Shown here piece after piece: positions 1-64,000 of a DNA stretch of 64,000 nt. Both the position numbers and the translations under genes were made by a program. The notes under the pieces were generated by a model, which was not told the origin of the DNA, did not search any database, and was given only the letters and a program-made list of their open reading frames with translations. Positions within the stretch are counted from its first letter, which is position 1; each line of letters starts with the position of its first letter. This DNA is from Methanolobus sediminis (lineage in GTDB: Archaea > Halobacteriota > Methanosarcinia > Methanosarcinales > Methanosarcinaceae), in the NCBI RefSeq assembly GCF_031312595.1, contig NZ_CP133592.1:1116001-1180000 (forward strand). The letters run 5' to 3'.

Positions 1-116
1 AATTCTTCGGCCATGGTCTCGACCTGTTTCGCAGAGGATATCAGGAGTTCATACTTGTCGAACCATTCGAGTCCCTCGAACTCCTTTATAATCTCATCCT
101 GAACAGCATCAATCAT
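1..116 (-). CDS. sufE: SufE-like sulfur acceptor protein (partial, runs off the left edge)
   Basis: Only the first 38 codons are in the window (MIDAVQDEIIKEF..., then LEWFDKYELLISSAKQVE). This matches the N-terminal helices of the SufE/CsdE family, which accept persulfide sulfur from a SufS cysteine desulfurase. The catalytic Cys would lie beyond the edge, so the call rests on the N-terminal pattern and the neighbour. Its ATG overlaps the stop of sufS by four bases (ATGA), so the two are translationally coupled. As last gene of the ergothioneine-like operon it probably relays sulfur from SufS towards EanB; that role is inferred. Confidence 0.6.
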   Translation of the reverse strand, partial: MIDAVQDEIIKEFEGLEWFDKYELLISSAKQVETMAEE

Positions 117-1294
117 GCATGCAGCACCCTTACTTTCTCTATGCCTTCGACCAGCATGTCTGCATCTTCTTTAGTACTATATAGTGCAAAGCTCGCCCTC
201 ACAGTGCCTTCAATGCCAAGTGACCTCATCAACGGCTGAGCGCAGTGGTGACCCGTCCTTACGGCAATTCCCATCTTATCCATGATCAGACCTGCATCAT
301 AATGATGGACACCTTCTATGTTGAATGAGATAGCTCCGCACATCTCATCGGTGTTCCCGTAGACCGTCACACCGTCCATTTCCAGCAGCCTTTCCCTTGC
401 ATAGGAATATACCTCATGCTCGTGCTCTTTTATCTTATCCATGCCTATATTTTGCACATAATCAACAGCTACACCCATACTTATGGCTCCTGCAATATTA
501 GGTGTGCCTGCCTCATATCTCTGCGGAGGGTCCAGATAGGTCGTCTTTTCAAGGGTTACTTTGTCGACCATTCCTCCACCTCCTCTTGCAGGCAAGAGAT
601 CATTGAAACGTTCACTTACATACAGCACTCCCACACCAGTGCCTGCATACATTTTATGGCCTGAAAAAGCAAGAAAATCACAATCAACATCCTTTACATC
701 AATGGGTACATGCTGAACTGACTGGGCTGCATCCACCAGAACCGGAACATCATGGTCTTTTGCAATCTCAGTTATCTCTTTAATGTCATTCACCGAACCA
801 AGTACATTGGAAGCATGGTTTATTGCCACTAATTTAGTCCTGTCAGTAATTTCCATTGAATCTATCAATACATTGCAGTCGTCATCCATCTGAATTGCTT
901 TTAATGTGGCTCCTGCCATCTGCCATGGCACTATATTCGAATGATGTTCCACACCAGTTATCAGAACCTCGTTCCCGGCCAGTACTGGCCTTAACGAGCA
1001 TGCAACCTGATTGATGGAATCGGTCGTACCGGCAGTGAATACCACTTCACTCGAATTACGGGCACCAATGAAATCACTTACCTTTTCCCTTGCCTTCTCA
1101 TATCTCTCACTTGAAACTTCGCTCAGATAGTGAACTCCCCTGTGGATATTGCTGTTACCCGACCTGTAAAATTCAGAGATAGCATTGATTACACAGGATG
1201 GTTTCTGGGTAGTGGCCGCACTGTCAAGATAGACAAGTCTCTTTCCATAGACCTCTTTTTCAAGTATAGGGAAATCCTTCCTGACATCTATCAT
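113..1294 (-). CDS. sufS: Cysteine desulfurase, SufS type (class V aminotransferase fold)
   Basis: A 393-residue PLP enzyme that removes sulfur from L-cysteine and holds it as an enzyme persulfide. The PLP-binding lysine sits in SGHKMYAGTG (K214). The catalytic cysteine sits in RTGHHCAQPLM (C351), the RxGxHCAQP pattern of SufS-type (group II) desulfurases. Length is close to the usual 400-410. It overlaps the methyltransferase gene upstream by four bases and a SufE-like gene downstream, so all four genes form one tightly coupled operon. No sufBCD lies next to it in the visible part, so this copy may serve sulfur donation to the ergothioneine sulfurtransferase rather than Fe-S assembly. That assignment is inference; the enzyme class is secure. 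Confidence 0.93.
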   Translation of the reverse strand: MIDVRKDFPILEKEVYGKRLVYLDSAATTQKPSCVINAISEFYRSGNSNIHRGVHYLSEVSSERYEKAREKVSDFIGARNSSEVVFTAGTTDSINQVACSLRPVLAGNEVLITGVEHHSNIVPWQMAGATLKAIQMDDDCNVLIDSMEITDRTKLVAINHASNVLGSVNDIKEITEIAKDHDVPVLVDAAQSVQHVPIDVKDVDCDFLAFSGHKMYAGTGVGVLYVSERFNDLLPARGGGGMVDKVTLEKTTYLDPPQRYEAGTPNIAGAISMGVAVDYVQNIGMDKIKEHEHEVYSYARERLLEMDGVTVYGNTDEMCGAISFNIEGVHHYDAGLIMDKMGIAVRTGHHCAQPLMRSLGIEGTVRASFALYSTKEDADMLVEGIEKVRVLHA

Positions 1295-2253
1295 CTTTTC
1301 ACCATCCTAACAAGAGAAAACCATTTCCTTTCATCGGTAAAGACATTCTCCACATCAAGTCCTGCCGCAGCTGCCAGTTCTTCGATGTCATCCTCAGTAT
1401 ACTTGTGGGAATTTTCAGTATGGATCATCTCATCTTTCCTGATGAAGACCCTTTCGTTCAACACAGGGATCATTATTTCCAGATCCTTCTTTGCCCTCAG
1501 ATGCATCTCGATCCGTGAATATTCCCTGTTGAAAAAAGCCACATGTTCGAAATCGTCCGGGTCGAAGTCGGTCCCGAGATTGTTGTTCGTGACATTAAGA
1601 ATATTCTTGTTGAACTCAGCCGTAATTCCTTTATCATCGTTATAGGCCCTCTCGATGATATCGATATCCTTCACCATATCCATCCCCAGGATCAGCCGGT
1701 CATTAATGTTCATGACCTCACCAAGATTTTCCATGAACTCCATCGCTTTTGCTTTAGTAAGATTACCTATTGTGCTTCCGAAAAAACAGAAGAACCTTTT
1801 CCTGTCCCCCGGAATCATCTCCATATGCTCAAGGAAATCGGCAGTGATGCCATGTATCTCCATTTCAGGATATTTCACATTGAGATTGCATGCGGATTTT
1901 TCAATAGCCTCCTTACAGACATCAACAGGATAGTAGGCCATCGTCGCACGAACATCCTTTGGAACTTCGTCAAGGAACACAGATATCTTCGAGCAGTCGC
2001 CACTTCCAAGCTCCACGATATCACAACCTTTAAGGTCGGGTGCAAGTTTCCGTGCAGTCGATGCAAGAAGTGGTATCTCTATCCGGGGTGGGTAGTATTC
2101 CTCCAATCTAGTGATCTGTTCGAACAGCTCGGAGCCACGATGGTCGTAGAAGAACATAGAAGGAAGCGTCTTGGGGTTGGATCTCAGACCTGCTACCAGT
2201 TTATCCCTTACCGAGCTCTCCCCGGTGCTGGGCATGAAATTCTCAATTATCAT
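1291..2253 (-). CDS. eanA: L-histidine N-alpha-methyltransferase (EgtD/EanA-like)
   Basis: A 320-residue SAM-dependent methyltransferase of the EgtD family, which trimethylates the alpha-amino group of histidine to hercynine, the first step of ergothioneine synthesis. Family signatures are visible: FYDHRGSELFEQITRLEEYYP near the N-terminus, the SAM loop IVELGSGDCSK, FFGSTIGNL, LGMDMVKD, and the C-terminal histidine-pocket segment HTENSHKYT, where the Glu and Ser match the substrate-binding pair of mycobacterial EgtD. Its start overlaps the stop of the rhodanese gene (TAATG). With an EanB-like partner instead of the oxygen-dependent EgtB, the name eanA (anaerobic ergothioneine) fits better than egtD. 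Family membership is strong; the product in this organism is inferred. Confidence 0.85.
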   Translation of the reverse strand: MIIENFMPSTGESSVRDKLVAGLRSNPKTLPSMFFYDHRGSELFEQITRLEEYYPPRIEIPLLASTARKLAPDLKGCDIVELGSGDCSKISVFLDEVPKDVRATMAYYPVDVCKEAIEKSACNLNVKYPEMEIHGITADFLEHMEMIPGDRKRFFCFFGSTIGNLTKAKAMEFMENLGEVMNINDRLILGMDMVKDIDIIERAYNDDKGITAEFNKNILNVTNNNLGTDFDPDDFEHVAFFNREYSRIEMHLRAKKDLEIMIPVLNERVFIRKDEMIHTENSHKYTEDDIEELAAAAGLDVENVFTDERKWFSLVRMVKR

Positions 2254-3512
2254 TACTCTGGCACCCCGGTCTCAAATGGAAGGTCATTGTTACTCCATTC
2301 GAACCATCCGCCGTCATAGACAGCCGCATTGTCCCAGCCCATGAGCCAGGCATTGAAAAAGGCCTCACTGCCCCTCCAGCCGGTCCCGCAGTAGAAGGCA
2401 TTGCGTTTATCCGGAGTGATACCTACCTTTTTCCAGCTTTCTGCAACCTCGTGGTATTCCCTCATGGTATGATCAAGGTTCCTGTAGTTCTCCATGTGAT
2501 ACGCATCCGACCCACAATCACCGAACACTGCACCGGGGATACGGCCCTTTTTCTCTATGTAATTATAACCGCTCACTTCTCCGATATATTCCCTCCAGCT
2601 TCTGACACAGACCAGATTCTTGTCAGGAGAGGCAAGGATATCTTTTGCTTCCTCCAGGTCAACGGCTATCCCGGGTTTCCGGGGAATATCAACCCCGAAA
2701 GGAAGCCTGTTGTTCTCGGTCGGGACCTTAGTTATCCCATAACCGGAATCAAACCATGACTGAAGACCTCCGTTAAGTATCCGTACATCTCTGACACCGG
2801 CATAGAGCATTATGAATGCAGCTCTCATTGCACCAAGATGACCTGCACTGCTTCCCGGGAATGGGTCATCATTGTAGGGGAATGAGAATCTTCCGTAGAC
2901 CACCACCGTGGTATCGGAGCTTATACCTGCACTTTCCAGAGCTTCCTTCAGTTCTTCAGGTGAACGACGGTTCCATGTCTCTGTGGATTCAAGGGAGTTG
3001 GTATCCATGGATATTGAGCCTGGTATATGCCCCTCTTCATAGTCAGAAGGATTCCTGTAGTGAACATGGCAAACAACAAACCTGTCATTGTCATATTCAG
3101 GAGCGTTGCCCGTGGTTATCAACTGGTTCAGCCAGTCTGCTGAAACAAGTTGCCTGTATCTTTCAAGATGCTCCATTGGCAGATCTCTCTCCAACCATTC
3201 AGAAAATGAGTTGAAAACAGTCACATCAGAATATCCAGCCCTTTCAAACTGTCTTGCAACCTCTTCTGTCTTTTTCTGATCGTAACCATAGATCACAAGA
3301 GGATCATCCGGCAGGATACCTTTATTCCTGACTATCTCTATCCAGTCGATATAGTGCAACCATTTGTATGGCAGTGACTTCGCACCTTTGATGTGACCCC
3401 CCCTTGCCTCATCATTTTCCTTCCAGCCATTATAAGCATCAACCGACCTGATGTCGATCAGTTTATACTCATCCATATTTTCCAATAGATCATCAGTTAA
3501 AATAACTCCCAT
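2253..3512 (-). CDS. eanB: Multidomain rhodanese sulfurtransferase, EanB-like (ergothioneine synthesis)
   Basis: A 419-residue protein with three rhodanese-like modules (about residues 1-115, 120-265 and 280-419). Only the last has a catalytic loop with cysteine, FYCGTGWRGSEAF (C375). The first two have YGYDQKK and YGRFSFPY at that place and look catalytically silent. This matches EanB of Chlorobium, a rhodanese that replaces the C-H bond of hercynine's imidazole with C-S without oxygen, using a persulfide on one cysteine of a CGTGWRG loop. It is the first gene of the operon, followed by eanA (TAATG), sufS and sufE. A TATA-like element lies about 20 bases before the ATG, so the mRNA may be nearly leaderless. 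A generic thiosulfate sulfurtransferase is the alternative; gene context argues for EanB. Confidence 0.8.
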   Translation of the reverse strand: MGVILTDDLLENMDEYKLIDIRSVDAYNGWKENDEARGGHIKGAKSLPYKWLHYIDWIEIVRNKGILPDDPLVIYGYDQKKTEEVARQFERAGYSDVTVFNSFSEWLERDLPMEHLERYRQLVSADWLNQLITTGNAPEYDNDRFVVCHVHYRNPSDYEEGHIPGSISMDTNSLESTETWNRRSPEELKEALESAGISSDTTVVVYGRFSFPYNDDPFPGSSAGHLGAMRAAFIMLYAGVRDVRILNGGLQSWFDSGYGITKVPTENNRLPFGVDIPRKPGIAVDLEEAKDILASPDKNLVCVRSWREYIGEVSGYNYIEKKGRIPGAVFGDCGSDAYHMENYRNLDHTMREYHEVAESWKKVGITPDKRNAFYCGTGWRGSEAFFNAWLMGWDNAAVYDGGWFEWSNNDLPFETGVPE

Positions 3513-3529
3513 GAAGTTACATTTGCTGG

Positions 3530-3543
3530 ACTCTTATATGTAA
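3530..3543 (-). promoter_or_regulatory. TATA box of the eanB-eanA-sufS-sufE operon
   Basis: On the minus strand the sequence ACATATAAGAG lies about 20 bases upstream of the eanB ATG. Archaeal transcription starts roughly 22-27 bases downstream of the TATA centre, which would put the mRNA 5' end at or very near the start codon. No Shine-Dalgarno sequence precedes the ATG, which fits a leaderless message. Confidence 0.5.
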
Positions 3544-3591
3544 TTTAGTATCAGAAGAAAACAGAGATTTTGAAAAAAGAAGGAAAAGTTA

Positions 3592-5061
3592 TCAGTCGCT
3601 CTTTGGAGGAACAACTGTAACGTTATCCATTTCAGCAAGCTTCTCTACCAGTGGATGTGCAAAACTCTCTCTCATCAGGAAAGTGTAGGTTGCTTCAGGA
3701 TTCAATTCTATCAACTTAATAGTATTAAGGAAAGCAGTTTCCAGAGACTCATAGTCAGGAGTCCTCACAACCTCTGCATTGAATGGATATACCTCTGCAA
3801 GATCCTGGGGATAGGAGCCGAATGGTGGCTTGAATACCATGACATTATCATACTCCTTATCCTTCTTTGTAGGATATGGCCTGATAAGCACTGAACCCTT
3901 GATGGTTAGCCTTTCAAGCTGTTTGGTGAAACGAAGAACCTCAGGCCTCTTTGCAGATTCAGGCCCGCAGTAGAAGAAAGTGGACTTGGATGAAGGATCA
4001 CATTCCTCCAGCCATGAGGAATAATTGGTCATCTGCTTTAAGGCTTCCAGCATTCTTGGGTGTGAGCGGCAGCGCTGTTCTACAAGTTCCAGAAGGTTGC
4101 CTTCCCAGATAGCCTGCTTGACCTCTCGCATTTCCTCAAATGTAACATAGAGGTTGTGCCTTGCAAGAAGTTCAGTACAGTTGTGGGCTTTTTTAAGCTC
4201 CTCTGCTGTGTGAGCCATACATACCGGACAGGAACATGGGAGATACTTTAGTTTATCCACATGGTAAGTGCCTCTTGAAGTAATGTAGCGTTTGTCCTTT
4301 GCATAGAGAGCATAGGCTGCAGAGTCAAAGAGATCACACCCCAGAGCAACAGCAAGTGCAAACATCATTGGGTGCCCGGCACCGAAAAGATGTACTGGTG
4401 CTACAGGGTCAAGACCTTTTTTGGCTGAAGCGATAACATCCACAAGGTCTGAATAGCGATAAGCTTCCATGAGTGGAACTACAGCACCGAATGGGTAAAC
4501 ATCAAAACCAACATCTGAAAGCTCACGTGCGCATTCTTCACGAAGGTCTTTGTAAGTGGCACCCTGGACAGGACCTGCAAGGAGCATGCCGCCTTCTTTT
4601 ACAAGACCTCTTGCTTCCTTAAGACGCTCGATTGTAATATCCATGTCTTCCTTTGCTTTCTCATAGGATACATCCGGATGTGTTGGAATATCCAGAGGGA
4701 CACCGATATCGGTTCCTATCTTTTGCTGGAAATCGATAATTTCCTGGTTTGTGACTTCCACTTCTCCGTAAACTGAAAGTTGGAAAGAACCGGAATCGGT
4801 CATGATTGGACCGTCATAATCGAGTAATGCATGCAAACCGTCTTTGAGAGCTTTTTCCCTTAACTCGTCTTTGCGGTAGATAATATATGAATTCGTGATA
4901 AGTATCTCAGCACCAAAATCCTTCATTTCGGATGGTTTTATGGTCTGGATATTTGGATTGATAACAGGCATTACGGTAGGGGTTTCCACCACTCCGTGCG
5001 GTGTTGTGAGTTTACCGATACGCCCTGCCGCATCCTTATGTATTATATCGAATTGTGACAT
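3592..5061 (-). CDS. tgtA: Archaeosine tRNA-ribosyltransferase (arcTGT)
   Basis: A 489-residue tRNA-guanine transglycosylase that exchanges G15 of archaeal tRNAs for preQ0, the first step of archaeosine formation. Visible: the TGT start pattern TPHGVVETPTVMPVINP, the active-site segment DYDGPIMTDSGSFQ, the loop LFGAGHPMMFALAVALGCDLFDSAAYALYA with the second catalytic Asp, and the zinc site CSCPVCMAHTAEELKKAHN. A C-terminal extension (from about CGPESAKRP) follows the catalytic domain, but the terminal PUA domain of the longer Pyrococcus enzyme is missing; in such organisms the PUA part is normally a separate protein. An AT-rich TATA-like stretch on the minus strand lies about 20-30 bases before the ATG. 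Divergent from trkH. Confidence 0.95.
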   Translation of the reverse strand: MSQFDIIHKDAAGRIGKLTTPHGVVETPTVMPVINPNIQTIKPSEMKDFGAEILITNSYIIYRKDELREKALKDGLHALLDYDGPIMTDSGSFQLSVYGEVEVTNQEIIDFQQKIGTDIGVPLDIPTHPDVSYEKAKEDMDITIERLKEARGLVKEGGMLLAGPVQGATYKDLREECARELSDVGFDVYPFGAVVPLMEAYRYSDLVDVIASAKKGLDPVAPVHLFGAGHPMMFALAVALGCDLFDSAAYALYAKDKRYITSRGTYHVDKLKYLPCSCPVCMAHTAEELKKAHNCTELLARHNLYVTFEEMREVKQAIWEGNLLELVEQRCRSHPRMLEALKQMTNYSSWLEECDPSSKSTFFYCGPESAKRPEVLRFTKQLERLTIKGSVLIRPYPTKKDKEYDNVMVFKPPFGSYPQDLAEVYPFNAEVVRTPDYESLETAFLNTIKLIELNPEATYTFLMRESFAHPLVEKLAEMDNVTVVPPKSD

Positions 5062-5177
5062 GAGCCACTAGATGAGGTTAAGATATATTTAAGCTTCCTC
5101 TGGGATATTCTTCAAAATAATGAACGAGGAAATTAACGAGGAAATAATGGAATTTATCCCGAATTTACTATCAGAAC

Positions 5178-5196
5178 TTACTATATAATTTATAAT
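5178..5196 (+). promoter_or_regulatory. TATA region of trkH-trkA
   Basis: CTATATAATTTATAATG contains one or two overlapping TATA boxes 25-40 bases before the trkH ATG. With normal spacing the start of transcription falls about 5210, leaving almost no leader, which agrees with the lack of a ribosome binding site before the ATG at 5219. Confidence 0.45.
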
Positions 5197-5218
5197 GATT
5201 CAGGCATCATTATAGTAT

Positions 5219-6676
5219 ATGTATGAACTGCATACCCCTGTTAATACCAAGGCTGTAGCTAAGTACATGGGATATTACCTTCTGGCATTTTCATTTGTTC
5301 TGGTAGTTCCGATGATTGTTGCAATAATATTCCACAATTTTGAAGCTGCTGCATATTACGGGGCAAGTGCAGTAATCATTTTTATAGCAGGAGCTATTGT
5401 CTACAGGACTTTGCCGGATTACGACCTCGAAACAAAAGAAGCACTCATTATTGTTGCTCTGGTTTTCCCCATATCTGCATTCCTTAGCTCCATTCCTATG
5501 TCACTGTCAACTGGTATGCCGTTGTTTGATGCTTACTTTGAAAGTGTATCCGCGGTAACAACAACAGGACTTAGTGTCGCTCCTGCTGATGTAGGACCGG
5601 TTTTTCTTTTTGCACGTTCATGGGGGCAATGGGTTGGAGGAATAGGAATAATTCTTGTGGTTCTTTCGGTTCTAATCAGCCCGGGAACTACAGCATCCAG
5701 AATCTACAAAGCCAACTATGGAGACATGAAAATAAAACCAACTGTGATATCCACAACCCGTACAATTGGCAAGGTTTACGTCATTATCACACTTGTTTCC
5801 ATTGGGCTGCTACTGCTCAGTGGAATGTCACTTTTTGATTCCATCTGCCATGCGTTCTGTTGCGTATCAACAGGAGGATTTTCAACACAGATTAATAGCA
5901 TAGGTGCATATAATGGAAATCTTATACCCACTGCTATAAGCATTTCCTGCTTGCTTGGAGCTATCAGTTTTGTACTCTACCCACATCTGTTCAAGAAGCC
6001 GGAGAAGTTTTTCAGGGACAAGGAACTAAAGTTATTCCTGGCACTGATAGTGCTTGGCTCAATTGTATTTGCTTTTACATTATCCAGAGAAAACTTTGAG
6101 TATGCTGTGATAAAGGACAACTTATTCCAGATAATTTCTGCGATTACAACTGCTGGTTTTTCCACCTTTGACCTGTCCATCCTGTCGGAAGCATCAAAAG
6201 CAGTACTGATATTCATGATGTGGATTGGGGGATGTATGGGATCAACTGCCGGGGGGATTAAGGTTTTCAGAGTACTTTTACTCTTTAAGGTGGTACATAA
6301 TGTGCTTCTCAGGTTGTTCCTTCCAAAAGAAACTATCACTCCTATGAAGATACAGGAACACATTATAGAAAGTGAGGAGATATACAATCTTGTTACATTC
6401 ATGCTGCTTTACACACTGATACTTGTAGTCTCATCGTTCATATTCATGCTTCATGGAGTGGAAACAAGCAGTTCTGTTTTTGAGGCATCAAGTGCTTTGA
6501 GCACAGTAGGGCTTTCCGCAGGAGTTACTAATGCTGCCATGCCAACGGTGCTAAAAGCAGTGCTAATTATTGATATGTTATTTGGCAGAATTGAAATTAT
6601 ACCATTGATACTGCTGTTTATGCCAGGAACATGGATTAAAAGAAAAAGGAACAATAGGAGGATTGTGAGAACATGA
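5219..6676 (+). CDS. trkH: Trk potassium uptake channel subunit TrkH
   Basis: A 485-residue membrane protein of the TrkH/KtrB family, the ion-conducting subunit of Trk K+ uptake. About ten hydrophobic segments form the family's repeated membrane-pore-membrane units, with selectivity-filter-like turns SAVTTTGLSV, CVSTGGFST, SAITTAGFST and SALSTVGLSA, each after a short pore helix. It overlaps trkA by four bases (ATGA), so gate and channel are co-translated. Archaeal Trk systems help hold the high cytoplasmic K+ needed in salty habitats. Length and motif spacing are normal and nothing is truncated. Confidence 0.95.
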   Translation: MYELHTPVNTKAVAKYMGYYLLAFSFVLVVPMIVAIIFHNFEAAAYYGASAVIIFIAGAIVYRTLPDYDLETKEALIIVALVFPISAFLSSIPMSLSTGMPLFDAYFESVSAVTTTGLSVAPADVGPVFLFARSWGQWVGGIGIILVVLSVLISPGTTASRIYKANYGDMKIKPTVISTTRTIGKVYVIITLVSIGLLLLSGMSLFDSICHAFCCVSTGGFSTQINSIGAYNGNLIPTAISISCLLGAISFVLYPHLFKKPEKFFRDKELKLFLALIVLGSIVFAFTLSRENFEYAVIKDNLFQIISAITTAGFSTFDLSILSEASKAVLIFMMWIGGCMGSTAGGIKVFRVLLLFKVVHNVLLRLFLPKETITPMKIQEHIIESEEIYNLVTFMLLYTLILVVSSFIFMLHGVETSSSVFEASSALSTVGLSAGVTNAAMPTVLKAVLIIDMLFGRIEIIPLILLFMPGTWIKRKRNNRRIVRT

Positions 6677-7332
6677 GAGTTATCGTTGTAGGTGCAGGTT
6701 CACTGGGAATACTTCTGACAAAGAATATGATCGATCAGGGAAAAGAAGTCATACTTATCGAGAAAGATGAAGCAATAGCAAAAGAGCTTGCTGAAACCCT
6801 GGACTGTACTGTGATAAATGCAGAGGGCACTAGACCTGATATTCTGGAAAAGGCGGATCTTCCAAGCGCAGATGCCATTGTTGCCTGTACCAGTAATGAT
6901 CAGAACAATATTCTTATTGGTTTGATTGCCAGAGATGCAAAAGTTGGGAAGATCATTCTAAAAATAGATGACAACCAGTTCATGGATGTTGCTAATAAGC
7001 TTGGTTTTTATTATATGATAAATCCTTCAAGCATTTCATCCAGATATATTGCAGACGTGCTTAGAGGGATTAATACTATTGAACTGAGTAATCTGGTTCG
7101 CTCTGATGTTCGTTTTATGGGAATTGTGGCAACAGAAAGTGTGATTGACAGGAAATTGTCAGAAATATCACTACCAGAAGATAGTGCTTTCATTGGGATT
7201 TATCGAAAGAGTGATTTTATCCTTGCAGAGAAAGACCCAAAGCTCAGAGAAAAGGACGAAGTTATCATTGTTACAAAGGCTGATTTTATTTCTGATGTAA
7301 ATGAAGCCATGGGTAGAAACGTGGATAAATAA
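6673..7332 (+). CDS. trkA: Trk potassium uptake regulatory subunit TrkA
   Basis: A 219-residue cytoplasmic nucleotide-binding subunit that gates TrkH. The N-terminal RCK/Rossmann domain begins MRVIVVGAGSLGILL (GxGxxG) and shows IEKDEAIAKELAE, where the acidic residue would hold the ribose of NAD(H) or a nucleotide, then ADAIVACTSNDQNNI. The C-terminal part (from about residue 140, SVIDRKLSEISLPEDS) matches the TrkA-C ligand-binding domain. This is the one-unit archaeal form, half the length of E. coli TrkA, which has two copies. It shares the ATGA overlap with trkH. Confidence 0.93.
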   Translation: MRVIVVGAGSLGILLTKNMIDQGKEVILIEKDEAIAKELAETLDCTVINAEGTRPDILEKADLPSADAIVACTSNDQNNILIGLIARDAKVGKIILKIDDNQFMDVANKLGFYYMINPSSISSRYIADVLRGINTIELSNLVRSDVRFMGIVATESVIDRKLSEISLPEDSAFIGIYRKSDFILAEKDPKLREKDEVIIVTKADFISDVNEAMGRNVDK

Positions 7333-7358
7333 TTATCCATTATTTTGACATTATCGCT

Positions 7359-7383
7359 CTGTACTGCGCTTTGCGCGGTGCAG
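7359..7383 (+). terminator. Strong hairpin between trkA and the rRNA operon
   Basis: CTGTACTGCGC, loop TTT, then GCGCGGTGCAG gives an 11-pair stem in RNA if two G-U pairs are allowed, 27 bases after the trkA stop. It sits between the converging trkHA and rrn transcripts and may end or protect either one. No long T run follows directly on the plus strand, so it is not a textbook intrinsic terminator. Confidence 0.4.
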
Positions 7384-7483
7384 TGAGCCTTTAGGATAGT
7401 ACTAAAATCAAAAATAGCCAAAAGCTCAGGACAAGTTGTAATCAAAAATATAGTATTTAGAAAAGTAGAATCAAATGTGAGTG

Positions 7484-7606
7484 AGTTGGCAGCGATCCAG
7501 AGTTCCCGAAGACTCTCATACTTCAGTACAATAAGGAACGCTGGCGGGCTTATCTTCTGTGTTCGGGATGGGTACAGGAATTACCCCGCCGCTATGGCCG
7601 CCAAAC
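7484..7606 (-). rRNA. rrf: 5S ribosomal RNA
   Basis: The minus strand reads TTTGGCGGCCATAGCGG..., with the internal CCCATCCCGAACACAGAAG and GGAACTCTGGATCGCTGCC typical of archaeal 5S. The ends pair: flanking GTGAGTTTGGCGGC and GCTGCCAACTCAC extend the terminal helix into the precursor, giving a processing stem. Exact mature ends are approximate by a few bases. It is the last gene of the rrn operon, followed by T-rich sequence. Confidence 0.93.
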
Positions 7607-7632
7607 TCACTCACGATGAACGATAAAGTTAA

Positions 7633-7704
7633 AGCCAAGATCCGGATTCGAACCGGAATGGAATCGCTCTGCAGGCGATTGCGTAGCCGCTCCGCCATCT
7701 TGGC
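7633..7704 (-). tRNA. tRNA-Cys(GCA)
   Basis: A full cloverleaf is readable: acceptor GCCAAGA/TCTTGGC with discriminator U, anticodon stem ATCGC/GCGAT around loop CTGCAGA (anticodon GCA), and the T arm TCCGG-TTCGAAT-CCGGA. No CCA is encoded. It lies between 23S and 5S and is transcribed with the rRNA operon; as I recall, most euryarchaeal operons carry this tRNA after 5S. Confidence 0.95.
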
Positions 7705-7774
7705 AATGAGCGATACATGGATGGAACCATTGTATAAATACTTTATCAAAAAACCGTGTATACTCAACACACAC

Positions 7775-7798
7775 ATATCAGATTTCGCCTGGACAAAG
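7775..7798 (-). other. 3' arm of the 23S processing stem (bulge-helix-bulge half)
   Basis: On the minus strand this arm reads CTTTGTCCAG, GCG, AAA, TCTGATAT. It pairs with the arm at 10735-10758 as a 10-bp helix, a 3-base bulge (TCA), a 3-bp central helix (CGC/GCG), a 3-base bulge (AAA) and an 8-bp helix. That is the bulge-helix-bulge shape cut by the archaeal splicing endonuclease when pre-23S RNA is excised. Confidence 0.7.
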
Positions 7799-7805
7799 CA
7801 AGACA

Positions 7806-10730
<2,925 letters not shown>

Positions 10731-10734
10731 CTCA

Positions 10735-10758
10735 CTTTGTCCAGTGAGCGTCTGATAT
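10735..10758 (-). other. 5' arm of the 23S processing stem
   Basis: The minus strand reads ATATCAGA, CGC, TCA, CTGGACAAAG and pairs with 7775-7798 to form a bulge-helix-bulge around the 23S gene. It lies between tRNA-Ala and the 23S 5' end. Confidence 0.7.
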
Positions 10759-10849
10759 ATGCATGCATATACACGATTTCATTGCAGCTGTTGTTGCTTC
10801 AGCCGCTTCATCCTTCCCCACAGACGTTACTCTGTAGGTGCACTAATAA

Positions 10850-10922
10850 TGGACTTGCAGGGATTCGAACCCTGGGCCTTCGCCTTGCAAAGGCGACGAT
10901 CTTCCAACTGATCTACAAGCCC
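10850..10922 (-). tRNA. tRNA-Ala(TGC)
   Basis: The minus strand reads GGGCTTGTAGATCAGTTGG..., with anticodon loop TTTGCAA between TCGCC and the matching arm (anticodon TGC). The acceptor stem GGGCTTG/CAAGTCC has a G3-U70 wobble, the alanine identity element. Discriminator A; no CCA encoded. It occupies the standard euryarchaeal position in the 16S-23S spacer. Confidence 0.96.
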
Positions 10923-10980
10923 ATAGAAGATTCACTTATTGAATCTTGCCTTTTTTTCTTGAATCTGACAGTCTTTCGAT

Positions 10981-10996
10981 TTCTGACCGGTAAGTG
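10981..10996 (-). other. 3' arm of the 16S processing stem
   Basis: The minus strand CACTTACCGGTCAGAA is complementary to TTCTGACCGGTAGTG at 12629-12643 (12 bp continuous, then a small bulge and three more pairs). The two arms enclose the 16S gene, the usual arrangement for excision of archaeal pre-16S RNA. Confidence 0.7.
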
Positions 10997-11023
10997 GTGA
11001 TAGACGTTGTGCCTATCTTGCTT

Positions 11024-12497
<1,474 letters not shown>

Positions 12498-12756
12498 TGT
12501 TGATCACACACAAAGAATTGTTTATTTTTGGAAGTCATTTAGGAATCAGTCGGAAAGAACTCTCTTTGAGAGAAAATTTCCTATTTGCACATAAGTTTGG
12601 TTAATTCCTTAATTTGTTTGTAGTTATACACTACCGGTCAGAATTAACCGAACTGCCAAATCCAACGTCAGACTGAAAAAACTTCAGTCTCCACTTGTAA
12701 GGCGGTGATTGTAAGTGTTTTCGCGCGATTTGCGCGGACTCCTTCAAAGGTCACCA
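12498..12756 (-). other. rRNA operon leader with 16S processing arm and a small hairpin
   Basis: This untranslated leader lies between the rrn promoter and 16S. It holds the 5' arm of the 16S processing stem (12629-12643) and a GC hairpin CGCGC-GATTT-GCGCG at 12722-12736 near the predicted mRNA start. I see no gene in it. Confidence 0.65.
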
Positions 12757-12770
12757 TCGTATATAAGGCT
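12757..12770 (-). promoter_or_regulatory. rRNA operon promoter (TATA box)
   Basis: The minus strand reads CGAAAGCCTTATATACGATGG, a near-consensus archaeal BRE plus TATA element about 260 bases before 16S. Transcription would begin near 12735, just in front of the leader hairpin. Two perfect inverted repeats lie immediately upstream (12771-12789 and 12791-12809). Confidence 0.75.
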
Positions 12771-12809
12771 TTCGAACGCGGAGTTCGAAGCCAAAGGACG
12801 GACCTTTGG
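12771..12809. repeat. Tandem inverted repeats upstream of the rrn TATA box
   Basis: TTCGAA-N7-TTCGAA at 12771-12789 is followed directly by CCAAAGG-N5-CCTTTGG at 12791-12809. Both are perfect and abut the BRE/TATA of the rRNA operon, where a regulator could act on recruitment of TFB and TBP. The function is not known from the sequence. Confidence 0.6.
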
Positions 12810-13085
12810 AACACATGTAATGTCCACATTTCCACTCGGATTTTATATTTATGAATTTTATCCTATATGGAGTTTGTGGTACTGTCATAAGACACCCTGC
12901 CTATCTGACAGAAAAGTGCTCATGACCCTTCCAAGCTACCTTGGAGGGAATTCATACATACCACATATCCCATATAAACCTAACGTATTTAATTAATTTA
13001 CTCTAGATAATAACCTGCAAATCAACGATCACATAATAAAAAAAGAACAAAATTATAAACAAAAGCAAAGCTACGCAAGATTTAA
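12810..13085. other. Gene-free spacer between the rrn promoter and aIF1A
   Basis: AT-rich sequence, especially 12990-13085. The only visible signal is AATATAAGTG near 13087-13096 just after it, a plausible TATA box for aIF1A. I see no convincing coding frame, RNA gene or repeat here. Confidence 0.5.
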
Positions 13086-13137
13086 CAATATAAGTGACAT
13101 AGCAGTACTCACCCACAAAAATGCAAGAGGGATAAGC

Positions 13138-13455
13138 TTGCAATATAAGAAAAGAAACAATGTTCCAGATACAGGCGAAGTCACAAGAGTTCGCACCCCG
13201 CGTAAAGAAAACAACGAGATTCTAGCCACCGTGGAAAGCATGCTCGGAGCAAATCATGTAAAGCTCAGATGTATGGATGGCGTCGTGAGGATGGGCAGAA
13301 TTCCCGGATCAATGAAAAAGAAAACATGGATACGGGAAGGAGATATTGTAATTGCAGTCCCCTGGGACTTCCAGAACGAGAAAGCAGACGTAATATGGAA
13401 ATATACACGTCCACAGGTAAACTGGCTTGAGCGCAAAGGATACCTGAAAGGGTAA
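13138..13455 (+). CDS. eif1A: Translation initiation factor aIF1A
   Basis: A 105-residue OB-fold factor that binds the small-subunit A site and helps start-codon selection. The core [25 protein letters not shown] and the basic tail match archaeal aIF1A in order and length. The start is a TTG, supported by the GAGGG Shine-Dalgarno seven bases upstream and by the usual basic N-terminus (QYKKRNN). The aIF1A-rio1-KH order is a recurrent archaeal small-subunit cluster; rio1 follows after 8 bases. Confidence 0.95.
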
Positions 13456-13463
13456 AACAGAAC

Positions 13464-14273
13464 ATGAAAAAAGAAGTTACAAGCAAAGTAAAACGCATTG
13501 ATACCGAAGTCGATAAATCAAGGATGAGACGCAAAGACACTGACACTCTTAAAGTAAAAGAGAATGTCTTTGACGAACCAACCTTAAAGACCCTTTATAC
13601 ATTATCTAATAAAGGAATAATAGAAGCAATTGGAGGATCCATCAGCACAGGAAAAGAAGCAAATGTATTCCTTGCTGAAGATGCTGAAAAAGACATAGCT
13701 GTGAAGATATACAGAATATCTTCAAGCACCTTCAATTCAATGGAGGACTACATCCTCGGAGACCCGCGTTTCAGAAACGTGAGACATTCGAAACGCGACA
13801 TAATATTTGCATGGACAAAAAAAGAACAAAGAAACCTAGTACGTGCAAAAGAAGCGGGTCTTAAAGTACCTGAACCCATTGTGGCAGAACGCAACATCCT
13901 AGTAATGGAATTTATGGGAGAGGAAGGAATACCCTACCCACAATTAAAAGACTATAAGATGGAAAAAGAGGCTGCAAAGGAAGCATTCAATACAATCATC
14001 AATTACATTGATCTCCTGTACAACGAAGCAAACCTGGTTCATGGAGATCTGAGCGAGTATAACATACTCATAATACCTGAAACAGACGAACCCGTATTCA
14101 TAGATATGGGCCAGTCAGTTACCAGGGAACATCCGCGATCAATAGAATTCCTGATAAGAGATATCGAGAACATAGTACGCTATTTCAAAAAATATAGCAT
14201 TAACGAAGATCCACACCAGCTGTATACATCGATCAGGAACAAAGAAGCTAAAAACGAAGAAAATGACCTATAA
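13464..14273 (+). CDS. rio1: RIO1-type serine/threonine protein kinase
   Basis: A 269-residue atypical kinase/ATPase of the RIO1 family, which acts in late maturation of the small ribosomal subunit. Visible: the P-loop-like ISTGKEANVFLAED, the ATP lysine in AVKIYR, the catalytic loop LVHGDLSEYNILI (HxDxxxxN), the metal-binding VFIDMGQSV, and the RIO1 flexible loop after about residue 95. Lengths agree with archaeal Rio1. It sits between aIF1A and a KH-domain gene; Rio1 and Pno1/Dim2 act on the same pre-40S-type particle in eukaryotes, so co-expression is sensible. Confidence 0.95.
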   Translation: MKKEVTSKVKRIDTEVDKSRMRRKDTDTLKVKENVFDEPTLKTLYTLSNKGIIEAIGGSISTGKEANVFLAEDAEKDIAVKIYRISSSTFNSMEDYILGDPRFRNVRHSKRDIIFAWTKKEQRNLVRAKEAGLKVPEPIVAERNILVMEFMGEEGIPYPQLKDYKMEKEAAKEAFNTIINYIDLLYNEANLVHGDLSEYNILIIPETDEPVFIDMGQSVTREHPRSIEFLIRDIENIVRYFKKYSINEDPHQLYTSIRNKEAKNEENDL

Positions 14274-14292
14274 CTTACAAAGGTAGACAATT

Positions 14293-14829
14293 ATGACACA
14301 TATCAAAGTTCCTAAAGACAGAGTTGGCGCAATAATCGGACCAAAAGGTCGCGTCAAACAGATAATAGAAGAGAAATCAACAGCAAGTCTGGATATTGAC
14401 AGTGAAGAAGGAACTGTAGAGATCATACCAGGAGATGACCCGGTCGGAGCTATGAAAGCGGAGGATGTGATCAATGCAATTGCAAGAGGATTCAATCCTG
14501 ACAAAACATTCACAATGTTCGATGATGACATGCTGATGCTTGAAGTCATTGACCTTTCAAAACATACAGGAACGCAAAAAGAACTGTTGCGCCTTAAAGG
14601 AAGGATCATAGGAAAAGGCGGCAAGACACGTGAAATAACTGAAAGGCTGATAGGCGTGAAAATGTCAGTCTATGGAAAGACAGTTAGCGTGATTGGCACT
14701 CCTGAACAAAATCAAATAGCCAGAACCGCAATTGAGATGCTCATTGAAGGAGCGAATCACGGAAGTGTTTACAGCTACTTGGAAAAGAAAAGACAGGAAC
14801 TACTCCAGTCACAGCTTGATTACTATTAA
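14293..14829 (+). CDS. KH-domain RNA-binding protein, Dim2/Pno1-like
   Basis: A 178-residue protein with two KH domains: the first has IKVPKDRVGAIIGPKGRVKQIIEE (GxxG loop GPKG), the second LKGRIIGKGGKTREITER (GKGG). It is the archaeal counterpart of Pno1/Dim2, which binds near the 16S/18S 3' end during small-subunit assembly. It follows rio1 by 19 bases and belongs to the aIF1A-rio1-KH unit. The direct RNA target is inferred from the family. Confidence 0.9.
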   Translation: MTHIKVPKDRVGAIIGPKGRVKQIIEEKSTASLDIDSEEGTVEIIPGDDPVGAMKAEDVINAIARGFNPDKTFTMFDDDMLMLEVIDLSKHTGTQKELLRLKGRIIGKGGKTREITERLIGVKMSVYGKTVSVIGTPEQNQIARTAIEMLIEGANHGSVYSYLEKKRQELLQSQLDYY

Positions 14830-14916
14830 ATAAAACAAACCATTTAGAGATATACGAATAGTATATCTCACCAAAAATATTAAAGCTCTAAAGCCCTAAT
14901 AACAATCGGAGGACAG

Positions 14917-15612
14917 ATGAGAGGATATATCAACAGTTCCGAGATTAGGACATACACAGCTTTTGTACTGATTCTACTCCCAACAGCAGCCCTTTGTTAT
15001 AAAGGACACATTGCACTGGGAACAATAAGTTCCTTTGCACTGATGATTATCCTTTTTGCCATGCTTCTTGGATCCATCGTTGATATCCCGTTGTTCACAA
15101 CAAGATCCAAAAAACCTGAACAACTGTTCAGATATGCACCAATCCTTGAAGATATATATTCAGTGCCTGTCGTAAAAGAACTAAACATCGGAAAGGACAG
15201 GGTTTTCAATACAACAATAACCGCGAACCTTGGCGGTGCAATTATTCCTGCACTTGCAACAATATACCTCTTGCTGACACAACCAAACAACACAGCGCTG
15301 GAAATTATGCTCATTGTCGTAGTTGCAGTTAGCCTTCTTTCAGAAATGATGGGAGGAATCGGCCTCATAATCCCGGATTATATAGGCCTTATAGCATTAC
15401 CATTCTCACTGATAGTTTCTCCCGAAAATGCCGCATCGGTCACATTCATTGCAGGAGTTGGCGGGATACTTACCGGAAATATAATCTCAGTACTCACGTT
15501 CAACAAAGAAAAAACAGGTAGCGCCTTTATCAGCATAGGCGGTGCCGGTACCTTTAAAGCAATATACCTGACAACAATTGTTGCCAGTTTATTATCATTC
15601 TTCGTCCATTGA
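14917..15612 (+). CDS. DUF1614 family membrane protein
   Basis: A 231-residue protein with about six or seven hydrophobic segments (first at residues 14-32 and 35-55). Loops such as TRSKKPEQLFRYAPILEDIYSVPVV and GGIGLIIPDYIGLIALPF recall DUF1614 membrane proteins, whose role is unknown. The ATG follows a good AATCGGAGGACAG Shine-Dalgarno. Its last 18 bases overlap tail-to-tail with the KaiC-like gene on the other strand. Confidence 0.7.
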   Translation: MRGYINSSEIRTYTAFVLILLPTAALCYKGHIALGTISSFALMIILFAMLLGSIVDIPLFTTRSKKPEQLFRYAPILEDIYSVPVVKELNIGKDRVFNTTITANLGGAIIPALATIYLLLTQPNNTALEIMLIVVVAVSLLSEMMGGIGLIIPDYIGLIALPFSLIVSPENAASVTFIAGVGGILTGNIISVLTFNKEKTGSAFISIGGAGTFKAIYLTTIVASLLSFFVH

Positions 15613-16503
15613 CATTTCAAGCCTCTCAGCCCTACGCTTTTCAATTCTGTCCTGCAGAACCTTTGAAGGAAGGTTGAGAGCCCTGTATTTGGCTATGCCA
15701 TTGTTTGTGAACCTGAATGGCTGAGGCGTATGATCCAAACGTGTTGCCCTCATTTTCTGAACTGCCATCACAGGCATTGGAGTTGTATCAATATCATTTG
15801 TCTGAATGAAGTCAAGGAAAATAACACCATCTCCAAGGAAATCAAAGTCGTCATACTCCTTGACTTCTATCCCATGGGATTTCTCAGTAACAAGAATAGC
15901 AGTAGTCTGATTCTTCTTTAGCAAACGATGAAGTCCACGCCACGAAGATGATGTTCTGAAATCACTTGGTGCCGTAAGGATATTCATTGAATCAAAAACA
16001 ACCCTTTCAGGTTTATGGGAATCAATTATCTCCATCATCTCTTCTGATGTCAGCATAGAGATTCCGAATATTTCAAGATAGCCATCATCGATGAACTTAC
16101 CAACATCCCACCCAAATCTTGCAAAATGCTGAACTAATTGCTGCGCCCTCTCCTCAAATGAGAAAAAGATACATCGTTCACCATTCTTTACCCCCTCTAT
16201 GAGATACTGCATTGAAAAAGTAGTCTTGCCAGTACCGGGAGGACCAGTCACAACGACGGCGAACCCTTTGGGAAATCCACCCTCCAGAAAATCATCCAAT
16301 CCTGGTATCCCAGTTGGGACTCTCTTGATGATACGGTCAATATTCTGAGTATCAAGTTTGGCCTTGAAACGTGTAGAATCAAGATTGAGAAGTGCCTTTT
16401 CAAGCACAACATTCTTTGCACCAAGTTCTTTCTCGTATCGCTCAAGAACCTTAATAGCGTCTGCGCTCAACGTAGTATGAATAGGGAATTTGGTTTTCAT
16501 CAC
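15595..16503 (-). CDS. KaiC/RadA-like RecA-superfamily ATPase
   Basis: A 302-residue single-domain KaiC-like ATPase. The ATPase core starts after a helical N-terminal region of about 60 residues: VPTGIPGLDDFLEGGFPKG, Walker A VVTGPPGTGKTTFS (near residues 84-91), FSFEERAQQL and a Walker-B-like strand PERVVFDSMNIL. Many Methanosarcinales carry several such proteins of unclear role, often near signalling genes. The N-terminal part resembles a small DNA-binding or dimerisation helix set but is not recognised. Start supported by GGTGGTGTG before the ATG and a TATA-like AAATATAATAATC further upstream. Confidence 0.8.
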   Translation of the reverse strand: MMKTKFPIHTTLSADAIKVLERYEKELGAKNVVLEKALLNLDSTRFKAKLDTQNIDRIIKRVPTGIPGLDDFLEGGFPKGFAVVVTGPPGTGKTTFSMQYLIEGVKNGERCIFFSFEERAQQLVQHFARFGWDVGKFIDDGYLEIFGISMLTSEEMMEIIDSHKPERVVFDSMNILTAPSDFRTSSSWRGLHRLLKKNQTTAILVTEKSHGIEVKEYDDFDFLGDGVIFLDFIQTNDIDTTPMPVMAVQKMRATRLDHTPQPFRFTNNGIAKYRALNLPSKVLQDRIEKRRAERLEMSMDEE

Positions 16504-16585
16504 ACCACCATATGTACATAATATGCGATTATTATATTTAAAATGTTATGGTATTGTGAACACACATTCAAAATTATGAACATAT

Positions 16586-17956
16586 CTATTCAGAGTCACC
16601 TGATGTAAAACCTCTGCCCGGAAGGAAATTTCCTCGACCCCTTGGTGCAATCAGGTCACCATCCCACACAAGTTCACCACGGGCAATAGTATATTCCGGG
16701 AAAATACCATCCATACCTTCATAAGGAGTCCATCCTGCCTTGCTATGGAGCTCATCACCCTTGATCTCAGTAACCTTGGAATGATCAACTATAATGATAT
16801 CAGCATCATACCCTTCTGCAAAATTACCTTTTAAGAACCGATCTAGGCCAAATATCCTTGCAGGATTCTTACTTGTCACATCAATCATGCGCCCCAGCGG
16901 CAGAAGATTCCTTTTTACTGCAACAAGCATCAACGGGATCAGAGTCTCAACACCCGGAACTCCGGAAGGTGCACTCTTGATATCCACATCTTTTTCAGCC
17001 TCAGTATGTGGTGCATGATCCGATGCAACTACATCAATGGTGCCATCATTTAAGGAATTCAGCAACATCTTTACACTTCTGCGATCCCTCAGAGGCGGAT
17101 TCATCCGGCCAAATGAACCAAGACGATCCCAGTCTTTGGTTGAAAGGAACAGATGATGCGGCGCAGCTTCACTTGTAATTGAGGGAGCAATGCCCTCTTT
17201 AGAATCAAGATAGCGTTCCTTGCGCAGAAGACCAACTGATTCCATGGCACTTATGTGACAGAAATGTGCCTTTATCCCATTTTTTCTTATCAGCTTGATT
17301 GCCTTCTCAACGGCAAGTGCCTCACAATAATTAGGACGTGCGCGGGAGTGAGAATCCGGAGCATAGTCATCCTTAAGGAAAGCCTCGCATTCCAGCCTGA
17401 TCTTATCATCTTCCGCATGAATACATGGAAGCGCATCAAGCTGCTTCAGCACACCCAGTGCTTCATCAAGACATTTTTCATCAATATTGAGAGCACCAGT
17501 AGATTCTGCCATGAAGATCTCACCAAATGCAGTGGCGCCACTCTTCCATAACTCCGGAAGTTTTTCAATATTCCCAGTCACTCCACCATATAGTCCGAAA
17601 TCAACTATAGAATTACGATTTGCGATCTTAAGCTTGTCCTTGAATGTCTTCTTATCAATAGTCGGAGGGATAGTATTAGGGTGGTCGATAACAGTAGTGA
17701 TCCCACCAGCTGCGGCAGAGCAGGATCCTGTATACCAGTCTTCTTTTTCAATCAAGCCAGGGTCACGGAAATGGACATGGACATCAATACCAGCAGGAAG
17801 GGTAAGTGAACCCTTGGCATCAATGACCTGGTTCAACCGCTGAACATCTATCTCTTTTGCAATACGGGATATCTTTCCATCCTCAATAAGAACCTCTGCA
17901 GGTTGAAGATAATTGTTGACAAAGACTTTGGTGTTCTTGATAAGAATATCAGACAT
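16586..17956 (-). CDS. pyrC: Dihydroorotase
   Basis: A 456-residue amidohydrolase for the third step of de novo pyrimidine synthesis (carbamoyl-aspartate to dihydroorotate). It shows the metal motif GIDVHVHFRDPG, a PTIDKKTF region with the family's bridging-lysine area after it, metal-binding His in IHAEDD and HFCHIS, and the catalytic Asp in VASDHAPHT. Length fits type I dihydroorotases. It is a single gene; AAAGCATATACTTC about 35 bases upstream on the minus strand is a likely TATA box. An allantoinase or hydantoinase is less likely given the HVHFRDPG context and the methanogen background. Confidence 0.92.
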   Translation of the reverse strand: MSDILIKNTKVFVNNYLQPAEVLIEDGKISRIAKEIDVQRLNQVIDAKGSLTLPAGIDVHVHFRDPGLIEKEDWYTGSCSAAAGGITTVIDHPNTIPPTIDKKTFKDKLKIANRNSIVDFGLYGGVTGNIEKLPELWKSGATAFGEIFMAESTGALNIDEKCLDEALGVLKQLDALPCIHAEDDKIRLECEAFLKDDYAPDSHSRARPNYCEALAVEKAIKLIRKNGIKAHFCHISAMESVGLLRKERYLDSKEGIAPSITSEAAPHHLFLSTKDWDRLGSFGRMNPPLRDRRSVKMLLNSLNDGTIDVVASDHAPHTEAEKDVDIKSAPSGVPGVETLIPLMLVAVKRNLLPLGRMIDVTSKNPARIFGLDRFLKGNFAEGYDADIIIVDHSKVTEIKGDELHSKAGWTPYEGMDGIFPEYTIARGELVWDGDLIAPRGRGNFLPGRGFTSGDSE

Positions 17957-18078
17957 AGTGTCCTATATTCCTATTGAAGTATATGCTTTTTATGATAGAG
18001 CACTCAATGATAAAATATTGAGCAAATATATAGCTACATAGTAACTATATAGGCAATATATACGGCTATCAAGAATAT

Positions 18079-18113
18079 AGTAGTATATATTGTACTTACA
18101 TAACCCTTATGTA
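18079..18113 (+). promoter_or_regulatory. pst promoter with a palindromic operator candidate
   Basis: TAGTATATATTG at 18079-18090 is a TATA box. The expected start of transcription, near 18112, falls on the perfect inverted repeat TACATAA-CCC-TTATGTA (18097-18113). A repressor bound there would block initiation. Two further inverted repeats lie upstream: CTCAAT-N8-ATTGAG at 18003-18022 and ATATAG...CTATAT just after it. Phosphate control is inferred from the gene it precedes. Confidence 0.55.
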
Positions 18114-18176
18114 TCGATTTTGTAATGGTTCACTGACAAGTTACGTAGAATCCATAACTAAATGGTGAACCAGAAT

Positions 18177-19082
18177 ATGATATCAGGAAAATTATTCAAA
18201 AACATTTCACTTTGTTTCGTGGTAATGTTAATTATTGCAGCTGCATTCATTGGAATCGGTTGTGTAGATAACGGAGATACAACTACAGAAGACACTGCAG
18301 CAGATGATGCAGCTACTGGCGCTACAGGAAGCATTATGATCAAAGGATCAGACACAGTACTTCCACTTTCACAGGCAGAAGCTGAAGAATTCATGATTGA
18401 AAACCCTGACGCAGACATCACAGTCATTGGCGGAGGATCAGGTGTTGGAATTGCAGCACTCGTTGATGGCGAAGTCGATATTGCAATGGCTTCAAGACAG
18501 ATCAAGGACTCAGAAATTGAAAATGCAGAAGCTAACGGCATTTACCCTGTAGAACAGGTAATTGCATGGGATGGAATTGCAGTAGTCGTAAACCCTGAAA
18601 ACCCAGTAACTGAACTCACTTTTGACCAGCTCAAGGCAATCTACAACGGTAGCATAAGCAATTGGGCAGATGTCGGCGGTGATGACCTTGAAATCACAGT
18701 AATCACCCGTGACAGCAGCTCTGGAACATATGCATACTTCAAGGAAGAAGTACTCCTTGATGAAGAATACCGTGCTGATGCACTTGTACAGCCAGCAACC
18801 GGTGCAATCGTGCAGGAAGTAGGACAGAACACAGGAGCAATCGGCTACATAGGTTATGCATACCTTGATGACACAGTCACAGCACTTGCACTTGATGGCG
18901 GAGATGGCTTTGTAGAAGCTACCCCAGAGAATATCATGGCAGGAAACTACCCACTTGCAAGACCTCTCCACTACTACACAGATGGTGAGCCAACAGGACT
19001 TACAAAAGAATACATAGGCTATGTGATGAGTACTGCAGGACAGGAAATAGTATCTGACGTAGGATACTTCCCAGTAAACTAA
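18177..19082 (+). CDS. pstS: Phosphate ABC transporter substrate-binding lipoprotein PstS
   Basis: The extracytoplasmic phosphate receptor of the Pst importer. It begins with a signal peptide ending in a lipobox (IGIGC, Cys29), a Thr/Asp-rich linker, and the mature domain opening SIMIKGSDTVLPLS, then the phosphate-binding loops GGGSGVGIAALVDGEVDIAMASR and RDSSSGTYAYF. The ATG at 18177 is chosen because GGTGA lies eight bases before it; an in-frame ATG at 18162 overlaps that ribosome site and would add five residues. First gene of pstS-pstC-pstA-pstB-phoU. Confidence 0.95.
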   Translation: MISGKLFKNISLCFVVMLIIAAAFIGIGCVDNGDTTTEDTAADDAATGATGSIMIKGSDTVLPLSQAEAEEFMIENPDADITVIGGGSGVGIAALVDGEVDIAMASRQIKDSEIENAEANGIYPVEQVIAWDGIAVVVNPENPVTELTFDQLKAIYNGSISNWADVGGDDLEITVITRDSSSGTYAYFKEEVLLDEEYRADALVQPATGAIVQEVGQNTGAIGYIGYAYLDDTVTALALDGGDGFVEATPENIMAGNYPLARPLHYYTDGEPTGLTKEYIGYVMSTAGQEIVSDVGYFPVN

Positions 19083-19108
19083 AAACAATACAGGTATCAG
19101 AGGAATAG

Positions 19109-19996
19109 ATGTTAAATAGATACCTGAAGGAAAAGGGCATTGAGTCACTCCTCTTTGCATCCGGGGCAGTGGCAGTTGTTGTCCTTTTCCTCCTTTGTAT
19201 ATTTTTATTCCGCGATGGAGTATTATTATTTGAAAATTATCCGGTCACTAGTTTTTTAACCGACACTAAATGGTTCCCAACAGCGGACCCGGAACATTTC
19301 GGACTACTGCCACTGTTCCTTGGATCATTGATAGTAACTGTTGGAGCAATATTATTCTCAGTTCCACTTGGACTGGCAGCAGCAATATATATTTCAGAAC
19401 TTGCTAATCCCAAAGTTGCCAATTTCCTTAAACCAATCACAGAAATACTTGCAGGAATCCCATCTGTGGTCTACGGTTTCTTTGGTCTTGTTATACTAGT
19501 ACCAATTGTACAGAAGACACTGGGACTCCCAACTGGCCAGACGGCACTTACAGGTTCGATCATGTTAGGCATTATGGCTTTGCCTACGATCATATCCATT
19601 TCAGAAGATGCTATTAGTGCAGTCCCAAGATCTATCAAAGAAGGATCACTTGCACTGGGCTCCACAAGATGGCAAACAATATACAAAGTAACAGTTCCTG
19701 CAGCTCTTTCAGGAATATCTGCAGCTGTTATGCTTGGAATTGGAAGAGCGATTGGCGAAACAATGACCGTAATGATGGTCACAGGAAACTCAGCCGTAAT
19801 ACCAGGATTTCCCTCTGGCCTTTTTGAACCAGTCAGAACAATGACAGCAACAATCGCCCTTGAGATGGGAGAAGTCCCACAGGGAAGCGATCACTTTCAT
19901 GCACTCTTTGCAATCGGTTCTGTACTTTTCATTACTACATTCATAATCAACATCATAGCCAACTATATAAAAAGGAGATATAGGTTCGACCTGTGA
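19109..19996 (+). CDS. pstC: Phosphate ABC transporter permease PstC
   Basis: A 295-residue permease with six membrane segments. The cytoplasmic coupling loop EGSLALGSTRWQTIYKVTVPAALSGI carries the EAA-G motif of ABC importer permeases, followed by GIGRAIGETMTVMMVTGN, typical of PstC. It forms the channel with PstA. Good Shine-Dalgarno (AGAGGA) before the ATG. Its last bases overlap pstA. Confidence 0.95.
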   Translation: MLNRYLKEKGIESLLFASGAVAVVVLFLLCIFLFRDGVLLFENYPVTSFLTDTKWFPTADPEHFGLLPLFLGSLIVTVGAILFSVPLGLAAAIYISELANPKVANFLKPITEILAGIPSVVYGFFGLVILVPIVQKTLGLPTGQTALTGSIMLGIMALPTIISISEDAISAVPRSIKEGSLALGSTRWQTIYKVTVPAALSGISAAVMLGIGRAIGETMTVMMVTGNSAVIPGFPSGLFEPVRTMTATIALEMGEVPQGSDHFHALFAIGSVLFITTFIINIIANYIKRRYRFDL

Positions 19997-20859
19997 TAAC
20001 CATGTTTTCCAATGCAAAAACAAATGAAAAAATAGCCTTCGGGTTATTGAAATTAGCAACGGGACTGGTTGTTCTCTTTGTACTGGTAATCCTTTATTAC
20101 ATAGTATCCAACGGATACAGTGCCTTAAGTATCGAGTTCATTACTGAAATGCCAAGGCATAGAATGACAGAAGGTGGAATATACCCTGCCATAATAGGTA
20201 CAACATACCTCATTATAGGATCAATAGCTGTTGCACTGCCACTTGGAATGCTTTCTGCTATTTACCTAACAGAATATGCAAAACCCGGGAAAACAACCTG
20301 GGCAATTGAAATGGCCATCAGCAACCTTGCTGGAACACCATCCGTCGTTTTCGGACTGTTCGGACTTGCAATGTTTGTAAAGTATCTTGACTTTGGCCCC
20401 TCAATCCTTTCTGCATCCCTGACACTTGCACTGCTGATACTTCCAGTGATAATCAGAGCTAGCCAGGAAGCGCTTCTCACAGTACCAAAAGAATACAGGG
20501 AAGCATCACTTGCACTTGGAGTTACCAAGTGGGAAACTATCAGAAGAGTAGTTCTTCCAGCTGCAATCCCTGGAATGATAACCGGAGCAATCCTCAGTAT
20601 CGGAAGAGTTGCAGGCGAAACTGCACCAATCCTGCTTACAGGAGCAGCATATTTCCTGCCAAGACTCCCAGATTCAATTTATTCACAATTTATGGCACTG
20701 CCATACCACCTTTATGTGCTTGCAACGTCGGGCACCAACATTACCCAGACCAGACCAATACAATACGGTACAGCCTTGATACTGCTAATAATCGTACTAA
20801 GTGTGAACGTCGTTGCGGTAACTGTAAGATCACACTACAGAAAAAAGCTCAAAAGATAA
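19993..20859 (+). CDS. pstA: Phosphate ABC transporter permease PstA
   Basis: A 288-residue permease, the second Pst membrane subunit. It shows the EAA loop REASLALGVTKWETIRRVVLPAAIPGM and the PstA-type GRVAGETAPILLTGAAYF. The start is drawn at the GTG that overlaps the pstC stop (GTGA); the in-frame ATG at 20002 is possible and would shorten the protein by three residues. Five or six membrane segments are visible. Confidence 0.95.
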   Translation: MITMFSNAKTNEKIAFGLLKLATGLVVLFVLVILYYIVSNGYSALSIEFITEMPRHRMTEGGIYPAIIGTTYLIIGSIAVALPLGMLSAIYLTEYAKPGKTTWAIEMAISNLAGTPSVVFGLFGLAMFVKYLDFGPSILSASLTLALLILPVIIRASQEALLTVPKEYREASLALGVTKWETIRRVVLPAAIPGMITGAILSIGRVAGETAPILLTGAAYFLPRLPDSIYSQFMALPYHLYVLATSGTNITQTRPIQYGTALILLIIVLSVNVVAVTVRSHYRKKLKR

Positions 20860-20902
20860 TCCAATCAAAGCCTAATTCAATATCAGACTAAGAGGATAAC
20901 AT

Positions 20903-21673
20903 ATGCCAGAAATTTATGACAACGGGACCGAAATTGAGGTAAAGAACCTTAACCTCTGGTATGGAGATAACCATGCGCTCCATGACATATCAATCGATAT
21001 CCCAAAGAATAGTGTAACCGCTTTTATTGGCCCATCCGGATGTGGAAAATCCACGTTCCTCAGATGCCTTAACAGGATGAATGATCTTATTCCCAGTTGC
21101 AGGATAGAAGGTAATGTCAATATTAGTGGAGAGGACATATACACAAAGGGTACAGATGTTGTAGATCTCAGAAAAAAAGTAGGAATGGTTTTCCAGAAAC
21201 CAAATCCATTCCCAATGTCAATTTTTGACAACATTTCCTATGGACCAAAGATTCATGGTTTTAGCAAAAAAGAGATGCCAGCAATAGTTGAAAACGCCCT
21301 CAAATCAGGAGCACTCTGGGAAGAGATATCAGACAGGCTTGATGCTTCTGCACTTGACCTTAGTGGTGGTCAGCAACAGAGATTGTGTATCGCAAGGACA
21401 CTTGCAGTTAAACCGGAAGTGATACTTTTCGACGAACCTTGTAGTGCACTTGACCCAATATCCACAAGCAAGATCGAAGATCTCATCCTTGAGCTGAAAA
21501 AAGATTACACAATTGTCATTGTAACACATAATATGCAACAGGCTGCCAGGATATCAGACTACACAGCATTCTTCCTGCTGGGCGACCTGATAGAATTTGG
21601 TAAAACAAACCAGATTTTTGAAAATCCTCAGAAAAAAGAAACAGAAGATTATATCACTGGCAGATTCGGGTGA
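20903..21673 (+). CDS. pstB: Phosphate ABC transporter ATP-binding protein PstB
   Basis: A 256-residue ABC ATPase energising PstCA. Walker [10 protein letters not shown], the PstB-specific [19 protein letters not shown] loop [18 protein letters not shown], signature [16 protein letters not shown], Walker [15 protein letters not shown], and the switch His in [15 protein letters not shown] are all intact. Length is standard. Six bases separate it from phoU. Confidence 0.97.
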
Positions 21674-21679
21674 AATTAA

Positions 21680-22330
21680 ATGACAAGGGACTTATTTCAG
21701 CAAAATATGGGAACGCTTAAAGGATACATTATTGAAATGGGAAATTTATCCAATGAGGCAATACTCGGATCAATACAGGTACTCAAAACACATGATCCTG
21801 AACTTGCAGACCTGATTTACCAGGGTGATGAGATAATTGACGACTATGAACTGAAAGTCGAAAAATGTACGACACAACTGATAGCACGCCAGAATCCAAC
21901 AGCCGGAGATATGAGACTAATAATTTCCTGCTTCAAGATAGCTATTGATCTGGAGAGAATGAGTGACCTTGCTGTGGATATTGCTAACGTTGCCAAATGT
22001 ATGGAAAAAGAACATACAGAGCACCTGGACAATATTCTGAAAATGGCTGAAATATGTGATGAGATGCTACAACAGACAATCAAGGCCTTTGAGACACTTG
22101 ACCATGAACTGGCAGCATCTACAGCCTTAAAAGACGAAGAAGTTGATAAACTATTTTATGGAACACAAAACAGGCTTATTGAATCGATGATGGGCGATAA
22201 AGCACTCATTACCAATGCATCACACCTCCTACTGGTACTCCGCTACCTTGAGAGGTTTGGAGACCATTCATGCAATATTTGTGAGAGTATTGTCTATATG
22301 GCCACTGGTCAGAGAGTCAATCTCAATTAA
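21680..22330 (+). CDS. phoU: Phosphate uptake regulator PhoU
   Basis: A 216-residue all-helical protein with the two PhoU three-helix bundles. Each bundle has its metal-contact pattern: IDLERMSDLAVDIANVAK (E-x3-D) in the first and RYLERFGDHSCNICES in the second. PhoU links transport by PstSCAB to signalling and limits phosphate influx. It directly follows pstB and is probably co-transcribed. A paralogue of the same length lies 284 bases downstream. Confidence 0.93.
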   Translation: MTRDLFQQNMGTLKGYIIEMGNLSNEAILGSIQVLKTHDPELADLIYQGDEIIDDYELKVEKCTTQLIARQNPTAGDMRLIISCFKIAIDLERMSDLAVDIANVAKCMEKEHTEHLDNILKMAEICDEMLQQTIKAFETLDHELAASTALKDEEVDKLFYGTQNRLIESMMGDKALITNASHLLLVLRYLERFGDHSCNICESIVYMATGQRVNLN

Positions 22331-22614
22331 TACCTAAAAATACAGCAATAAAGCCAAAATCACAGATTCAGAGCTTAGATTAAATAAAAAGCTTGGATTT
22401 TCACTTTTTTATTAAAGAATTGTTGTAAATATCTGAAAGAATCGTTTTTTACAAAAATAGATGAAAAATAGGAAACTACATGATACATTGACAATTATAT
22501 ATTAGTTAGAGAATCATTATAATAAACATCATTCGATGCAAAGCAACCAAAATGCATAATAAATGTATAAAATCATGATAAAAGATAAACAGATATTATA
22601 ATCGGGGTGAACAA

Positions 22615-23265
22615 ATGACGCGTACAAAGTACTATGAAAGTCTTGATAGTTTGAGAAGCGATGTGAAAGAAATGGGGATGTTGGCACATGAAGCCATTGA
22701 AAACTCAATAAAAGCCCTGGAAGAGCTTGATAAAGAGCTGGCAAAAAGTGTAATTGATGGAGACCAGCCAATCGACGATTATGAAATGAAAATTGAAAAA
22801 TCAATATCTCAAATAATTGCACTCCAAAGCCCTACCGCAGGAGATATGAGATTTGTTACATCATGCCTCAAAATAGCAATAGATATTGAGAGAATGAGTG
22901 ATCTTGCAGTGAATATTGCAGAGATTGCAGAAAGAATAGAAGGAGATCATGTCAAGCCTCTGGTAGACATCCCCAAAATGGCAGAAGTTGCCAGCGGAAT
23001 GCTTGAACAGGCAATGATAGCTTTTGAAATAAATGATGCTAAACTTGCTGAAGCTACTGCGAAAAAAGATGATGAGATTGACCGGGCATTCTATGCTATT
23101 GAAAAAGAGCTCATAGAAATGATGGTAGCAGATGCTAGTATAATTACAAACGCATCACATCTTCTATTCGTGATCCGCTACATTGAGAGAATAGGAGATC
23201 ACGCATGCAATATATGCGAAAGCATAGTCTACATTGCAGAAGCACAGAGAAAAGATCTGAATTAA
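22615..23265 (+). CDS. phoU: Second PhoU-family protein
   Basis: A 216-residue PhoU paralogue with IDIERMSDLAVNIAEIAE and RYIERIGDHACNICES at the same positions as the first copy. It has its own leader: 284 bases of AT-rich DNA with TATA-like stretches (ACAATTATATATTAG near 22493) and GGGGTGA before the ATG. That suggests separate regulation, perhaps expression when the pst operon is off. Which copy works with PstB is not known. Confidence 0.9.
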   Translation: MTRTKYYESLDSLRSDVKEMGMLAHEAIENSIKALEELDKELAKSVIDGDQPIDDYEMKIEKSISQIIALQSPTAGDMRFVTSCLKIAIDIERMSDLAVNIAEIAERIEGDHVKPLVDIPKMAEVASGMLEQAMIAFEINDAKLAEATAKKDDEIDRAFYAIEKELIEMMVADASIITNASHLLFVIRYIERIGDHACNICESIVYIAEAQRKDLN

Positions 23266-23285
23266 TCTTTAAATTGATAGAATGT

Positions 23286-26009
23286 TTAGAAATCAAACAG
23301 CGAACTCTGTGATTTCCTGTTCACAGGTGTTTGCTGGGTTTTTACTTCCGCTTCCTTTTGCTTAAACTTTTTAACAGGAGATTCTGGCGGCTTGTCAGAA
23401 AAGTCAAATAAACCTTTTTGCTTTGAATCATAGTCGAGGTTTGCCACATCCACTCCAAAAACACCCAGAATACGCTCTACCGGAGGCAACAACTGTTTTT
23501 TGATATAATAGTCCACATCAATAGGAATATTGTTCTCCTTTACGTATTCGGGATCTTCAGCGCGGTTCACAAAAAGGTCTTTGCCCGCTATGATAACAAA
23601 AGGAATACGTTCCCCCACAGGAGGAGGAGTTCCGGTTCTTTCTTCTATTTTTTCCGCCACAGTCAGATGAGGTTGTTTATTTTTATAGCTGGTAGCCTTC
23701 TTGGAGAACATACGAGTCATAGTCAAATCTTCGATTATATCAGAGTCATTCCTGACATCGATATTCCGTACACCATCAACCACTTTTCGAACATGCTGCA
23801 CAGCAGCCTCTACATTACCTTCCTTAAGCACTAACTCAAGGATACGGTTAAGAGTCTTGGATGTGAGCTCACACCAATCCCTTCGCACCGTTTCCATGCC
23901 CTTTACCTTTATGCCACCTTTCCATTCTTCCCCTGACCTTTCAAATACCCATATTGCATAACGCTTCTTTGCGATGAAAAGAGCACGTTTTGCAATGGAT
24001 TCAAACTCTAATTCCATCGGGTCGGGAAGAGAAGCTGAAACTGTTGCAGCGATCTTGCTGCCTACCAGACCGGCATCATCAAGAGAGATTTCCTTCTTGG
24101 AAGCACACTGAACAAACACACTGTCAGTATCACCATAAACTACTGACAGGGACACCACATGATCATCAGGTTCAATCGAGGGCAATTCTTCTGTAAAATA
24201 AGCAGAACCATCCTTCAGGATTACTTTGCTGATACCGCCATTAATAAGAGCACGTGTATTGAGAATATTTTCCCTTCCAAAACTGGTTACGGCATTTGCA
24301 AGAGTCAGACTGTAAAGTTTTGCACGAGTATATCCGGAATAACCATAAAAACTATTAAGCAGAATCTTCAGTGCAAGCTGTGTGGCATCAAGTACGCGAT
24401 ATTCGGATTCATCTGATGCATTTTTCATTTTCCTCTTGGTCTCAACCCTTCTCTGAAGCAGACTTTCAAGAATGGATGGCATTATACCCTTAGAAACATG
24501 TGCAGATACAAACTCACCGCCTGATGGAGGAACTATAGTTTCCCCTCCTGCAGGACGGTCTTGCTCCACAACAGTCGTATAACAGAGATTATGTGCCATC
24601 ATAATAGTTGGATAAAGTGATTTGTAGTCAAGAATCACAACATTCTCAAGCAGTCCTTTTTTAGGCTCAAGTACTTCACCGCCCTTCAGACCCTCACTGC
24701 TGCGATTCCTCATCGCTACAAGTTCATCACTTGGCTTTGGAGGAATAACCCTACCCTGCTTGCCATATTCCCTTAAAAGAAGGTTATCAACCATTGAGGT
24801 CTGGCCACCGTCGACAACTTCCTGAAGAAGAGAACCGCTTACCTGAGCCACTGCTATATGCTTGTCAAGAAGACGAAGCTTCAGGATTAGTTCGATTGCA
24901 AGCTCTGAGTCCCTGCGCGCATAATCTATGAACTTTAGGAGCTTTTCACCATCATCTAGCCAATATTCTTCCATCTCGGATGGCGCAACATCCAATTTCT
25001 CCATGTCCAGTAACTCTTTTGCCACATTCCTTAGTGTATAGCGTTTAAGACTGTACTGACTCCTTATAAGTGGTAACGCATCCACAACAACCCTTCCAGG
25101 AATTGATACCATTGTCCTGTTGCCTATCTTACGGTAACTTAATACCCTGCCATCGCGTCCAACCGTTGGCCTGACAGATTCACCTGAATTGGAAAGGATG
25201 GCAACTCTGTCGGCAATATAAGGAATATCAAAATCATTTATGTTGTAACCTGATACAATATCTGCGTCATATTCCTGGAACAACTCAAAGAACCTGTTAA
25301 GCATCTGAGTCTCGGTATCAAAACTTATGACATCTTCCCCTGCGCCTTCTACTTTTTTGGATACCAGAACAAGAGTGTCATGTCCATTGAATGCAGGACC
25401 GAAAGACATACTTATCATAATGACGGGAGATGTCTCTGGCACAGGCATTGAACCATCTATAGGGAGGCATTCTATGTCGAATGATATATGCTTAAGTGGA
25501 GCAACGGAGAGCTTTTCAGTTTCTTTAATAGACGAAGCGGTGAATACTGAATCACAGTAAATATGATCATTAGAAAATGGAGTTTCCGAGATCTCCTCTG
25601 TAGTAACCCAACCCATCCCATGCAGGCCCATATCGATCATAAAACGGTTTCTGAATAGGATATCAGTCTCATATACTTCTTTGGCGCCCGGGAGATTAAG
25701 AACATCATCACGTATTTCTGGAACATTACGAGGTTCCATGGTAGTAATGCATAACATTGGTTTCTTTGACACCTGATAACCTACAGGCTCAAATTTAGGA
25801 ACAATCTCTACCTTCCTGATCACATCAAACCTTTCTTTCAACATAGTGGCAAGCTTATCAAGCTCCCCCTCTGCATTCATATAGAAATAAGGTTCAAATC
25901 CCGGTACAAAACAGCAGACGCTTTGTCCGTCTTCTGCTCTACCAAAAAGACGGATAACAGGACCACTTTCATGTCCTATGTAATCAGCATCCAGTATCTG
26001 AAAGTTCAT
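23286..26009 (-). CDS. polB: DNA polymerase B (family B, 3'-5' exonuclease)
   Basis: Replicative or repair family-B DNA polymerase, 907 residues from the chosen start. Exonuclease motifs: SFDIECLP (Exo I), GYNINDFDIPYI (Exo II), YARRDSELAIEL (Exo III). Polymerase motifs: DYKSLYPTIM (A), NSFYGYSGYTRAKLY (B), YGDTDSVF (C). It ends in QSSLFDF, a PCNA-interacting (PIP) motif, and a second similar QKGLFDF lies about 40 residues earlier. An in-frame ATG at 26036 lies inside the CATATATGG element that looks like the TATA box, so it cannot be in the mRNA if that is the promoter. The ATG at 26009 begins the conserved MNFQILDADY and would be nearly leaderless. Confidence 0.95.
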   Translation of the reverse strand: MNFQILDADYIGHESGPVIRLFGRAEDGQSVCCFVPGFEPYFYMNAEGELDKLATMLKERFDVIRKVEIVPKFEPVGYQVSKKPMLCITTMEPRNVPEIRDDVLNLPGAKEVYETDILFRNRFMIDMGLHGMGWVTTEEISETPFSNDHIYCDSVFTASSIKETEKLSVAPLKHISFDIECLPIDGSMPVPETSPVIMISMSFGPAFNGHDTLVLVSKKVEGAGEDVISFDTETQMLNRFFELFQEYDADIVSGYNINDFDIPYIADRVAILSNSGESVRPTVGRDGRVLSYRKIGNRTMVSIPGRVVVDALPLIRSQYSLKRYTLRNVAKELLDMEKLDVAPSEMEEYWLDDGEKLLKFIDYARRDSELAIELILKLRLLDKHIAVAQVSGSLLQEVVDGGQTSMVDNLLLREYGKQGRVIPPKPSDELVAMRNRSSEGLKGGEVLEPKKGLLENVVILDYKSLYPTIMMAHNLCYTTVVEQDRPAGGETIVPPSGGEFVSAHVSKGIMPSILESLLQRRVETKRKMKNASDESEYRVLDATQLALKILLNSFYGYSGYTRAKLYSLTLANAVTSFGRENILNTRALINGGISKVILKDGSAYFTEELPSIEPDDHVVSLSVVYGDTDSVFVQCASKKEISLDDAGLVGSKIAATVSASLPDPMELEFESIAKRALFIAKKRYAIWVFERSGEEWKGGIKVKGMETVRRDWCELTSKTLNRILELVLKEGNVEAAVQHVRKVVDGVRNIDVRNDSDIIEDLTMTRMFSKKATSYKNKQPHLTVAEKIEERTGTPPPVGERIPFVIIAGKDLFVNRAEDPEYVKENNIPIDVDYYIKKQLLPPVERILGVFGVDVANLDYDSKQKGLFDFSDKPPESPVKKFKQKEAEVKTQQTPVNRKSQSSLFDF

Positions 26010-26076
26010 ATGACTTACCTTACAGGCTTGCACCATATATGCTTTACGTTGTAATTAAAGAAAAAATAAGGAAGAA

Positions 26077-26187
26077 TGCCCGGAGCGTGACTCGAACACG
26101 CGACCTCCAGATATCTCAGGAGATTTTGGACGCACGGAATTTTATTCCCTATGAGTCTGGCGCCCCAACCAACTAGGCTATCCGGGC
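26077..26187 (-). tRNA. Elongator tRNA-Met(CAT) with a 37-nt intron
   Basis: Exons form a complete cloverleaf: acceptor GCCCGGA... with CCGGGC and discriminator A, anticodon stem CCAGA/TCTGG, loop CTCATAA after splicing (anticodon CAT), and T arm GCGTG-TTCGAGT-CACGC. The GCCCGG acceptor differs from initiator tRNA (AGCGGG type), so this is read as the elongator. The intron sits at the canonical 37/38 position. Confidence 0.9.
26113..26149 (-). other. tRNA-Met intron with a canonical bulge-helix-bulge
   Basis: On the minus strand the exon-intron borders pair as CTCA/TGAG (4-bp central helix) with 3-base bulges TAG and ATA, flanked by GGA/TCC inside the intron and the anticodon stem outside. 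Cutting after the second bulge base removes 37 nt and joins CTCATA to ATCTGG, giving the anticodon loop CTCATAA. Confidence 0.88.
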
Positions 26188-26287
26188 AGTGCAGCATGTA
26201 AAAGGGCAAAGTCATATTAAAGCGTATCGATTGAAAGAGAGACAGTCTAAAGAATAAAAATAGAGCGAAAAAGGATATTGAACCTAA

Positions 26288-26848
26288 TCAATATCCAGTT
26301 GATTCGGCCAATGTGAGCAGTACTTCAGAATCTTCTGTTGCGCCACCTACAACAAATACGAACTTACCGTTGCTCCAGATGTAAGTATATCTTTTAGCAT
26401 CTTCCATACCTACTATTACATAATCAAGTATTTGTACTGCAGAATGTCCGTTTATAGAAACATCAGTGAATCGGTCACCTACAGCAAGATCACTGAATTC
26501 ACCTTTGTATGCATTTATAAATTCTTCGGCATTTTCAGCACTGTTAGTTTCAATAACATCAACATAAACATCTGTTGACTCTGCATTAGTATAGAGACCT
26601 TCTGAACCCCCTACAATGCCCTCAACCACTGCATACTCAGAGCCTACTGTTTCTGCAGATAAATCACGGATACCAAGTAACTCATAGTTTTCAGGGAGAT
26701 TATCAATTGGTACAAGGTCAGCTGTTGTCTCAGAATCCGTGATAGAACCTGCCGATGATGCAGGAGTTTCTTCTACAACTTCATCCGTGCAACCGGAGAT
26801 AGACAACATTAGAATACTTAGTATTAGAACTAAAATCATTTTTTTCAT
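26288..26848 (-). CDS. Predicted secreted lipoprotein of unknown function
   Basis: A 186-residue protein with a signal peptide and lipobox (LSISGC, Cys20), then an acidic, Ser/Thr-rich linker (about residues 21-50) and a compact C-terminal domain of about 130 residues ending VGGATEDSEVLLTLAESTGY. I do not recognise the domain; its alternating strands look like a small surface-exposed ligand or scaffold domain. It lies 76 bases downstream of the S-layer gene on the same strand with its own ribosome binding site (AGAGGTGTAACC), so it may belong to the cell-envelope set. Confidence 0.75.
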   Translation of the reverse strand: MKKMILVLILSILMLSISGCTDEVVEETPASSAGSITDSETTADLVPIDNLPENYELLGIRDLSAETVGSEYAVVEGIVGGSEGLYTNAESTDVYVDVIETNSAENAEEFINAYKGEFSDLAVGDRFTDVSINGHSAVQILDYVIVGMEDAKRYTYIWSNGKFVFVVGGATEDSEVLLTLAESTGY

Positions 26849-26924
26849 GGTTACACCTCTTAAAAAATAATATTAAATTAAAAAAGATAGTAAGAAGGGA
26901 TTAACCCTTCTTCATTTTAGAAAT

Positions 26925-28949
26925 TTAGTTTCTTCTGACAAGGTATGCTACTGCAAGGAGACCAGCTACTGCGAAAACTGCTTCAAATCCAGGGGATTCT
27001 TCAGTGTCCTCTGCAGGTGCTTCTTCTTCCTCTACAGGAGTTTCTTCCTCTACAGGTGCTTCTTCATCAACAACAGGAGTTTCCTCTCCAGCTACTTCTT
27101 CATCAGCAGGCATTTCTTCATCAGAAACTTCGCCTACACCGGAGTCGTCAACTGTTACTTCTTCACCGATTGTTCTCTCGACGAATGGATAGTATCTGAG
27201 TTCACCATTATCTGAATCAGCAGTCTTAAGCATTAAGCCTTCTGCGAGAGTGACGGTCTTGTCCTTTCCGAATCCGATTGAATTAGAGTTGAACATGCTG
27301 ATTTCAAGTCCAGAAGCAGAATTGACTTCAAGTTCACCAAATTCATCTGAAGATTCTACTTCAAGAATATTCTCGTAGTCAATGAGCCAGAGACCTTCAA
27401 CAACAGCGAGGCTGTCGACCTGACCCTGGAATACATCAGTGATCTTTGCTCTGAAGACGATTACATCAGTCTGATCTCCGACATCAGTGTCGTAGTCCCA
27501 GGTTGCTTCGCCATTATTTACATCGACAACTTCATCCTCGACGAACTCGCCATCTTTGCTGAGTTCCATCCAGACCTTGTCACCCTCAACATCGATCTGC
27601 TTTGCAGTAAGCTCATAGCCATTTGCGAGTTCAAGTGCAGAACCGGTCCTGAGTGTGTATTTGTCATCATTGTCAACAAGAAGCTTTACAAGTTCACTTG
27701 CATCTGCGTCATCAAGTGGAACATACATCTCTGCAAATAGACCAATTACTGGGAAGGTTTCGTTATCTGGATAAGCAACGCCCTCTTCTCCGGCAAATGA
27801 TCCTTCATACTCGGTCTGCTGAATTGTAGAGTTATACCACAAGTCCTTCTCTGCAATGTTCCAGTTGTTTGGATCTATTGTAAGTGTCTCTGAAGATTTG
27901 TTGGCATCAAGATCGTACCAGAAACCTGCAAATTCAGCTGCGGTCCATGTTTCTGAAGCGTTACCGTATGCAACACTACCCCTTACCTCATAAGTTCCTA
28001 CATCAGTGTATTCCTTATAAAGTGCAAATCTGAGATCCCCAGATGCGACATCTGCAGTCTTAAACATCAGACCTTCTGCAAGGTCGACGGTCTTATCATT
28101 GGAAAGTGTGAGTGTACCAGAGTTAAACATGGAAATTGTATTTCCAGTAGCAGAATTGACTTCAAGTTCACCAAATTCATCTGAAGATTCTACTTCAAGA
28201 ATATTCTCGTAGTCAATGAGCCAGAGACCTTCAACAACAGCGAGGCTGTCGACCTGACCCTGGAATACATCAGTGATCTTTACTCTGAAGACGATTACAT
28301 CAGTCTGATCTCCGACATCAGTGTCGTAGTCCCAGGTTGCTTCGCCATTAGTTACATCGACAACTTCATCCTCGACGAACTCGCCATCTTTGCTGAGTTC
28401 CATCCAGACCTTGTCACCCTCAACATCGATCTGCTTTGCAGTAAGCTCATAGCCATTTGCGAGTTCAAGTGCAGAACCGGTCCTGAGTGTGTATTTGTCA
28501 TCATTGTCAACAAGAAGCTTTACAAGTTCACTTGCATCTGCGTCATCAAGTGGAACATACTTCTCTGCAAAGAGACCAATTACTGGGAAGGTTTCGTTAT
28601 CTGGATAAGCAACGCCCTCTTCTCCGGCAAATGATCCTTCATACTCGGTCTGCTGAATTGTAGAGTTATACCAAAGACCTTTCTCTTCGATAGAATCTCC
28701 GCTTATCAGTGAACTGTTAAGGATAGTGAGATTTTCACTTGACTTGTTGGCATCAATATCATACCAAAAACCTGCAAAGTTCGTTTCATCAAAAACAAGG
28801 TCACCATTAGCATCTACTATAGTAGACAGATTAGTGCCATTGTAGACTTGACTGCGCACTTCGACTGTCTCCACAAGAGCAGTTGCAGGCACTACTAATG
28901 CTGCAATTGCAAGAAGAGCAACTAATGCGATAGTTGTAAATCTTTTCAT
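26925..28949 (-). CDS. S-layer protein with two duplicated S-layer domains and a PGF-type C-terminal anchor
   Basis: A 674-residue major cell-surface protein. It has a signal peptide (cut after about ATALVET), then two S-layer duplication domains of the Methanosarcina type (about residues 28-310 and 315-590), each with a WYDIDANKS/WYDLDANKS start, EYEGSFAGEEGVAYP, and LIDYENILEVESSDEFGELEVNSA. A Glu/Pro-rich tether (about 600-645) leads to SPGFEAVFAVAGLLAVAYLVRRN, a PGF-CTERM-like signal processed by archaeosortase in related archaea. Several N-x-S/T sites suggest N-glycosylation. A GGAGG ribosome site precedes the ATG. The coding DNA of the two domains is almost identical over 523 bases. Confidence 0.93.
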   Translation of the reverse strand: MKRFTTIALVALLAIAALVVPATALVETVEVRSQVYNGTNLSTIVDANGDLVFDETNFAGFWYDIDANKSSENLTILNSSLISGDSIEEKGLWYNSTIQQTEYEGSFAGEEGVAYPDNETFPVIGLFAEKYVPLDDADASELVKLLVDNDDKYTLRTGSALELANGYELTAKQIDVEGDKVWMELSKDGEFVEDEVVDVTNGEATWDYDTDVGDQTDVIVFRVKITDVFQGQVDSLAVVEGLWLIDYENILEVESSDEFGELEVNSATGNTISMFNSGTLTLSNDKTVDLAEGLMFKTADVASGDLRFALYKEYTDVGTYEVRGSVAYGNASETWTAAEFAGFWYDLDANKSSETLTIDPNNWNIAEKDLWYNSTIQQTEYEGSFAGEEGVAYPDNETFPVIGLFAEMYVPLDDADASELVKLLVDNDDKYTLRTGSALELANGYELTAKQIDVEGDKVWMELSKDGEFVEDEVVDVNNGEATWDYDTDVGDQTDVIVFRAKITDVFQGQVDSLAVVEGLWLIDYENILEVESSDEFGELEVNSASGLEISMFNSNSIGFGKDKTVTLAEGLMLKTADSDNGELRYYPFVERTIGEEVTVDDSGVGEVSDEEMPADEEVAGEETPVVDEEAPVEEETPVEEEEAPAEDTEESPGFEAVFAVAGLLAVAYLVRRN
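27316..27838 (-). repeat. S-layer internal direct repeat, copy in domain 2
   Basis: Matches 28150-28672 with a constant offset of 834 bases; by eye four mismatches in 523 bases. Three of the four change the amino acid (K/M, T/N, V/A) and one is silent. Confidence 0.95.
28150..28672 (-). repeat. S-layer internal direct repeat, copy in domain 1
   Basis: Partner of the repeat at 27316-27838. The repeat stops sharply at both ends; the parts of the two domains outside it are clearly diverged, so this is a homogenised core rather than a whole-domain recent duplication. Confidence 0.95.
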
Positions 28950-29240
28950 TATTTTCCTCCGTATTTATTCGTGTAAAAGAGTGAGAATCAAGGAATAAAG
29001 CGAATTTCGCCCTATTAGTCTTCTAGCTTCAGACAAACAGTTGAGTTCGTCTTTTGCCGAAGGAGACTTCATCACCCTCCTAATCCCGTCATATTGGATT
29101 ACAAGTGTTCTATTAAACAATTGCCGTATTAAATCTTTTGTGGTCTAAAACAGGACAATTATCGCATTGCATTGGCAAACACCGATGCATTCGACGGTAA
29201 ATGTCGAACTCGTTTAGAAACAAAGGTCAAAAAACAGACA
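28950..29240 (-). promoter_or_regulatory. Long S-layer leader with a possible 35-codon leader peptide
   Basis: Reading on the minus strand, TATA-like AAATTAATTTATGATT lies near 29244-29260 and another AT-rich element near 29125-29135, so the S-layer mRNA probably has a leader of more than 100 bases. Inside it, AGGAGGGTG is followed by an ATG (29072) and a 35-codon frame (MKSPSAKDELNCLSEARR...) that ends at 28965, sixteen bases before the S-layer ATG. The frame could be chance. Confidence 0.35.
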
Positions 29241-29455
29241 AATCATAAATTAATCTTCACTAATTGTCGATGTATGAATTGAAGATTTAGAAAAACATCA
29301 ATGAAATCAATGCCATTGAAGCTAGAATAGTTCAACATATTTATATATGTTATTACATAAAACAGACATGAAATAAAAGTCTGGCAAAATTCAGAAAATT
29401 TTCGACATTATTAATCAATGAGGGATTTACCAATTATTAAGGAGTGAAAAATAAG
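29241..29455 (+). promoter_or_regulatory. Promoter and leader of the KaiC-like gene at 29456
   Basis: AT-rich spacer. ATATTTATATATGTT (29337-29351) is the best TATA candidate for the plus-strand gene and would give a leader of roughly 90 bases. GGAGTG at 29441-29446 is the ribosome binding site. No other gene is visible. Confidence 0.45.
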
Positions 29456-30235
29456 ATGTTCGATGGTGCAGTTTCTGAAGAAATATCAATGGAAGATGAA
29501 ACAAATCGTGTCAAAACTGGCATTCCAGGTTTTGATGAATTATGTGGCGGCGGCCTGATACGTGACCGAACATACCTCATATCAGGTACATCCGGTGCAG
29601 GAAAAACAAATTTCTCCATACAATTCATATACAACGGAATCACGAAATACGGAGAGAATGGAATTATTGTGGCAACCGAGGAAAGACCTGAGCAGATCAG
29701 GGAAAACGTCCTAAAGTTTGGATGGGACCTTCAGGCACTTGAAGATGAAAACAAACTCGTTATCATCGATGCATGCTCTACTAAGATAGGCATCCCCTCT
29801 CAGGAAAAATATGTTGATGTGAGACCATTTGACATCAGGTCAATGATGGATCAGATCATAGCTACACAGGAAGAGATCAATGCAAAGCGTGCACTTGTTG
29901 ACTCTACAACATCTGTCAGTTTCTATCTGCAGGACCCTGCTAAAATCAGAATAGAACTTCTTAAACTCAGCACCACACTGGAAGTTATTGGCCTTACATC
30001 AATGATGACATGTGAACTAATTGACGAATCCAAACCTTCAAGATTTGGTGTCGAAAACTTCGTCACTGACGGTACTATAGTATTATACTACAAGAGGCAC
30101 GAGAACGTCAGAATGAGAAGTATGGAAATATATAAGATGAGAGGATCGGATCATAGTAAGAAGATCCACCCGTACGATATAACTCCTGACGGATTTGTGA
30201 TCCATCCGCATGAAGAAGTCTATTCAATGTTTTAA
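29456..30235 (+). CDS. KaiC-like RecA-superfamily ATPase (single domain)
   Basis: A KaiC-like ATPase of 259 residues from the chosen ATG. The core begins VKTGIPGFDELCGGGLIRDRTYLISGTSGAGKTNFSIQF (Walker A GTSGAGKT), then ATEERPEQIRENVLKFGWD, a Walker-B-like KRALVDSTTSV, and the KaiC tail KMRGSDHSKKIHPYDITPDGFVIHP. A GTG twelve bases upstream is in frame, but it lies within the GGAGTG ribosome site, so the ATG is preferred. Such proteins are frequent in methanogens with uncertain roles in signalling. It faces a zinc-ribbon microgene on the opposite strand. Confidence 0.82.
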   Translation: MFDGAVSEEISMEDETNRVKTGIPGFDELCGGGLIRDRTYLISGTSGAGKTNFSIQFIYNGITKYGENGIIVATEERPEQIRENVLKFGWDLQALEDENKLVIIDACSTKIGIPSQEKYVDVRPFDIRSMMDQIIATQEEINAKRALVDSTTSVSFYLQDPAKIRIELLKLSTTLEVIGLTSMMTCELIDESKPSRFGVENFVTDGTIVLYYKRHENVRMRSMEIYKMRGSDHSKKIHPYDITPDGFVIHPHEEVYSMF

Positions 30236-30239
30236 TAGA

Positions 30240-30383
30240 TCATAAGTCAGGATACATTTCTTCATGGCCGCATTCTACGCATTTATAGATTATCAGTGTG
30301 CGGCCAAATTGATCATATCTTTTTAGTACAGGGTATCGCCAGCGGTTCATTTTACCTTCACAAACAGGACATCTGTAATTCAT
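30240..30383 (-). CDS. 47-residue zinc-ribbon protein
   Basis: A small minus-strand gene: MNYRCPVCEGKMNRW..., ending IIYKCVECGHEEMYPDL. Two Cys pairs (CPVC and CVEC) about 30 residues apart, the second followed by GH, make a classical zinc ribbon. There is no Shine-Dalgarno but an AT-rich upstream region. It lies between two KaiC-like genes on the other strand, tail to tail with the first (4 bases apart). Free zinc ribbons of this size often bind nucleic acid or act as adaptors; no function is assigned. Even spacing, intact Cys pairs and a clean start and stop make chance unlikely. Confidence 0.65.
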   Translation of the reverse strand: MNYRCPVCEGKMNRWRYPVLKRYDQFGRTLIIYKCVECGHEEMYPDL

Positions 30384-30469
30384 TATTTTCACCAACAATT
30401 AATTATATAAAAGCATATATTAAATTAACGAATAAACATTTACTCAAACTACAGAAATCCAGAGATAAA

Positions 30470-31846
30470 ATGGACCAATTGAAACATGTTTCGTGTGGTA
30501 TCAAAGGACTTGATACAATCTTAGGAGGAATCATGTCGCCCTCCACAGTCCTGATAGCAGGATCATCCGGAGTAGGGAAAACTATTATGTCACTCCAGAT
30601 GTTATCAAATGCTTCCAAAAATGGGGAAAACGCACTATATATCCCGATTACAACCGAAAGTCCTGAAAAACTGATGCTTTACAATTCAACACTTGATTTT
30701 TATGAGGACTCCTTTGAAGTTCACCCTATTAACAGGCAACTGGCTGAGAAAGATCCGCTGACCACTTTAATAGAAATAGGAAACATCCTTGAATCGAGAA
30801 AACCTGACAGACTTGTCATCGACCCTATTACACCACTGGGATATGGTTTTATCGAACAGGAAAAAAGAAGATTTTTTTATACACTTGATTCCATGCTACA
30901 GGAAAGAAATATGGTTACATTCCTGGCAGGAGAACTACTCAAATCCGATATTCACAATTCTGTTGTCAGTCATCTATCTGATGGAATAATATACCTCTCC
31001 AGAGAAGATAGGAACGCAAGAGCGGACCATCGCCTTGAATTCATAAAGATGAGAGGAATCGATCCGGGCAAACGTTCAGAGATTACTTCACACAAATATC
31101 TTTACAACATCAATTCATCTGGTTTTACGGTCTATCCCCACCTTAGACCTGTAAAAGAAATAGATCTTGATGATACACAGGTCGAAATTGGAGTCCCAGG
31201 CCTTGACAGCATGTTTGAAGGAGGATTATACCGTTACAATAGTTTGCTTGTTGCAGGTGTCCCGGGCACCGGCAAGAAACTTTTTGGATTGCAATTTATA
31301 CTAAAGGGACTGGAAAACAACGAATCTGCAATGGTTATCACCTTTGAGGATACCCCTCATCAGATGATACTTGATTCCAAAAGAATGGGTTGGGAACTGG
31401 AAGAATACATTAATAAAGGACTTTTACATTTTATATGCACAAATCCAAATCAAATATATCCTGCAGAACATGCTGACAGGATTAAGGAAATAATAGAAAC
31501 GAACAATATTAAAAGGGTTTTTTTTGATGGTACTAACCACATGGAGATATCCATACCTGATATACTTGAACTTAAGGGATATATCTATTCAATTACGAGT
31601 TACCTTAAAAGCAAGAACATAACGTCTTTGTTCACCACAGACATTGCACCTTCGGAATGCCCAGGTAACGAGAAAATAGATATCTCATCAATAATGGATT
31701 CTGTGTTAATTTTACATAATTCCAAAGCAAGAGACCGCAGATACATGTGTGTTACTAAATCCAGAGGTGCAAAACATAAACGTTCAATAAAGGAGTATGC
31801 AATTACAGAGAGCGGCATAAAACTCAGGACAGACGCCCTTATTTGA
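30470..31846 (+). CDS. Two-domain KaiC-like ATPase with an altered second Walker A
   Basis: About 458 residues with two KaiC domains. Domain 1 (about 1-235): GIKGLDTILGGIMSPSTVLIAGSSGVGKTIMS, with intact GSSGVGKT. Domain 2 (about 240-458): GVPGLDSMFEGGLYRYNSLLVAGVPGTGKKLFG, where the Thr/Ser after the Walker Lys is Lys. Each domain ends with a KaiC-type tail. The frame is open further upstream, but the ATG at 30470 is chosen because a TATA box (ATTATATAAAAGC, 30403-30415) lies between it and the earlier ATG, and because the upstream part overlaps the zinc-ribbon gene. Confidence 0.82.
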   Translation: MDQLKHVSCGIKGLDTILGGIMSPSTVLIAGSSGVGKTIMSLQMLSNASKNGENALYIPITTESPEKLMLYNSTLDFYEDSFEVHPINRQLAEKDPLTTLIEIGNILESRKPDRLVIDPITPLGYGFIEQEKRRFFYTLDSMLQERNMVTFLAGELLKSDIHNSVVSHLSDGIIYLSREDRNARADHRLEFIKMRGIDPGKRSEITSHKYLYNINSSGFTVYPHLRPVKEIDLDDTQVEIGVPGLDSMFEGGLYRYNSLLVAGVPGTGKKLFGLQFILKGLENNESAMVITFEDTPHQMILDSKRMGWELEEYINKGLLHFICTNPNQIYPAEHADRIKEIIETNNIKRVFFDGTNHMEISIPDILELKGYIYSITSYLKSKNITSLFTTDIAPSECPGNEKIDISSIMDSVLILHNSKARDRRYMCVTKSRGAKHKRSIKEYAITESGIKLRTDALI

Positions 31847-31903
31847 ATATGTTACATAGTTCAACAAACAACGAATAAGCAAAAACGAAAAAAGATAGAG
31901 GGA

Positions 31904-32143
31904 TTAAATGCTCTGAACCTTACGTTCCAGAGATTCCCCCAGTTCAGTAAGCATATACATATCAGATTCCTGAACTATCAACTCTTTTTCAAGCAACTCT
32001 TCCACGATCTTTTCTACTGATGGACGTGCAATGTGCATGTTCTTGGCAAGTTTTCCGGCATCAAGCTGATGTTTAGAACCTAAGAGAGTAAGCAATTTCT
32101 GGCGATTCTTGTTACCAGTTACAAATCCAATCAATTCTTCCAT
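31904..32143 (-). CDS. Small winged-helix transcriptional regulator
   Basis: A 79-residue helix-turn-helix protein: FVTGNKNRQKLLTLLGSKHQLDAGKLAKNMHIARPSVEKIVEELLEKELIVQESDMYMLTELGESLE. The recognition helix (IARPSVEKIVEELLEK) and the wing (LIVQESDMYMLTELG) match ArsR/MarR-type archaeal regulators with no ligand domain. Ribosome site TAGGAGG before the ATG, and TATA-like TAATATATAC further up. It converges with the two-domain KaiC gene; the target is unknown. Confidence 0.82.
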   Translation of the reverse strand: MEELIGFVTGNKNRQKLLTLLGSKHQLDAGKLAKNMHIARPSVEKIVEELLEKELIVQESDMYMLTELGESLERKVQSI

Positions 32144-32249
32144 TTTAGGCCTCCTATATAGTATTGTCCAGCATTGTATATATTACTTTTACATGTGTAA
32201 ATCCGGAAAATGTATTTAAAACCATCGAACACGGTTATGCTAACCGCCG

Positions 32250-32263
32250 AAGGATACTTTTAT
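32250..32263 (+). promoter_or_regulatory. TATA box of the SRP RNA gene
   Basis: CGAAGGATACTTTTATAACC is a good BRE/TATA pair about 25 bases before the predicted 5' end of the SRP RNA, so the spacing fits a stable-RNA promoter. Confidence 0.6.
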
Positions 32264-32280
32264 AACCTGTAATGCATATC

Positions 32281-32606
32281 TAAGGGTGGCAGGCTAGTCC
32301 GGGTAGGCCGGCGTTACCTGTAACCCGAAATCGCCGATACGCGGGGGACGAAGCCTGAAGAAGATGTTTGGACCATTTTCAAACCTGTGATTTCAACTGA
32401 GAAACCCCGTCCTGCTTGGATGACGTTGATATAGGTGCTTGCTGGAGAGCATGTACTTATACCTTAACTGTGGGAACCAGCCCAGGCCCGGAAGGGAGCA
32501 GGCCTACCGTAGACAATCGTCGCTTGGAGGGTTGCGGGGTGGAGAAGAAATTCCAGACCACCTGATCATGGAAAAAGCAGCGACTTCGGGCGTGCCTGTC
32601 ACTTTA
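32281..32606 (+). ncRNA. ffs: Signal recognition particle 7S RNA
   Basis: Recognised by the 5' domain GGGTGGCAGGCTAGTCCGGG and the conserved SRP helix 8 loop with GGCCCGGAAGGGAGCAGGCC around 32485-32505. The two ends pair (AAGGGTGGCAGGC with GCCTGTCACTTT), giving the archaeal helix 1. About 326 nt, within the archaeal range; ends are approximate. It guides ribosomes making membrane proteins to the SecYE channel together with SRP19 and SRP54. The tRNA-Ser 55 bases downstream may share the transcript. Confidence 0.92.
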
Positions 32607-32660
32607 ACCCGGAAAACGTTAAATACCTGAATTGCATTTAGGAACGAACACTACAAATAT

Positions 32661-32745
32661 GACGAGATAGCCAAGCCCGGTATGGCGCAGGATTGCTAAT
32701 CCTGTGGTGCTATGCGCCTCGGGGGTTCGAATCCCCCTCTCGTCG
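32661..32745 (+). tRNA. tRNA-Ser(GCT)
   Basis: An 85-nt class II tRNA. Acceptor GACGAGA with TCTCGTC and discriminator G, anticodon stem CAGGA/TCCTG with loop TTGCTAA (anticodon GCT), a long variable arm (TGGTGCTATGCGCC region), and T arm GGGGG-TTCGAAT-CCCCC. No CCA encoded. Confidence 0.95.
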
Positions 32746-32835
32746 CTCTGTTTTTAATAAATGTCAAACCATAGAGTGAACATCATGCCATATTTCACTG
32801 GCAAGAACCTAATAGAATAAAGGAGAGAATAAAAT

Positions 32836-33084
32836 ATGATGTCTGAAAAAACAGTAGTTCCTTTATTAAACAAAAAAGATAATGAAGCAGAGTTAGGCAG
32901 AAATGTTGCATGCACATCATGTGGTGCAGGATGCGGCGGAGGATGCGGCGGCAGCTTTGGAATAAAAGCAGGCTCTGAAAAAGAGGTGGTGTTCAGGAAT
33001 ATATTCCTCTACTTAGCAATGGGTGTGATAATATTCCTTGTAGCATACCTGGCAACAATGTTGCTCTCATGGATTAATCCATAA
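32836..33084 (+). CDS. Small Cys/Gly-rich membrane protein of unknown function
   Basis: An 82-residue protein with a charged N-terminus, a Cys/Gly-rich segment CTSCGAGCGGGCGG (four cysteines spaced C-x2-C-x3-C-x3-C, residues about 27-37), and one C-terminal membrane helix (about 58-78). The cysteines would face the cytoplasm if the N-terminus is inside. They could hold a metal or Fe-S cluster, or be a lipidation or trafficking patch. A clear GGAGAG ribosome site precedes the tandem ATGATG. Not recognised. Confidence 0.65.
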   Translation: MMSEKTVVPLLNKKDNEAELGRNVACTSCGAGCGGGCGGSFGIKAGSEKEVVFRNIFLYLAMGVIIFLVAYLATMLLSWINP

Positions 33085-33411
33085 TCATCCTTTCTTTTCT
33101 TTGTCAAAAGGATATCTTTTGATGCTCCCACAATCCAAACACGTTATTATGATAGTGCCATCCTTCAAGCGCACCCTTGAATTACTTCCCGTTAATAGCA
33201 AAGAGCCACAATTTTTGCAAAAACTTCTTTTCAGTTCAGGGGGAATACTGACTCTGTGACGCATCCCTATTTTACGGGCAAGTGAAACATATCTTTTGCT
33301 CATTTCAGGGTTCTCTGAAAACTCACTTTTTGCAAGGTCAAAAAGATACTCAATTCGCTCCTGTGCAATATTACGAGCTACTGCCTTGTTATTTTTCCGG
33401 GATTTTGCCAT
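33085..33411 (-). CDS. rnp4: Ribonuclease P protein component 4 (Rpp21/Rpr2)
   Basis: A 108-residue zinc protein of archaeal RNase P, which matures tRNA 5' ends. Sequence: a basic N-terminus MAKSRKNNKAVARNIAQERIEYLFDLA, then the zinc ribbon with CKNCGSLLL and CLDCGSIKRYPF. The frame extends upstream, but the start at 33411 is preferred because MAKSRK is the conserved beginning and the longer version would overlap the next gene. It is 16 bases after the MBL gene and probably co-transcribed with it. Confidence 0.9.
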   Translation of the reverse strand: MAKSRKNNKAVARNIAQERIEYLFDLAKSEFSENPEMSKRYVSLARKIGMRHRVSIPPELKRSFCKNCGSLLLTGSNSRVRLKDGTIIITCLDCGSIKRYPFDKEKKG

Positions 33412-33427
33412 AATAAGCACCTGAAAC

Positions 33428-34084
33428 TTAGAAGAGCAAGACCTCTGCGGATGGAAGCTTTGAATGTATTGCATTTACAAATTCCGATGCATCAATATCA
33501 GTTGAATCATCATAACACATAGGAATAACATAATCGGGTGAAAGTTTTGCTAATGAATCTGCTGCTTTTTGGACACTAATTAACTGATCATTACCGATAG
33601 GCAACATTACTAAATTCGGAGAAAGACCTCCAATGTCTGCAATATCACAGGAATGTCCTGCATGATAAATGCTAAGATCTCCTAAAGTGAAGAAATAACC
33701 TACGCCTTCACTCATAAGAGATTGGCCTGACTCGCAGGAAACATAAGCAGGGAGAACTTCAATGTCCACGCCTTTGATACTTAACTCACCTGTTAAAGAG
33801 TCACCCTCCATCACCCTTCTTGCATCGCCCCTGAACTGCAAGCTCATCTTTTCAGGTATAAGGGTTGTGCAATCAGATTTGCGAATCTTCCTGATAGAAT
33901 CCGGATCGCAGTGGCCAAAGTGTTCGTGTGTAATAAGAATCAAGTCTGCCATATCCTCTTCTGGAATTTGTTCATCACCAAGCCCATTGGGATCAATATA
34001 AAGTACCATCTCATCGGACTTTACCATAAAACCTGCATATTCCAGTTTTCTTATCAGTACACCATTAATTGTTATATCAGCCAA
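33428..34084 (-). CDS. Metallo-beta-lactamase-fold hydrolase (UlaG/UPF0173-like)
   Basis: A 218-residue MBL-fold protein with the metal motif LITHEHFGHCD (HxHxGHxD), further metal ligands in YHAGHSCDI (His/Asp) and the C-terminal DYVIPMCYDD. The AGFMVKSDEMVLYIDPNG start is characteristic of the UlaG-like hydrolase group, predicted phosphodiesterase or lactonase. The substrate is unknown. It precedes rnp4 in a short operon. Confidence 0.8.
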   Translation of the reverse strand: MADITINGVLIRKLEYAGFMVKSDEMVLYIDPNGLGDEQIPEEDMADLILITHEHFGHCDPDSIRKIRKSDCTTLIPEKMSLQFRGDARRVMEGDSLTGELSIKGVDIEVLPAYVSCESGQSLMSEGVGYFFTLGDLSIYHAGHSCDIADIGGLSPNLVMLPIGNDQLISVQKAADSLAKLSPDYVIPMCYDDSTDIDASEFVNAIHSKLPSAEVLLF

Positions 34085-34284
34085 AGTATCACGTCTTTAA
34101 ATCAATTTTATGAAACACATCAGGATTCAGCCTGTATCATTTCCTTTATTCCGGGCACAAATCTCAGAGGAATTATTACTATGATAAAACTTCATCCCAA
34201 ATGAATGCATCATAAGCATTAAAGCTACTGAGAGAAAAGTAATTATTTAATACACTGACACATCGAGAGACAGGACTACAAAAC

Positions 34285-35706
34285 ATGAAGAAGATCAACA
34301 TATTATGTTCTGCTGCCGATGCAGCAAGCCAGAACATAAAGAACCACCTGCTTCAAAATGCACATTGGGAACAAATAGAGCAGACCCCTGACAATTGGAG
34401 AGATCTCATTTCAGTTTACGATAATCCGGAAATGAGAATTTTGGAAATTGAAGGCCACCATATTTACGAAGACAGAATCGATGAGAAGATGAAATCATCC
34501 GGTTTTGACACAGATATGATAATCGTCGCTTCAAAGCACAAGAGCAGCGACGGAAGGTCTGTACTTACTGCCCATTTTACAGGAAATCCGGATAAAGCTG
34601 ATTTTGGAGGAAGAACAAAAGAGCTCTCTGTGGCAGCACCACACATGTTGCGACATATACTGAAAAATATGCAAATGTTCTCGAGGGAACTGGATTATGA
34701 AGTAAATATGGAATCCACCCACCATGGACCCACTGACCTGAAAACACCAATGGTCTATGCAGAGATAGGAAGTTCTGAAATACAGTGGAATGATCCTGAA
34801 GCTGGCAATATTGCATCTAAGGCAATACTGGAAGCTATTAGAGAATTCATATCCACTGAGAATGATGAGAAGTATACCCCAATTGCGGTTGGTTTTGGAG
34901 GAGGACATTATGCATCCAGACAAACTGAACTGATACTTAATTCAGAAGTTACATTCGGACATAATTTCCCGGACTACCAGTTAACCTTTGTAGACAAAGA
35001 AATGATAATTCAGGCTTTTGAGAAGTCAGGTGCTGATTTTGCATATTTTGACAGAAAGTCCATGAGTGCAAAAGAAAGAGAAAGACTTTCAGGCATCATA
35101 GATGAGCTGCATTATATATTACTAAGAGAGAGTGATATCAGAGAATTTGAGAGGATTCCATGGGATCTCTTTATGGACATCAAGAACAGATGTGACGAAC
35201 TCTGTCCCGAGGGGAAGTTCAGGGCTACTGATGTATTCACATCGCAAATTGAAGAATCCCGGCAGAAAGACGAAAAACCAGATGATGAAATCGCCCTGTG
35301 TAGCATCAATGAGGAATTGTTCCAGGAAACTATAAAAGCCAACCGGAAGCTTACTGAAGAAATGCTTGCACGCTGTGCTCCTGTCTACATGGAAAAAAAT
35401 AACGGAACTCTTTCAAATACCATACTGGGAATCGGGGAAGAAACTAAAAGTGCTATGCAGAACGTTACAAATGAATGCATTAAAATACTAAAAGAGCATT
35501 ATGAAATTAAATATATTGCTGATGAGAATATACTTTACATCATCAGTGAAAAATTTGATCCGAAAGCAGCAAAAGAACTGGGTATTCCTCCCGGGCCAAT
35601 GCTTGGGGAACTTGCAAAAGGTAACCCAATAGTATTAGAGGGAAAGACCATCATGCCCGAAATGGTGCACAAAAGAAGGGTAAAGCATATCCAGTTGTCC
35701 GATTAG
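34285..35706 (+). CDS. dtdA: D-aminoacyl-tRNA deacylase, archaeal type (DtdA/DTD2) with a C-terminal extension
   Basis: A 473-residue deacylase that frees D-amino acids from mischarged tRNA. The DTD2 core carries DFGGRTKELSVAAPHMLRH, MESTHHGPTDLKTPMVYAEIGSSE and VGFGGGHYASRQTEL (residues about 95-220), motifs of the archaeal and plant deacylase. The core alone is about 270 residues; here about 200 more follow, including an acidic helical region and a final GIPPGPMLGELAKGNPI... segment like that of small-metabolite or tRNA-processing hydrolases. The extension is not well understood. Standalone gene with its own promoter region (AATTATTTAATAC). Confidence 0.88.
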   Translation: MKKINILCSAADAASQNIKNHLLQNAHWEQIEQTPDNWRDLISVYDNPEMRILEIEGHHIYEDRIDEKMKSSGFDTDMIIVASKHKSSDGRSVLTAHFTGNPDKADFGGRTKELSVAAPHMLRHILKNMQMFSRELDYEVNMESTHHGPTDLKTPMVYAEIGSSEIQWNDPEAGNIASKAILEAIREFISTENDEKYTPIAVGFGGGHYASRQTELILNSEVTFGHNFPDYQLTFVDKEMIIQAFEKSGADFAYFDRKSMSAKERERLSGIIDELHYILLRESDIREFERIPWDLFMDIKNRCDELCPEGKFRATDVFTSQIEESRQKDEKPDDEIALCSINEELFQETIKANRKLTEEMLARCAPVYMEKNNGTLSNTILGIGEETKSAMQNVTNECIKILKEHYEIKYIADENILYIISEKFDPKAAKELGIPPGPMLGELAKGNPIVLEGKTIMPEMVHKRRVKHIQLSD

Positions 35707-35763
35707 ATATATATAATCATACCTGTAATCCAATATACGATTTTCATTTGAGGGAGAAAAAGA

Positions 35764-36873
35764 ATGAGATCCATAGTAGAAGAGGCACTTGCAAGGTCTG
35801 AGCAGGAGGCAAATATCCGCGGTTCACCTGCAAGCCCTGAGCACAAAGACATAAATGCAGAATTAGAGGAGATGCTACGCCAGTTACACACCAATATCAA
35901 AGTGATAGGTTGTGGCGGAGGAGGCTCCAACAGTACTCAGAGAATGGTCGAGGAAGGAATAAAAGGCGCAGAGTTCATTGCGGTAAATACAGATGCTCAG
36001 CACCTTTTAAACATAAGGGCAGACCAGAAGATACTCATTGGCAGGAAGAAAACCAGAGGCCTTGGTGCCGGTAGTCTCCCGCAGATCGGAGAGGATGCAG
36101 CTCTGGAGAGCGTTGACGAGATCGCAGCCGTAGTAAACGGCAGTGACATGGTATTTATTACATGCGGACTGGGAGGAGGAACCGGAACAGGTTCAGCACC
36201 AGTTGTAGCTGAAGCTGCGAGGGATGCCGGAGCTCTTACCATTGCTGTTGTTACACTGCCTTTCAGTGTGGAAGGACAGGTCAGAAGAACAAATGCAGAA
36301 GCTGGTCTTGAGAGACTCAGGGAAGTTGCAGACACAGTTATTGTAGTTCCAAATGACAAACTCCTTGAAGTTGTTCCAAGATTACCACTTCAGGCAGCAT
36401 TCAAAGTGTCTGATGAAGTTCTCATGAGAGCAGTAAAAGGTATCACAGAACTAATCACAAAACCAGGTCTTGTTAACCTTGACTTTGCCGATGTCAGAAC
36501 AGTCATGCAGAACGGTGGCGTGGCAATGATCGGACTTGGCGAAGCAGATGGTGAAGCAAAAGCTGTCGAATCCGTACAGAAAGCACTTCGCAGTCCACTT
36601 CTGGACGTAGACATATCCGGTGCAACTTCAGCGCTAGTCAATGTGATCGGCGGACCGGACATGACAATTGCAGAGGCAGAGAGTGTTGTACAGGAAGTTT
36701 ACAGCAGGATCGACCCCGAAGCAAGACTTATCTGGGGTGCCCAGGTCAACGATGAACTTGAGCAGACCGTGCGTACAATGATCGTGGTAACTGGTGTGAA
36801 ATCACCACAAATCTATGGTCACGGCGGCGCGAAGAATGTAACCAGAAAATACGGAATCGATTTTGTTAAATAG
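35764..36873 (+). CDS. ftsZ: Cell division GTPase FtsZ
   Basis: A 369-residue tubulin homologue that forms the division ring. The GTP-binding T1 loop is [17 protein letters not shown], the tubulin signature [17 protein letters not shown] is near residue 135, [13 protein letters not shown] follows, and the catalytic T7 loop region [15 protein letters not shown] is intact. The N-terminus has a short extension before the GTPase core, usual in archaeal FtsZ. It lies upstream of the secE-spt5-L11 cluster, as in many euryarchaea. A GGGAG ribosome site precedes the ATG. Confidence 0.96.
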
Positions 36874-37060
36874 AATCTCTCCCTTTTTTAACATACATAC
36901 TTTCGATGGGATGGCATATATACGCAATCCAATCGAAAGGTATTTTATCAAAGACGTTGTTTTGATGGCGCTATATATCAGCAGACACAAAGTTCTGACA
37001 TTATACGGCTTCAAAATAAACGCATGCATTATAAACGATCATAACCGGTTGTGAAGTACT

Positions 37061-37273
37061 TTGGCAGAAAATTCATTTGATTTAAGCAATATCAATAGCG
37101 CAAGCATAAACCAATCCTTGAAGACATATTTAAGGGTACTCAAACTAACAAAGAAACCATCAAGAGAGGAGTTCCTGACCATAGCCAAGGTTGCTGGTCT
37201 TGGAATCCTTGCAATTGGGTTCATAGGTTTCCTTATTTATATACTTCTGGTGGAAATGCCTAAATGGGTGTAA
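37061..37273 (+). CDS. secE: Preprotein translocase subunit SecE (Sec61 gamma)
   Basis: A 70-residue single-membrane-helix subunit of the SecYEG channel. Conserved NQSLKTYLRVLKLTKKPSREEFLTIAKV amphipathic helix, then one membrane span (AGLGILAIGFIGFLIYILL). The start is TTG at 37061; CATTATAAACG about 30 bases before it is a TATA box, so the mRNA would be nearly leaderless. Classical position before spt5, three bases away from its start. Confidence 0.92.
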   Translation: MAENSFDLSNINSASINQSLKTYLRVLKLTKKPSREEFLTIAKVAGLGILAIGFIGFLIYILLVEMPKWV

Positions 37274-37275
37274 TC

Positions 37276-37743
37276 ATGACCGCAGAGTCAGCAATATTCG
37301 TAGTAAAAACAACTGCGAATCAGGAAAGATCAGTAGCAAATATGATAACTCAATCCGCAAGGAAAGAGCACCTGGACATCAGGGCGATCCTTGCACCGGA
37401 TGAGCTGAAAGGATATGTGCTAATTGAAGCTTCGTCTCCCGGAGATGTGGAACAGGCAATACAGACCGTACCACATGCCAGGGCATTGGTAAAAGGGCAG
37501 TCTTCCATAGAGGAGATATCACATTTCCTTACACCAAAACCAACAGTTACAGGAATCTCAGAAGGCGCAATCATCGAAATCACGTCAGGTCCTTTCAAAG
37601 GTGAAAAGGCACGTGTAAAGAGAGTAGATGAAGGACATGAGGAAATCACAGTAGAACTGTTCGATGCAGTTGTACCGATACCTATAACTATTCGCGGAGA
37701 TACTGTAAGAGTCCTCAGGAAAGATGAAGAAGGAAACGCCTGA
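37276..37743 (+). CDS. spt5: Transcription elongation factor Spt5 (NusG-like)
   Basis: About 155 residues: an N-terminal NGN domain (AIFVVKTTANQERSVANMI...ILAPDELKGYVLIEA), which binds the RNA polymerase clamp with Spt4, and a C-terminal KOW domain (GAIIEITSGPFKGEKARVKRVDE). An in-frame ATG at 37264 overlaps secE; the ATG at 37276 follows GGGTG at good distance and is preferred. Operon secE-spt5-L11 is typical of archaea. Confidence 0.94.
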   Translation: MTAESAIFVVKTTANQERSVANMITQSARKEHLDIRAILAPDELKGYVLIEASSPGDVEQAIQTVPHARALVKGQSSIEEISHFLTPKPTVTGISEGAIIEITSGPFKGEKARVKRVDEGHEEITVELFDAVVPIPITIRGDTVRVLRKDEEGNA

Positions 37744-37797
37744 GAACATAAAGAATCTAAATTAATATTTATTATTTAATCCAACGGTGATATTCAA

Positions 37798-38283
37798 ATG
37801 GCAAATGTTGTAGAAGCATTGGTCCCAGGAGGAAAAGCAAATCCAGGCCCACCACTCGGTCCTGCACTTGGACCTCTTGGAATTAACATCAAAGACGTGA
37901 TCGACAAGATCAACGAAAAGACAAAAGATTACAATGGGATGCAAGTCCCTGTCAAGGTAATAGTAGCAGACAACAAGAGTTTCGAAATCGAAGTCGGAAC
38001 CCCACCAACATCTGCACTCATATTGCAGGAAGCAGGAATCCAGAAGGGATCCGGCGAACCTAGCACAACAATCGTAGGAAACATTACTATTGCACAGGCA
38101 GCAAAAATAGCACGTATGAAGAAAGACGATATTCTTTCATACGAACTTAAGGCTGCAATAAAAGAAGTAATTGGTTCCTGTGTCCCAATGGGCGTTACAG
38201 CAGAAGGCATGTCTCCAAAAGAATGCCAGAAAGCTATCGACGAGGGACAGTTTGACGATGCACTGGCACAAGAAGCATGGTAA
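37798..38283 (+). CDS. rpl11: Ribosomal protein L11 (uL11)
   Basis: A 161-residue L11 with [27 protein letters not shown], the conserved Pro-rich N-terminal domain at the GTPase centre, and the C-terminal rRNA-binding helices (IAKMKKDD-type region and [11 protein letters not shown]). CGGTGAT ribosome site before the ATG. Separated from L1 by a structured 157-base leader. Confidence 0.97.
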
Positions 38284-38299
38284 TTCCATGCTTTAACCA

Positions 38300-38440
38300 A
38301 TAACTTTAACATAAATACCGTTAATTGGTGTGCCCATTATAGACAGAGTGAAGGTCTGAAAGCCTGAAACTCTAGACAAATCCGTAGTAGACCGTTAAGG
38401 TCCTGCCTGAACCATGAGTTCACACTACGGGAGGTAAAGA
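38300..38440 (+). promoter_or_regulatory. L1 operon promoter and structured leader, candidate autoregulatory RNA
   Basis: TTTAACATAAATACCG near 38306-38321 is a likely TATA box. The leader then folds by eye: GAGT...ACTC at 38346-38372 with an inner GGTC/GCC helix; a basal stem CCGTAGT (38382-38388)/ACTACGG (38424-38430); and inside it the hairpins GACC-GTTAA-GGTC (38390-38402) and TGAAC-CATGA-GTTCA (38408-38422). The basal stem ends in the Shine-Dalgarno GGAGG (38430-38434). In methanogens L1 represses its own mRNA at such structures; that link is inferred here. Confidence 0.6.
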
Positions 38441-39082
38441 ATGGCAGACGAAAATATAGTAGAAACTATTGAGAAGTTATTAGCAGATTCACCTGAGAGG
38501 AAATTCCCAGAGGGTGTTGAACTCGCTATTAACTTAAAGAATCTGGACATGAGTCAGCCTAAAAACCGTGTTGATGAAGAGATATTACTTCCACACGGTC
38601 TGGGTAAAGACCTCAAGATCGCAGTATTTGCGAAAGGTGAGGTCGGCCTCCAGGCAAAGAGTGCTGGCGCAGAGATGGTATTCTCCGAAGAAGATCTTGC
38701 AGAGATGGGAGAAGACAAAGCACGTGCAAGATCAGTTGCCAATGAGTATGACTTCTTCATTGCAGAAGTTCAGTACATGGCACAGATCGGTAAGGCTCTT
38801 GGTGCCATATTGGGTCCAAGAGGTAAGATGCCAACTCCATTGCCACCAGGAAAGAACGTGGCTGATCTTATCAACAGCGCAAGAAGCTCAATCAGGATAA
38901 GATCAAAAGACAAGCTCACATTCCACGTATCCGTTGGCCGCAGAGACATGGATGTCCGGAAACTTGCAGAGAACGTAGAAACAGTCCTTAGCAGAGTGGA
39001 AGGTGCCCTTGAAAAAGGTAAGCATAACATAAGATCCATTTATGTTACGACCACTATGGGTAAATCAGCGAAGGTGGTATAA
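38441..39082 (+). CDS. rpl1: Ribosomal protein L1 (uL1)
   Basis: A 213-residue L1, the mobile stalk protein at the E site. Conserved segments include FPEGVELAINLKNLDMS, ILLPHG, LGAILGPRGKMPTPLPPG and the C-terminal SIYVTTTMGKSAKVV. Good GGAGGTAAAG ribosome site. In archaea L1 can repress its own operon by binding an mRNA mimic of its 23S site; the leader upstream is a candidate. L10 starts two bases after its stop. Confidence 0.97.
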   Translation: MADENIVETIEKLLADSPERKFPEGVELAINLKNLDMSQPKNRVDEEILLPHGLGKDLKIAVFAKGEVGLQAKSAGAEMVFSEEDLAEMGEDKARARSVANEYDFFIAEVQYMAQIGKALGAILGPRGKMPTPLPPGKNVADLINSARSSIRIRSKDKLTFHVSVGRRDMDVRKLAENVETVLSRVEGALEKGKHNIRSIYVTTTMGKSAKVV

Positions 39083-39083
39083 T

Positions 39084-40109
39084 ATGGCTGAAGAACACCA
39101 CACAAGCCACATCCCACAGTGGAAGAAGGATGAAGTTGAGGCAATTAAGGAACTCATCAAGGAATACCCAATAATGGGTGTCATTGGTATTGGTGGAATT
39201 CCAGCAAAGCAGCTTCAGAAAATGAGAAGGGATCTTAAAGGCAAGGCTGTTTTGAAAGTCGCAAGGAACACCCTTATCAGAAGAGCACTTGAGCAGTCCA
39301 GTGAAGTAAAGGAAATGGAAGAGTACGTAGACGTACAGACCGCCCTTGTATTTACAGAACAGAATCCATTCAAACTGTTCAAAACACTGGAAAAGAGCAA
39401 GAGCCCATCCCCAATCAAAGCAGGTACTATTGCACCTCGCGATATTATCGTCGAAAAGGGACCAACATCATTCCCACCAGGCCCAATACTCGGAGATATG
39501 CAGGCAGCAGGAATCCCTGCAGCTATCGACGGTGGCAAGGTGGTAATCAGAGAGACTAAAGCCGTAGCAAAGGAAGGCGAAGCAGTTTCACAGAAACTTG
39601 CTGCAATGCTTACAAGACTTGAGATCTACCCAATGGAAGTAGGTCTTGACCTCAGAGCAGCCTTTGAGAACGGAATGATCTTCACACCAGATGTACTGGC
39701 TATCGACGAAGACAAATTCTTCTCAGACATTGTGTTGGCAACACAGCAGGCATTCAACACATCCGTGTTCGCAGCATACCCAACAGAAGAGAACATCAAG
39801 ACACTCATTGCAAAAGCAACAACAGAGTCACGCAACCTTGGTGTCGAAGCAGTGGTACTGGAACCAGGAATTGTCGATCTGCTCCTTGGAAAAGCACAGT
39901 TGGAGATGCTCTCAGTCGCATCCGCTGCATCTGCTAACAATGAAGACGCAGTTGACGATGAACTGAAGGAAGCACTCGGTGCAGCAGCAAGCGCAGCAGC
40001 CGCGGCAGTTGTAACAGAGACTGTTGAAGCAGAAGAGAAGGAAGAAGAACAGGAAGAAGAGGCATCAGAAGAAGATGGCATGGCCGGACTTGGAGCACTC
40101 TTCGGATAA
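39084..40109 (+). CDS. rplP0: Ribosomal protein L10 / acidic stalk protein P0 (uL10)
   Basis: A 341-residue P0 that anchors L12 dimers at the factor-binding stalk. The N-terminal rRNA-binding domain (WKKDEVEAIKELIKEYPIMGVIGI, ARNTLIRRAL) is followed by the archaeal insertion and an Ala/Glu-rich C-terminal tail ending [13 protein letters not shown], the shared stalk tip that contacts elongation factors. The frame extends 14 codons into rpl1, but the ATG at 39084 follows AAGGTGG and begins the conserved region. Confidence 0.96.
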   Translation: MAEEHHTSHIPQWKKDEVEAIKELIKEYPIMGVIGIGGIPAKQLQKMRRDLKGKAVLKVARNTLIRRALEQSSEVKEMEEYVDVQTALVFTEQNPFKLFKTLEKSKSPSPIKAGTIAPRDIIVEKGPTSFPPGPILGDMQAAGIPAAIDGGKVVIRETKAVAKEGEAVSQKLAAMLTRLEIYPMEVGLDLRAAFENGMIFTPDVLAIDEDKFFSDIVLATQQAFNTSVFAAYPTEENIKTLIAKATTESRNLGVEAVVLEPGIVDLLLGKAQLEMLSVASAASANNEDAVDDELKEALGAAASAAAAAVVTETVEAEEKEEEQEEEASEEDGMAGLGALFG

Positions 40110-40161
40110 TCAGAATTAACAAACTACATAACTTACATTAATAAATAAAAGGTGATTTCAC

Positions 40162-40467
40162 ATGGAATACATATATGCAGCACTTTTACTCTTTAAAGCA
40201 GGTAAAGACATTACAGAAGAAGCAGTAACAGCAGTACTTCAGGCAGCAGGCGTTGAAGTAAGCGATGCACGTGCAAAGGCACTTGTCGCAGCTCTTGATG
40301 GCGTAGACATCGAGGAAGCAATGGCAACCGCAGCAGTAGCAGCAGCACCAGCAGCAGCAGCACCAGCAGCAGCTGAGGCAGCTCCAGCAGAAGAAGCAGC
40401 AGCTGAAGAAGAAGAAGATGCATCAGAAGAGAGCGGCATGGCTGGTCTCGGAGCACTTTTCGGATAA
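40162..40467 (+). CDS. rpl12: Ribosomal protein L12 / P1 (archaeal bL12-like stalk)
   Basis: A 101-residue acidic stalk protein: N-terminal helical dimer domain [20 protein letters not shown], an Ala-rich hinge encoded by many gca codons, and the tip [12 protein letters not shown], which is the same as that of L10. AAAGGTGATTTC ribosome site. Last gene of the L11-L1-L10-L12 cluster, followed by a terminator. Confidence 0.97.
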
Positions 40468-40479
40468 ACAAACTACTTC

Positions 40480-40513
40480 TTGTCCGCCTTTGTGCGGACA
40501 AACATTCTTTTTT
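40480..40513 (+). terminator. Intrinsic-type terminator after L12
   Basis: TTGTCCGC, loop CTTTGT, GCGGACAA gives an 8-bp perfect stem, followed within six bases by TTTTTT (40508-40513). It ends the ribosomal operon and lies at the 3' end of the converging methyltransferase gene. Confidence 0.75.
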
Positions 40514-41012
40514 AATCAGCTTTCCTGAAAAGCTGGCATTTTACATAGGATTTGATATAGACCTCTTTTTCAAGAATCAGATCGTTTTCCCTACAAATTT
40601 CAGGATAATGGTTATTCCAGCTTTCAGCTGTTTCCTTGAACATAAAGAACGGAAGCATCATCACTGTATCCAGACCAAGAATTGGTTTTGCACAATCCAC
40701 AATCGCAAAAAAACCTTTATCCTTTAGCACGCGTGAAGCTTCCATAATAGCTCCTTTTCTAACCTCGGATGTTGTTTCACAGAAAGCCACTGATGTAACT
40801 ACAAGATCAAATGATCCATCATTGAAAGGCAACAGATCCATTGAGCCCCTATAAAGATTCAGATCAATACCTGATCTTGTGCCTTTAACAGCTGCATAAT
40901 CCAGCTGAGTACCTGACAGGTCAACTCCATGGATTTCCACATCCCTTCTATGATATCTGGAAATTGCAATACCAACAGACTCGGTACCACATCCCAGGTC
41001 AAGGACAGACAT
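40512..41012 (-). CDS. Class I SAM-dependent methyltransferase (5' end unclear)
   Basis: A Rossmann-fold methyltransferase: SVLDLGCGTESVGIAIS (SAM motif I), IHGVDLSGTQL (motif II Asp), LPFNDGSFDLVVTSVAF and VLKDKGFFAIVDCAKP. From the first ATG it has 166 residues, yet the same frame continues upstream for 55 more codons of protein-like sequence (for example GNYFGWLFGGKHYDFFATILGFGNAYY), which fits the helical cap normally in front of motif I. No ATG, GTG or TTG occurs in that stretch before the TAG at 41178. Either a rare start codon is used, or the 5' end is damaged. Substrate unknown. Confidence 0.75.
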   Translation of the reverse strand: MSVLDLGCGTESVGIAISRYHRRDVEIHGVDLSGTQLDYAAVKGTRSGIDLNLYRGSMDLLPFNDGSFDLVVTSVAFCETTSEVRKGAIMEASRVLKDKGFFAIVDCAKPILGLDTVMMLPFFMFKETAESWNNHYPEICRENDLILEKEVYIKSYVKCQLFRKAD

Positions 41013-41271
41013 CCCGTTTTCAAGTGGCAGAATTTCAGCTACCTGATTGTAATATGCATTACCAAATCCGAGAATAGTTGCAAAAAAATCATAGTGCTTC
41101 CCACCAAATAACCACCCAAAATAATTTCCCTTTGTGTGATTTATCTCCTCACATCCTCTTCCGTTCTTAACTAAAAACTAATGAACTCTTACTCCCAATA
41201 TTTACTATGAAACTAAACATAAATAAAATTTGCAATCACTGCATGATAATAAATAAAAATATGGACAAAAG

Positions 41272-42903
41272 TCAGGAGTTCTTTACAAACATAACTGCAA
41301 ACAGGAATATAGCACAGATAAATCCTATGATACCCATTAATGGCAGGTAACCTTCGCCACTAATCGCAAAGTATGAAGACGCAAGAAAAATACCAAGAAG
41401 GAAGGTATATTTGGAAATTGAATCAATTGTCTTGTACTTCCTGATCTCATCGGTCTTCTTTTCAAATCTCTCAATCTTATAGCCCCTGATGGTTTCAATA
41501 ACATCATTGACACCCTGAGGCAATTCCTTGATAATTTCCAGATACCTATCCCCTTCAAGTTGCAAGTACTCGAAAGCCTCAAATGGCGAATAGCGTTTCA
41601 TCAAAACCTTGATAATTACAGGCTTTGCATTTTCCAGAAGGTTGAATTTTGGATCCAGTTCAAGACAGTTTGCTTCAATTAGAATTAATGCTCTTTCAAG
41701 TGTTGAGAACTCGCTTGGCAAGGAGAGATCATACTTAAGGGCAAGTGTTGCATAATTATCGCTCTGGCGTTCGCCGGATGAATAATTCTGCTTGGATATT
41801 ATATCATCAAGATCAAGTTTGAAGCGACGTACGTTGACATCTTCCTTATTTACTCCCGTGATCTTCATGAAAGATTCAAAAACAACATCAAGTCTCTTCT
41901 TGTAGATACCGTAGAAAAGATTTAGCATATTGCGGCGCAGTTCATCATCAATTATGCCAACTGCCCCAAAATCAATGTATGCAATACCATCTTCCTGCAA
42001 TATAATGTTGGAACTGTGAGGATCGGCATGGTAAAAGCCATCAAGATAGACTTGCTTCAGGTAGCTCTTACTGACAATATCTGCATACCATTTCTTCTTT
42101 TCAGGAGTAACTCCTGAAAGTTTCCTGATGGTAACACCTTCCATATAATCCATAACAAGCACATTCTCATTGGAATAATCATCATAAATATACGGAACAT
42201 GGACCTCCTTCACATCCTCAAAGTTCTCTGCAAAACGCTTGATGTTCCTTGCCTCATTACTAAGGTCAAGCTCACGATTCAGGAGTTCCCTGAACTCATA
42301 AAGGAAAGAACCGATATCAAAATTCTTACCCAGACCTATCATCCTTACAATCAGAGGTCTGAGGTCATAAAGTATTGCAAGATCAAGATTGATAGTCTCT
42401 ATCAAATTAGGTCTTGTAATCTTTACAGCAACTCTTTTTCCATCGAGTTTAGCTTCATAGACCTGAGCAATTGAAGCACAAGCAATTGGTTCAGTGTTGA
42501 ATTCATCAAAAATACTCAGAATATCAAAATTAGAATGTTCAAGGGAATCGTTGATCTCTTCAGTACCAATACTACAACTGAAACCTTCAAATGCCACCTT
42601 CATTTTATCAAATTCAAGTGGATTGACATTATCCTGAAGGTTCCCGAGTTCCTCTATGTATATAGCAGGAACAATGTCAGGCCTTTTACTCAAGATCTGA
42701 CCCAGCTTTATGAAAGTAGGACCGAGTTCCTCCATGGCTTTCCTGAGTTTAACAGCATTTTCCCTGTTTTTGGAATCCAGAACGCATGGATTTCTCCTGT
42801 TGGAAACATAATATTGGTTGACCTCACTGTATATAAGGCTGAAAAGGTTGTATTTTGAGAATACCCTGAAGATAGTAATGTATCTGCGGATTTTCCTGAA
42901 CAT
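41272..42903 (-). CDS. ubiB: ABC1/UbiB-family atypical protein kinase-like membrane protein
   Basis: A 543-residue member of the ABC1/ADCK/UbiB family. Visible: the family motif GPTFIKLGQILSKRPDI (KxGQ), an Ala-rich ATP loop PIACASIAQVYEAKLDGKRVAVKI, the catalytic-like YHADPHSSNIIL, and the metal loop IAYIDFGAVGII. Two C-terminal membrane helices (about 490-540) anchor it. In bacteria and mitochondria such proteins support quinone synthesis; methanogens have methanophenazine or other lipids instead, so the target here is unknown and 'ubiB' is only a family label. Standalone gene, divergent from cbiO. Confidence 0.9.
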   Translation of the reverse strand: MFRKIRRYITIFRVFSKYNLFSLIYSEVNQYYVSNRRNPCVLDSKNRENAVKLRKAMEELGPTFIKLGQILSKRPDIVPAIYIEELGNLQDNVNPLEFDKMKVAFEGFSCSIGTEEINDSLEHSNFDILSIFDEFNTEPIACASIAQVYEAKLDGKRVAVKITRPNLIETINLDLAILYDLRPLIVRMIGLGKNFDIGSFLYEFRELLNRELDLSNEARNIKRFAENFEDVKEVHVPYIYDDYSNENVLVMDYMEGVTIRKLSGVTPEKKKWYADIVSKSYLKQVYLDGFYHADPHSSNIILQEDGIAYIDFGAVGIIDDELRRNMLNLFYGIYKKRLDVVFESFMKITGVNKEDVNVRRFKLDLDDIISKQNYSSGERQSDNYATLALKYDLSLPSEFSTLERALILIEANCLELDPKFNLLENAKPVIIKVLMKRYSPFEAFEYLQLEGDRYLEIIKELPQGVNDVIETIRGYKIERFEKKTDEIRKYKTIDSISKYTFLLGIFLASSYFAISGEGYLPLMGIIGFICAIFLFAVMFVKNS

Positions 42904-43028
42904 CGATACTATGTTTGTCCTGTTAGTAGATATAACTTAGCATCATCCTAATAATTCTTCCTTTTGAATAAAAACACGATATTACTATTAATGTGCATTA
43001 AAATAACTTGAATAAAAAAATAATTTCA

Positions 43029-43043
43029 TTTGGTAACACCAAA
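43029..43043. promoter_or_regulatory. Inverted repeat upstream of the cbiO TATA box
   Basis: TTTGGT-AAC-ACCAAA is a perfect 6-bp inverted repeat. The TATA-like AAGTATTTATAACAGG starts four bases after it, so a bound protein would touch the promoter. Metal or cobalamin control is a guess from the downstream genes. Confidence 0.5.
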
Positions 43044-43076
43044 CAAGTATTTATAACAGGATTCTTATGTAGAATG

Positions 43077-43106
43077 AAAAAGCTCCCTGTCAAAAACAGG
43101 CTTTTT
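43077..43106 (+). promoter_or_regulatory. Leader hairpin ending in a T run before cbiO
   Basis: AAAAAG-(CTC)-CCTGT, loop CAAAA, ACAGG-CTTTTT pairs as two helices with a 3-base bulge. It lies in the cbiO leader, after the TATA box and before the start codon, and its 3' side is a T run, as in an attenuator. Function unproven. Confidence 0.4.
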
Positions 43107-43133
43107 GGCCGGTTGTAAATCAGCGTGACTATA

Positions 43134-43976
43134 ATGACCGAAAAACCTATAGTTCAATTAAAAGGAGTATCCTATTTTTACGCAAACAGCAAGACAAAGG
43201 CTCTTGATAATGTAGACCTTGACCTTTATCCCGGAGAAAAGATAGCAATTCTCGGAGCAAATGGAGCCGGCAAATCCACCCTTTTCAGACACCTGAACGG
43301 CATATTAAAACCTGCCTCAGGAGAAGTCCTTGTAAAAGGAGAGCAAATCTCAAAGAAAAACATCAGGACCGTTCGCCAGACTGTAGGTATTGTGTTCCAG
43401 AATCCTGACGATCAGATACTTGCACCCACAATTGAGCAGGATGTTGCTTTCGGACCCATAAACATGGGTCTTGACGAAGAAGAAGTTGAGAGAAGAGTAA
43501 AGAAAGCACTTGAACTGGTGAACCTTTCAGGTTTTGAGGAACGTTCCCCGCACCACCTAAGCGGAGGGCAGAAGAAACTCGTGGCTATAGCAGGCGTACT
43601 TGCAATGCAACCCGAAGTGGTTGTACTTGATGAACCAACTGCAGGACTTGACCCCCAAAGCGCCGAGAATATAATGAAAATTATTGATGGCATGAACAGG
43701 AAATTCGGAATAACCGTAATCCTTTCAACCCATGATGTTGACATTGTGCCTCTTTTTGCGGATGTGGTCTATGTGATGCATCACGGACGGATAGAAGCCA
43801 GAGGAACTGCAAAGGAAATATTCAAAAAGCACCAGGTACTCGAAAATGCACACCTGAGAATGCCACGCATTGCAGAAGTGTTTGAATTACTTCAGGAATC
43901 CGGATTTGATGCAGATATAAAAATAACACCACCGGATGCAAGAGACGAAATTATCCGCCTCATCAATGAAAAATAA
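43134..43976 (+). CDS. cbiO: Cobalt/nickel ECF transporter ATPase CbiO
   Basis: About 280 residues, an ABC ATPase of energy-coupling-factor importers. VQLKGVSYFYANSKTKALDNVDL start, Walker A GANGAGKST, ECF-type Q loop GIVFQNPDDQILAPTIEQDVAFGP, signature LSGGQKKLVAIAGVLA, Walker B VVLDEPTAGLDP, switch His in STHDVDIV. An in-frame GTG nine bases upstream is an alternative start. It is followed by cbiQ 11 bases later; with cbiM and the PDGLE/CbiN protein facing it, a complete cobalt ECF system is present. Confidence 0.93.
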   Translation: MTEKPIVQLKGVSYFYANSKTKALDNVDLDLYPGEKIAILGANGAGKSTLFRHLNGILKPASGEVLVKGEQISKKNIRTVRQTVGIVFQNPDDQILAPTIEQDVAFGPINMGLDEEEVERRVKKALELVNLSGFEERSPHHLSGGQKKLVAIAGVLAMQPEVVVLDEPTAGLDPQSAENIMKIIDGMNRKFGITVILSTHDVDIVPLFADVVYVMHHGRIEARGTAKEIFKKHQVLENAHLRMPRIAEVFELLQESGFDADIKITPPDARDEIIRLINEK

Positions 43977-43987
43977 AAGGCCTGCCC

Positions 43988-44794
43988 ATGAAGATCACAC
44001 TCACTGATATTGAAAGGGAAGCATATAAGGACAGCCCGGTCCACAGGCTTGACGGAAGAACAAAGATACTTGCACTCCTTGCCATAATCATTTTTGCAGT
44101 CAGTCTTCCGCGCATGGATGAAGCCAATTTCACAAAACTCGCAATACTGGAACTTTATATCGTACTCCTGATGGCAATTGCAAAACTTAATCCATTATAC
44201 TCTCTTTTAAGGATTCTCTCAATATTGCCTTTCGGACTTGCAATTGTCCTTATACAACCTTTTGTAAGGCAACCCTTTATTGAAACATTCACGATCTACC
44301 CAGTAGACCTGCCGCTTGGACTCACTATGACCTATGAAGGCATAACATTCGGCATTATACTGCTTGCCAAGTACATAGTTTGCATCACAGCCATTGTCCT
44401 CATATCATCTACAATGAAGATGAATGACATGGTTAGCTCTGCAAGACGCCTCGGAATGCCCGCAGAGTTCACACTTATACTATCAATGATGGTGAGGTAC
44501 CTTTTCGTATTCTGGATAATTCTCAAGCGTATAAGGGTTGCACAGAAAACACGGCTGTTCTATATGTGGAATAAAGATGTACCACGTAAATGGATTCTCG
44601 AACAGGTTGCATATACCATCAGTTCATTGTTCATTCGTTCATACGAACAGGGCGAGCGTACCTATATCAGCATGCTATGCAGAGGTTATTCCAGCACCAA
44701 TAAAGTATACGTTCACAAGAACAAAATAAAAACAAGTGACATACTGTTTTCGCTAATTACCATCGGAACAATAATTATGGCTTTTGCAGCCTGA
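43988..44794 (+). CDS. cbiQ: ECF transporter transmembrane subunit CbiQ
   Basis: A 268-residue T subunit with about five membrane helices. The coupling helix region shows SSARRLGMPAEFTLILSMMVRY (the A-R-x-x-G motif) and a second ISMLCRGY near the C-terminus, which bind CbiO. It connects the ATPase to CbiM. Operon with cbiO. Confidence 0.92.
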   Translation: MKITLTDIEREAYKDSPVHRLDGRTKILALLAIIIFAVSLPRMDEANFTKLAILELYIVLLMAIAKLNPLYSLLRILSILPFGLAIVLIQPFVRQPFIETFTIYPVDLPLGLTMTYEGITFGIILLAKYIVCITAIVLISSTMKMNDMVSSARRLGMPAEFTLILSMMVRYLFVFWIILKRIRVAQKTRLFYMWNKDVPRKWILEQVAYTISSLFIRSYEQGERTYISMLCRGYSSTNKVYVHKNKIKTSDILFSLITIGTIIMAFAA

Positions 44795-44823
44795 AAACAA
44801 AATAAAAAAAGAAAGGAAAAGGG

Positions 44824-45138
44824 TCAGTTCTTTTTCGCTGCTTTTCCCAATACAAAACTGATACCAAGAACAAGGATAGTACCTGCAACAACTGCGGCTA
44901 CTTCTCCCATCTTGCCCTGCCCTTCAATTGAGTAATCCGGCATTGGAGACTCTACAAAAGGAGCTGATTCTTCCATTCCAGCTAATTTTGATTCTTCCAC
45001 AATGCTTCCCGCTGCACTTTCAAGACCATCAGGATCAGGAGAGGCCAGGAAAGGAGCAGCAATGGCGATCAACAAGGCAATAGCAATTCCTGCATAAAGG
45101 AATTTCATGTTCATGTTGGAACTTGCAGCCACACTCAT
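44824..45138 (-). CDS. cbiN: CbiN/PDGLE-domain cobalt transporter accessory protein
   Basis: A 104-residue membrane protein with an N-terminal span (FLYAGIAIALLIAIAAPFLASPDPDGLESAAG), a loop with SPDPDGLE (the PDGLE signature), and a C-terminal span (VAAVVAGTILVLGISFVLG). CbiN or PDGLE proteins pair with CbiM in cobalt uptake. It overlaps cbiM by four bases (ATGA). Converges on cbiQ. Confidence 0.88.
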   Translation of the reverse strand: MSVAASSNMNMKFLYAGIAIALLIAIAAPFLASPDPDGLESAAGSIVEESKLAGMEESAPFVESPMPDYSIEGQGKMGEVAAVVAGTILVLGISFVLGKAAKKN

Positions 45139-45785
45139 GCCCTCACACCTTTTGCATTTGTAACCGATGAATCAAGCAGATCAGGTCTTGATTTTTCAAT
45201 CGCAGTTATTACAATTGCTGTGATAAGACCTTCACCGATAAAGCCGATTATCAGATGGTAAAGACCCATTGTTGCAAGTCCTGCTACCAGAGGGAATGTA
45301 CCTGCAATTGACATTTCAACTGCACAGGTAAGAGCAGAAATCAGAAGACCGATCCAGGCTCCTACGAATGAAGCTGCTTTGATACCAGTCTTATTCTTCA
45401 GTGCAACAAACAGGTAATATCCTGTAAAGCCGGATATGACACCCATATTTAAGATGTTTGCACCCATTGTCGTGATACCACCGTCACCAAAGACGAAACC
45501 CTGAACCAGAAGTACAAGTGTAAGTACAAGAACACCTGCCATAGGGCTTCCGAATATAATGGAGACAAGGACTGCACCGACCATGTGACCACTGGTTCCC
45601 ATTCCAATTGGAATGTTCAATGCCTGTATCGCGAATATACCTGCTGCAAGAGCTGCAAGAATAGGTACTTTCATGTCATCAAGTTCTTTTCTAGCCCATT
45701 TAAGGGACATAAATATGAAAGGTAGAGCAATCACCCAGTAGACGATTGCCTGACCCATTGGTATAAAGGAATCCGGAATATGCAT
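45135..45785 (-). CDS. cbiM: Cobalt transporter substrate-specific subunit CbiM
   Basis: A 216-residue membrane protein, the metal-binding S component. It opens MHIPDSFIPMGQ, where His2 at the very N-terminus helps hold Co2+ in the family, and includes IGMGTSGHMVGAVL with another conserved His. Six or seven hydrophobic spans. Together with cbiN, cbiO and cbiQ it supplies cobalt for corrinoid cofactors. TATA-like TAAGTATATATAG near 45862-45875 on its strand. Cobalt versus nickel specificity cannot be settled from sequence. Confidence 0.93.
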   Translation of the reverse strand: MHIPDSFIPMGQAIVYWVIALPFIFMSLKWARKELDDMKVPILAALAAGIFAIQALNIPIGMGTSGHMVGAVLVSIIFGSPMAGVLVLTLVLLVQGFVFGDGGITTMGANILNMGVISGFTGYYLFVALKNKTGIKAASFVGAWIGLLISALTCAVEMSIAGTFPLVAGLATMGLYHLIIGFIGEGLITAIVITAIEKSRPDLLDSSVTNAKGVRA

Positions 45786-45977
45786 TTTAAATCCTCATTA
45801 AGTCATATGGAATAATATGAAAATTATCTTTTTTTGTAACACTTGTGGATACGTACTAGGAACTATATATACTTAATGAATTAACATTGTCAATATTCGT
45901 ATTACCTCCACTAAAGCCATCAGAACCAAGATATATAATACAGAAAGTGATAGAACTATAAAATCGGATGAAAATAC

Positions 45978-46952
45978 ATGTCTAAATATTCACCATTCAT
46001 TGCTGCAAAAGCTGTCTGGCAAATGCACATCAGGAAACGTCCATTTGTATTATCACACGCAATCAATTCCAGATGTAACATGAAATGCTCATTTTGCGAA
46101 TACTGGAAAACAGAGGGTAAAGAAATGGAGCTTCAGGATATCTTCAAGCTCCTTGACGAAGCAAGAGACTTTGGAATCCTTGTATATAACGCCTGGACAG
46201 TGGAGCCGCTTCTCAGAAAAGACCTTCCTGAAATACTGGCTCATGCAAAAAGCATTGGAATGGTAACATCCCTCATAACCAACGGACTTTTGCTTGAAAA
46301 ACGAATAGATGAACTCACAGACCTGGACTACCTTTCTGTTTCTGTTGACGGGACTTCCAGCTACAAGGACATTAGAGGCGTGGATCTTGATAGAATAATG
46401 CAAGGAATCCTTAAAGCAAAAGACAGGATTGACAATCCTCTTCTGCTAAACTGTGTTATCAGTGGAAAGAACCTGGATGATATCGAAGAACTGATCACAA
46501 TGGCAAAAGATCTGGACGTGAAAATATCATTCGAGCCCATGTACGAATTCCAGGGAATAGAAAACGATACATGGGAAAGAATGGGAATTCGTGACATCTC
46601 AAGGTATCATCAGACTGTGGACAGGATAATTGAGATGAAAAAAGAAGGTTATCCGATAATTAACTCATATACATATCTTAAAATGGTCCGTGACCTGAAA
46701 CCTGATTTCACCTGCCATGCAAACGACATCATACTCGATGTCACAGCAGATGGCAGTATAGAAAATTGCAGAGTATATCGTGAACAAATAGGTCACATCA
46801 ACGAAGGTATTGCGAACTTTTGGGAAAGAACAACGAAAGTCCGAAAAGAGAAAGCGCGTGTTTGCCAGAAATGTCTTTTCTTTGGTTATGTTGAGAACAG
46901 TCTTATGTATAATTTCAATACCGAAGTTGCAAGGCACTACGAATGGATGTGA
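45978..46952 (+). CDS. Radical SAM protein with a C-terminal Cys cluster
   Basis: A 324-residue radical SAM enzyme. CNMKCSFC (C-x3-C-x2-C) binds the 4Fe-4S cluster near residues 33-40, and SVSVDGTSSYKDIRG is the SAM-side strand. Three extra cysteine positions near the end (DFTCHANDI, IENCRVY and ARVCQKCLFF) suggest an auxiliary cluster as in SPASM-type enzymes. It may modify a peptide, cofactor or lipid; HpnH-like and archaeal lipid radical SAM enzymes are loose relatives at best. GGATGA ribosome site; TATA-like AGATATATAATAC about 45 bases upstream. Divergent from cbiM. Confidence 0.85.
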   Translation: MSKYSPFIAAKAVWQMHIRKRPFVLSHAINSRCNMKCSFCEYWKTEGKEMELQDIFKLLDEARDFGILVYNAWTVEPLLRKDLPEILAHAKSIGMVTSLITNGLLLEKRIDELTDLDYLSVSVDGTSSYKDIRGVDLDRIMQGILKAKDRIDNPLLLNCVISGKNLDDIEELITMAKDLDVKISFEPMYEFQGIENDTWERMGIRDISRYHQTVDRIIEMKKEGYPIINSYTYLKMVRDLKPDFTCHANDIILDVTADGSIENCRVYREQIGHINEGIANFWERTTKVRKEKARVCQKCLFFGYVENSLMYNFNTEVARHYEWM

Positions 46953-47044
46953 ATTCATCTACCCATAATAGCACCTGCAATGCTTTTAATATAATAACCC
47001 ACCAATAATTATATACAATAATTGAAGGTGATCATATTCCATAT

Positions 47045-47671
47045 ATTAAGAACTGCAGGATATTCTCAGCCGTCTCCGTCTTTATTCTTTTAACCCTGCT
47101 GATTGCAGGAACTGCAAACGCGGAGATAGCAGTATCTCTGGAACCATCTCAATTACACGTTGAAGAAAATGAGACTTTTACATTTGATATTATGATGGAA
47201 AGTGATGTAAATGTCTCCGGTGCAGAGATGCAACTTACGTATGACCCCTCACTGATAGAAGTTGTATCCATTGCAGAAGGTAACTTCTTCAAGCAGAAGG
47301 GAGCAAAAATAATGTTCTCAAAAGGAACTATTGATAACGAGCTTGGAACTGTTACCAATATCTATTCAGTGATAATGGGAGATGACATGATTCTTGACAG
47401 GGAAGCATTTGCGACCGTTACACTTCAGGCAAAGAACAATTCAGGACTGGCCAATCTTGAGATGAAAAATGTGGTAATTACCAACTCTGAAGGGGACAAA
47501 CTCCCCGTAACAGTAACCAATGCAGAGATTGCAGTTGGTGATGTGGAACTAACCACTCCGAAAACTGATATGGAAACCACAGCTGAAGAAAAAAGTCCAA
47601 AAACCGGCCAGAACAGTGCACTAATAGCAATAATGGCAATGTGCTGTTTGTACTTTATTAAGAGGAGATGA
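47045..47671 (+). CDS. Cohesin-like surface protein with a C-terminal anchor (apparent ATT start)
   Basis: From the apparent start the protein has about 208 residues: a signal peptide (KNCRIFSAVSVFILLTLLIAGTANA), a cohesin-type beta domain (EIAVSLEPSQLHVEENETF..., LTYDPSLIEVVSI, LANLEMKNVVITN), a Thr/Glu linker and KSPKTGQNSALIAIMAMCCLYFIKRR, a P-x-T-G-like motif, membrane span and basic tail. The first ATG (47192) would remove the signal peptide and the first strands. In frame upstream there is no ATG, GTG or TTG before a stop; AAGGTGATC at 47024-47033 is an excellent ribosome site, eleven bases before ATT-AAG-AAC at 47045. ATT is therefore the best start. Confidence 0.7.
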   Translation: MKNCRIFSAVSVFILLTLLIAGTANAEIAVSLEPSQLHVEENETFTFDIMMESDVNVSGAEMQLTYDPSLIEVVSIAEGNFFKQKGAKIMFSKGTIDNELGTVTNIYSVIMGDDMILDREAFATVTLQAKNNSGLANLEMKNVVITNSEGDKLPVTVTNAEIAVGDVELTTPKTDMETTAEEKSPKTGQNSALIAIMAMCCLYFIKRR

Positions 47672-47683
47672 GGAGATGCGCAG

Positions 47684-48460
47684 TTAACTCCTGCTCATTC
47701 CTATTCTTATGCTATTACCATTAGCCAGATGAAGCAGGCGTGAAGCACTACCCTGATTCACAGCTATCTCAAAGAATCCATGACTTCCTATTAATGCAAC
47801 CAATTCCCATTTTGAAACTCCACTATAAGTGTTCAGAAAAGGCATTTGTCTGCCAGATACAGAGAGAAGGGTTCCTACTTCAATTTCATCCAGTATCTTC
47901 TCACCAGGGATATTGGTAATTATATTCCCGAAATCATCCACGTAAACAACAGTTGCTTCGATAAACTGCTTTTCTATTGTATAACCTGAAAAATCCATGC
48001 CCACATAATCATCTGTTTTGCGTGCAATTTCAAGGACATCCTTTCCATTTGATAAGTATGCGGCTGCGGGAGCGAAGATATCCCTGCCATGGAACGTTGA
48101 TGAGATACGCTCAGAAAGTCCATCCTCCATAATCTCATAGACCTCAATCGCTCCTAGCAGACGTGCAGAGGGAATCAAAAGACCATTATCAGGTCCTACA
48201 AACCACTGGTCACCTGCTTTGACAATTATTGCTTTACGGTCACTGCCTACTCCCGGATCAATTACGCCTATATGGATTGTCCCCGGTGGGAAATATTTGA
48301 CCACAGAATAGAGAGCAAAAGCACCTGCCCTGATGTCAGTGGGAGGAACTGAATGACTAATATCAACAATTGTAGCATCAGGATTTATGCTGAGTATGAC
48401 ACCTTTCATGGATGCGGGATAAAGAGAGCCAAAATCAGTAGTAAGAGTGATTACTGACAT
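47684..48460 (-). CDS. S-adenosyl-L-methionine hydrolase/hydroxide adenosyltransferase (DUF62)
   Basis: A 258-residue member of the SAM hydroxide adenosyltransferase family (DUF62), which splits SAM with water to adenosine and methionine and is related to fluorinase and chlorinase. Core motifs: VITLTTDFGSLYPASMKG, VVDISHSVPPTDIRAGAFAL-type loop, HIGVIDPGVGSDRKAI, GPDNGLL and VYVDDFGNIITNI. No insertion near residue 90-110 like the fluorinase loop is evident, so hydrolase is the better call. Alone in its transcription unit. Confidence 0.9.
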   Translation of the reverse strand: MSVITLTTDFGSLYPASMKGVILSINPDATIVDISHSVPPTDIRAGAFALYSVVKYFPPGTIHIGVIDPGVGSDRKAIIVKAGDQWFVGPDNGLLIPSARLLGAIEVYEIMEDGLSERISSTFHGRDIFAPAAAYLSNGKDVLEIARKTDDYVGMDFSGYTIEKQFIEATVVYVDDFGNIITNIPGEKILDEIEVGTLLSVSGRQMPFLNTYSGVSKWELVALIGSHGFFEIAVNQGSASRLLHLANGNSIRIGMSRS

Positions 48461-48550
48461 AAGGTTATTTTTGCCAGTTTTGATATAAATACATACTTAG
48501 ATTATACAGTGCAGATTCGCATAAGTATCCATGCATGAAGCAAGAATTAA

Positions 48551-48664
48551 TCATAAATATGCATTTTCAGGATGCTCTTCACATGAATAAACTGTAACCC
48601 TGCATTCCTCAGGATTTACATAAAGGTGCTTTCCATGAAAATCGGACAGATAGTGATTTTTCAA
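48551..48664 (-). other. Possible 37-codon reading frame between thiC and the DUF62 gene
   Basis: On the minus strand a TTG-started frame reads LKNHYLSDFHGKHLYVNPEE... and ends CEEHPENAYL. The amino acid mix looks protein-like, but there is no ribosome site and it begins in a pyrimidine-rich terminator-like tract. It may be a remnant or chance. Confidence 0.2.
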
Positions 48665-48725
48665 AAAACATTCAGAAAAGAAGAAAAAAGGTTTTGTGTA
48701 GATCTGAAAAAGAAAAAAGAAGAGA

Positions 48726-48747
48726 AATAATGCCCGATGGCATTATT
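48726..48747 (-). terminator. thiC terminator hairpin overlapping its stop codon
   Basis: On the minus strand AATAATGCC-ATCG-GGCATTATT is a perfect 9-bp stem that includes the thiC TAA stop, followed by TTTCTCTTCTTTTTTC. This is an intrinsic-type terminator. Confidence 0.75.
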
Positions 48748-50032
48748 TGCAAAGGTCGTAGTTCTGGTTTACGATCTTAAGAGCGCAGAAGTCACCGCAC
48801 ATTGTACATGCATCTTCGTCGCCTGGGGATCTGCTGTCACGGGTTGCTCTTGCAAGTTCTGGGTCGAGTGCAAGTTTGTACTGTGCTTCCCAGTCAAGTT
48901 TTGCGCGTGCTCTGCCCATTGCGAGGTCTACATCACGAGCTGTGTCTGGGTATTTGACCATGTCACCGACGTGTGCTGCGATCTTTGATGTCTTGACACC
49001 CTCAACTACATCTTCAAGGTTTGGAAGTGCAAGGTGTTCTGCTGGTGTTACGTAACAGAGGAAGTCACAGCCTGCTGCTGCAGATGCTGATGCACCGATT
49101 GCTGTTACGATGTGGTCACGGCCTGCACCAATGTCTGATACAAGTGGACCGAGCATGTAGAATGGTTTCCTGTTGCTCATTGCTTTCATGAGCTTGACAT
49201 TCATCTCTACCTGATCAAGTGGTACGTGACCTGGTCCTTCTACGATTACCTGAAGGTCGTATTTGTCGTGTGCTTTCTCTGCGCACTCGGAGTTGATTAT
49301 GAGCTCCTGAACCTGTGCCCGGTCGGTTGCGTCGTGGACTGCTCCTGCACGCATTCCGTTACCTGTTGAAAGGGTGACTTCGTGTTCCTTGAGGATTTCA
49401 CAGAGGTAGTCGAAGTCTGCGTAAAGTGGGTTTTCCTTCTCGTTGTGCAACATCCATGTGCTCATGAATGCACCACCACGGGAACAGAGACCACCGTATC
49501 TGCCGTGTGACTTCAACCTGTCAAGGACAATATTGTTGATACCTGTGTGGATAGCCATGAAGTTTGTACCGAGCTTTGCCTGTTCCTCGGTTGCATACCA
49601 AAGGTCGTCCTCTGTCATGTGGACAATGGAACCATCTCTCTTTGCTGCAGTGATGAATGCCTGGTAGAGTGGTACTGAACCTACTGGGAGGGATATTGCA
49701 TCACATACTGCTTTCCTGATTCCAAGGAAGTCTCCACCGGTTCCAAGCTCCATAAGTGTGTCTGCACCAGCAGCTTCAGCAGCCTGTGCTTTCTTTACTT
49801 CCATGTCAAGGTCAACAATGTCTGATGATGCACCAATGGATGCATTGACCTTTGTGGTTAAGCCTTCACCGATACCACAGATCTTGATGTCCCTGTATGG
49901 TGTCATTGGGATTACAATTCTTCCTGCTTCGATACCACGCCTTATGAATTCAGGATCCTTGCCTTCTTTCTCGGCGACGATCTTCATCTCTTCTGTGATC
50001 TTACCATTTTTTGCATCTGTAACTATTGTCAT
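48743..50032 (-). CDS. thiC: Phosphomethylpyrimidine synthase ThiC
   Basis: A 429-residue radical SAM enzyme that rearranges aminoimidazole ribotide into the thiamine pyrimidine. Family features: GSVPLYQAF, YGGLCSRGGAFMSTWML, VEGPGHVPLDQVEMN, and the C-terminal cluster CTMCGDFCALK (C-x2-C-x4-C) unique to ThiC. This is the shorter archaeal form without the N-terminal extension of bacterial ThiC. Single gene with a palindromic promoter region and a hairpin terminator. No TPP riboswitch was recognised. Confidence 0.96.
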   Translation of the reverse strand: MTIVTDAKNGKITEEMKIVAEKEGKDPEFIRRGIEAGRIVIPMTPYRDIKICGIGEGLTTKVNASIGASSDIVDLDMEVKKAQAAEAAGADTLMELGTGGDFLGIRKAVCDAISLPVGSVPLYQAFITAAKRDGSIVHMTEDDLWYATEEQAKLGTNFMAIHTGINNIVLDRLKSHGRYGGLCSRGGAFMSTWMLHNEKENPLYADFDYLCEILKEHEVTLSTGNGMRAGAVHDATDRAQVQELIINSECAEKAHDKYDLQVIVEGPGHVPLDQVEMNVKLMKAMSNRKPFYMLGPLVSDIGAGRDHIVTAIGASASAAAGCDFLCYVTPAEHLALPNLEDVVEGVKTSKIAAHVGDMVKYPDTARDVDLAMGRARAKLDWEAQYKLALDPELARATRDSRSPGDEDACTMCGDFCALKIVNQNYDLCK

Positions 50033-50040
50033 TGTTTATA

Positions 50041-50108
50041 CCTCAAGTTTTGATGTATCCTACAATAACCAAATCGTATATAATGTTTGTCAAAAAATAA
50101 ACTTGAGG
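50041..50108 (-). promoter_or_regulatory. thiC promoter flanked by a 10-bp inverted repeat
   Basis: CCTCAAGTTT at 50041-50050 and AAACTTGAGG at 50099-50108 are a perfect inverted repeat. The TATA-like ATTATATACGATT (minus strand, about 50071-50084) lies between them, and a third half-site, TCAAGTT, follows at about 50114. This looks like a two- or three-site operator. A ThiN-domain thiamine regulator (ThiR type), known from archaea, is a possible binder. Confidence 0.5.
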
Positions 50109-50339
50109 GAAAGTCAAGTTAACTTTATAGATGCTGATTTTTAGTTGAACATGAAAACATAAAAAAGAACATATTCCAACAAAATAAGAAGCAATCGACA
50201 TATCTAAAGTCAGTATAACAATATAGGAAGTAATCTTCTAAAAGACCAGATACAACTAAAATTGTTTTGCTTACAGGAAAAATGACGTAAAATTATGATA
50301 TTTGAAACTTCATAACCAGAATAAACGGGTCATCAAAAA
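50109..50339. other. AT-rich spacer between thiC and the glycosyltransferase gene
   Basis: Mostly A/T-rich sequence upstream of thiC and downstream of the glycosyltransferase. No gene or convincing RNA is visible. Confidence 0.5.
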
Positions 50340-51260
50340 TCAGTCATCATCCTTTTCACTTATCTTACGGAGCATGCGCATGTTTTCCCTGTGAAGGGCA
50401 ACCATAAGGTCGCTGAGCATTCCGAAAATAAACATCTGGAAACCTGCGACTACCAACAGAGTAGTGAGTATTGTCATTGGAATGCGCGTAATTCCATGTA
50501 ACCATTGATGAACGACATAAGTGCCAACTATCAGACCAGCTACAATGAGCATACCACCTATTATTCCAAAATAGAACATCGGATTGTGAAGCTTGGCCAT
50601 CTTGTAGATCGTGGAAACTATCCTGAAACCGTCCTTTAGCGGATTCAGCTTTGTAGCTCCCTGAGAACTCCTGGCAAGATATGTAGTCGGGACTTCAAGT
50701 ATCCTGAGATCTTTCTTCACACTATCTATTGTGATCTCAGATTCGACCTCAAATCCCATTTTCTTGAGCTCAAAGGACTTGATAGCCTTTTTGTTAAATG
50801 CCCTGTAACCTGTAAGAATGTCCTCAAGCCAGACCCCATAAGCCATACCAAACATTTTGTTTATTACCTTGTTACCGAAAAGGTTGAGTCTTGTGAAAGC
50901 TCCCTGTTCATAATCCACAAGTCTGTTGCCCATTACATGATCGGCCTTACCTTCCAGCACCGGACCTAGCACAGCATGAACATCCTTTGCAAGATTAGTC
51001 CCGTCACCGTCCGCCATGACAACATAGTCTTCTTCGATAAGCTCAAATGCCTGCTTGATAGCCTGACCTTTTCCTTTACCGGTCTGGACAACTACCCTGG
51101 CACCTTCTGCTTCGGCAATCTCGCGGGTTTTATCCTTGCTATTACCATCAATAACAAGAATATTGTCAAAGCCTTCAGAGCGAAAATCTCTGATGACCTG
51201 ACCTATGGTAGCCTCTTCATTCAGAGTAGGCAACAGAATACAAACATTTTCGTTTGACAT
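50340..51260 (-). CDS. Family 2 glycosyltransferase (dolichyl-phosphate sugar type)
   Basis: A 306-residue GT-A enzyme with two C-terminal membrane helices. The nucleotide-sugar core starts VCILLPTLNEEATIGQVI, has the metal motif MADGDGTN (DxD-like), and EDILTGYRAFNK, a typical dolichyl-phosphate sugar synthase or archaeal AglJ-like motif. It likely attaches a sugar to a dolichol carrier for surface-protein N-glycosylation, such as that of the S-layer. It follows TBP by 26 bases on the same strand. Donor sugar unknown. Confidence 0.85.
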   Translation of the reverse strand: MSNENVCILLPTLNEEATIGQVIRDFRSEGFDNILVIDGNSKDKTREIAEAEGARVVVQTGKGKGQAIKQAFELIEEDYVVMADGDGTNLAKDVHAVLGPVLEGKADHVMGNRLVDYEQGAFTRLNLFGNKVINKMFGMAYGVWLEDILTGYRAFNKKAIKSFELKKMGFEVESEITIDSVKKDLRILEVPTTYLARSSQGATKLNPLKDGFRIVSTIYKMAKLHNPMFYFGIIGGMLIVAGLIVGTYVVHQWLHGITRIPMTILTTLLVVAGFQMFIFGMLSDLMVALHRENMRMLRKISEKDDD

Positions 51261-51286
51261 CTTAATATAAATAGAAATGAAAGGTC

Positions 51287-51838
51287 TTAAAGCAGACCCA
51301 TGCTGTCAAGCTGCTGTCTTACGACTTCAACACCCTGTTCACAATTCTCAGGTGATTTACCGCCGGTGACTACAAGCTTTCCGGAACTGAAAATAAGTAC
51401 TACGACCTTAGGATCGTCAATGCGATAAACAAGACCAGGGAACTGCTCTGGCTCATACTCGATATTCTCAAGACCAAGACCTATTGCAATTGCATTAAGG
51501 TTCAGGACCGCCTGAAGGTCTGCTGATGCAACAATGTTCTGAACGGTGATCTCAGGATCCTCGATTGTCTTGATGCCGATGTCATTAAGCTTCTTGGCCA
51601 TATTACCTATGACAGTGTGAACATCAGCGACATTCTTTGCACCGGTACATACAACTTTACCGGAAGTGAATACAAGAAATGCGGCTTTTGGGTCAGAAAC
51701 ACGGTAGACAAGACCAGGGAACTTCTGTTTATTATACTCTGCACCCTCGAACTCAGCTTCTATTTTTGTAAGATCGAACTCCTCAGCAAGCTTGGTAGAT
51801 GCGACCACATTTTCAATTTTGATGTTGTAATCTGACAT
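51287..51838 (-). CDS. tbp: TATA-box binding protein (TBP)
   Basis: A 183-residue general transcription factor with the two-fold saddle repeat: [19 protein letters not shown]...[16 protein letters not shown] (repeat 1) and [16 protein letters not shown]...[15 protein letters not shown] (repeat 2). Phenylalanines that kink DNA are in place. It recognises the TATA boxes seen throughout this window. Its own promoter has ACTTTATATACTG about 45 bases upstream. Operon with a glycosyltransferase. Confidence 0.97.
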
Positions 51839-51986
51839 AGTATAATCCTCATATTTAAAGCGGGCTAATATTCAACAATTCAGTATATAAAGTTATACCC
51901 TCTCATTTATATATGTTTTTAAGAAAATGATAAAATGGGAAATGTTTTAAGATTTATTAGCAGGAAATTTACACTTTTGTCCTGCA

Positions 51987-53093
51987 TCATTCATCTTCGA
52001 GTTTTTTAAGACCATCAATCACTGCATCATATTTGCTGCATATACGTTCTATAAGGTCGCCTTCCATGCCTCTGTGCGTGGGTATCAAAATGTCAGCACC
52101 CTCTGAAACTTCAACACCCTCACTTGATTGTCCATAGTCAGGAGCGATTACAATTCCAGTCGATGAAACACCAAGGCGCAAATCACTGACGATGCGCGCA
52201 ACCATCTCTGTGGCAGGCCGGACTTTCTTGCTGATTACAAGGGCCCTAGAAACATAACGTTCTTTGAGTTCATTTATAGATTCAATACTTGAACTTGCGG
52301 TATCTTCATCCCAGACATTCTCAAGCAGCTTAATGGAATCTATAAGATCATCAAATGTAGTTGAGCTGACCTCGATTATCTCTCCGTCATAGTACTTACT
52401 GACCCTCTCAAGATAGCCTTTTGAAATAACAAGCTTGTAAACGTCCTCAAGCTCGTCCAGTTCTTCTTCAGTCGGGTCATAAGCATTGATAACTTTGTAT
52501 TCCTTTATGCCACAAAGCTGCATCAGGGACTCATACATTGGAGTGACCCCGATGAACCTTCTTCCAAGCCATTTATTAAGACCACTCTGTCCGCTCTGGA
52601 CGCGGGATAGTTCAATGATCTTCTTTTTTACAAGTTCAGGGTCGTTGGACTCCAGACCAAAATAATCGGCAAACAAAGAAGTAGTCTGCAGAATCTTAGT
52701 CCTGCCGTGAGGAAGTGCTTCGACAAATCCGCGTTCTTTCAATTCCCTGATATGATCGTAAGCAGAGTTACCCCTCATATCAACAAGGTCAGACTGGACA
52801 AGTGGCTGGTGATATGCAATCATGGAAAGTGTGCGAAGCATCGGTGCACTCAGTTCCTTTGGAGCCAGAGGTCTTACATCATCAGTATATTTGGGCTTGA
52901 CCTGCATAACGTAACGTTCGCCAAGGTCCAGAACCTCAAGGCCGGTTTCACGCTCCGAATATTCCTTCACAAGCTCAAGAGCAACAGGAATAGCCTTTGT
53001 TTTGTTTTTGCCGATCAGCCTGCCCAGAGTTGTAGCGTCAAGTGCGCCTCCGGCAGCAAAAAGAGCTGCTTCGATAACTTCCTTATCACTCAT
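51987..53093 (-). CDS. scpB: Chromosome segregation protein ScpB with a long C-terminal extension
   Basis: A 368-residue protein. Residues 1 to about 190 match ScpB, the winged-helix kleisin-associated partner of ScpA-SMC: IEAALFAAGGALDATTLGRLIG, ELSAPMLRTLSMIAYHQPLVQSDLVDMRG, HIRELKERGFVEALPHGRTKILQTT. The rest (about 190-368), including DPTEEELDELEDVY and GVSSTGIVIAPDYGQSS, is an extra domain I do not recognise; usual ScpB is about 170-230 residues. Last gene of the smc-scpA-scpB operon, 15 bases after scpA. The long tail may be an SMC-complex adaptor. Confidence 0.9.
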   Translation of the reverse strand: MSDKEVIEAALFAAGGALDATTLGRLIGKNKTKAIPVALELVKEYSERETGLEVLDLGERYVMQVKPKYTDDVRPLAPKELSAPMLRTLSMIAYHQPLVQSDLVDMRGNSAYDHIRELKERGFVEALPHGRTKILQTTSLFADYFGLESNDPELVKKKIIELSRVQSGQSGLNKWLGRRFIGVTPMYESLMQLCGIKEYKVINAYDPTEEELDELEDVYKLVISKGYLERVSKYYDGEIIEVSSTTFDDLIDSIKLLENVWDEDTASSSIESINELKERYVSRALVISKKVRPATEMVARIVSDLRLGVSSTGIVIAPDYGQSSEGVEVSEGADILIPTHRGMEGDLIERICSKYDAVIDGLKKLEDE

Positions 53094-53108
53094 AACTGTG
53101 AATACACC

Positions 53109-53960
53109 TCACGCAGCCTCAGTTACATTTACAATATCGCAAGCCTCATTGCATGGATACACATACAATTCACCGAAAAGTTCCTTCTGGGCAAGCCAGA
53201 CTTTCTTTTCGGTTGCAAGGAACAATAATGAAACATAGGTCATGATATTCTCAGACCTGTCATCGGTCATAAGATCAGAAAGGATGACAAATTCGCAGTC
53301 TTCAAAGGATTTCTCCAGCATTGCACCCATGTCCCTTACACGCCCAAGAATGTCCTCTTCATGTGCAATTCCAAGGACTTCATCTGTGGTTACAACTGCC
53401 CTTTCTTCAATCCTGCGGTGGACACTGCGGTCTTTCCTGCGGGTTTCCACCTTCTCAGCCTTGCGCAGTTCAACGATAAGCTCCTGAAGTGTGACCGGAC
53501 GGGTCGCCCTGCGCCTGATTGGTAATTTTGGAACAGGATATTCATCCACTTCATAGAAATCCAGCTCAGCATCAAACATGTCAAAGCAGTCATCTTCCTC
53601 TTCTTCCTGAACGATTCCCGTTGATTTCATTCGCAGGAGTATCGCTGCATAAAGGAGAGTTCTGCCTGAAATACGTAGATCAAGCATCTGCATGACCTCG
53701 ATGCGCTCAAGGAACATGTCGGTGACATTTACAATATCAATTTCCCAGGGATTGATAGCGCCATCCTTTGCAAGGTTCATAAGAATCTCAACAGGTTCGC
53801 TGAGGACATCTTCCGGAAATTCCAGAAGGGCTTCATCAACACCCAGACCCCTCAAAGTCTCAACGAACTCAGGGTCAATGGTGCATGGTAACGAAACATC
53901 AGCTATCTGGGCAATGTCGACTGCCTGAACCATTTCCATATCTTCTGCTATTTCGTTCAA
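53109..53960 (-). CDS. scpA: Chromosome segregation kleisin ScpA
   Basis: A 283-residue kleisin that bridges the SMC head and neck. The N-terminal helical domain starts around LEFPEDVLSEPVEILMNLAKDGAINPWEIDIVNVTDMFLERIE, and the C-terminal winged helix (from about SLLFLATEKKVWLAQKELFGELYVYP) is present. An N-terminal extension of roughly 30 residues precedes the core. The start overlaps the smc stop by four bases (ATGA), so the stoichiometry is translationally linked. Confidence 0.93.
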   Translation of the reverse strand: MNEIAEDMEMVQAVDIAQIADVSLPCTIDPEFVETLRGLGVDEALLEFPEDVLSEPVEILMNLAKDGAINPWEIDIVNVTDMFLERIEVMQMLDLRISGRTLLYAAILLRMKSTGIVQEEEEDDCFDMFDAELDFYEVDEYPVPKLPIRRRATRPVTLQELIVELRKAEKVETRRKDRSVHRRIEERAVVTTDEVLGIAHEEDILGRVRDMGAMLEKSFEDCEFVILSDLMTDDRSENIMTYVSLLFLATEKKVWLAQKELFGELYVYPCNEACDIVNVTEAA

Positions 53961-56900
53961 CGTAATTTCACTCCCGTAATACTTGTAATGTTATTTTCCT
54001 GCATTGCAACACCTATCGTGCGCTCTGCAGCTTCGATCATTGGTTTTCTCAGGGACACAACAATGAACTGTGCATTCTTAACTGCCTTTTTCACACGCTG
54101 GGCAACCCTTCCGGCATTTGCTCCGTCAAGGAACATGTCAATCTCATCGAATGCATAGAAAGGCGCCGGCCTGTACTGCTGAATAGCGAAAACAAATGAA
54201 AGCGCAGTCAGACTCTTCTCTCCTCCTGACATCGCTTCAAGACGCTGCAGTGTCTTTTCCTTTGGCTGTGCCTTCAGTGTAAGACCACCTGCAAATGGGT
54301 CTTCATAATTATCAAGAACAAGCTCACCTATTCCATCGGAAAGCTCGTGGAATATTTCCTTAAATGGCTCATTGATACCATTGTAAGTTTCCATGAAAGT
54401 GTCTTTTTTGAGCTGCTCGTACTGTTTTATACGCTCAAGAATCTGCTCCCTTTCAGATGAGAGAGTATCACGCCTGCTTACAAGCTCGTCAAGTCTTGCT
54501 TCAACTTCATCATATTCATCAATTGCACGCATGTTCACAGGTTCAAGGCGCTCCATTGCCCTTTCAATAGAAGCTATCCTTGTGCGCACAGTCTCATAAT
54601 TAGGAACTTCTTCTGTTTCCTCTATACCACGCCTCTGAATCTCTTCGGCAAGATCATTTACCTGCTCATCGAGGGCTTCCTTTGTTGCATTAAGAGCCAT
54701 CATCTGCCTGTTGCCCTCATCGAACCTGCCCTTGAACTTGTCGAATTCCTTCTTCAATGCAACATGCTCATCATGCATGCGGGCACGTTCCTGCTGCAAC
54801 TCCTTGAGCTCATCAGCAAGTTCCATTTCACGCTGCTGTTTCTCCTTGAGAGATTCCTCAAGTTCAGCGATCTTATTCTTTAGCTCAGAGACACGCTGCT
54901 TATGAGTGCTCTTCTTCTCATCCATGGACTTGATGAGTTCCCTGTTCTCTTCGATCTTATTAGATGCATAATTGCGGTCAAGGTTCAGTGCATTAAGAGT
55001 GGATTCAATATCCCTTACACGACCATCCAGACGCCTGATCTCCTCATCAAGCTGCTCAGCCTGCCTGTTGAGTTCAGGAACCTCTGAACCTTCAAGTTTT
55101 TCTTCCAGGACCTCAATGTCCTTTTCAAGCGAAACCACAAGTTCTTCCTGCTCCTGCTTCTTTGTGAGTGTGGCATCCATCTCAACTCTTAGCTGCTTGC
55201 GGGCTTCCTCGATCTCTGCAAGTTCGTGGCTCTTAGCCTCAATGAGCTGTTCAAGACGCTCGCCCCTACCTTCGATCTCCTCAAGCTGCATCTGCTTCTT
55301 GGAGATTTCCTTATCGTGCTCGTGAATCTCACGATTGATCTGAGCAATGTGCCCTTCAACCTGATCCAGTTTCTTGATTGCGTTGCTGCGTTTGGAATCA
55401 AGTTCGGTGATCTGTTCAGCTATTCTCACAAGTTTATCCTTTTCAGATGCGGCAAAGGAAAGACCGGACTGCTGCTGCTGGGAACCTCCAACCATTGCAC
55501 CGCTCTTCTCAATGACTTCACCTTCAAGAGTAACCATTCGCAGGCCACCCATTAAGCGACGTGCATTCGTCAAGGTATCAACAATAAGTGTATCCCTGAA
55601 AACATACCAGAAAGCAGCTTCAAATTTGTTATCAAAATCAATAAGGTCAATTGCATAGCCAATCACACCTTCCCTATCAGAAAGGTCCTTGTACGGCCTG
55701 CGGGATTCCATTTTATTCAGTGGAAGGAAAGTTGCCCTACCACCACGCCTCTGCTTCAGGAAAGAGATCGCTCTTGCAGCGTCCTCATCATTCTCAACCA
55801 CTACAGCCTGCATACGTCCACCGGCTGCAATTCCCAGCGCATTGGAATACTTCTGGTCAACACTGCCAAGCTCTGCAATCGTCCCGTAAATACCTGGAAG
55901 ACCATGGTGTTTTTTCTCATTCATCACCATGTCAACTGCTTTGGAATACTTACTGTGGTCCTCTGCTGCCCTGACACGAACCTCGATCCTTGCATAATCA
56001 TTCTCATGTTTTCGAAGCTCGTCCTCAAATTCCTTTACAATAACTTTTAACTGGGAACGTGAGAACTCAAGATCATCCATGTCCTTGGTCAGGGCATCGA
56101 TCTTCTCATTGAGTTTATCAATATCATATTCTACGGATTTTGTGTCGCTACCTGAAGATTCTGCTTTTGACTTCGCATCTGCGATCTCGCTCTCAATGTC
56201 CCTTGCCTCAACAGACTTTCTCCTCTGGGCATCAAGCAGGCGGTCTTCCTGGCGCATGAGTTCATTTTTCTCATTCTTCACAGCTTCGAGCCGGGATTTC
56301 AGTTTACTCAATTCATCGCGGGTCTGGGCAAATTTAGCATCAACATCAGCAATCTTACTTTGCAGAAGCATGCGTTCAGTTTTGCGCTCGGACATCTCAG
56401 CAAGGATACTTTCCTTACGCATTGTTTCTTCTGAAATCTTAGAATCCAGTTCCTCAAGCTTGCCTTTGATCTCATCGATCTCTACAAAAGCTTTCCTTCT
56501 TCTGGATTCTACATCCTCCATCTCCTTTTCAGAGATCTCGATGGTGTCCATACACCTTGAAACTTCACCGCGGATGCCCTCTATATCCTTCTTGATCTGG
56601 ATCTGCTCATCCTCACCCATTCTCTGGATGTTCAGGGTCATTTCCTCAAGTTCCTGCTCGAGCTTATCCACAGCAACTCTCTTGGCCTCGAGGTCAACTT
56701 CAAGTTTGGCAAGGACTTCTTCTTTTGCAAGAATATCGTCAGCAACATTTGTGAGTTCAACCTTGGCATCCTTCAGCTTTGCCAGCAAAACGAAGCCTTC
56801 AAACTTCATTTTCTCTTCTTTGAGAGACTGGTATTTGAGAGCCTGGTCACGTTCTGTCTTTAGCTTTTCAAGCTGCTGACCAACCTCTTCAATGATAATG

Positions 56901-57481
56901 TCGACTCTTTCAACTCTCTCACGCACGATCTCAAGTTCGCTGAGTGCCCTGTCTCTCTTGCTGTCAAATTCAGCAACACCGGCAATCTCGTCTATAATCT
57001 TACGTCTCTCACCGGCTGTCATGTTGATGATACGGGTGACATCTCCCTGCATCACAACGTTGTATCCTTCAGGAGTTACACGGGCCTTTGCAAGATAATT
57101 GTGAACATCAGTAAGGCTTACAGCCTTACCGTTGAAATAGAAATAACTGTAATAACCGGAATCAGTTTCCCTAATCTTCCTTGTGATCGAGATCTCATCA
57201 GCATCAAAAGGCATTTCACGATCAACATTGTCAAAACGAATGGTAACCTGGGCAAAATCAGGTTTTTTAGAGCCTTCTCCATTGTATATGAGATCGGTGA
57301 GCTTTTCGGCTCTCAGGGTTCTGGAACTTGAAAGACCCAGCACAAAGAGAATACCGTCTATTATGTTAGACTTACCACTACCATTAGGGCCGGAAATAGT
57401 GGTGAAACCATCAAAAAAAGGTATTTTTACCTTTTTCCCGAAGGATTTGAAGTTTATAAACTCAAGTTCCTTGATATGCAC
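53957..57481 (-). CDS. smc: Structural maintenance of chromosomes protein SMC
   Basis: A 1174-residue SMC ATPase that forms the ring condensing the chromosome. Walker A GPNGSGKSNIIDG (residues about 32-44), two long coiled coils, the hinge around residues 515-660 (PGIYGTIAELGSVDQKYSNALGIAAGG), and C-terminal signature AMSGGEKSLTALSF with Walker B FYAFDEIDMFLD. The start is GTG (57481), supported by AGAGGA seven bases upstream. Operon: unknown coiled-coil gene, smc, scpA, scpB. Confidence 0.97.
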   Translation of the reverse strand: MHIKELEFINFKSFGKKVKIPFFDGFTTISGPNGSGKSNIIDGILFVLGLSSSRTLRAEKLTDLIYNGEGSKKPDFAQVTIRFDNVDREMPFDADEISITRKIRETDSGYYSYFYFNGKAVSLTDVHNYLAKARVTPEGYNVVMQGDVTRIINMTAGERRKIIDEIAGVAEFDSKRDRALSELEIVRERVERVDIIIEEVGQQLEKLKTERDQALKYQSLKEEKMKFEGFVLLAKLKDAKVELTNVADDILAKEEVLAKLEVDLEAKRVAVDKLEQELEEMTLNIQRMGEDEQIQIKKDIEGIRGEVSRCMDTIEISEKEMEDVESRRRKAFVEIDEIKGKLEELDSKISEETMRKESILAEMSERKTERMLLQSKIADVDAKFAQTRDELSKLKSRLEAVKNEKNELMRQEDRLLDAQRRKSVEARDIESEIADAKSKAESSGSDTKSVEYDIDKLNEKIDALTKDMDDLEFSRSQLKVIVKEFEDELRKHENDYARIEVRVRAAEDHSKYSKAVDMVMNEKKHHGLPGIYGTIAELGSVDQKYSNALGIAAGGRMQAVVVENDEDAARAISFLKQRRGGRATFLPLNKMESRRPYKDLSDREGVIGYAIDLIDFDNKFEAAFWYVFRDTLIVDTLTNARRLMGGLRMVTLEGEVIEKSGAMVGGSQQQQSGLSFAASEKDKLVRIAEQITELDSKRSNAIKKLDQVEGHIAQINREIHEHDKEISKKQMQLEEIEGRGERLEQLIEAKSHELAEIEEARKQLRVEMDATLTKKQEQEELVVSLEKDIEVLEEKLEGSEVPELNRQAEQLDEEIRRLDGRVRDIESTLNALNLDRNYASNKIEENRELIKSMDEKKSTHKQRVSELKNKIAELEESLKEKQQREMELADELKELQQERARMHDEHVALKKEFDKFKGRFDEGNRQMMALNATKEALDEQVNDLAEEIQRRGIEETEEVPNYETVRTRIASIERAMERLEPVNMRAIDEYDEVEARLDELVSRRDTLSSEREQILERIKQYEQLKKDTFMETYNGINEPFKEIFHELSDGIGELVLDNYEDPFAGGLTLKAQPKEKTLQRLEAMSGGEKSLTALSFVFAIQQYRPAPFYAFDEIDMFLDGANAGRVAQRVKKAVKNAQFIVVSLRKPMIEAAERTIGVAMQENNITSITGVKLR

Positions 57482-57506
57482 GTGATTCCTCTGTTTTTAT
57501 GAAAGG

Positions 57507-58460
57507 TTATTTTCGTCGTGTGGTAGTCATTATTACCGCATCTTCAGATTCACGCGCCTCTATGGAGTCGTAATCAGAATCTTCATTATTATGGATATTA
57601 TCATTGCGTGAAGCTGGCTTGTCCTCTTCAGCAACGATATAACTGCAGGAGTCTCTTTCCTGGCGTGATGTCCTGTTGATTCTCATCTGGCGTTCATCAT
57701 CGGTTTCTGCAATAATATATTCAGATCTTGGTTCAGGTTCTGGCATTTCGGGACGCTTCACAGAAGGAACTTCTCTCACATTAAAACGCATATTTGATGG
57801 TTGAGAGGTTGCTGTTTGTCTGGAAATTGATTCTGGTTCTGCGGACCTGATGGAAACCTTTGGATTTGACTGGCTTGCATAAGATGCGGGTTCTTTAGGA
57901 ACTGAGGGGTTTGACGGAGGAAACATCGATGAAGGTGATACACTCTTAAGTTGGGAAGTACTGGCTGAAGCTGAAACAGGTTTTGGTTCCGGCCTGTAAA
58001 CTCTGGGACTTGAGTATTCAACAGGTGCTGCCTCTGAAACTGGCTTTTCAACCTTAGGTGCAGGATTAGGTGTTAAATTAGGTGTTAGATTTGATGAAAG
58101 ATCTGGTGTGGCTTTTGGCTCAACTTTCCTTTCTTTTGAAACTGAAACCTCTTTCAGTGACCTGATCATTGATTTCTGATCAAGAAGCTCATCCATTATC
58201 CCGTTAAGATTACTGCTTATGGACTGGACCTTACGTTCAAGCTGAGCAATGCGATTATTAAAATCAAGGTCGTTCTTGAGATCACTTCTGATCTCACGGA
58301 GTATAGACTCTCGGAGATTGGTTTTAATATCGTCTAGTTCTGCTTCTTTTTCCTTGAGCTGCCGCTCAAGGCGTTCAATGACAAAGTCCCTGTTTTCAGT
58401 GTTCATGAAAAGCCTCGCAAATCCATTCAGTCCCTCATCGCGGTTACGCGAAAATACCAC
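57507..58460 (-). CDS. Unknown coiled-coil protein heading the smc-scpA-scpB operon
   Basis: A 317-residue protein not recognised. Residues about 23-110 are a charged coiled coil (RDFVIERLERQLKEKEAELDDIK, RIAQLERKVQSISSNLNGIMDEL). Residues 115-240 are a Pro/Ser-rich, probably disordered linker. Near the end a short element recurs: EYIIAETDDE and SYIVAEEDK, about 30 residues apart. There is no signal or membrane segment. It lies 25 bases upstream of smc on the same strand, so it is probably co-expressed. Its architecture, coil plus tethered repeats, would suit a bridging or loading partner of SMC; that is inference. Confidence 0.7.
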   Translation of the reverse strand: MVFSRNRDEGLNGFARLFMNTENRDFVIERLERQLKEKEAELDDIKTNLRESILREIRSDLKNDLDFNNRIAQLERKVQSISSNLNGIMDELLDQKSMIRSLKEVSVSKERKVEPKATPDLSSNLTPNLTPNPAPKVEKPVSEAAPVEYSSPRVYRPEPKPVSASASTSQLKSVSPSSMFPPSNPSVPKEPASYASQSNPKVSIRSAEPESISRQTATSQPSNMRFNVREVPSVKRPEMPEPEPRSEYIIAETDDERQMRINRTSRQERDSCSYIVAEEDKPASRNDNIHNNEDSDYDSIEARESEDAVIMTTTRRK

Positions 58461-58581
58461 GTTAATATATGAATAAAAGTATAATATACCTTATGGTTGT
58501 CTCTTGTATTTTATTCAAGCAATAAATAATTATTTAATTTGATTGGCGTTTCACCGGTTTCACCCAGCTTTATCGGCCAGT

Positions 58582-61242
58582 TTACCGGGAGAATATTGCA
58601 GAAGTATTCGTAATAGGATCTTTTTCAACCGCAAATACATGGTCTGCAGAATCTATCAATGACTCATCGTGAGATACAATGAGTATCTGAGCAACCCCTA
58701 TATCCCTCATCATATCAACAAGTTTGATGAGCTGGTGCACATGTCCGCGGTCAAGGAAAACCGTCGGTTCATCCATAATAAGAGGTGGAAGACCTTCTCT
58801 TGCATGTGTTGAACTTCCAAGGGACAATAAACGATAGATTGCACAACGAAGCACCAGGTTAAAGAGCGCCCTTTCACCACCACTGAGAAGTTTGGGTTCA
58901 AGCGCAGTTCCGTCCTTCTCAAAAACAGTCAGGTTGTAATCAGCATCCAGCATCACATGAGAATATGCATTATTGGAATACATGAATGTGAAGATCTCAT
59001 TGATGAGAGTATCAAGCGTCTGGATATTACTTGAACGCAACTGAGCCCGGATACGCATATACATACTCTCAAGGTTTTCAGCATCCGAGTACACAGCCCG
59101 CAGGAAATCACCTTTATTCTGAAGCACAGTAAGACCTTTCTTCATATCAGAAAGTCTTTTACGGTCATTTTCAGCCATACCTGCCTTCTTCATAACTTCA
59201 TCCTTTTCGAGTTTCAGTTTACCGATCATGGAATTGATATTCTCAAAAGCAGTATTGTATTTCTTACTCAGGATTTCCAGTTCCTTCTTATCAAACTCAC
59301 CAATACTCTTATCAATCTCAGCAAGTGATTCCTTCTTTTCACCGATCTGAGCATCGAACAAAGAAACCATTTCCTGAATGCCTTTTATTTTATCATTCAT
59401 CTGCAGGATCTCAGAGTTTATCTTTTCAGATTCACCAAGCGCCTTCTGCATTTCCCTGAGAAAACCAAGTTTTTCAAGCACTGAAGCATGCTCTTTCTGT
59501 ATAGAATCCTCATCCTGCTTTATCTGCTGAATTGCCGCATTAGTTCCTTCAAGGGATTTCTCCAGCGACTCCTTATCAGTCAGTAATTCCTTTATCCTGG
59601 CCTCATCATTCTTAATACGAAGTCCGTATTCCTCAATTCTCTTCTCATCACGCTCGATTGCTTCCTTTTCAGCCCCAATATCCCGAAGAACACTGTCAAT
59701 ATCAGACTTACAGCTTCTTGCAGACTTTATTTTCTCAACCCGTGCTTCCGTTTCAGTCTGCTTAACCTGCAACTCTGAAAGTTCAGTTTCAAGCTTTACA
59801 AGCGCCTCATCATCCTCAACAGTGGATTGCTCCACACAGGAACCTTTCAGTTCCTGACCACACGTCGGGCACTTTCCGGCTTCCAACAGCTTTTTTGATC
59901 TTTCAAGCCGGGCTTTCAATTCTGAGATCTTTACCTTCAGCTCAGACTGCAGACCATGGAACCTTTTCTGCTGGTCATTTACAAGATCAAGAAATTCATC
60001 GATATTTTCAAGTTTCTCAAGACTGAATCCAAGAGAGGAAACTTTAGAAACAATCTCCTTACGCGTGCTCTCAAGTTCAGCGATCTTAAGTTTATGATTT
60101 TTAGTTTCGGCATGAACAGATTCTATTCTGGACTGCACATCCGCCGTCCCATCCTCAAGAGCCTTTACCTGTTTTTCAGCATCTTTTATCGATTGCCCCG
60201 TGTTGAGAATGTCTTTTTCAGCAACAGCCTTCCTGCTCTTCACTTCAGCCAGCCTGTCACGAACGGAACGTTCTTCCTCATCCGTTTTAGCTACAAGAGA
60301 ATCAGCTTCCTTTGAATCAACAGAAAGTTTTGATTCAATTTCAGACACACGTGCTTTTTTCAGTTCAAGAGTTTCCCTGCGTGAGCGAATATCTTTTGAA
60401 AGAGTGTCAATAGAAACGAAAGAACGGGACTTGCGGTCTGCAAGTTCCTTTATCTGCTGCTGCACAGCTTCTTTTTTGGATGAAAGCTCACTTAATTCTG
60501 ACAGCTTCTTTGTAACCTCATCAATAAGACTGCGTGCCTGATCCCTTTTCTCATTCAGGGATGAGATTTCTTCATCAATCTGCAATGACCTTGTCCTCAG
60601 GGTTGCCAGCCTTCCGCTTGGGTCTGAATCCTCAATAAGCTGAATCTCTGCATTGAGTTCTTTAATCCGCCTTTCATTGTCTCTCTGGTGCCTTCCCACA
60701 CCGACCCTTGCACTTGAAGCCCTCTCCCTGTATTCCTCCAGTTTTCCAAGTTGCAGCAGGTCATCGATCATTTTCTGGCGGTCTTTTGGTTTGGAGTTAA
60801 TCAGTACATCGATCTCGCCCTGCCTGATGTAAACACAATTGCGGTACGCCTCCTCATTCATATTAAGAAGGGAAGTAACTGCCTCATAGGTACGGGAAGC
60901 CTGATCGAATATTATCTCTCCATCCCTCTTGAAAACAGATTTAGTATTGGAAGCACGTCCTTTTTCAGGGTCGTTCCTGAAAGACTGCTCCACGGAATAA
61001 GCATGACCATTCTGCTCGAATTCAAGCAATATTGACGCCTTTGAAGCACCTTTTGTTATGATATCAGAAAGAACGAATTCCTTATCCAGAGTCTTGCTCC
61101 CGAAAAGTCCTGTAAAACATGCCTCAAGAAGACTGGATTTCCCGCTCCCGTTCACACCTGAAACTACAGTTACCCCATCCTTAAAAGACAGGTCAAGCTC
61201 TTTGTAGCTCCTGATGTTCTCAACTTTCAGGCGTTTTAGCAT
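58582..61242 (-). CDS. rad50: DNA double-strand-break repair ATPase Rad50
   Basis: About 886 residues. N-terminal Walker A GVNGSGKSSLLEA, long coiled coils, a zinc hook CPTCGQEL near residue 458, and C-terminal LLSGGERALFNLVLRCAI with Walker B PPLIMDEPTVFLDRGH. It tethers DNA ends with Mre11. The ATG at 61242 overlaps the mre11 TGA by one base and follows GGTGAT within mre11 at good spacing; a GTG three bases upstream is in frame. Confidence 0.96.
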   Translation of the reverse strand: MLKRLKVENIRSYKELDLSFKDGVTVVSGVNGSGKSSLLEACFTGLFGSKTLDKEFVLSDIITKGASKASILLEFEQNGHAYSVEQSFRNDPEKGRASNTKSVFKRDGEIIFDQASRTYEAVTSLLNMNEEAYRNCVYIRQGEIDVLINSKPKDRQKMIDDLLQLGKLEEYRERASSARVGVGRHQRDNERRIKELNAEIQLIEDSDPSGRLATLRTRSLQIDEEISSLNEKRDQARSLIDEVTKKLSELSELSSKKEAVQQQIKELADRKSRSFVSIDTLSKDIRSRRETLELKKARVSEIESKLSVDSKEADSLVAKTDEEERSVRDRLAEVKSRKAVAEKDILNTGQSIKDAEKQVKALEDGTADVQSRIESVHAETKNHKLKIAELESTRKEIVSKVSSLGFSLEKLENIDEFLDLVNDQQKRFHGLQSELKVKISELKARLERSKKLLEAGKCPTCGQELKGSCVEQSTVEDDEALVKLETELSELQVKQTETEARVEKIKSARSCKSDIDSVLRDIGAEKEAIERDEKRIEEYGLRIKNDEARIKELLTDKESLEKSLEGTNAAIQQIKQDEDSIQKEHASVLEKLGFLREMQKALGESEKINSEILQMNDKIKGIQEMVSLFDAQIGEKKESLAEIDKSIGEFDKKELEILSKKYNTAFENINSMIGKLKLEKDEVMKKAGMAENDRKRLSDMKKGLTVLQNKGDFLRAVYSDAENLESMYMRIRAQLRSSNIQTLDTLINEIFTFMYSNNAYSHVMLDADYNLTVFEKDGTALEPKLLSGGERALFNLVLRCAIYRLLSLGSSTHAREGLPPLIMDEPTVFLDRGHVHQLIKLVDMMRDIGVAQILIVSHDESLIDSADHVFAVEKDPITNTSAIFSR

Positions 61243-62723
61243 CACAGATAATCACCCAGATTGTACTGTCGTGGTTTTGGAGTATCCTCATTCTTCTTAT
61301 TCTCAGCAGATGGCTTCTTTTCATCACGGGTTACAGTTTCAGCCGGTTCTGCATTCTGCTCTGATGCTGTATCTGAACCAGAATCAGATACTTCGATCTC
61401 AGAATTCTCGTAAGGATTTTCATCATCACTTTCATAAACCGTTTTTTCGTCTTCCACAAGCCCAGAGGATACTTCTGGAGCCTTAACTGTTTCAGAGGAG
61501 GAAACGGGAGTTTCATTAATAGACTGCAACTCCTTTTCATTGGAGTTTTCAGAAAACGGTTCATCAACAGAAACTGAAACCGGAACAGGATTTGTAAAAT
61601 CGATCTTTTCCAGAAGCTCACCCAGTTTAAGTTCTGCCTCGTCTCCCATCCGGGTCTTGGCTATCTGGGAATCCCTTATCATATCATCAAGAAGCAGACC
61701 CCCTGAAGTGAGATTCATTTTCCGGATCTCTTCTTTGATAACATCATCAGGATCTGAGAAAACCACTTTCAGAGATGGGTCATTCAGGGTGTCAACTCCT
61801 GCTCTCAAGTCCTTTATTCCGGGGACAAGAGCTCCTCTTGAAATGAGGAACTTCTCTATTTCACTGAAATCAAGCCGGGCTTTTACATCACCTGAAAGCT
61901 CAACGAACACGACCTTATCATGAATGTCGTGTTCCATTATAGCATTAAAAACATCTTCAAGGGCATTTGGTCCTTCATTCACATCCACTGGAATGAACAG
62001 GAAATCCCTGGTAGGAATGATCCTTTTGCTAATCTCTATACCGCTGTCCCTTATTGTGACTATGTTATATGACCTTGGTTCGCGTTCTGATGTACTGTTC
62101 CTCTCCGTACTTCCCGGATAGGTGACCCACGTACCATCAACCTTGGTGATCTCATACTTGTGATTATCACCAAGAAGCACTGCATGTATATCAAAAGGAA
62201 TGGAATCGATTACTTCTTTTATGTCCCAGTCACCGAATGAGAATGGTTTTACAAGCTGGTGCATCACAAGCAGATTGTAACGTGCATCAGTGATCATACC
62301 ATCAAATATGGAATAATCAAAAAGAGGAATCTTTGTCTTGGCAATACTGTCAATGCCATATATAGCCACATCTCCAAGCCTGTAAGGCTCGTTACTGAGT
62401 CTGGTCACAAGTCCCAGACTGCTGTAAAGGTCAAGCCATTGTGTATTCTGCTTGCTTTCATGGTTTCCAACTATCGCAAGCAATGGGATGCCGGTACTTT
62501 TAAGCCTGGAAAAAAGTCCCATTGCATCAAGAATGTCATCCAGTGTGGGATTACGCGAGTCAAACAGGTCACCTGCATGTATTACAGCATCCACACCCAT
62601 ATCAATAGCATCATCCACCACAGCAGAAAAGGCATTAAGAAAATCCTTCCGACGAACATCGCTGTGATATTGCCGGTATCCAAGATGTGTATCCCCTGTG
62701 TGGATTATCCTTATCTCATCCAT
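61242..62723 (-). CDS. mre11: DNA double-strand-break repair nuclease Mre11
   Basis: A 493-residue phosphoesterase nuclease. The five metal motifs are visible: IHTGDTHLGYRQ, AVIHAGDLFD, IVGNHES, LGDNHKYEI (HxH-type position) and the later YPGSTERNS. The catalytic domain ends near 330; an acidic, Ser/Glu-rich tail (about 395-480) precedes a short conserved end (NLGDYL) that may bind Rad50. Same operon as rad50. The common archaeal herA and nurA genes are not next to it here. Confidence 0.95.
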   Translation of the reverse strand: MDEIRIIHTGDTHLGYRQYHSDVRRKDFLNAFSAVVDDAIDMGVDAVIHAGDLFDSRNPTLDDILDAMGLFSRLKSTGIPLLAIVGNHESKQNTQWLDLYSSLGLVTRLSNEPYRLGDVAIYGIDSIAKTKIPLFDYSIFDGMITDARYNLLVMHQLVKPFSFGDWDIKEVIDSIPFDIHAVLLGDNHKYEITKVDGTWVTYPGSTERNSTSEREPRSYNIVTIRDSGIEISKRIIPTRDFLFIPVDVNEGPNALEDVFNAIMEHDIHDKVVFVELSGDVKARLDFSEIEKFLISRGALVPGIKDLRAGVDTLNDPSLKVVFSDPDDVIKEEIRKMNLTSGGLLLDDMIRDSQIAKTRMGDEAELKLGELLEKIDFTNPVPVSVSVDEPFSENSNEKELQSINETPVSSSETVKAPEVSSGLVEDEKTVYESDDENPYENSEIEVSDSGSDTASEQNAEPAETVTRDEKKPSAENKKNEDTPKPRQYNLGDYL

Positions 62724-62817
62724 CAGGGATTATGATATGTTTTTGTGATTTTTAATTCTTTGGGCAATTATTAGAATATGCCATCATATTATTGTATATA
62801 GATATATTTACAATTTG

Positions 62818-62830
62818 TTTTTATATAATA
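62818..62830 (+). promoter_or_regulatory. TATA box of the pilin-like operon
   Basis: GTTTTTATATAATAAATG centres about 33 bases before the ATG at 62856 and only ten before an in-frame ATG at 62832. Normal spacing places transcription initiation between the two, which selects the later ATG as a nearly leaderless start. Confidence 0.55.
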
Positions 62831-62855
62831 AATGCATAATAATACACCGGGCATC

Positions 62856-63326
62856 ATGGATGAAAAAGGACAGATCACTATAGATTATCTTATCAGCGTA
62901 ACCATTTTCCTGTTTGCAGTTGCTTTTGTGTTTAATTACACGTCAGGAATATTCACGCCTTTTAATTCTAATTCTGATGAAGTTACCCTTGTTGCCGACA
63001 GGGTATCAACTGTCCTTGTGGAAAAGATCCTGAGCGAAGGTGATGAGAATGTACCCAACATGGTGAACAAAACAAAAGTTGAAACTTTTTTCACAGAACT
63101 TGATGATACTAACTATGAAAGTACTGTAAGTGATCTGGGAATGACCGGTTCATACATATCATACAATCTAAACGTCACCCTCGAAAATGAAACCGGTATC
63201 GTAGCTATGGCAGGAAAGGAAATGCCATCCGGTGTGAACATAGGCCAGACAAAAAGGATAATCCTGTTGAAATATTCAGACACAGGTACCAGAGAGACAG
63301 CCATTCTCTCATTCAGGGTGTGGTAA
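62856..63326 (+). CDS. Pilin-like secreted protein (archaeal class III signal type)
   Basis: About 156 residues from the chosen start MDEKGQITIDYLISVTIFLFAVAFVFNYTSG. The charged DEKG followed by a hydrophobic helix with Gln and Tyr resembles archaeal type IV pilin and pseudopilin starts, cut after the Gly by PibD. The rest is a beta-rich domain with N-glycosylation sites. An in-frame ATG at 62832 lies too close to the TATA box. The neighbouring genes share the design, so this is probably a pilin-like cluster. Exact filament type not known. Confidence 0.65.
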   Translation: MDEKGQITIDYLISVTIFLFAVAFVFNYTSGIFTPFNSNSDEVTLVADRVSTVLVEKILSEGDENVPNMVNKTKVETFFTELDDTNYESTVSDLGMTGSYISYNLNVTLENETGIVAMAGKEMPSGVNIGQTKRIILLKYSDTGTRETAILSFRVW

Positions 63327-63943
63327 TGATGTTCAAAAAACCTTTTCAAAAAAGATTCGACACCTGCGGGCAGATGCATTCCCTTGAGGCATTAATGGCC
63401 TCGCTAATAATGATCGGGGTCATCGTTTTTGCAGTCGAGGCAACCTCGCTAACACCCCTCACATCATCCACTGCGAACGCACATATTGAAGCCCAGTTGC
63501 AGACCATGGGTCAGGATATGCTTAACGTTCTCTCCTATACAGGACTCAGCCATGATTCTGACCTAAAGAATGATGTAATGAACTGGAATGGTACCGAATA
63601 TGTATGGAATGGGACGGTGTACAAATCAAGCGATTCCAAGAATATAACGCTCACTAACAGTTCCCTTGCAGAGATGTTCGAGTTCATAGCGATTCCAAGA
63701 GGAATTGCCCATAATGTAGACTTTACATGTATCGGTGATAACGGGATCACAATTACACTGCCTTACATCTACAATGGAGACCCTTCTGATAACGCAGTCA
63801 TAATATCGAAAAAAGTGGTCCTTTCAGACACCGATGTCGGTAACACGTCAGCCTTCATGACGAACACAGGAATACCTGATGCCGACAACAGCAGTGGTTT
63901 CTACAACATAGTCAATGTCGAGATGACACTCTGGAGAATGTGA
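63326..63943 (+). CDS. Second pilin-like secreted protein
   Basis: About 205 residues: MMFKKPFQKRFDTCGQMHSLEALMASLIMIGVIVFAVEATSL, a basic start, Cys-Gly-Gln-Met-His-Ser-Leu-Glu and a hydrophobic helix. The pattern resembles halophile pilin-like families found in clusters (the CGQMHSLEA start). The body is beta-rich with many N-x-S/T sites. Its ATG overlaps the previous stop (TAATG); a GTG six bases earlier is open but unlikely. Confidence 0.65.
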   Translation: MMFKKPFQKRFDTCGQMHSLEALMASLIMIGVIVFAVEATSLTPLTSSTANAHIEAQLQTMGQDMLNVLSYTGLSHDSDLKNDVMNWNGTEYVWNGTVYKSSDSKNITLTNSSLAEMFEFIAIPRGIAHNVDFTCIGDNGITITLPYIYNGDPSDNAVIISKKVVLSDTDVGNTSAFMTNTGIPDADNSSGFYNIVNVEMTLWRM

Positions 63944-63962
63944 CCCATCGGAGCGTAAAAGA

Positions 63963-64000
63963 ATGAAAAGATATGATGATAAAGCACAGCTATTACTCCT
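63963..64000 (+). CDS. Third member of the pilin-like cluster (partial, runs off the right edge)
   Basis: Only 12 codons are visible (MKRYDDKAQLLL), 19 bases after the previous gene, with GGAGCG as ribosome site. The DDKAQ-L-L-L opening again resembles the start of a pilin-like membrane helix, so it likely continues the cluster. Confidence 0.45.
   Translation, partial: MKRYDDKAQLLL

Follow-up and report, generated by a model that had tools for sequence, protein, structure and literature searches.

Identification of the ORF preceding smc

Which protein is encoded directly before smc in Methanolobus sediminis, and does it belong with the Smc complex? Little is known of what archaeal SMC proteins do physiologically (PMC9764264), and archaeal Smc complexes appear to do without the kite subunit that bacterial Smc-ScpAB requires (PMC7055376). 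In the window (the whole 64,000-nucleotide stretch of contig NZ_CP133592.1 that was analyzed), the minus strand carries, in order, mre11, rad50, the open reading frame (ORF) at 57507-58460, smc, scpA, and scpB. This order confirms the position given in the initial annotation, which placed the ORF at the head of smc-scpA-scpB. The features of the locus are as follows:

62723-61242, minus strand: mre11, upstream of rad50
61245-58582, minus strand: rad50, directly 5' of the ORF
58461-58496, minus strand: AT-rich promoter-like block GGTATATTATACTTTTAT, directly 5' of the ORF and kept throughout the genus
57507-58406, minus strand: DUF7518-like smc-linked protein with the start revised to ATG19, 299 aa
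53957-57481, minus strand: smc (TIGR02169, 1330 bits), beginning 25 nt past the ORF stop
53109-53960, minus strand: scpA (PF02616), overlapping smc by 4 nt
51987-53093, minus strand: scpB, a long form of 368 aa (PF04079 and TIGR00281)

The spacing from rad50 to the annotated GTG start (58460) is ~120 nt, and the AT-rich block directly upstream is consistent with a transcription unit headed by the ORF. A scan with a sigma-70-type promoter model, which does not cover archaeal promoters, gave no excess over chance. Two neighboring products have extensions of their own. ScpB continues for ~200 residues past the ScpB domain, and long ScpB frames were likewise seen in other Methanosarcinaceae and in family-level group f6. 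The tail of Mre11 is long, acidic, and probably disordered; it ends in QYNLGDYL, which resembles a possible C-terminal docking peptide.

Start codon and leader

Comparison with relatives suggests that the annotated GTG is wrong and that the true start is probably the ATG at 58406 (M19). The DNA 5' of M19 is retained in relatives but is interrupted by in-frame stops or by indels that break the frame, M19 is invariant across the family alignment with the protein conserved from MNTENRD on, and a GAGG ribosome-binding site lies ~7 nt 5' of ATG19; the GTG start is therefore probably wrong. The revision leaves the argument on the DUF7518-like protein unaffected.

The conserved leader also holds a mini-ORF, ATGGATTTGCGAGGCTTTTCATGA (MDLRGFS-stop; 58403-58426, minus strand), which is preceded by its own GAGG and whose stop codon overlaps the ATG of the DUF7518-like gene. 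Substitutions seen in relatives (TTG to CTG or TTA) leave the mini-ORF peptide unchanged, but in one genus (L036, L071, L072) the frame is interrupted by a stop. It is possibly a translational-coupling leader.

A coiled coil, a disordered linker, and conserved peptide islands

AlphaFold2, run on the single sequence, predicted one long helix at residues 21 to 108 (pLDDT ~80-95) and disorder past ~residue 110 (mostly pLDDT <60; mean pLDDT 59), in agreement with the N-terminal coiled coil and long disordered linker described in the initial annotation. The parts of the protein are listed below, with pN/pS values from a comparison of twelve congeneric sequences:

58137-58400, minus strand: N-terminal coiled coil, residues 21-108 (AlphaFold2 helix; pN/pS 0.12)
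57798-58124, minus strand: disordered linker, residues 113-221 (pLDDT ~40-50; pN/pS 0.56)
57768-57785, minus strand: FNVREV element, residues 226-231, conserved in Methanosarcinaceae (pN/pS 0.11 for residues 222-235)
57699-57719, minus strand: peptide motif copy 1, YIIAETD, residues 248-254 (pN/pS 0.047)
57621-57641, minus strand: peptide motif copy 2, YIVAEED, residues 274-280 (pN/pS 0.108)
57510-57587, minus strand: C-terminal block, first acidic and then basic, with DAVIMTTTRRK at its end, residues 292-317, restricted to Methanosarcinaceae (pN/pS 0.30)

The coil exhibited a heptad-like periodicity of 3.5 residues (P = 0.03 in the window protein and 0.0005 to 0.04 in six homologues), and Pro, Ser, Thr, Ala, Gln, Asn, and Gly make up 63% of the linker (residues 113-221). 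The two YI[IV]AE copies are under strong purifying selection and are among the slowest-evolving stretches of the protein. Judged by this pattern of substitution, they would fit the usual signature of docking peptides, namely, conserved islands within a fast-evolving disordered chain. A search against solved structures returned only cGMP-kinase coiled coils and was uninformative; matches to NCBIfam LegC3 and to Pfam families of the SKA1/Spc24 type were taken as generic coiled-coil similarity.

Membership in the DUF7518 family

From profile and alignment comparisons, the window protein is classed as a divergent member of Pfam DUF7518 (PF24362), a family whose function is unassigned. The protein had been called unknown in the initial annotation, which holds for its function but not for its name. 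Its own PF24362 score, 20.7 bits, is under the curated cutoff of 27, with the core match at residues 70-116 (E value of 7e-4). However, an unbroken chain of homology leads from it to above-cutoff members that likewise stand before smc: two proteins of its own family (L059, L060), with ~40% identity to it, score ~40 to 42 bits, and 27 of 39 aligned family members match DUF7518 at an E value of ≤0.01. The window protein and DUF7518 share the core coil +V..LE..V.EL...V.GLT.ELLD.K as well as the position 5' of smc. DUF7518 is strongest in haloarchaea, and the window protein differs from most haloarchaeal members in being ~3 times as long and in having two internal motif copies rather than a single terminal one. 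The C-terminal motif, [DE][YILM]I[IVY][ACV], was found in this analysis and is not part of the Pfam definition.

The gene is linked to smc across Halobacteriota

The protein was found in 55 of the 60 relatives searched, the weakest of the 55 being counted without individual verification. Above-cutoff PF24362 matches occurred in 41 of 148 Halobacteriota genomes, and the linkage was obligate, all 41 lying directly upstream of smc. Adjacency was established by alignment for 30 fetched loci, in every one of which smc begins just 3' on the same strand, and from coordinates for the remaining 11. The divergent members that were recognized were likewise immediately 5' of smc. With smc located in 121 of the 148 genomes and 119 of these loci read (two were unread), a hand count of the upstream gene gave a recognizable member at ~99 of the 119, from haloarchaea to Archaeoglobi, a figure that includes divergent forms, among them four f14 forms in which the N-terminal box is kept and the motif is missing. 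The gene occupies this position in, among others, Haloferax gibbonsii, Haladaptatus, Natribaculum, Halomicroarcula, Methanoculleus chikugoensis, a Methanosarcina species, two Archaeoglobales, and a Methanoperedenaceae genome. The initial annotation had proposed looking for homologues in the same position, and they were thus present beside smc across the phylum, so a function linked to SMC is well supported. Such gene linkage indicates co-function, not contact.

The four f14 genes (L079, L080, L081, L083) encode the box MEGD.K.IVL.RLE..LK.KD at the N terminus, have a weak coil match, and lack IIVA; the proteins end in RFFH or SFFK plus ~five residues, possibly a substitute docking peptide.

Seven family-level groups (f6, f11, f12, f17, f20, f21, and f22) lack the gene next to smc, and a whole-genome profile search of genomes without the gene in that position gave no convincing copy elsewhere, with a profile that is not exhaustive, as it misses the two short f15 members adjoining smc. 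Methanothrix lacks the gene. A search of 23 genomes from archaeal groups outside Halobacteriota also failed to find the family; these included Thermococci, Thermoplasmatota, Methanocaldococcus, Asgard archaea, Bathyarchaeota, Thaumarchaeota, and DPANN; smc was present in 22 of the 23. One weak Bathyarchaeota match (E value of 0.0075) was on a different contig from smc. Since at least seven Halobacteriota groups and the outgroup archaea keep smc without the gene, the Smc complex can work without it. In one of the groups lacking the gene, f20 (L093, L096), ScpA was not recognized near smc, in contrast to the other families examined.

Rad50/Mre11 was considered as the partner and rejected. Adjacency to rad50 is restricted to Methanosarcinaceae-type loci and is not general, leaving smc as the durable partner. 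The same observation bears on the reading that the gene is only an operon leader with a function unrelated to SMC, such as translation coupling or mre11-rad50 repair, and is held in place by shared regulation. The gene does come after mre11-rad50 in Methanosarcinaceae, and its short leader has a conserved mini-ORF and a ribosome-binding site, as this reading would have it. However, smc is the constant neighbor while Rad50 is a neighbor only in Methanosarcinaceae-type loci, and shared regulation alone seldom preserves a gene pair throughout a phylum without a functional link. We regard this reading as highly improbable.

A short peptide motif is conserved throughout the phylum

The repeated YI[IV]AE element reported in the initial annotation proved to be real and to be one form of a phylum-wide motif, [DE]-[Y/I/L/M]-I-[V/I/Y]-[A/C/V]-[D/E or end], present in one to three copies. 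Methanosarcinaceae have two copies, with three in one genus. Haloarchaeal proteins have a C-terminal DDIIVA or SDIIVA, and Archaeoglobi have a C-terminal DDIIVCD, DEIIVVD, or similar; neither of these forms was used in the initial annotation. The Methanomicrobiales-type form is SEYIVAS, often with a second DLIVAEDEE or DLIYAVEE, and the form in f7 is TTYIIAD plus NDIIIADRE. Of 43 diverse homologues, 41 had the motif in the tail, whereas shuffled tails gave a mean of 0.58 and a maximum of 6; the excess is partly circular since the pattern was derived from those same sequences. Its deep conservation is matched within the genus by the low pN/pS values given above. In Methanomicrobiales-type members (L061, L123, L132, and others), a second conserved block, (L/M)IMQ.DGT(L/M)K.E.R, was seen just ahead of the YIVAS motif.

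At the DNA level, the DIIVA-stop pattern gave exactly one match in 14 of the 16 haloarchaeal genomes scanned, every time within the DUF7518 gene, and the reversed control pattern gave none. With matches confined to that gene, the terminal tag appears to be private to it rather than a general hub signal. In the source genome, there were two extra motif matches, of which only one is protein coding, in the middle of a domain in a signal-peptide-peptidase-like protein (judged by eye to be SppA-like); the other is in a frame of 32 codons.

Proposed role of the protein

Taken together, the position and anatomy of the protein suggest a dedicated accessory of Smc-ScpA in Halobacteriota, a coiled-coil stalk with peptide tags for docking on the complex; we give this reading an even chance of being correct. 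In the proposed mechanism, the N-terminal coiled coil would self-associate to form the stalk, and the flexible linker would display one to three copies of the acidic-hydrophobic peptide. The peptide would then bind the Smc-ScpA core, either as an added beta strand or in a groove, with ScpA a likelier docking partner than SMC. One oligomer with repeated tags would attach multivalently and could cluster complexes or tether them to whatever the stalk binds.

The linkage and anatomy would equally serve an arrangement of opposite polarity, with SMC or ScpA bound by the coil and the peptide left free to recruit a separate chromosomal factor (origin, replication, or transcription machinery), which would make the protein a loader or positioning anchor. 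Loader and anchor, along with processivity factor, are candidate roles that the initial annotation had put forward. The coil has a pN/pS of 0.12, so that its constraint is about equal to that of the second motif, and some domain boundaries disappear in Haloferax when smc is mutated (PMC9764264), so that a positioning factor could exist. However, the C-terminal form of the motif was found in no other haloarchaeal protein, no candidate for the recruited factor emerged, and no DNA-binding domain that could confer site specificity was seen among the family-profile matches. We consider this arrangement a tentative possibility and rather unlikely.

The docking partner: ScpB, ScpA, or SMC

For the accessory whose tags would dock on the complex, the initial annotation had proposed the extra domain of ScpB as the target of the YIxAE repeats. 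This is contradicted by the retention of the motif in haloarchaea and Methanomicrobiales-type genomes with no detectable ScpB and by published pull-downs, in which archaeal ScpA and ScpB did not bind in any of the six pairs tested (PMC7055376). PF04079 was not detected in the haloarchaeal families or in f8, f16, f19, f25, and f27, all of which carry the gene, and haloarchaea are described as being without scpB (PMC7055376). With ScpB missing from many motif-bearing families, it is very unlikely to be the target. A partner of the tag must co-occur with it; ScpB fails on this point, and SMC and ScpA remain.

In families without the gene, there was an excess of altered conserved ScpA columns (P of ~0.01 versus random family sets, a value that depends on few independent losses and is uncorrected for phylogeny), and the same comparison gave no excess change in SMC columns (P of ~0.1). 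The altered columns include K145, E169, and K170, within or just past the ScpA middle region. This weak signal may point toward ScpA and is to be taken as a lead rather than a result.

The location of these columns would also suit a protein that replaces the kite (ScpB) by binding the shortened middle region of ScpA and shaping or gating the ring. Also in keeping with such a replacement are the failure of archaeal ScpA to bind putative ScpB in six pairs, the absence of scpB from haloarchaea (PMC7055376), and the presence of the gene in families that lack ScpB. However, the AlphaFold2 prediction is of coil and disorder, with no kite or winged-helix fold, and the gene co-occurs with ScpB in Methanosarcinaceae and Archaeoglobi. 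Moreover, kite-less archaea outside the phylum are without the gene, the Methanococcales (PMC7055376) being sampled by one Methanocaldococcus genome. A kite replacement is therefore improbable in our judgment.

An extended form of the favored accessory reading would make the protein a third component of the Halobacteriota Smc-ScpA complex, neither kite nor hawk, in which an oligomeric stalk with multivalent tags clamps or clusters rings; we view this form as doubtful at present, although conceivable.

Significance

The literature searched, outside subscription papers, contained no mention of DUF7518, and the genes flanking Haloferax smc were not mentioned there by locus tag, only HVO_0689 itself. 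The smc linkage throughout Halobacteriota thus appears to be undescribed in the literature searched, as does the putative docking motif that the proteins share. The DUF7518 family offers a specific candidate for an Smc partner that has been overlooked, being beside smc in haloarchaea, Archaeoglobi, and methanogens and having a conserved five-residue motif. On the sequence evidence, the helical stalk and short, sticky peptide tags of the protein make it a strong contender for a helper missing from the archaeal machinery that folds chromosomes. A direct test is possible in Haloferax volcanii, in which smc (HVO_0689) can already be deleted and chromosome contact maps exist; the test is simple in haloarchaea since the final five codons make up the key site.

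Comparison with known systems

Bacterial ParB-type loaders place SMC on the chromosome, and SMC placement is a role that the DUF7518-like protein may share with them, although family-profile searches gave no match to a ParB/CTPase or DNA-binding domain in the window protein. ScpB and other kite subunits are likewise small partners encoded in the smc operon. However, kites are built of winged-helix domains in tandem and bind the kleisin, whereas the window protein consists of a coil and a disordered tail, had no PF04079 or winged-helix match in the family-profile searches, and is accompanied by a separate scpB in its operon. At the level of the peptide, DDIIV resembles the SUMO-interacting motifs of eukaryotes, which have a short hydrophobic run with acidic flanks; the Ala or Cys past the core and the C-terminal placement are specific to the DUF7518 family. 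In gene arrangement, there is a likeness to RdfA of haloarchaea, likewise a dedicated partner fixed beside a gene of the SMC superfamily, with 42 of 54 RdfA genes adjoining an SMC-like gene (PMC10869688). The neighbor of RdfA is the gene for the SMC-like Sph, not canonical smc, and RdfA has been described in cell-shape control (PMC10869688), whereas the durable neighbor of the DUF7518-like gene is smc itself.
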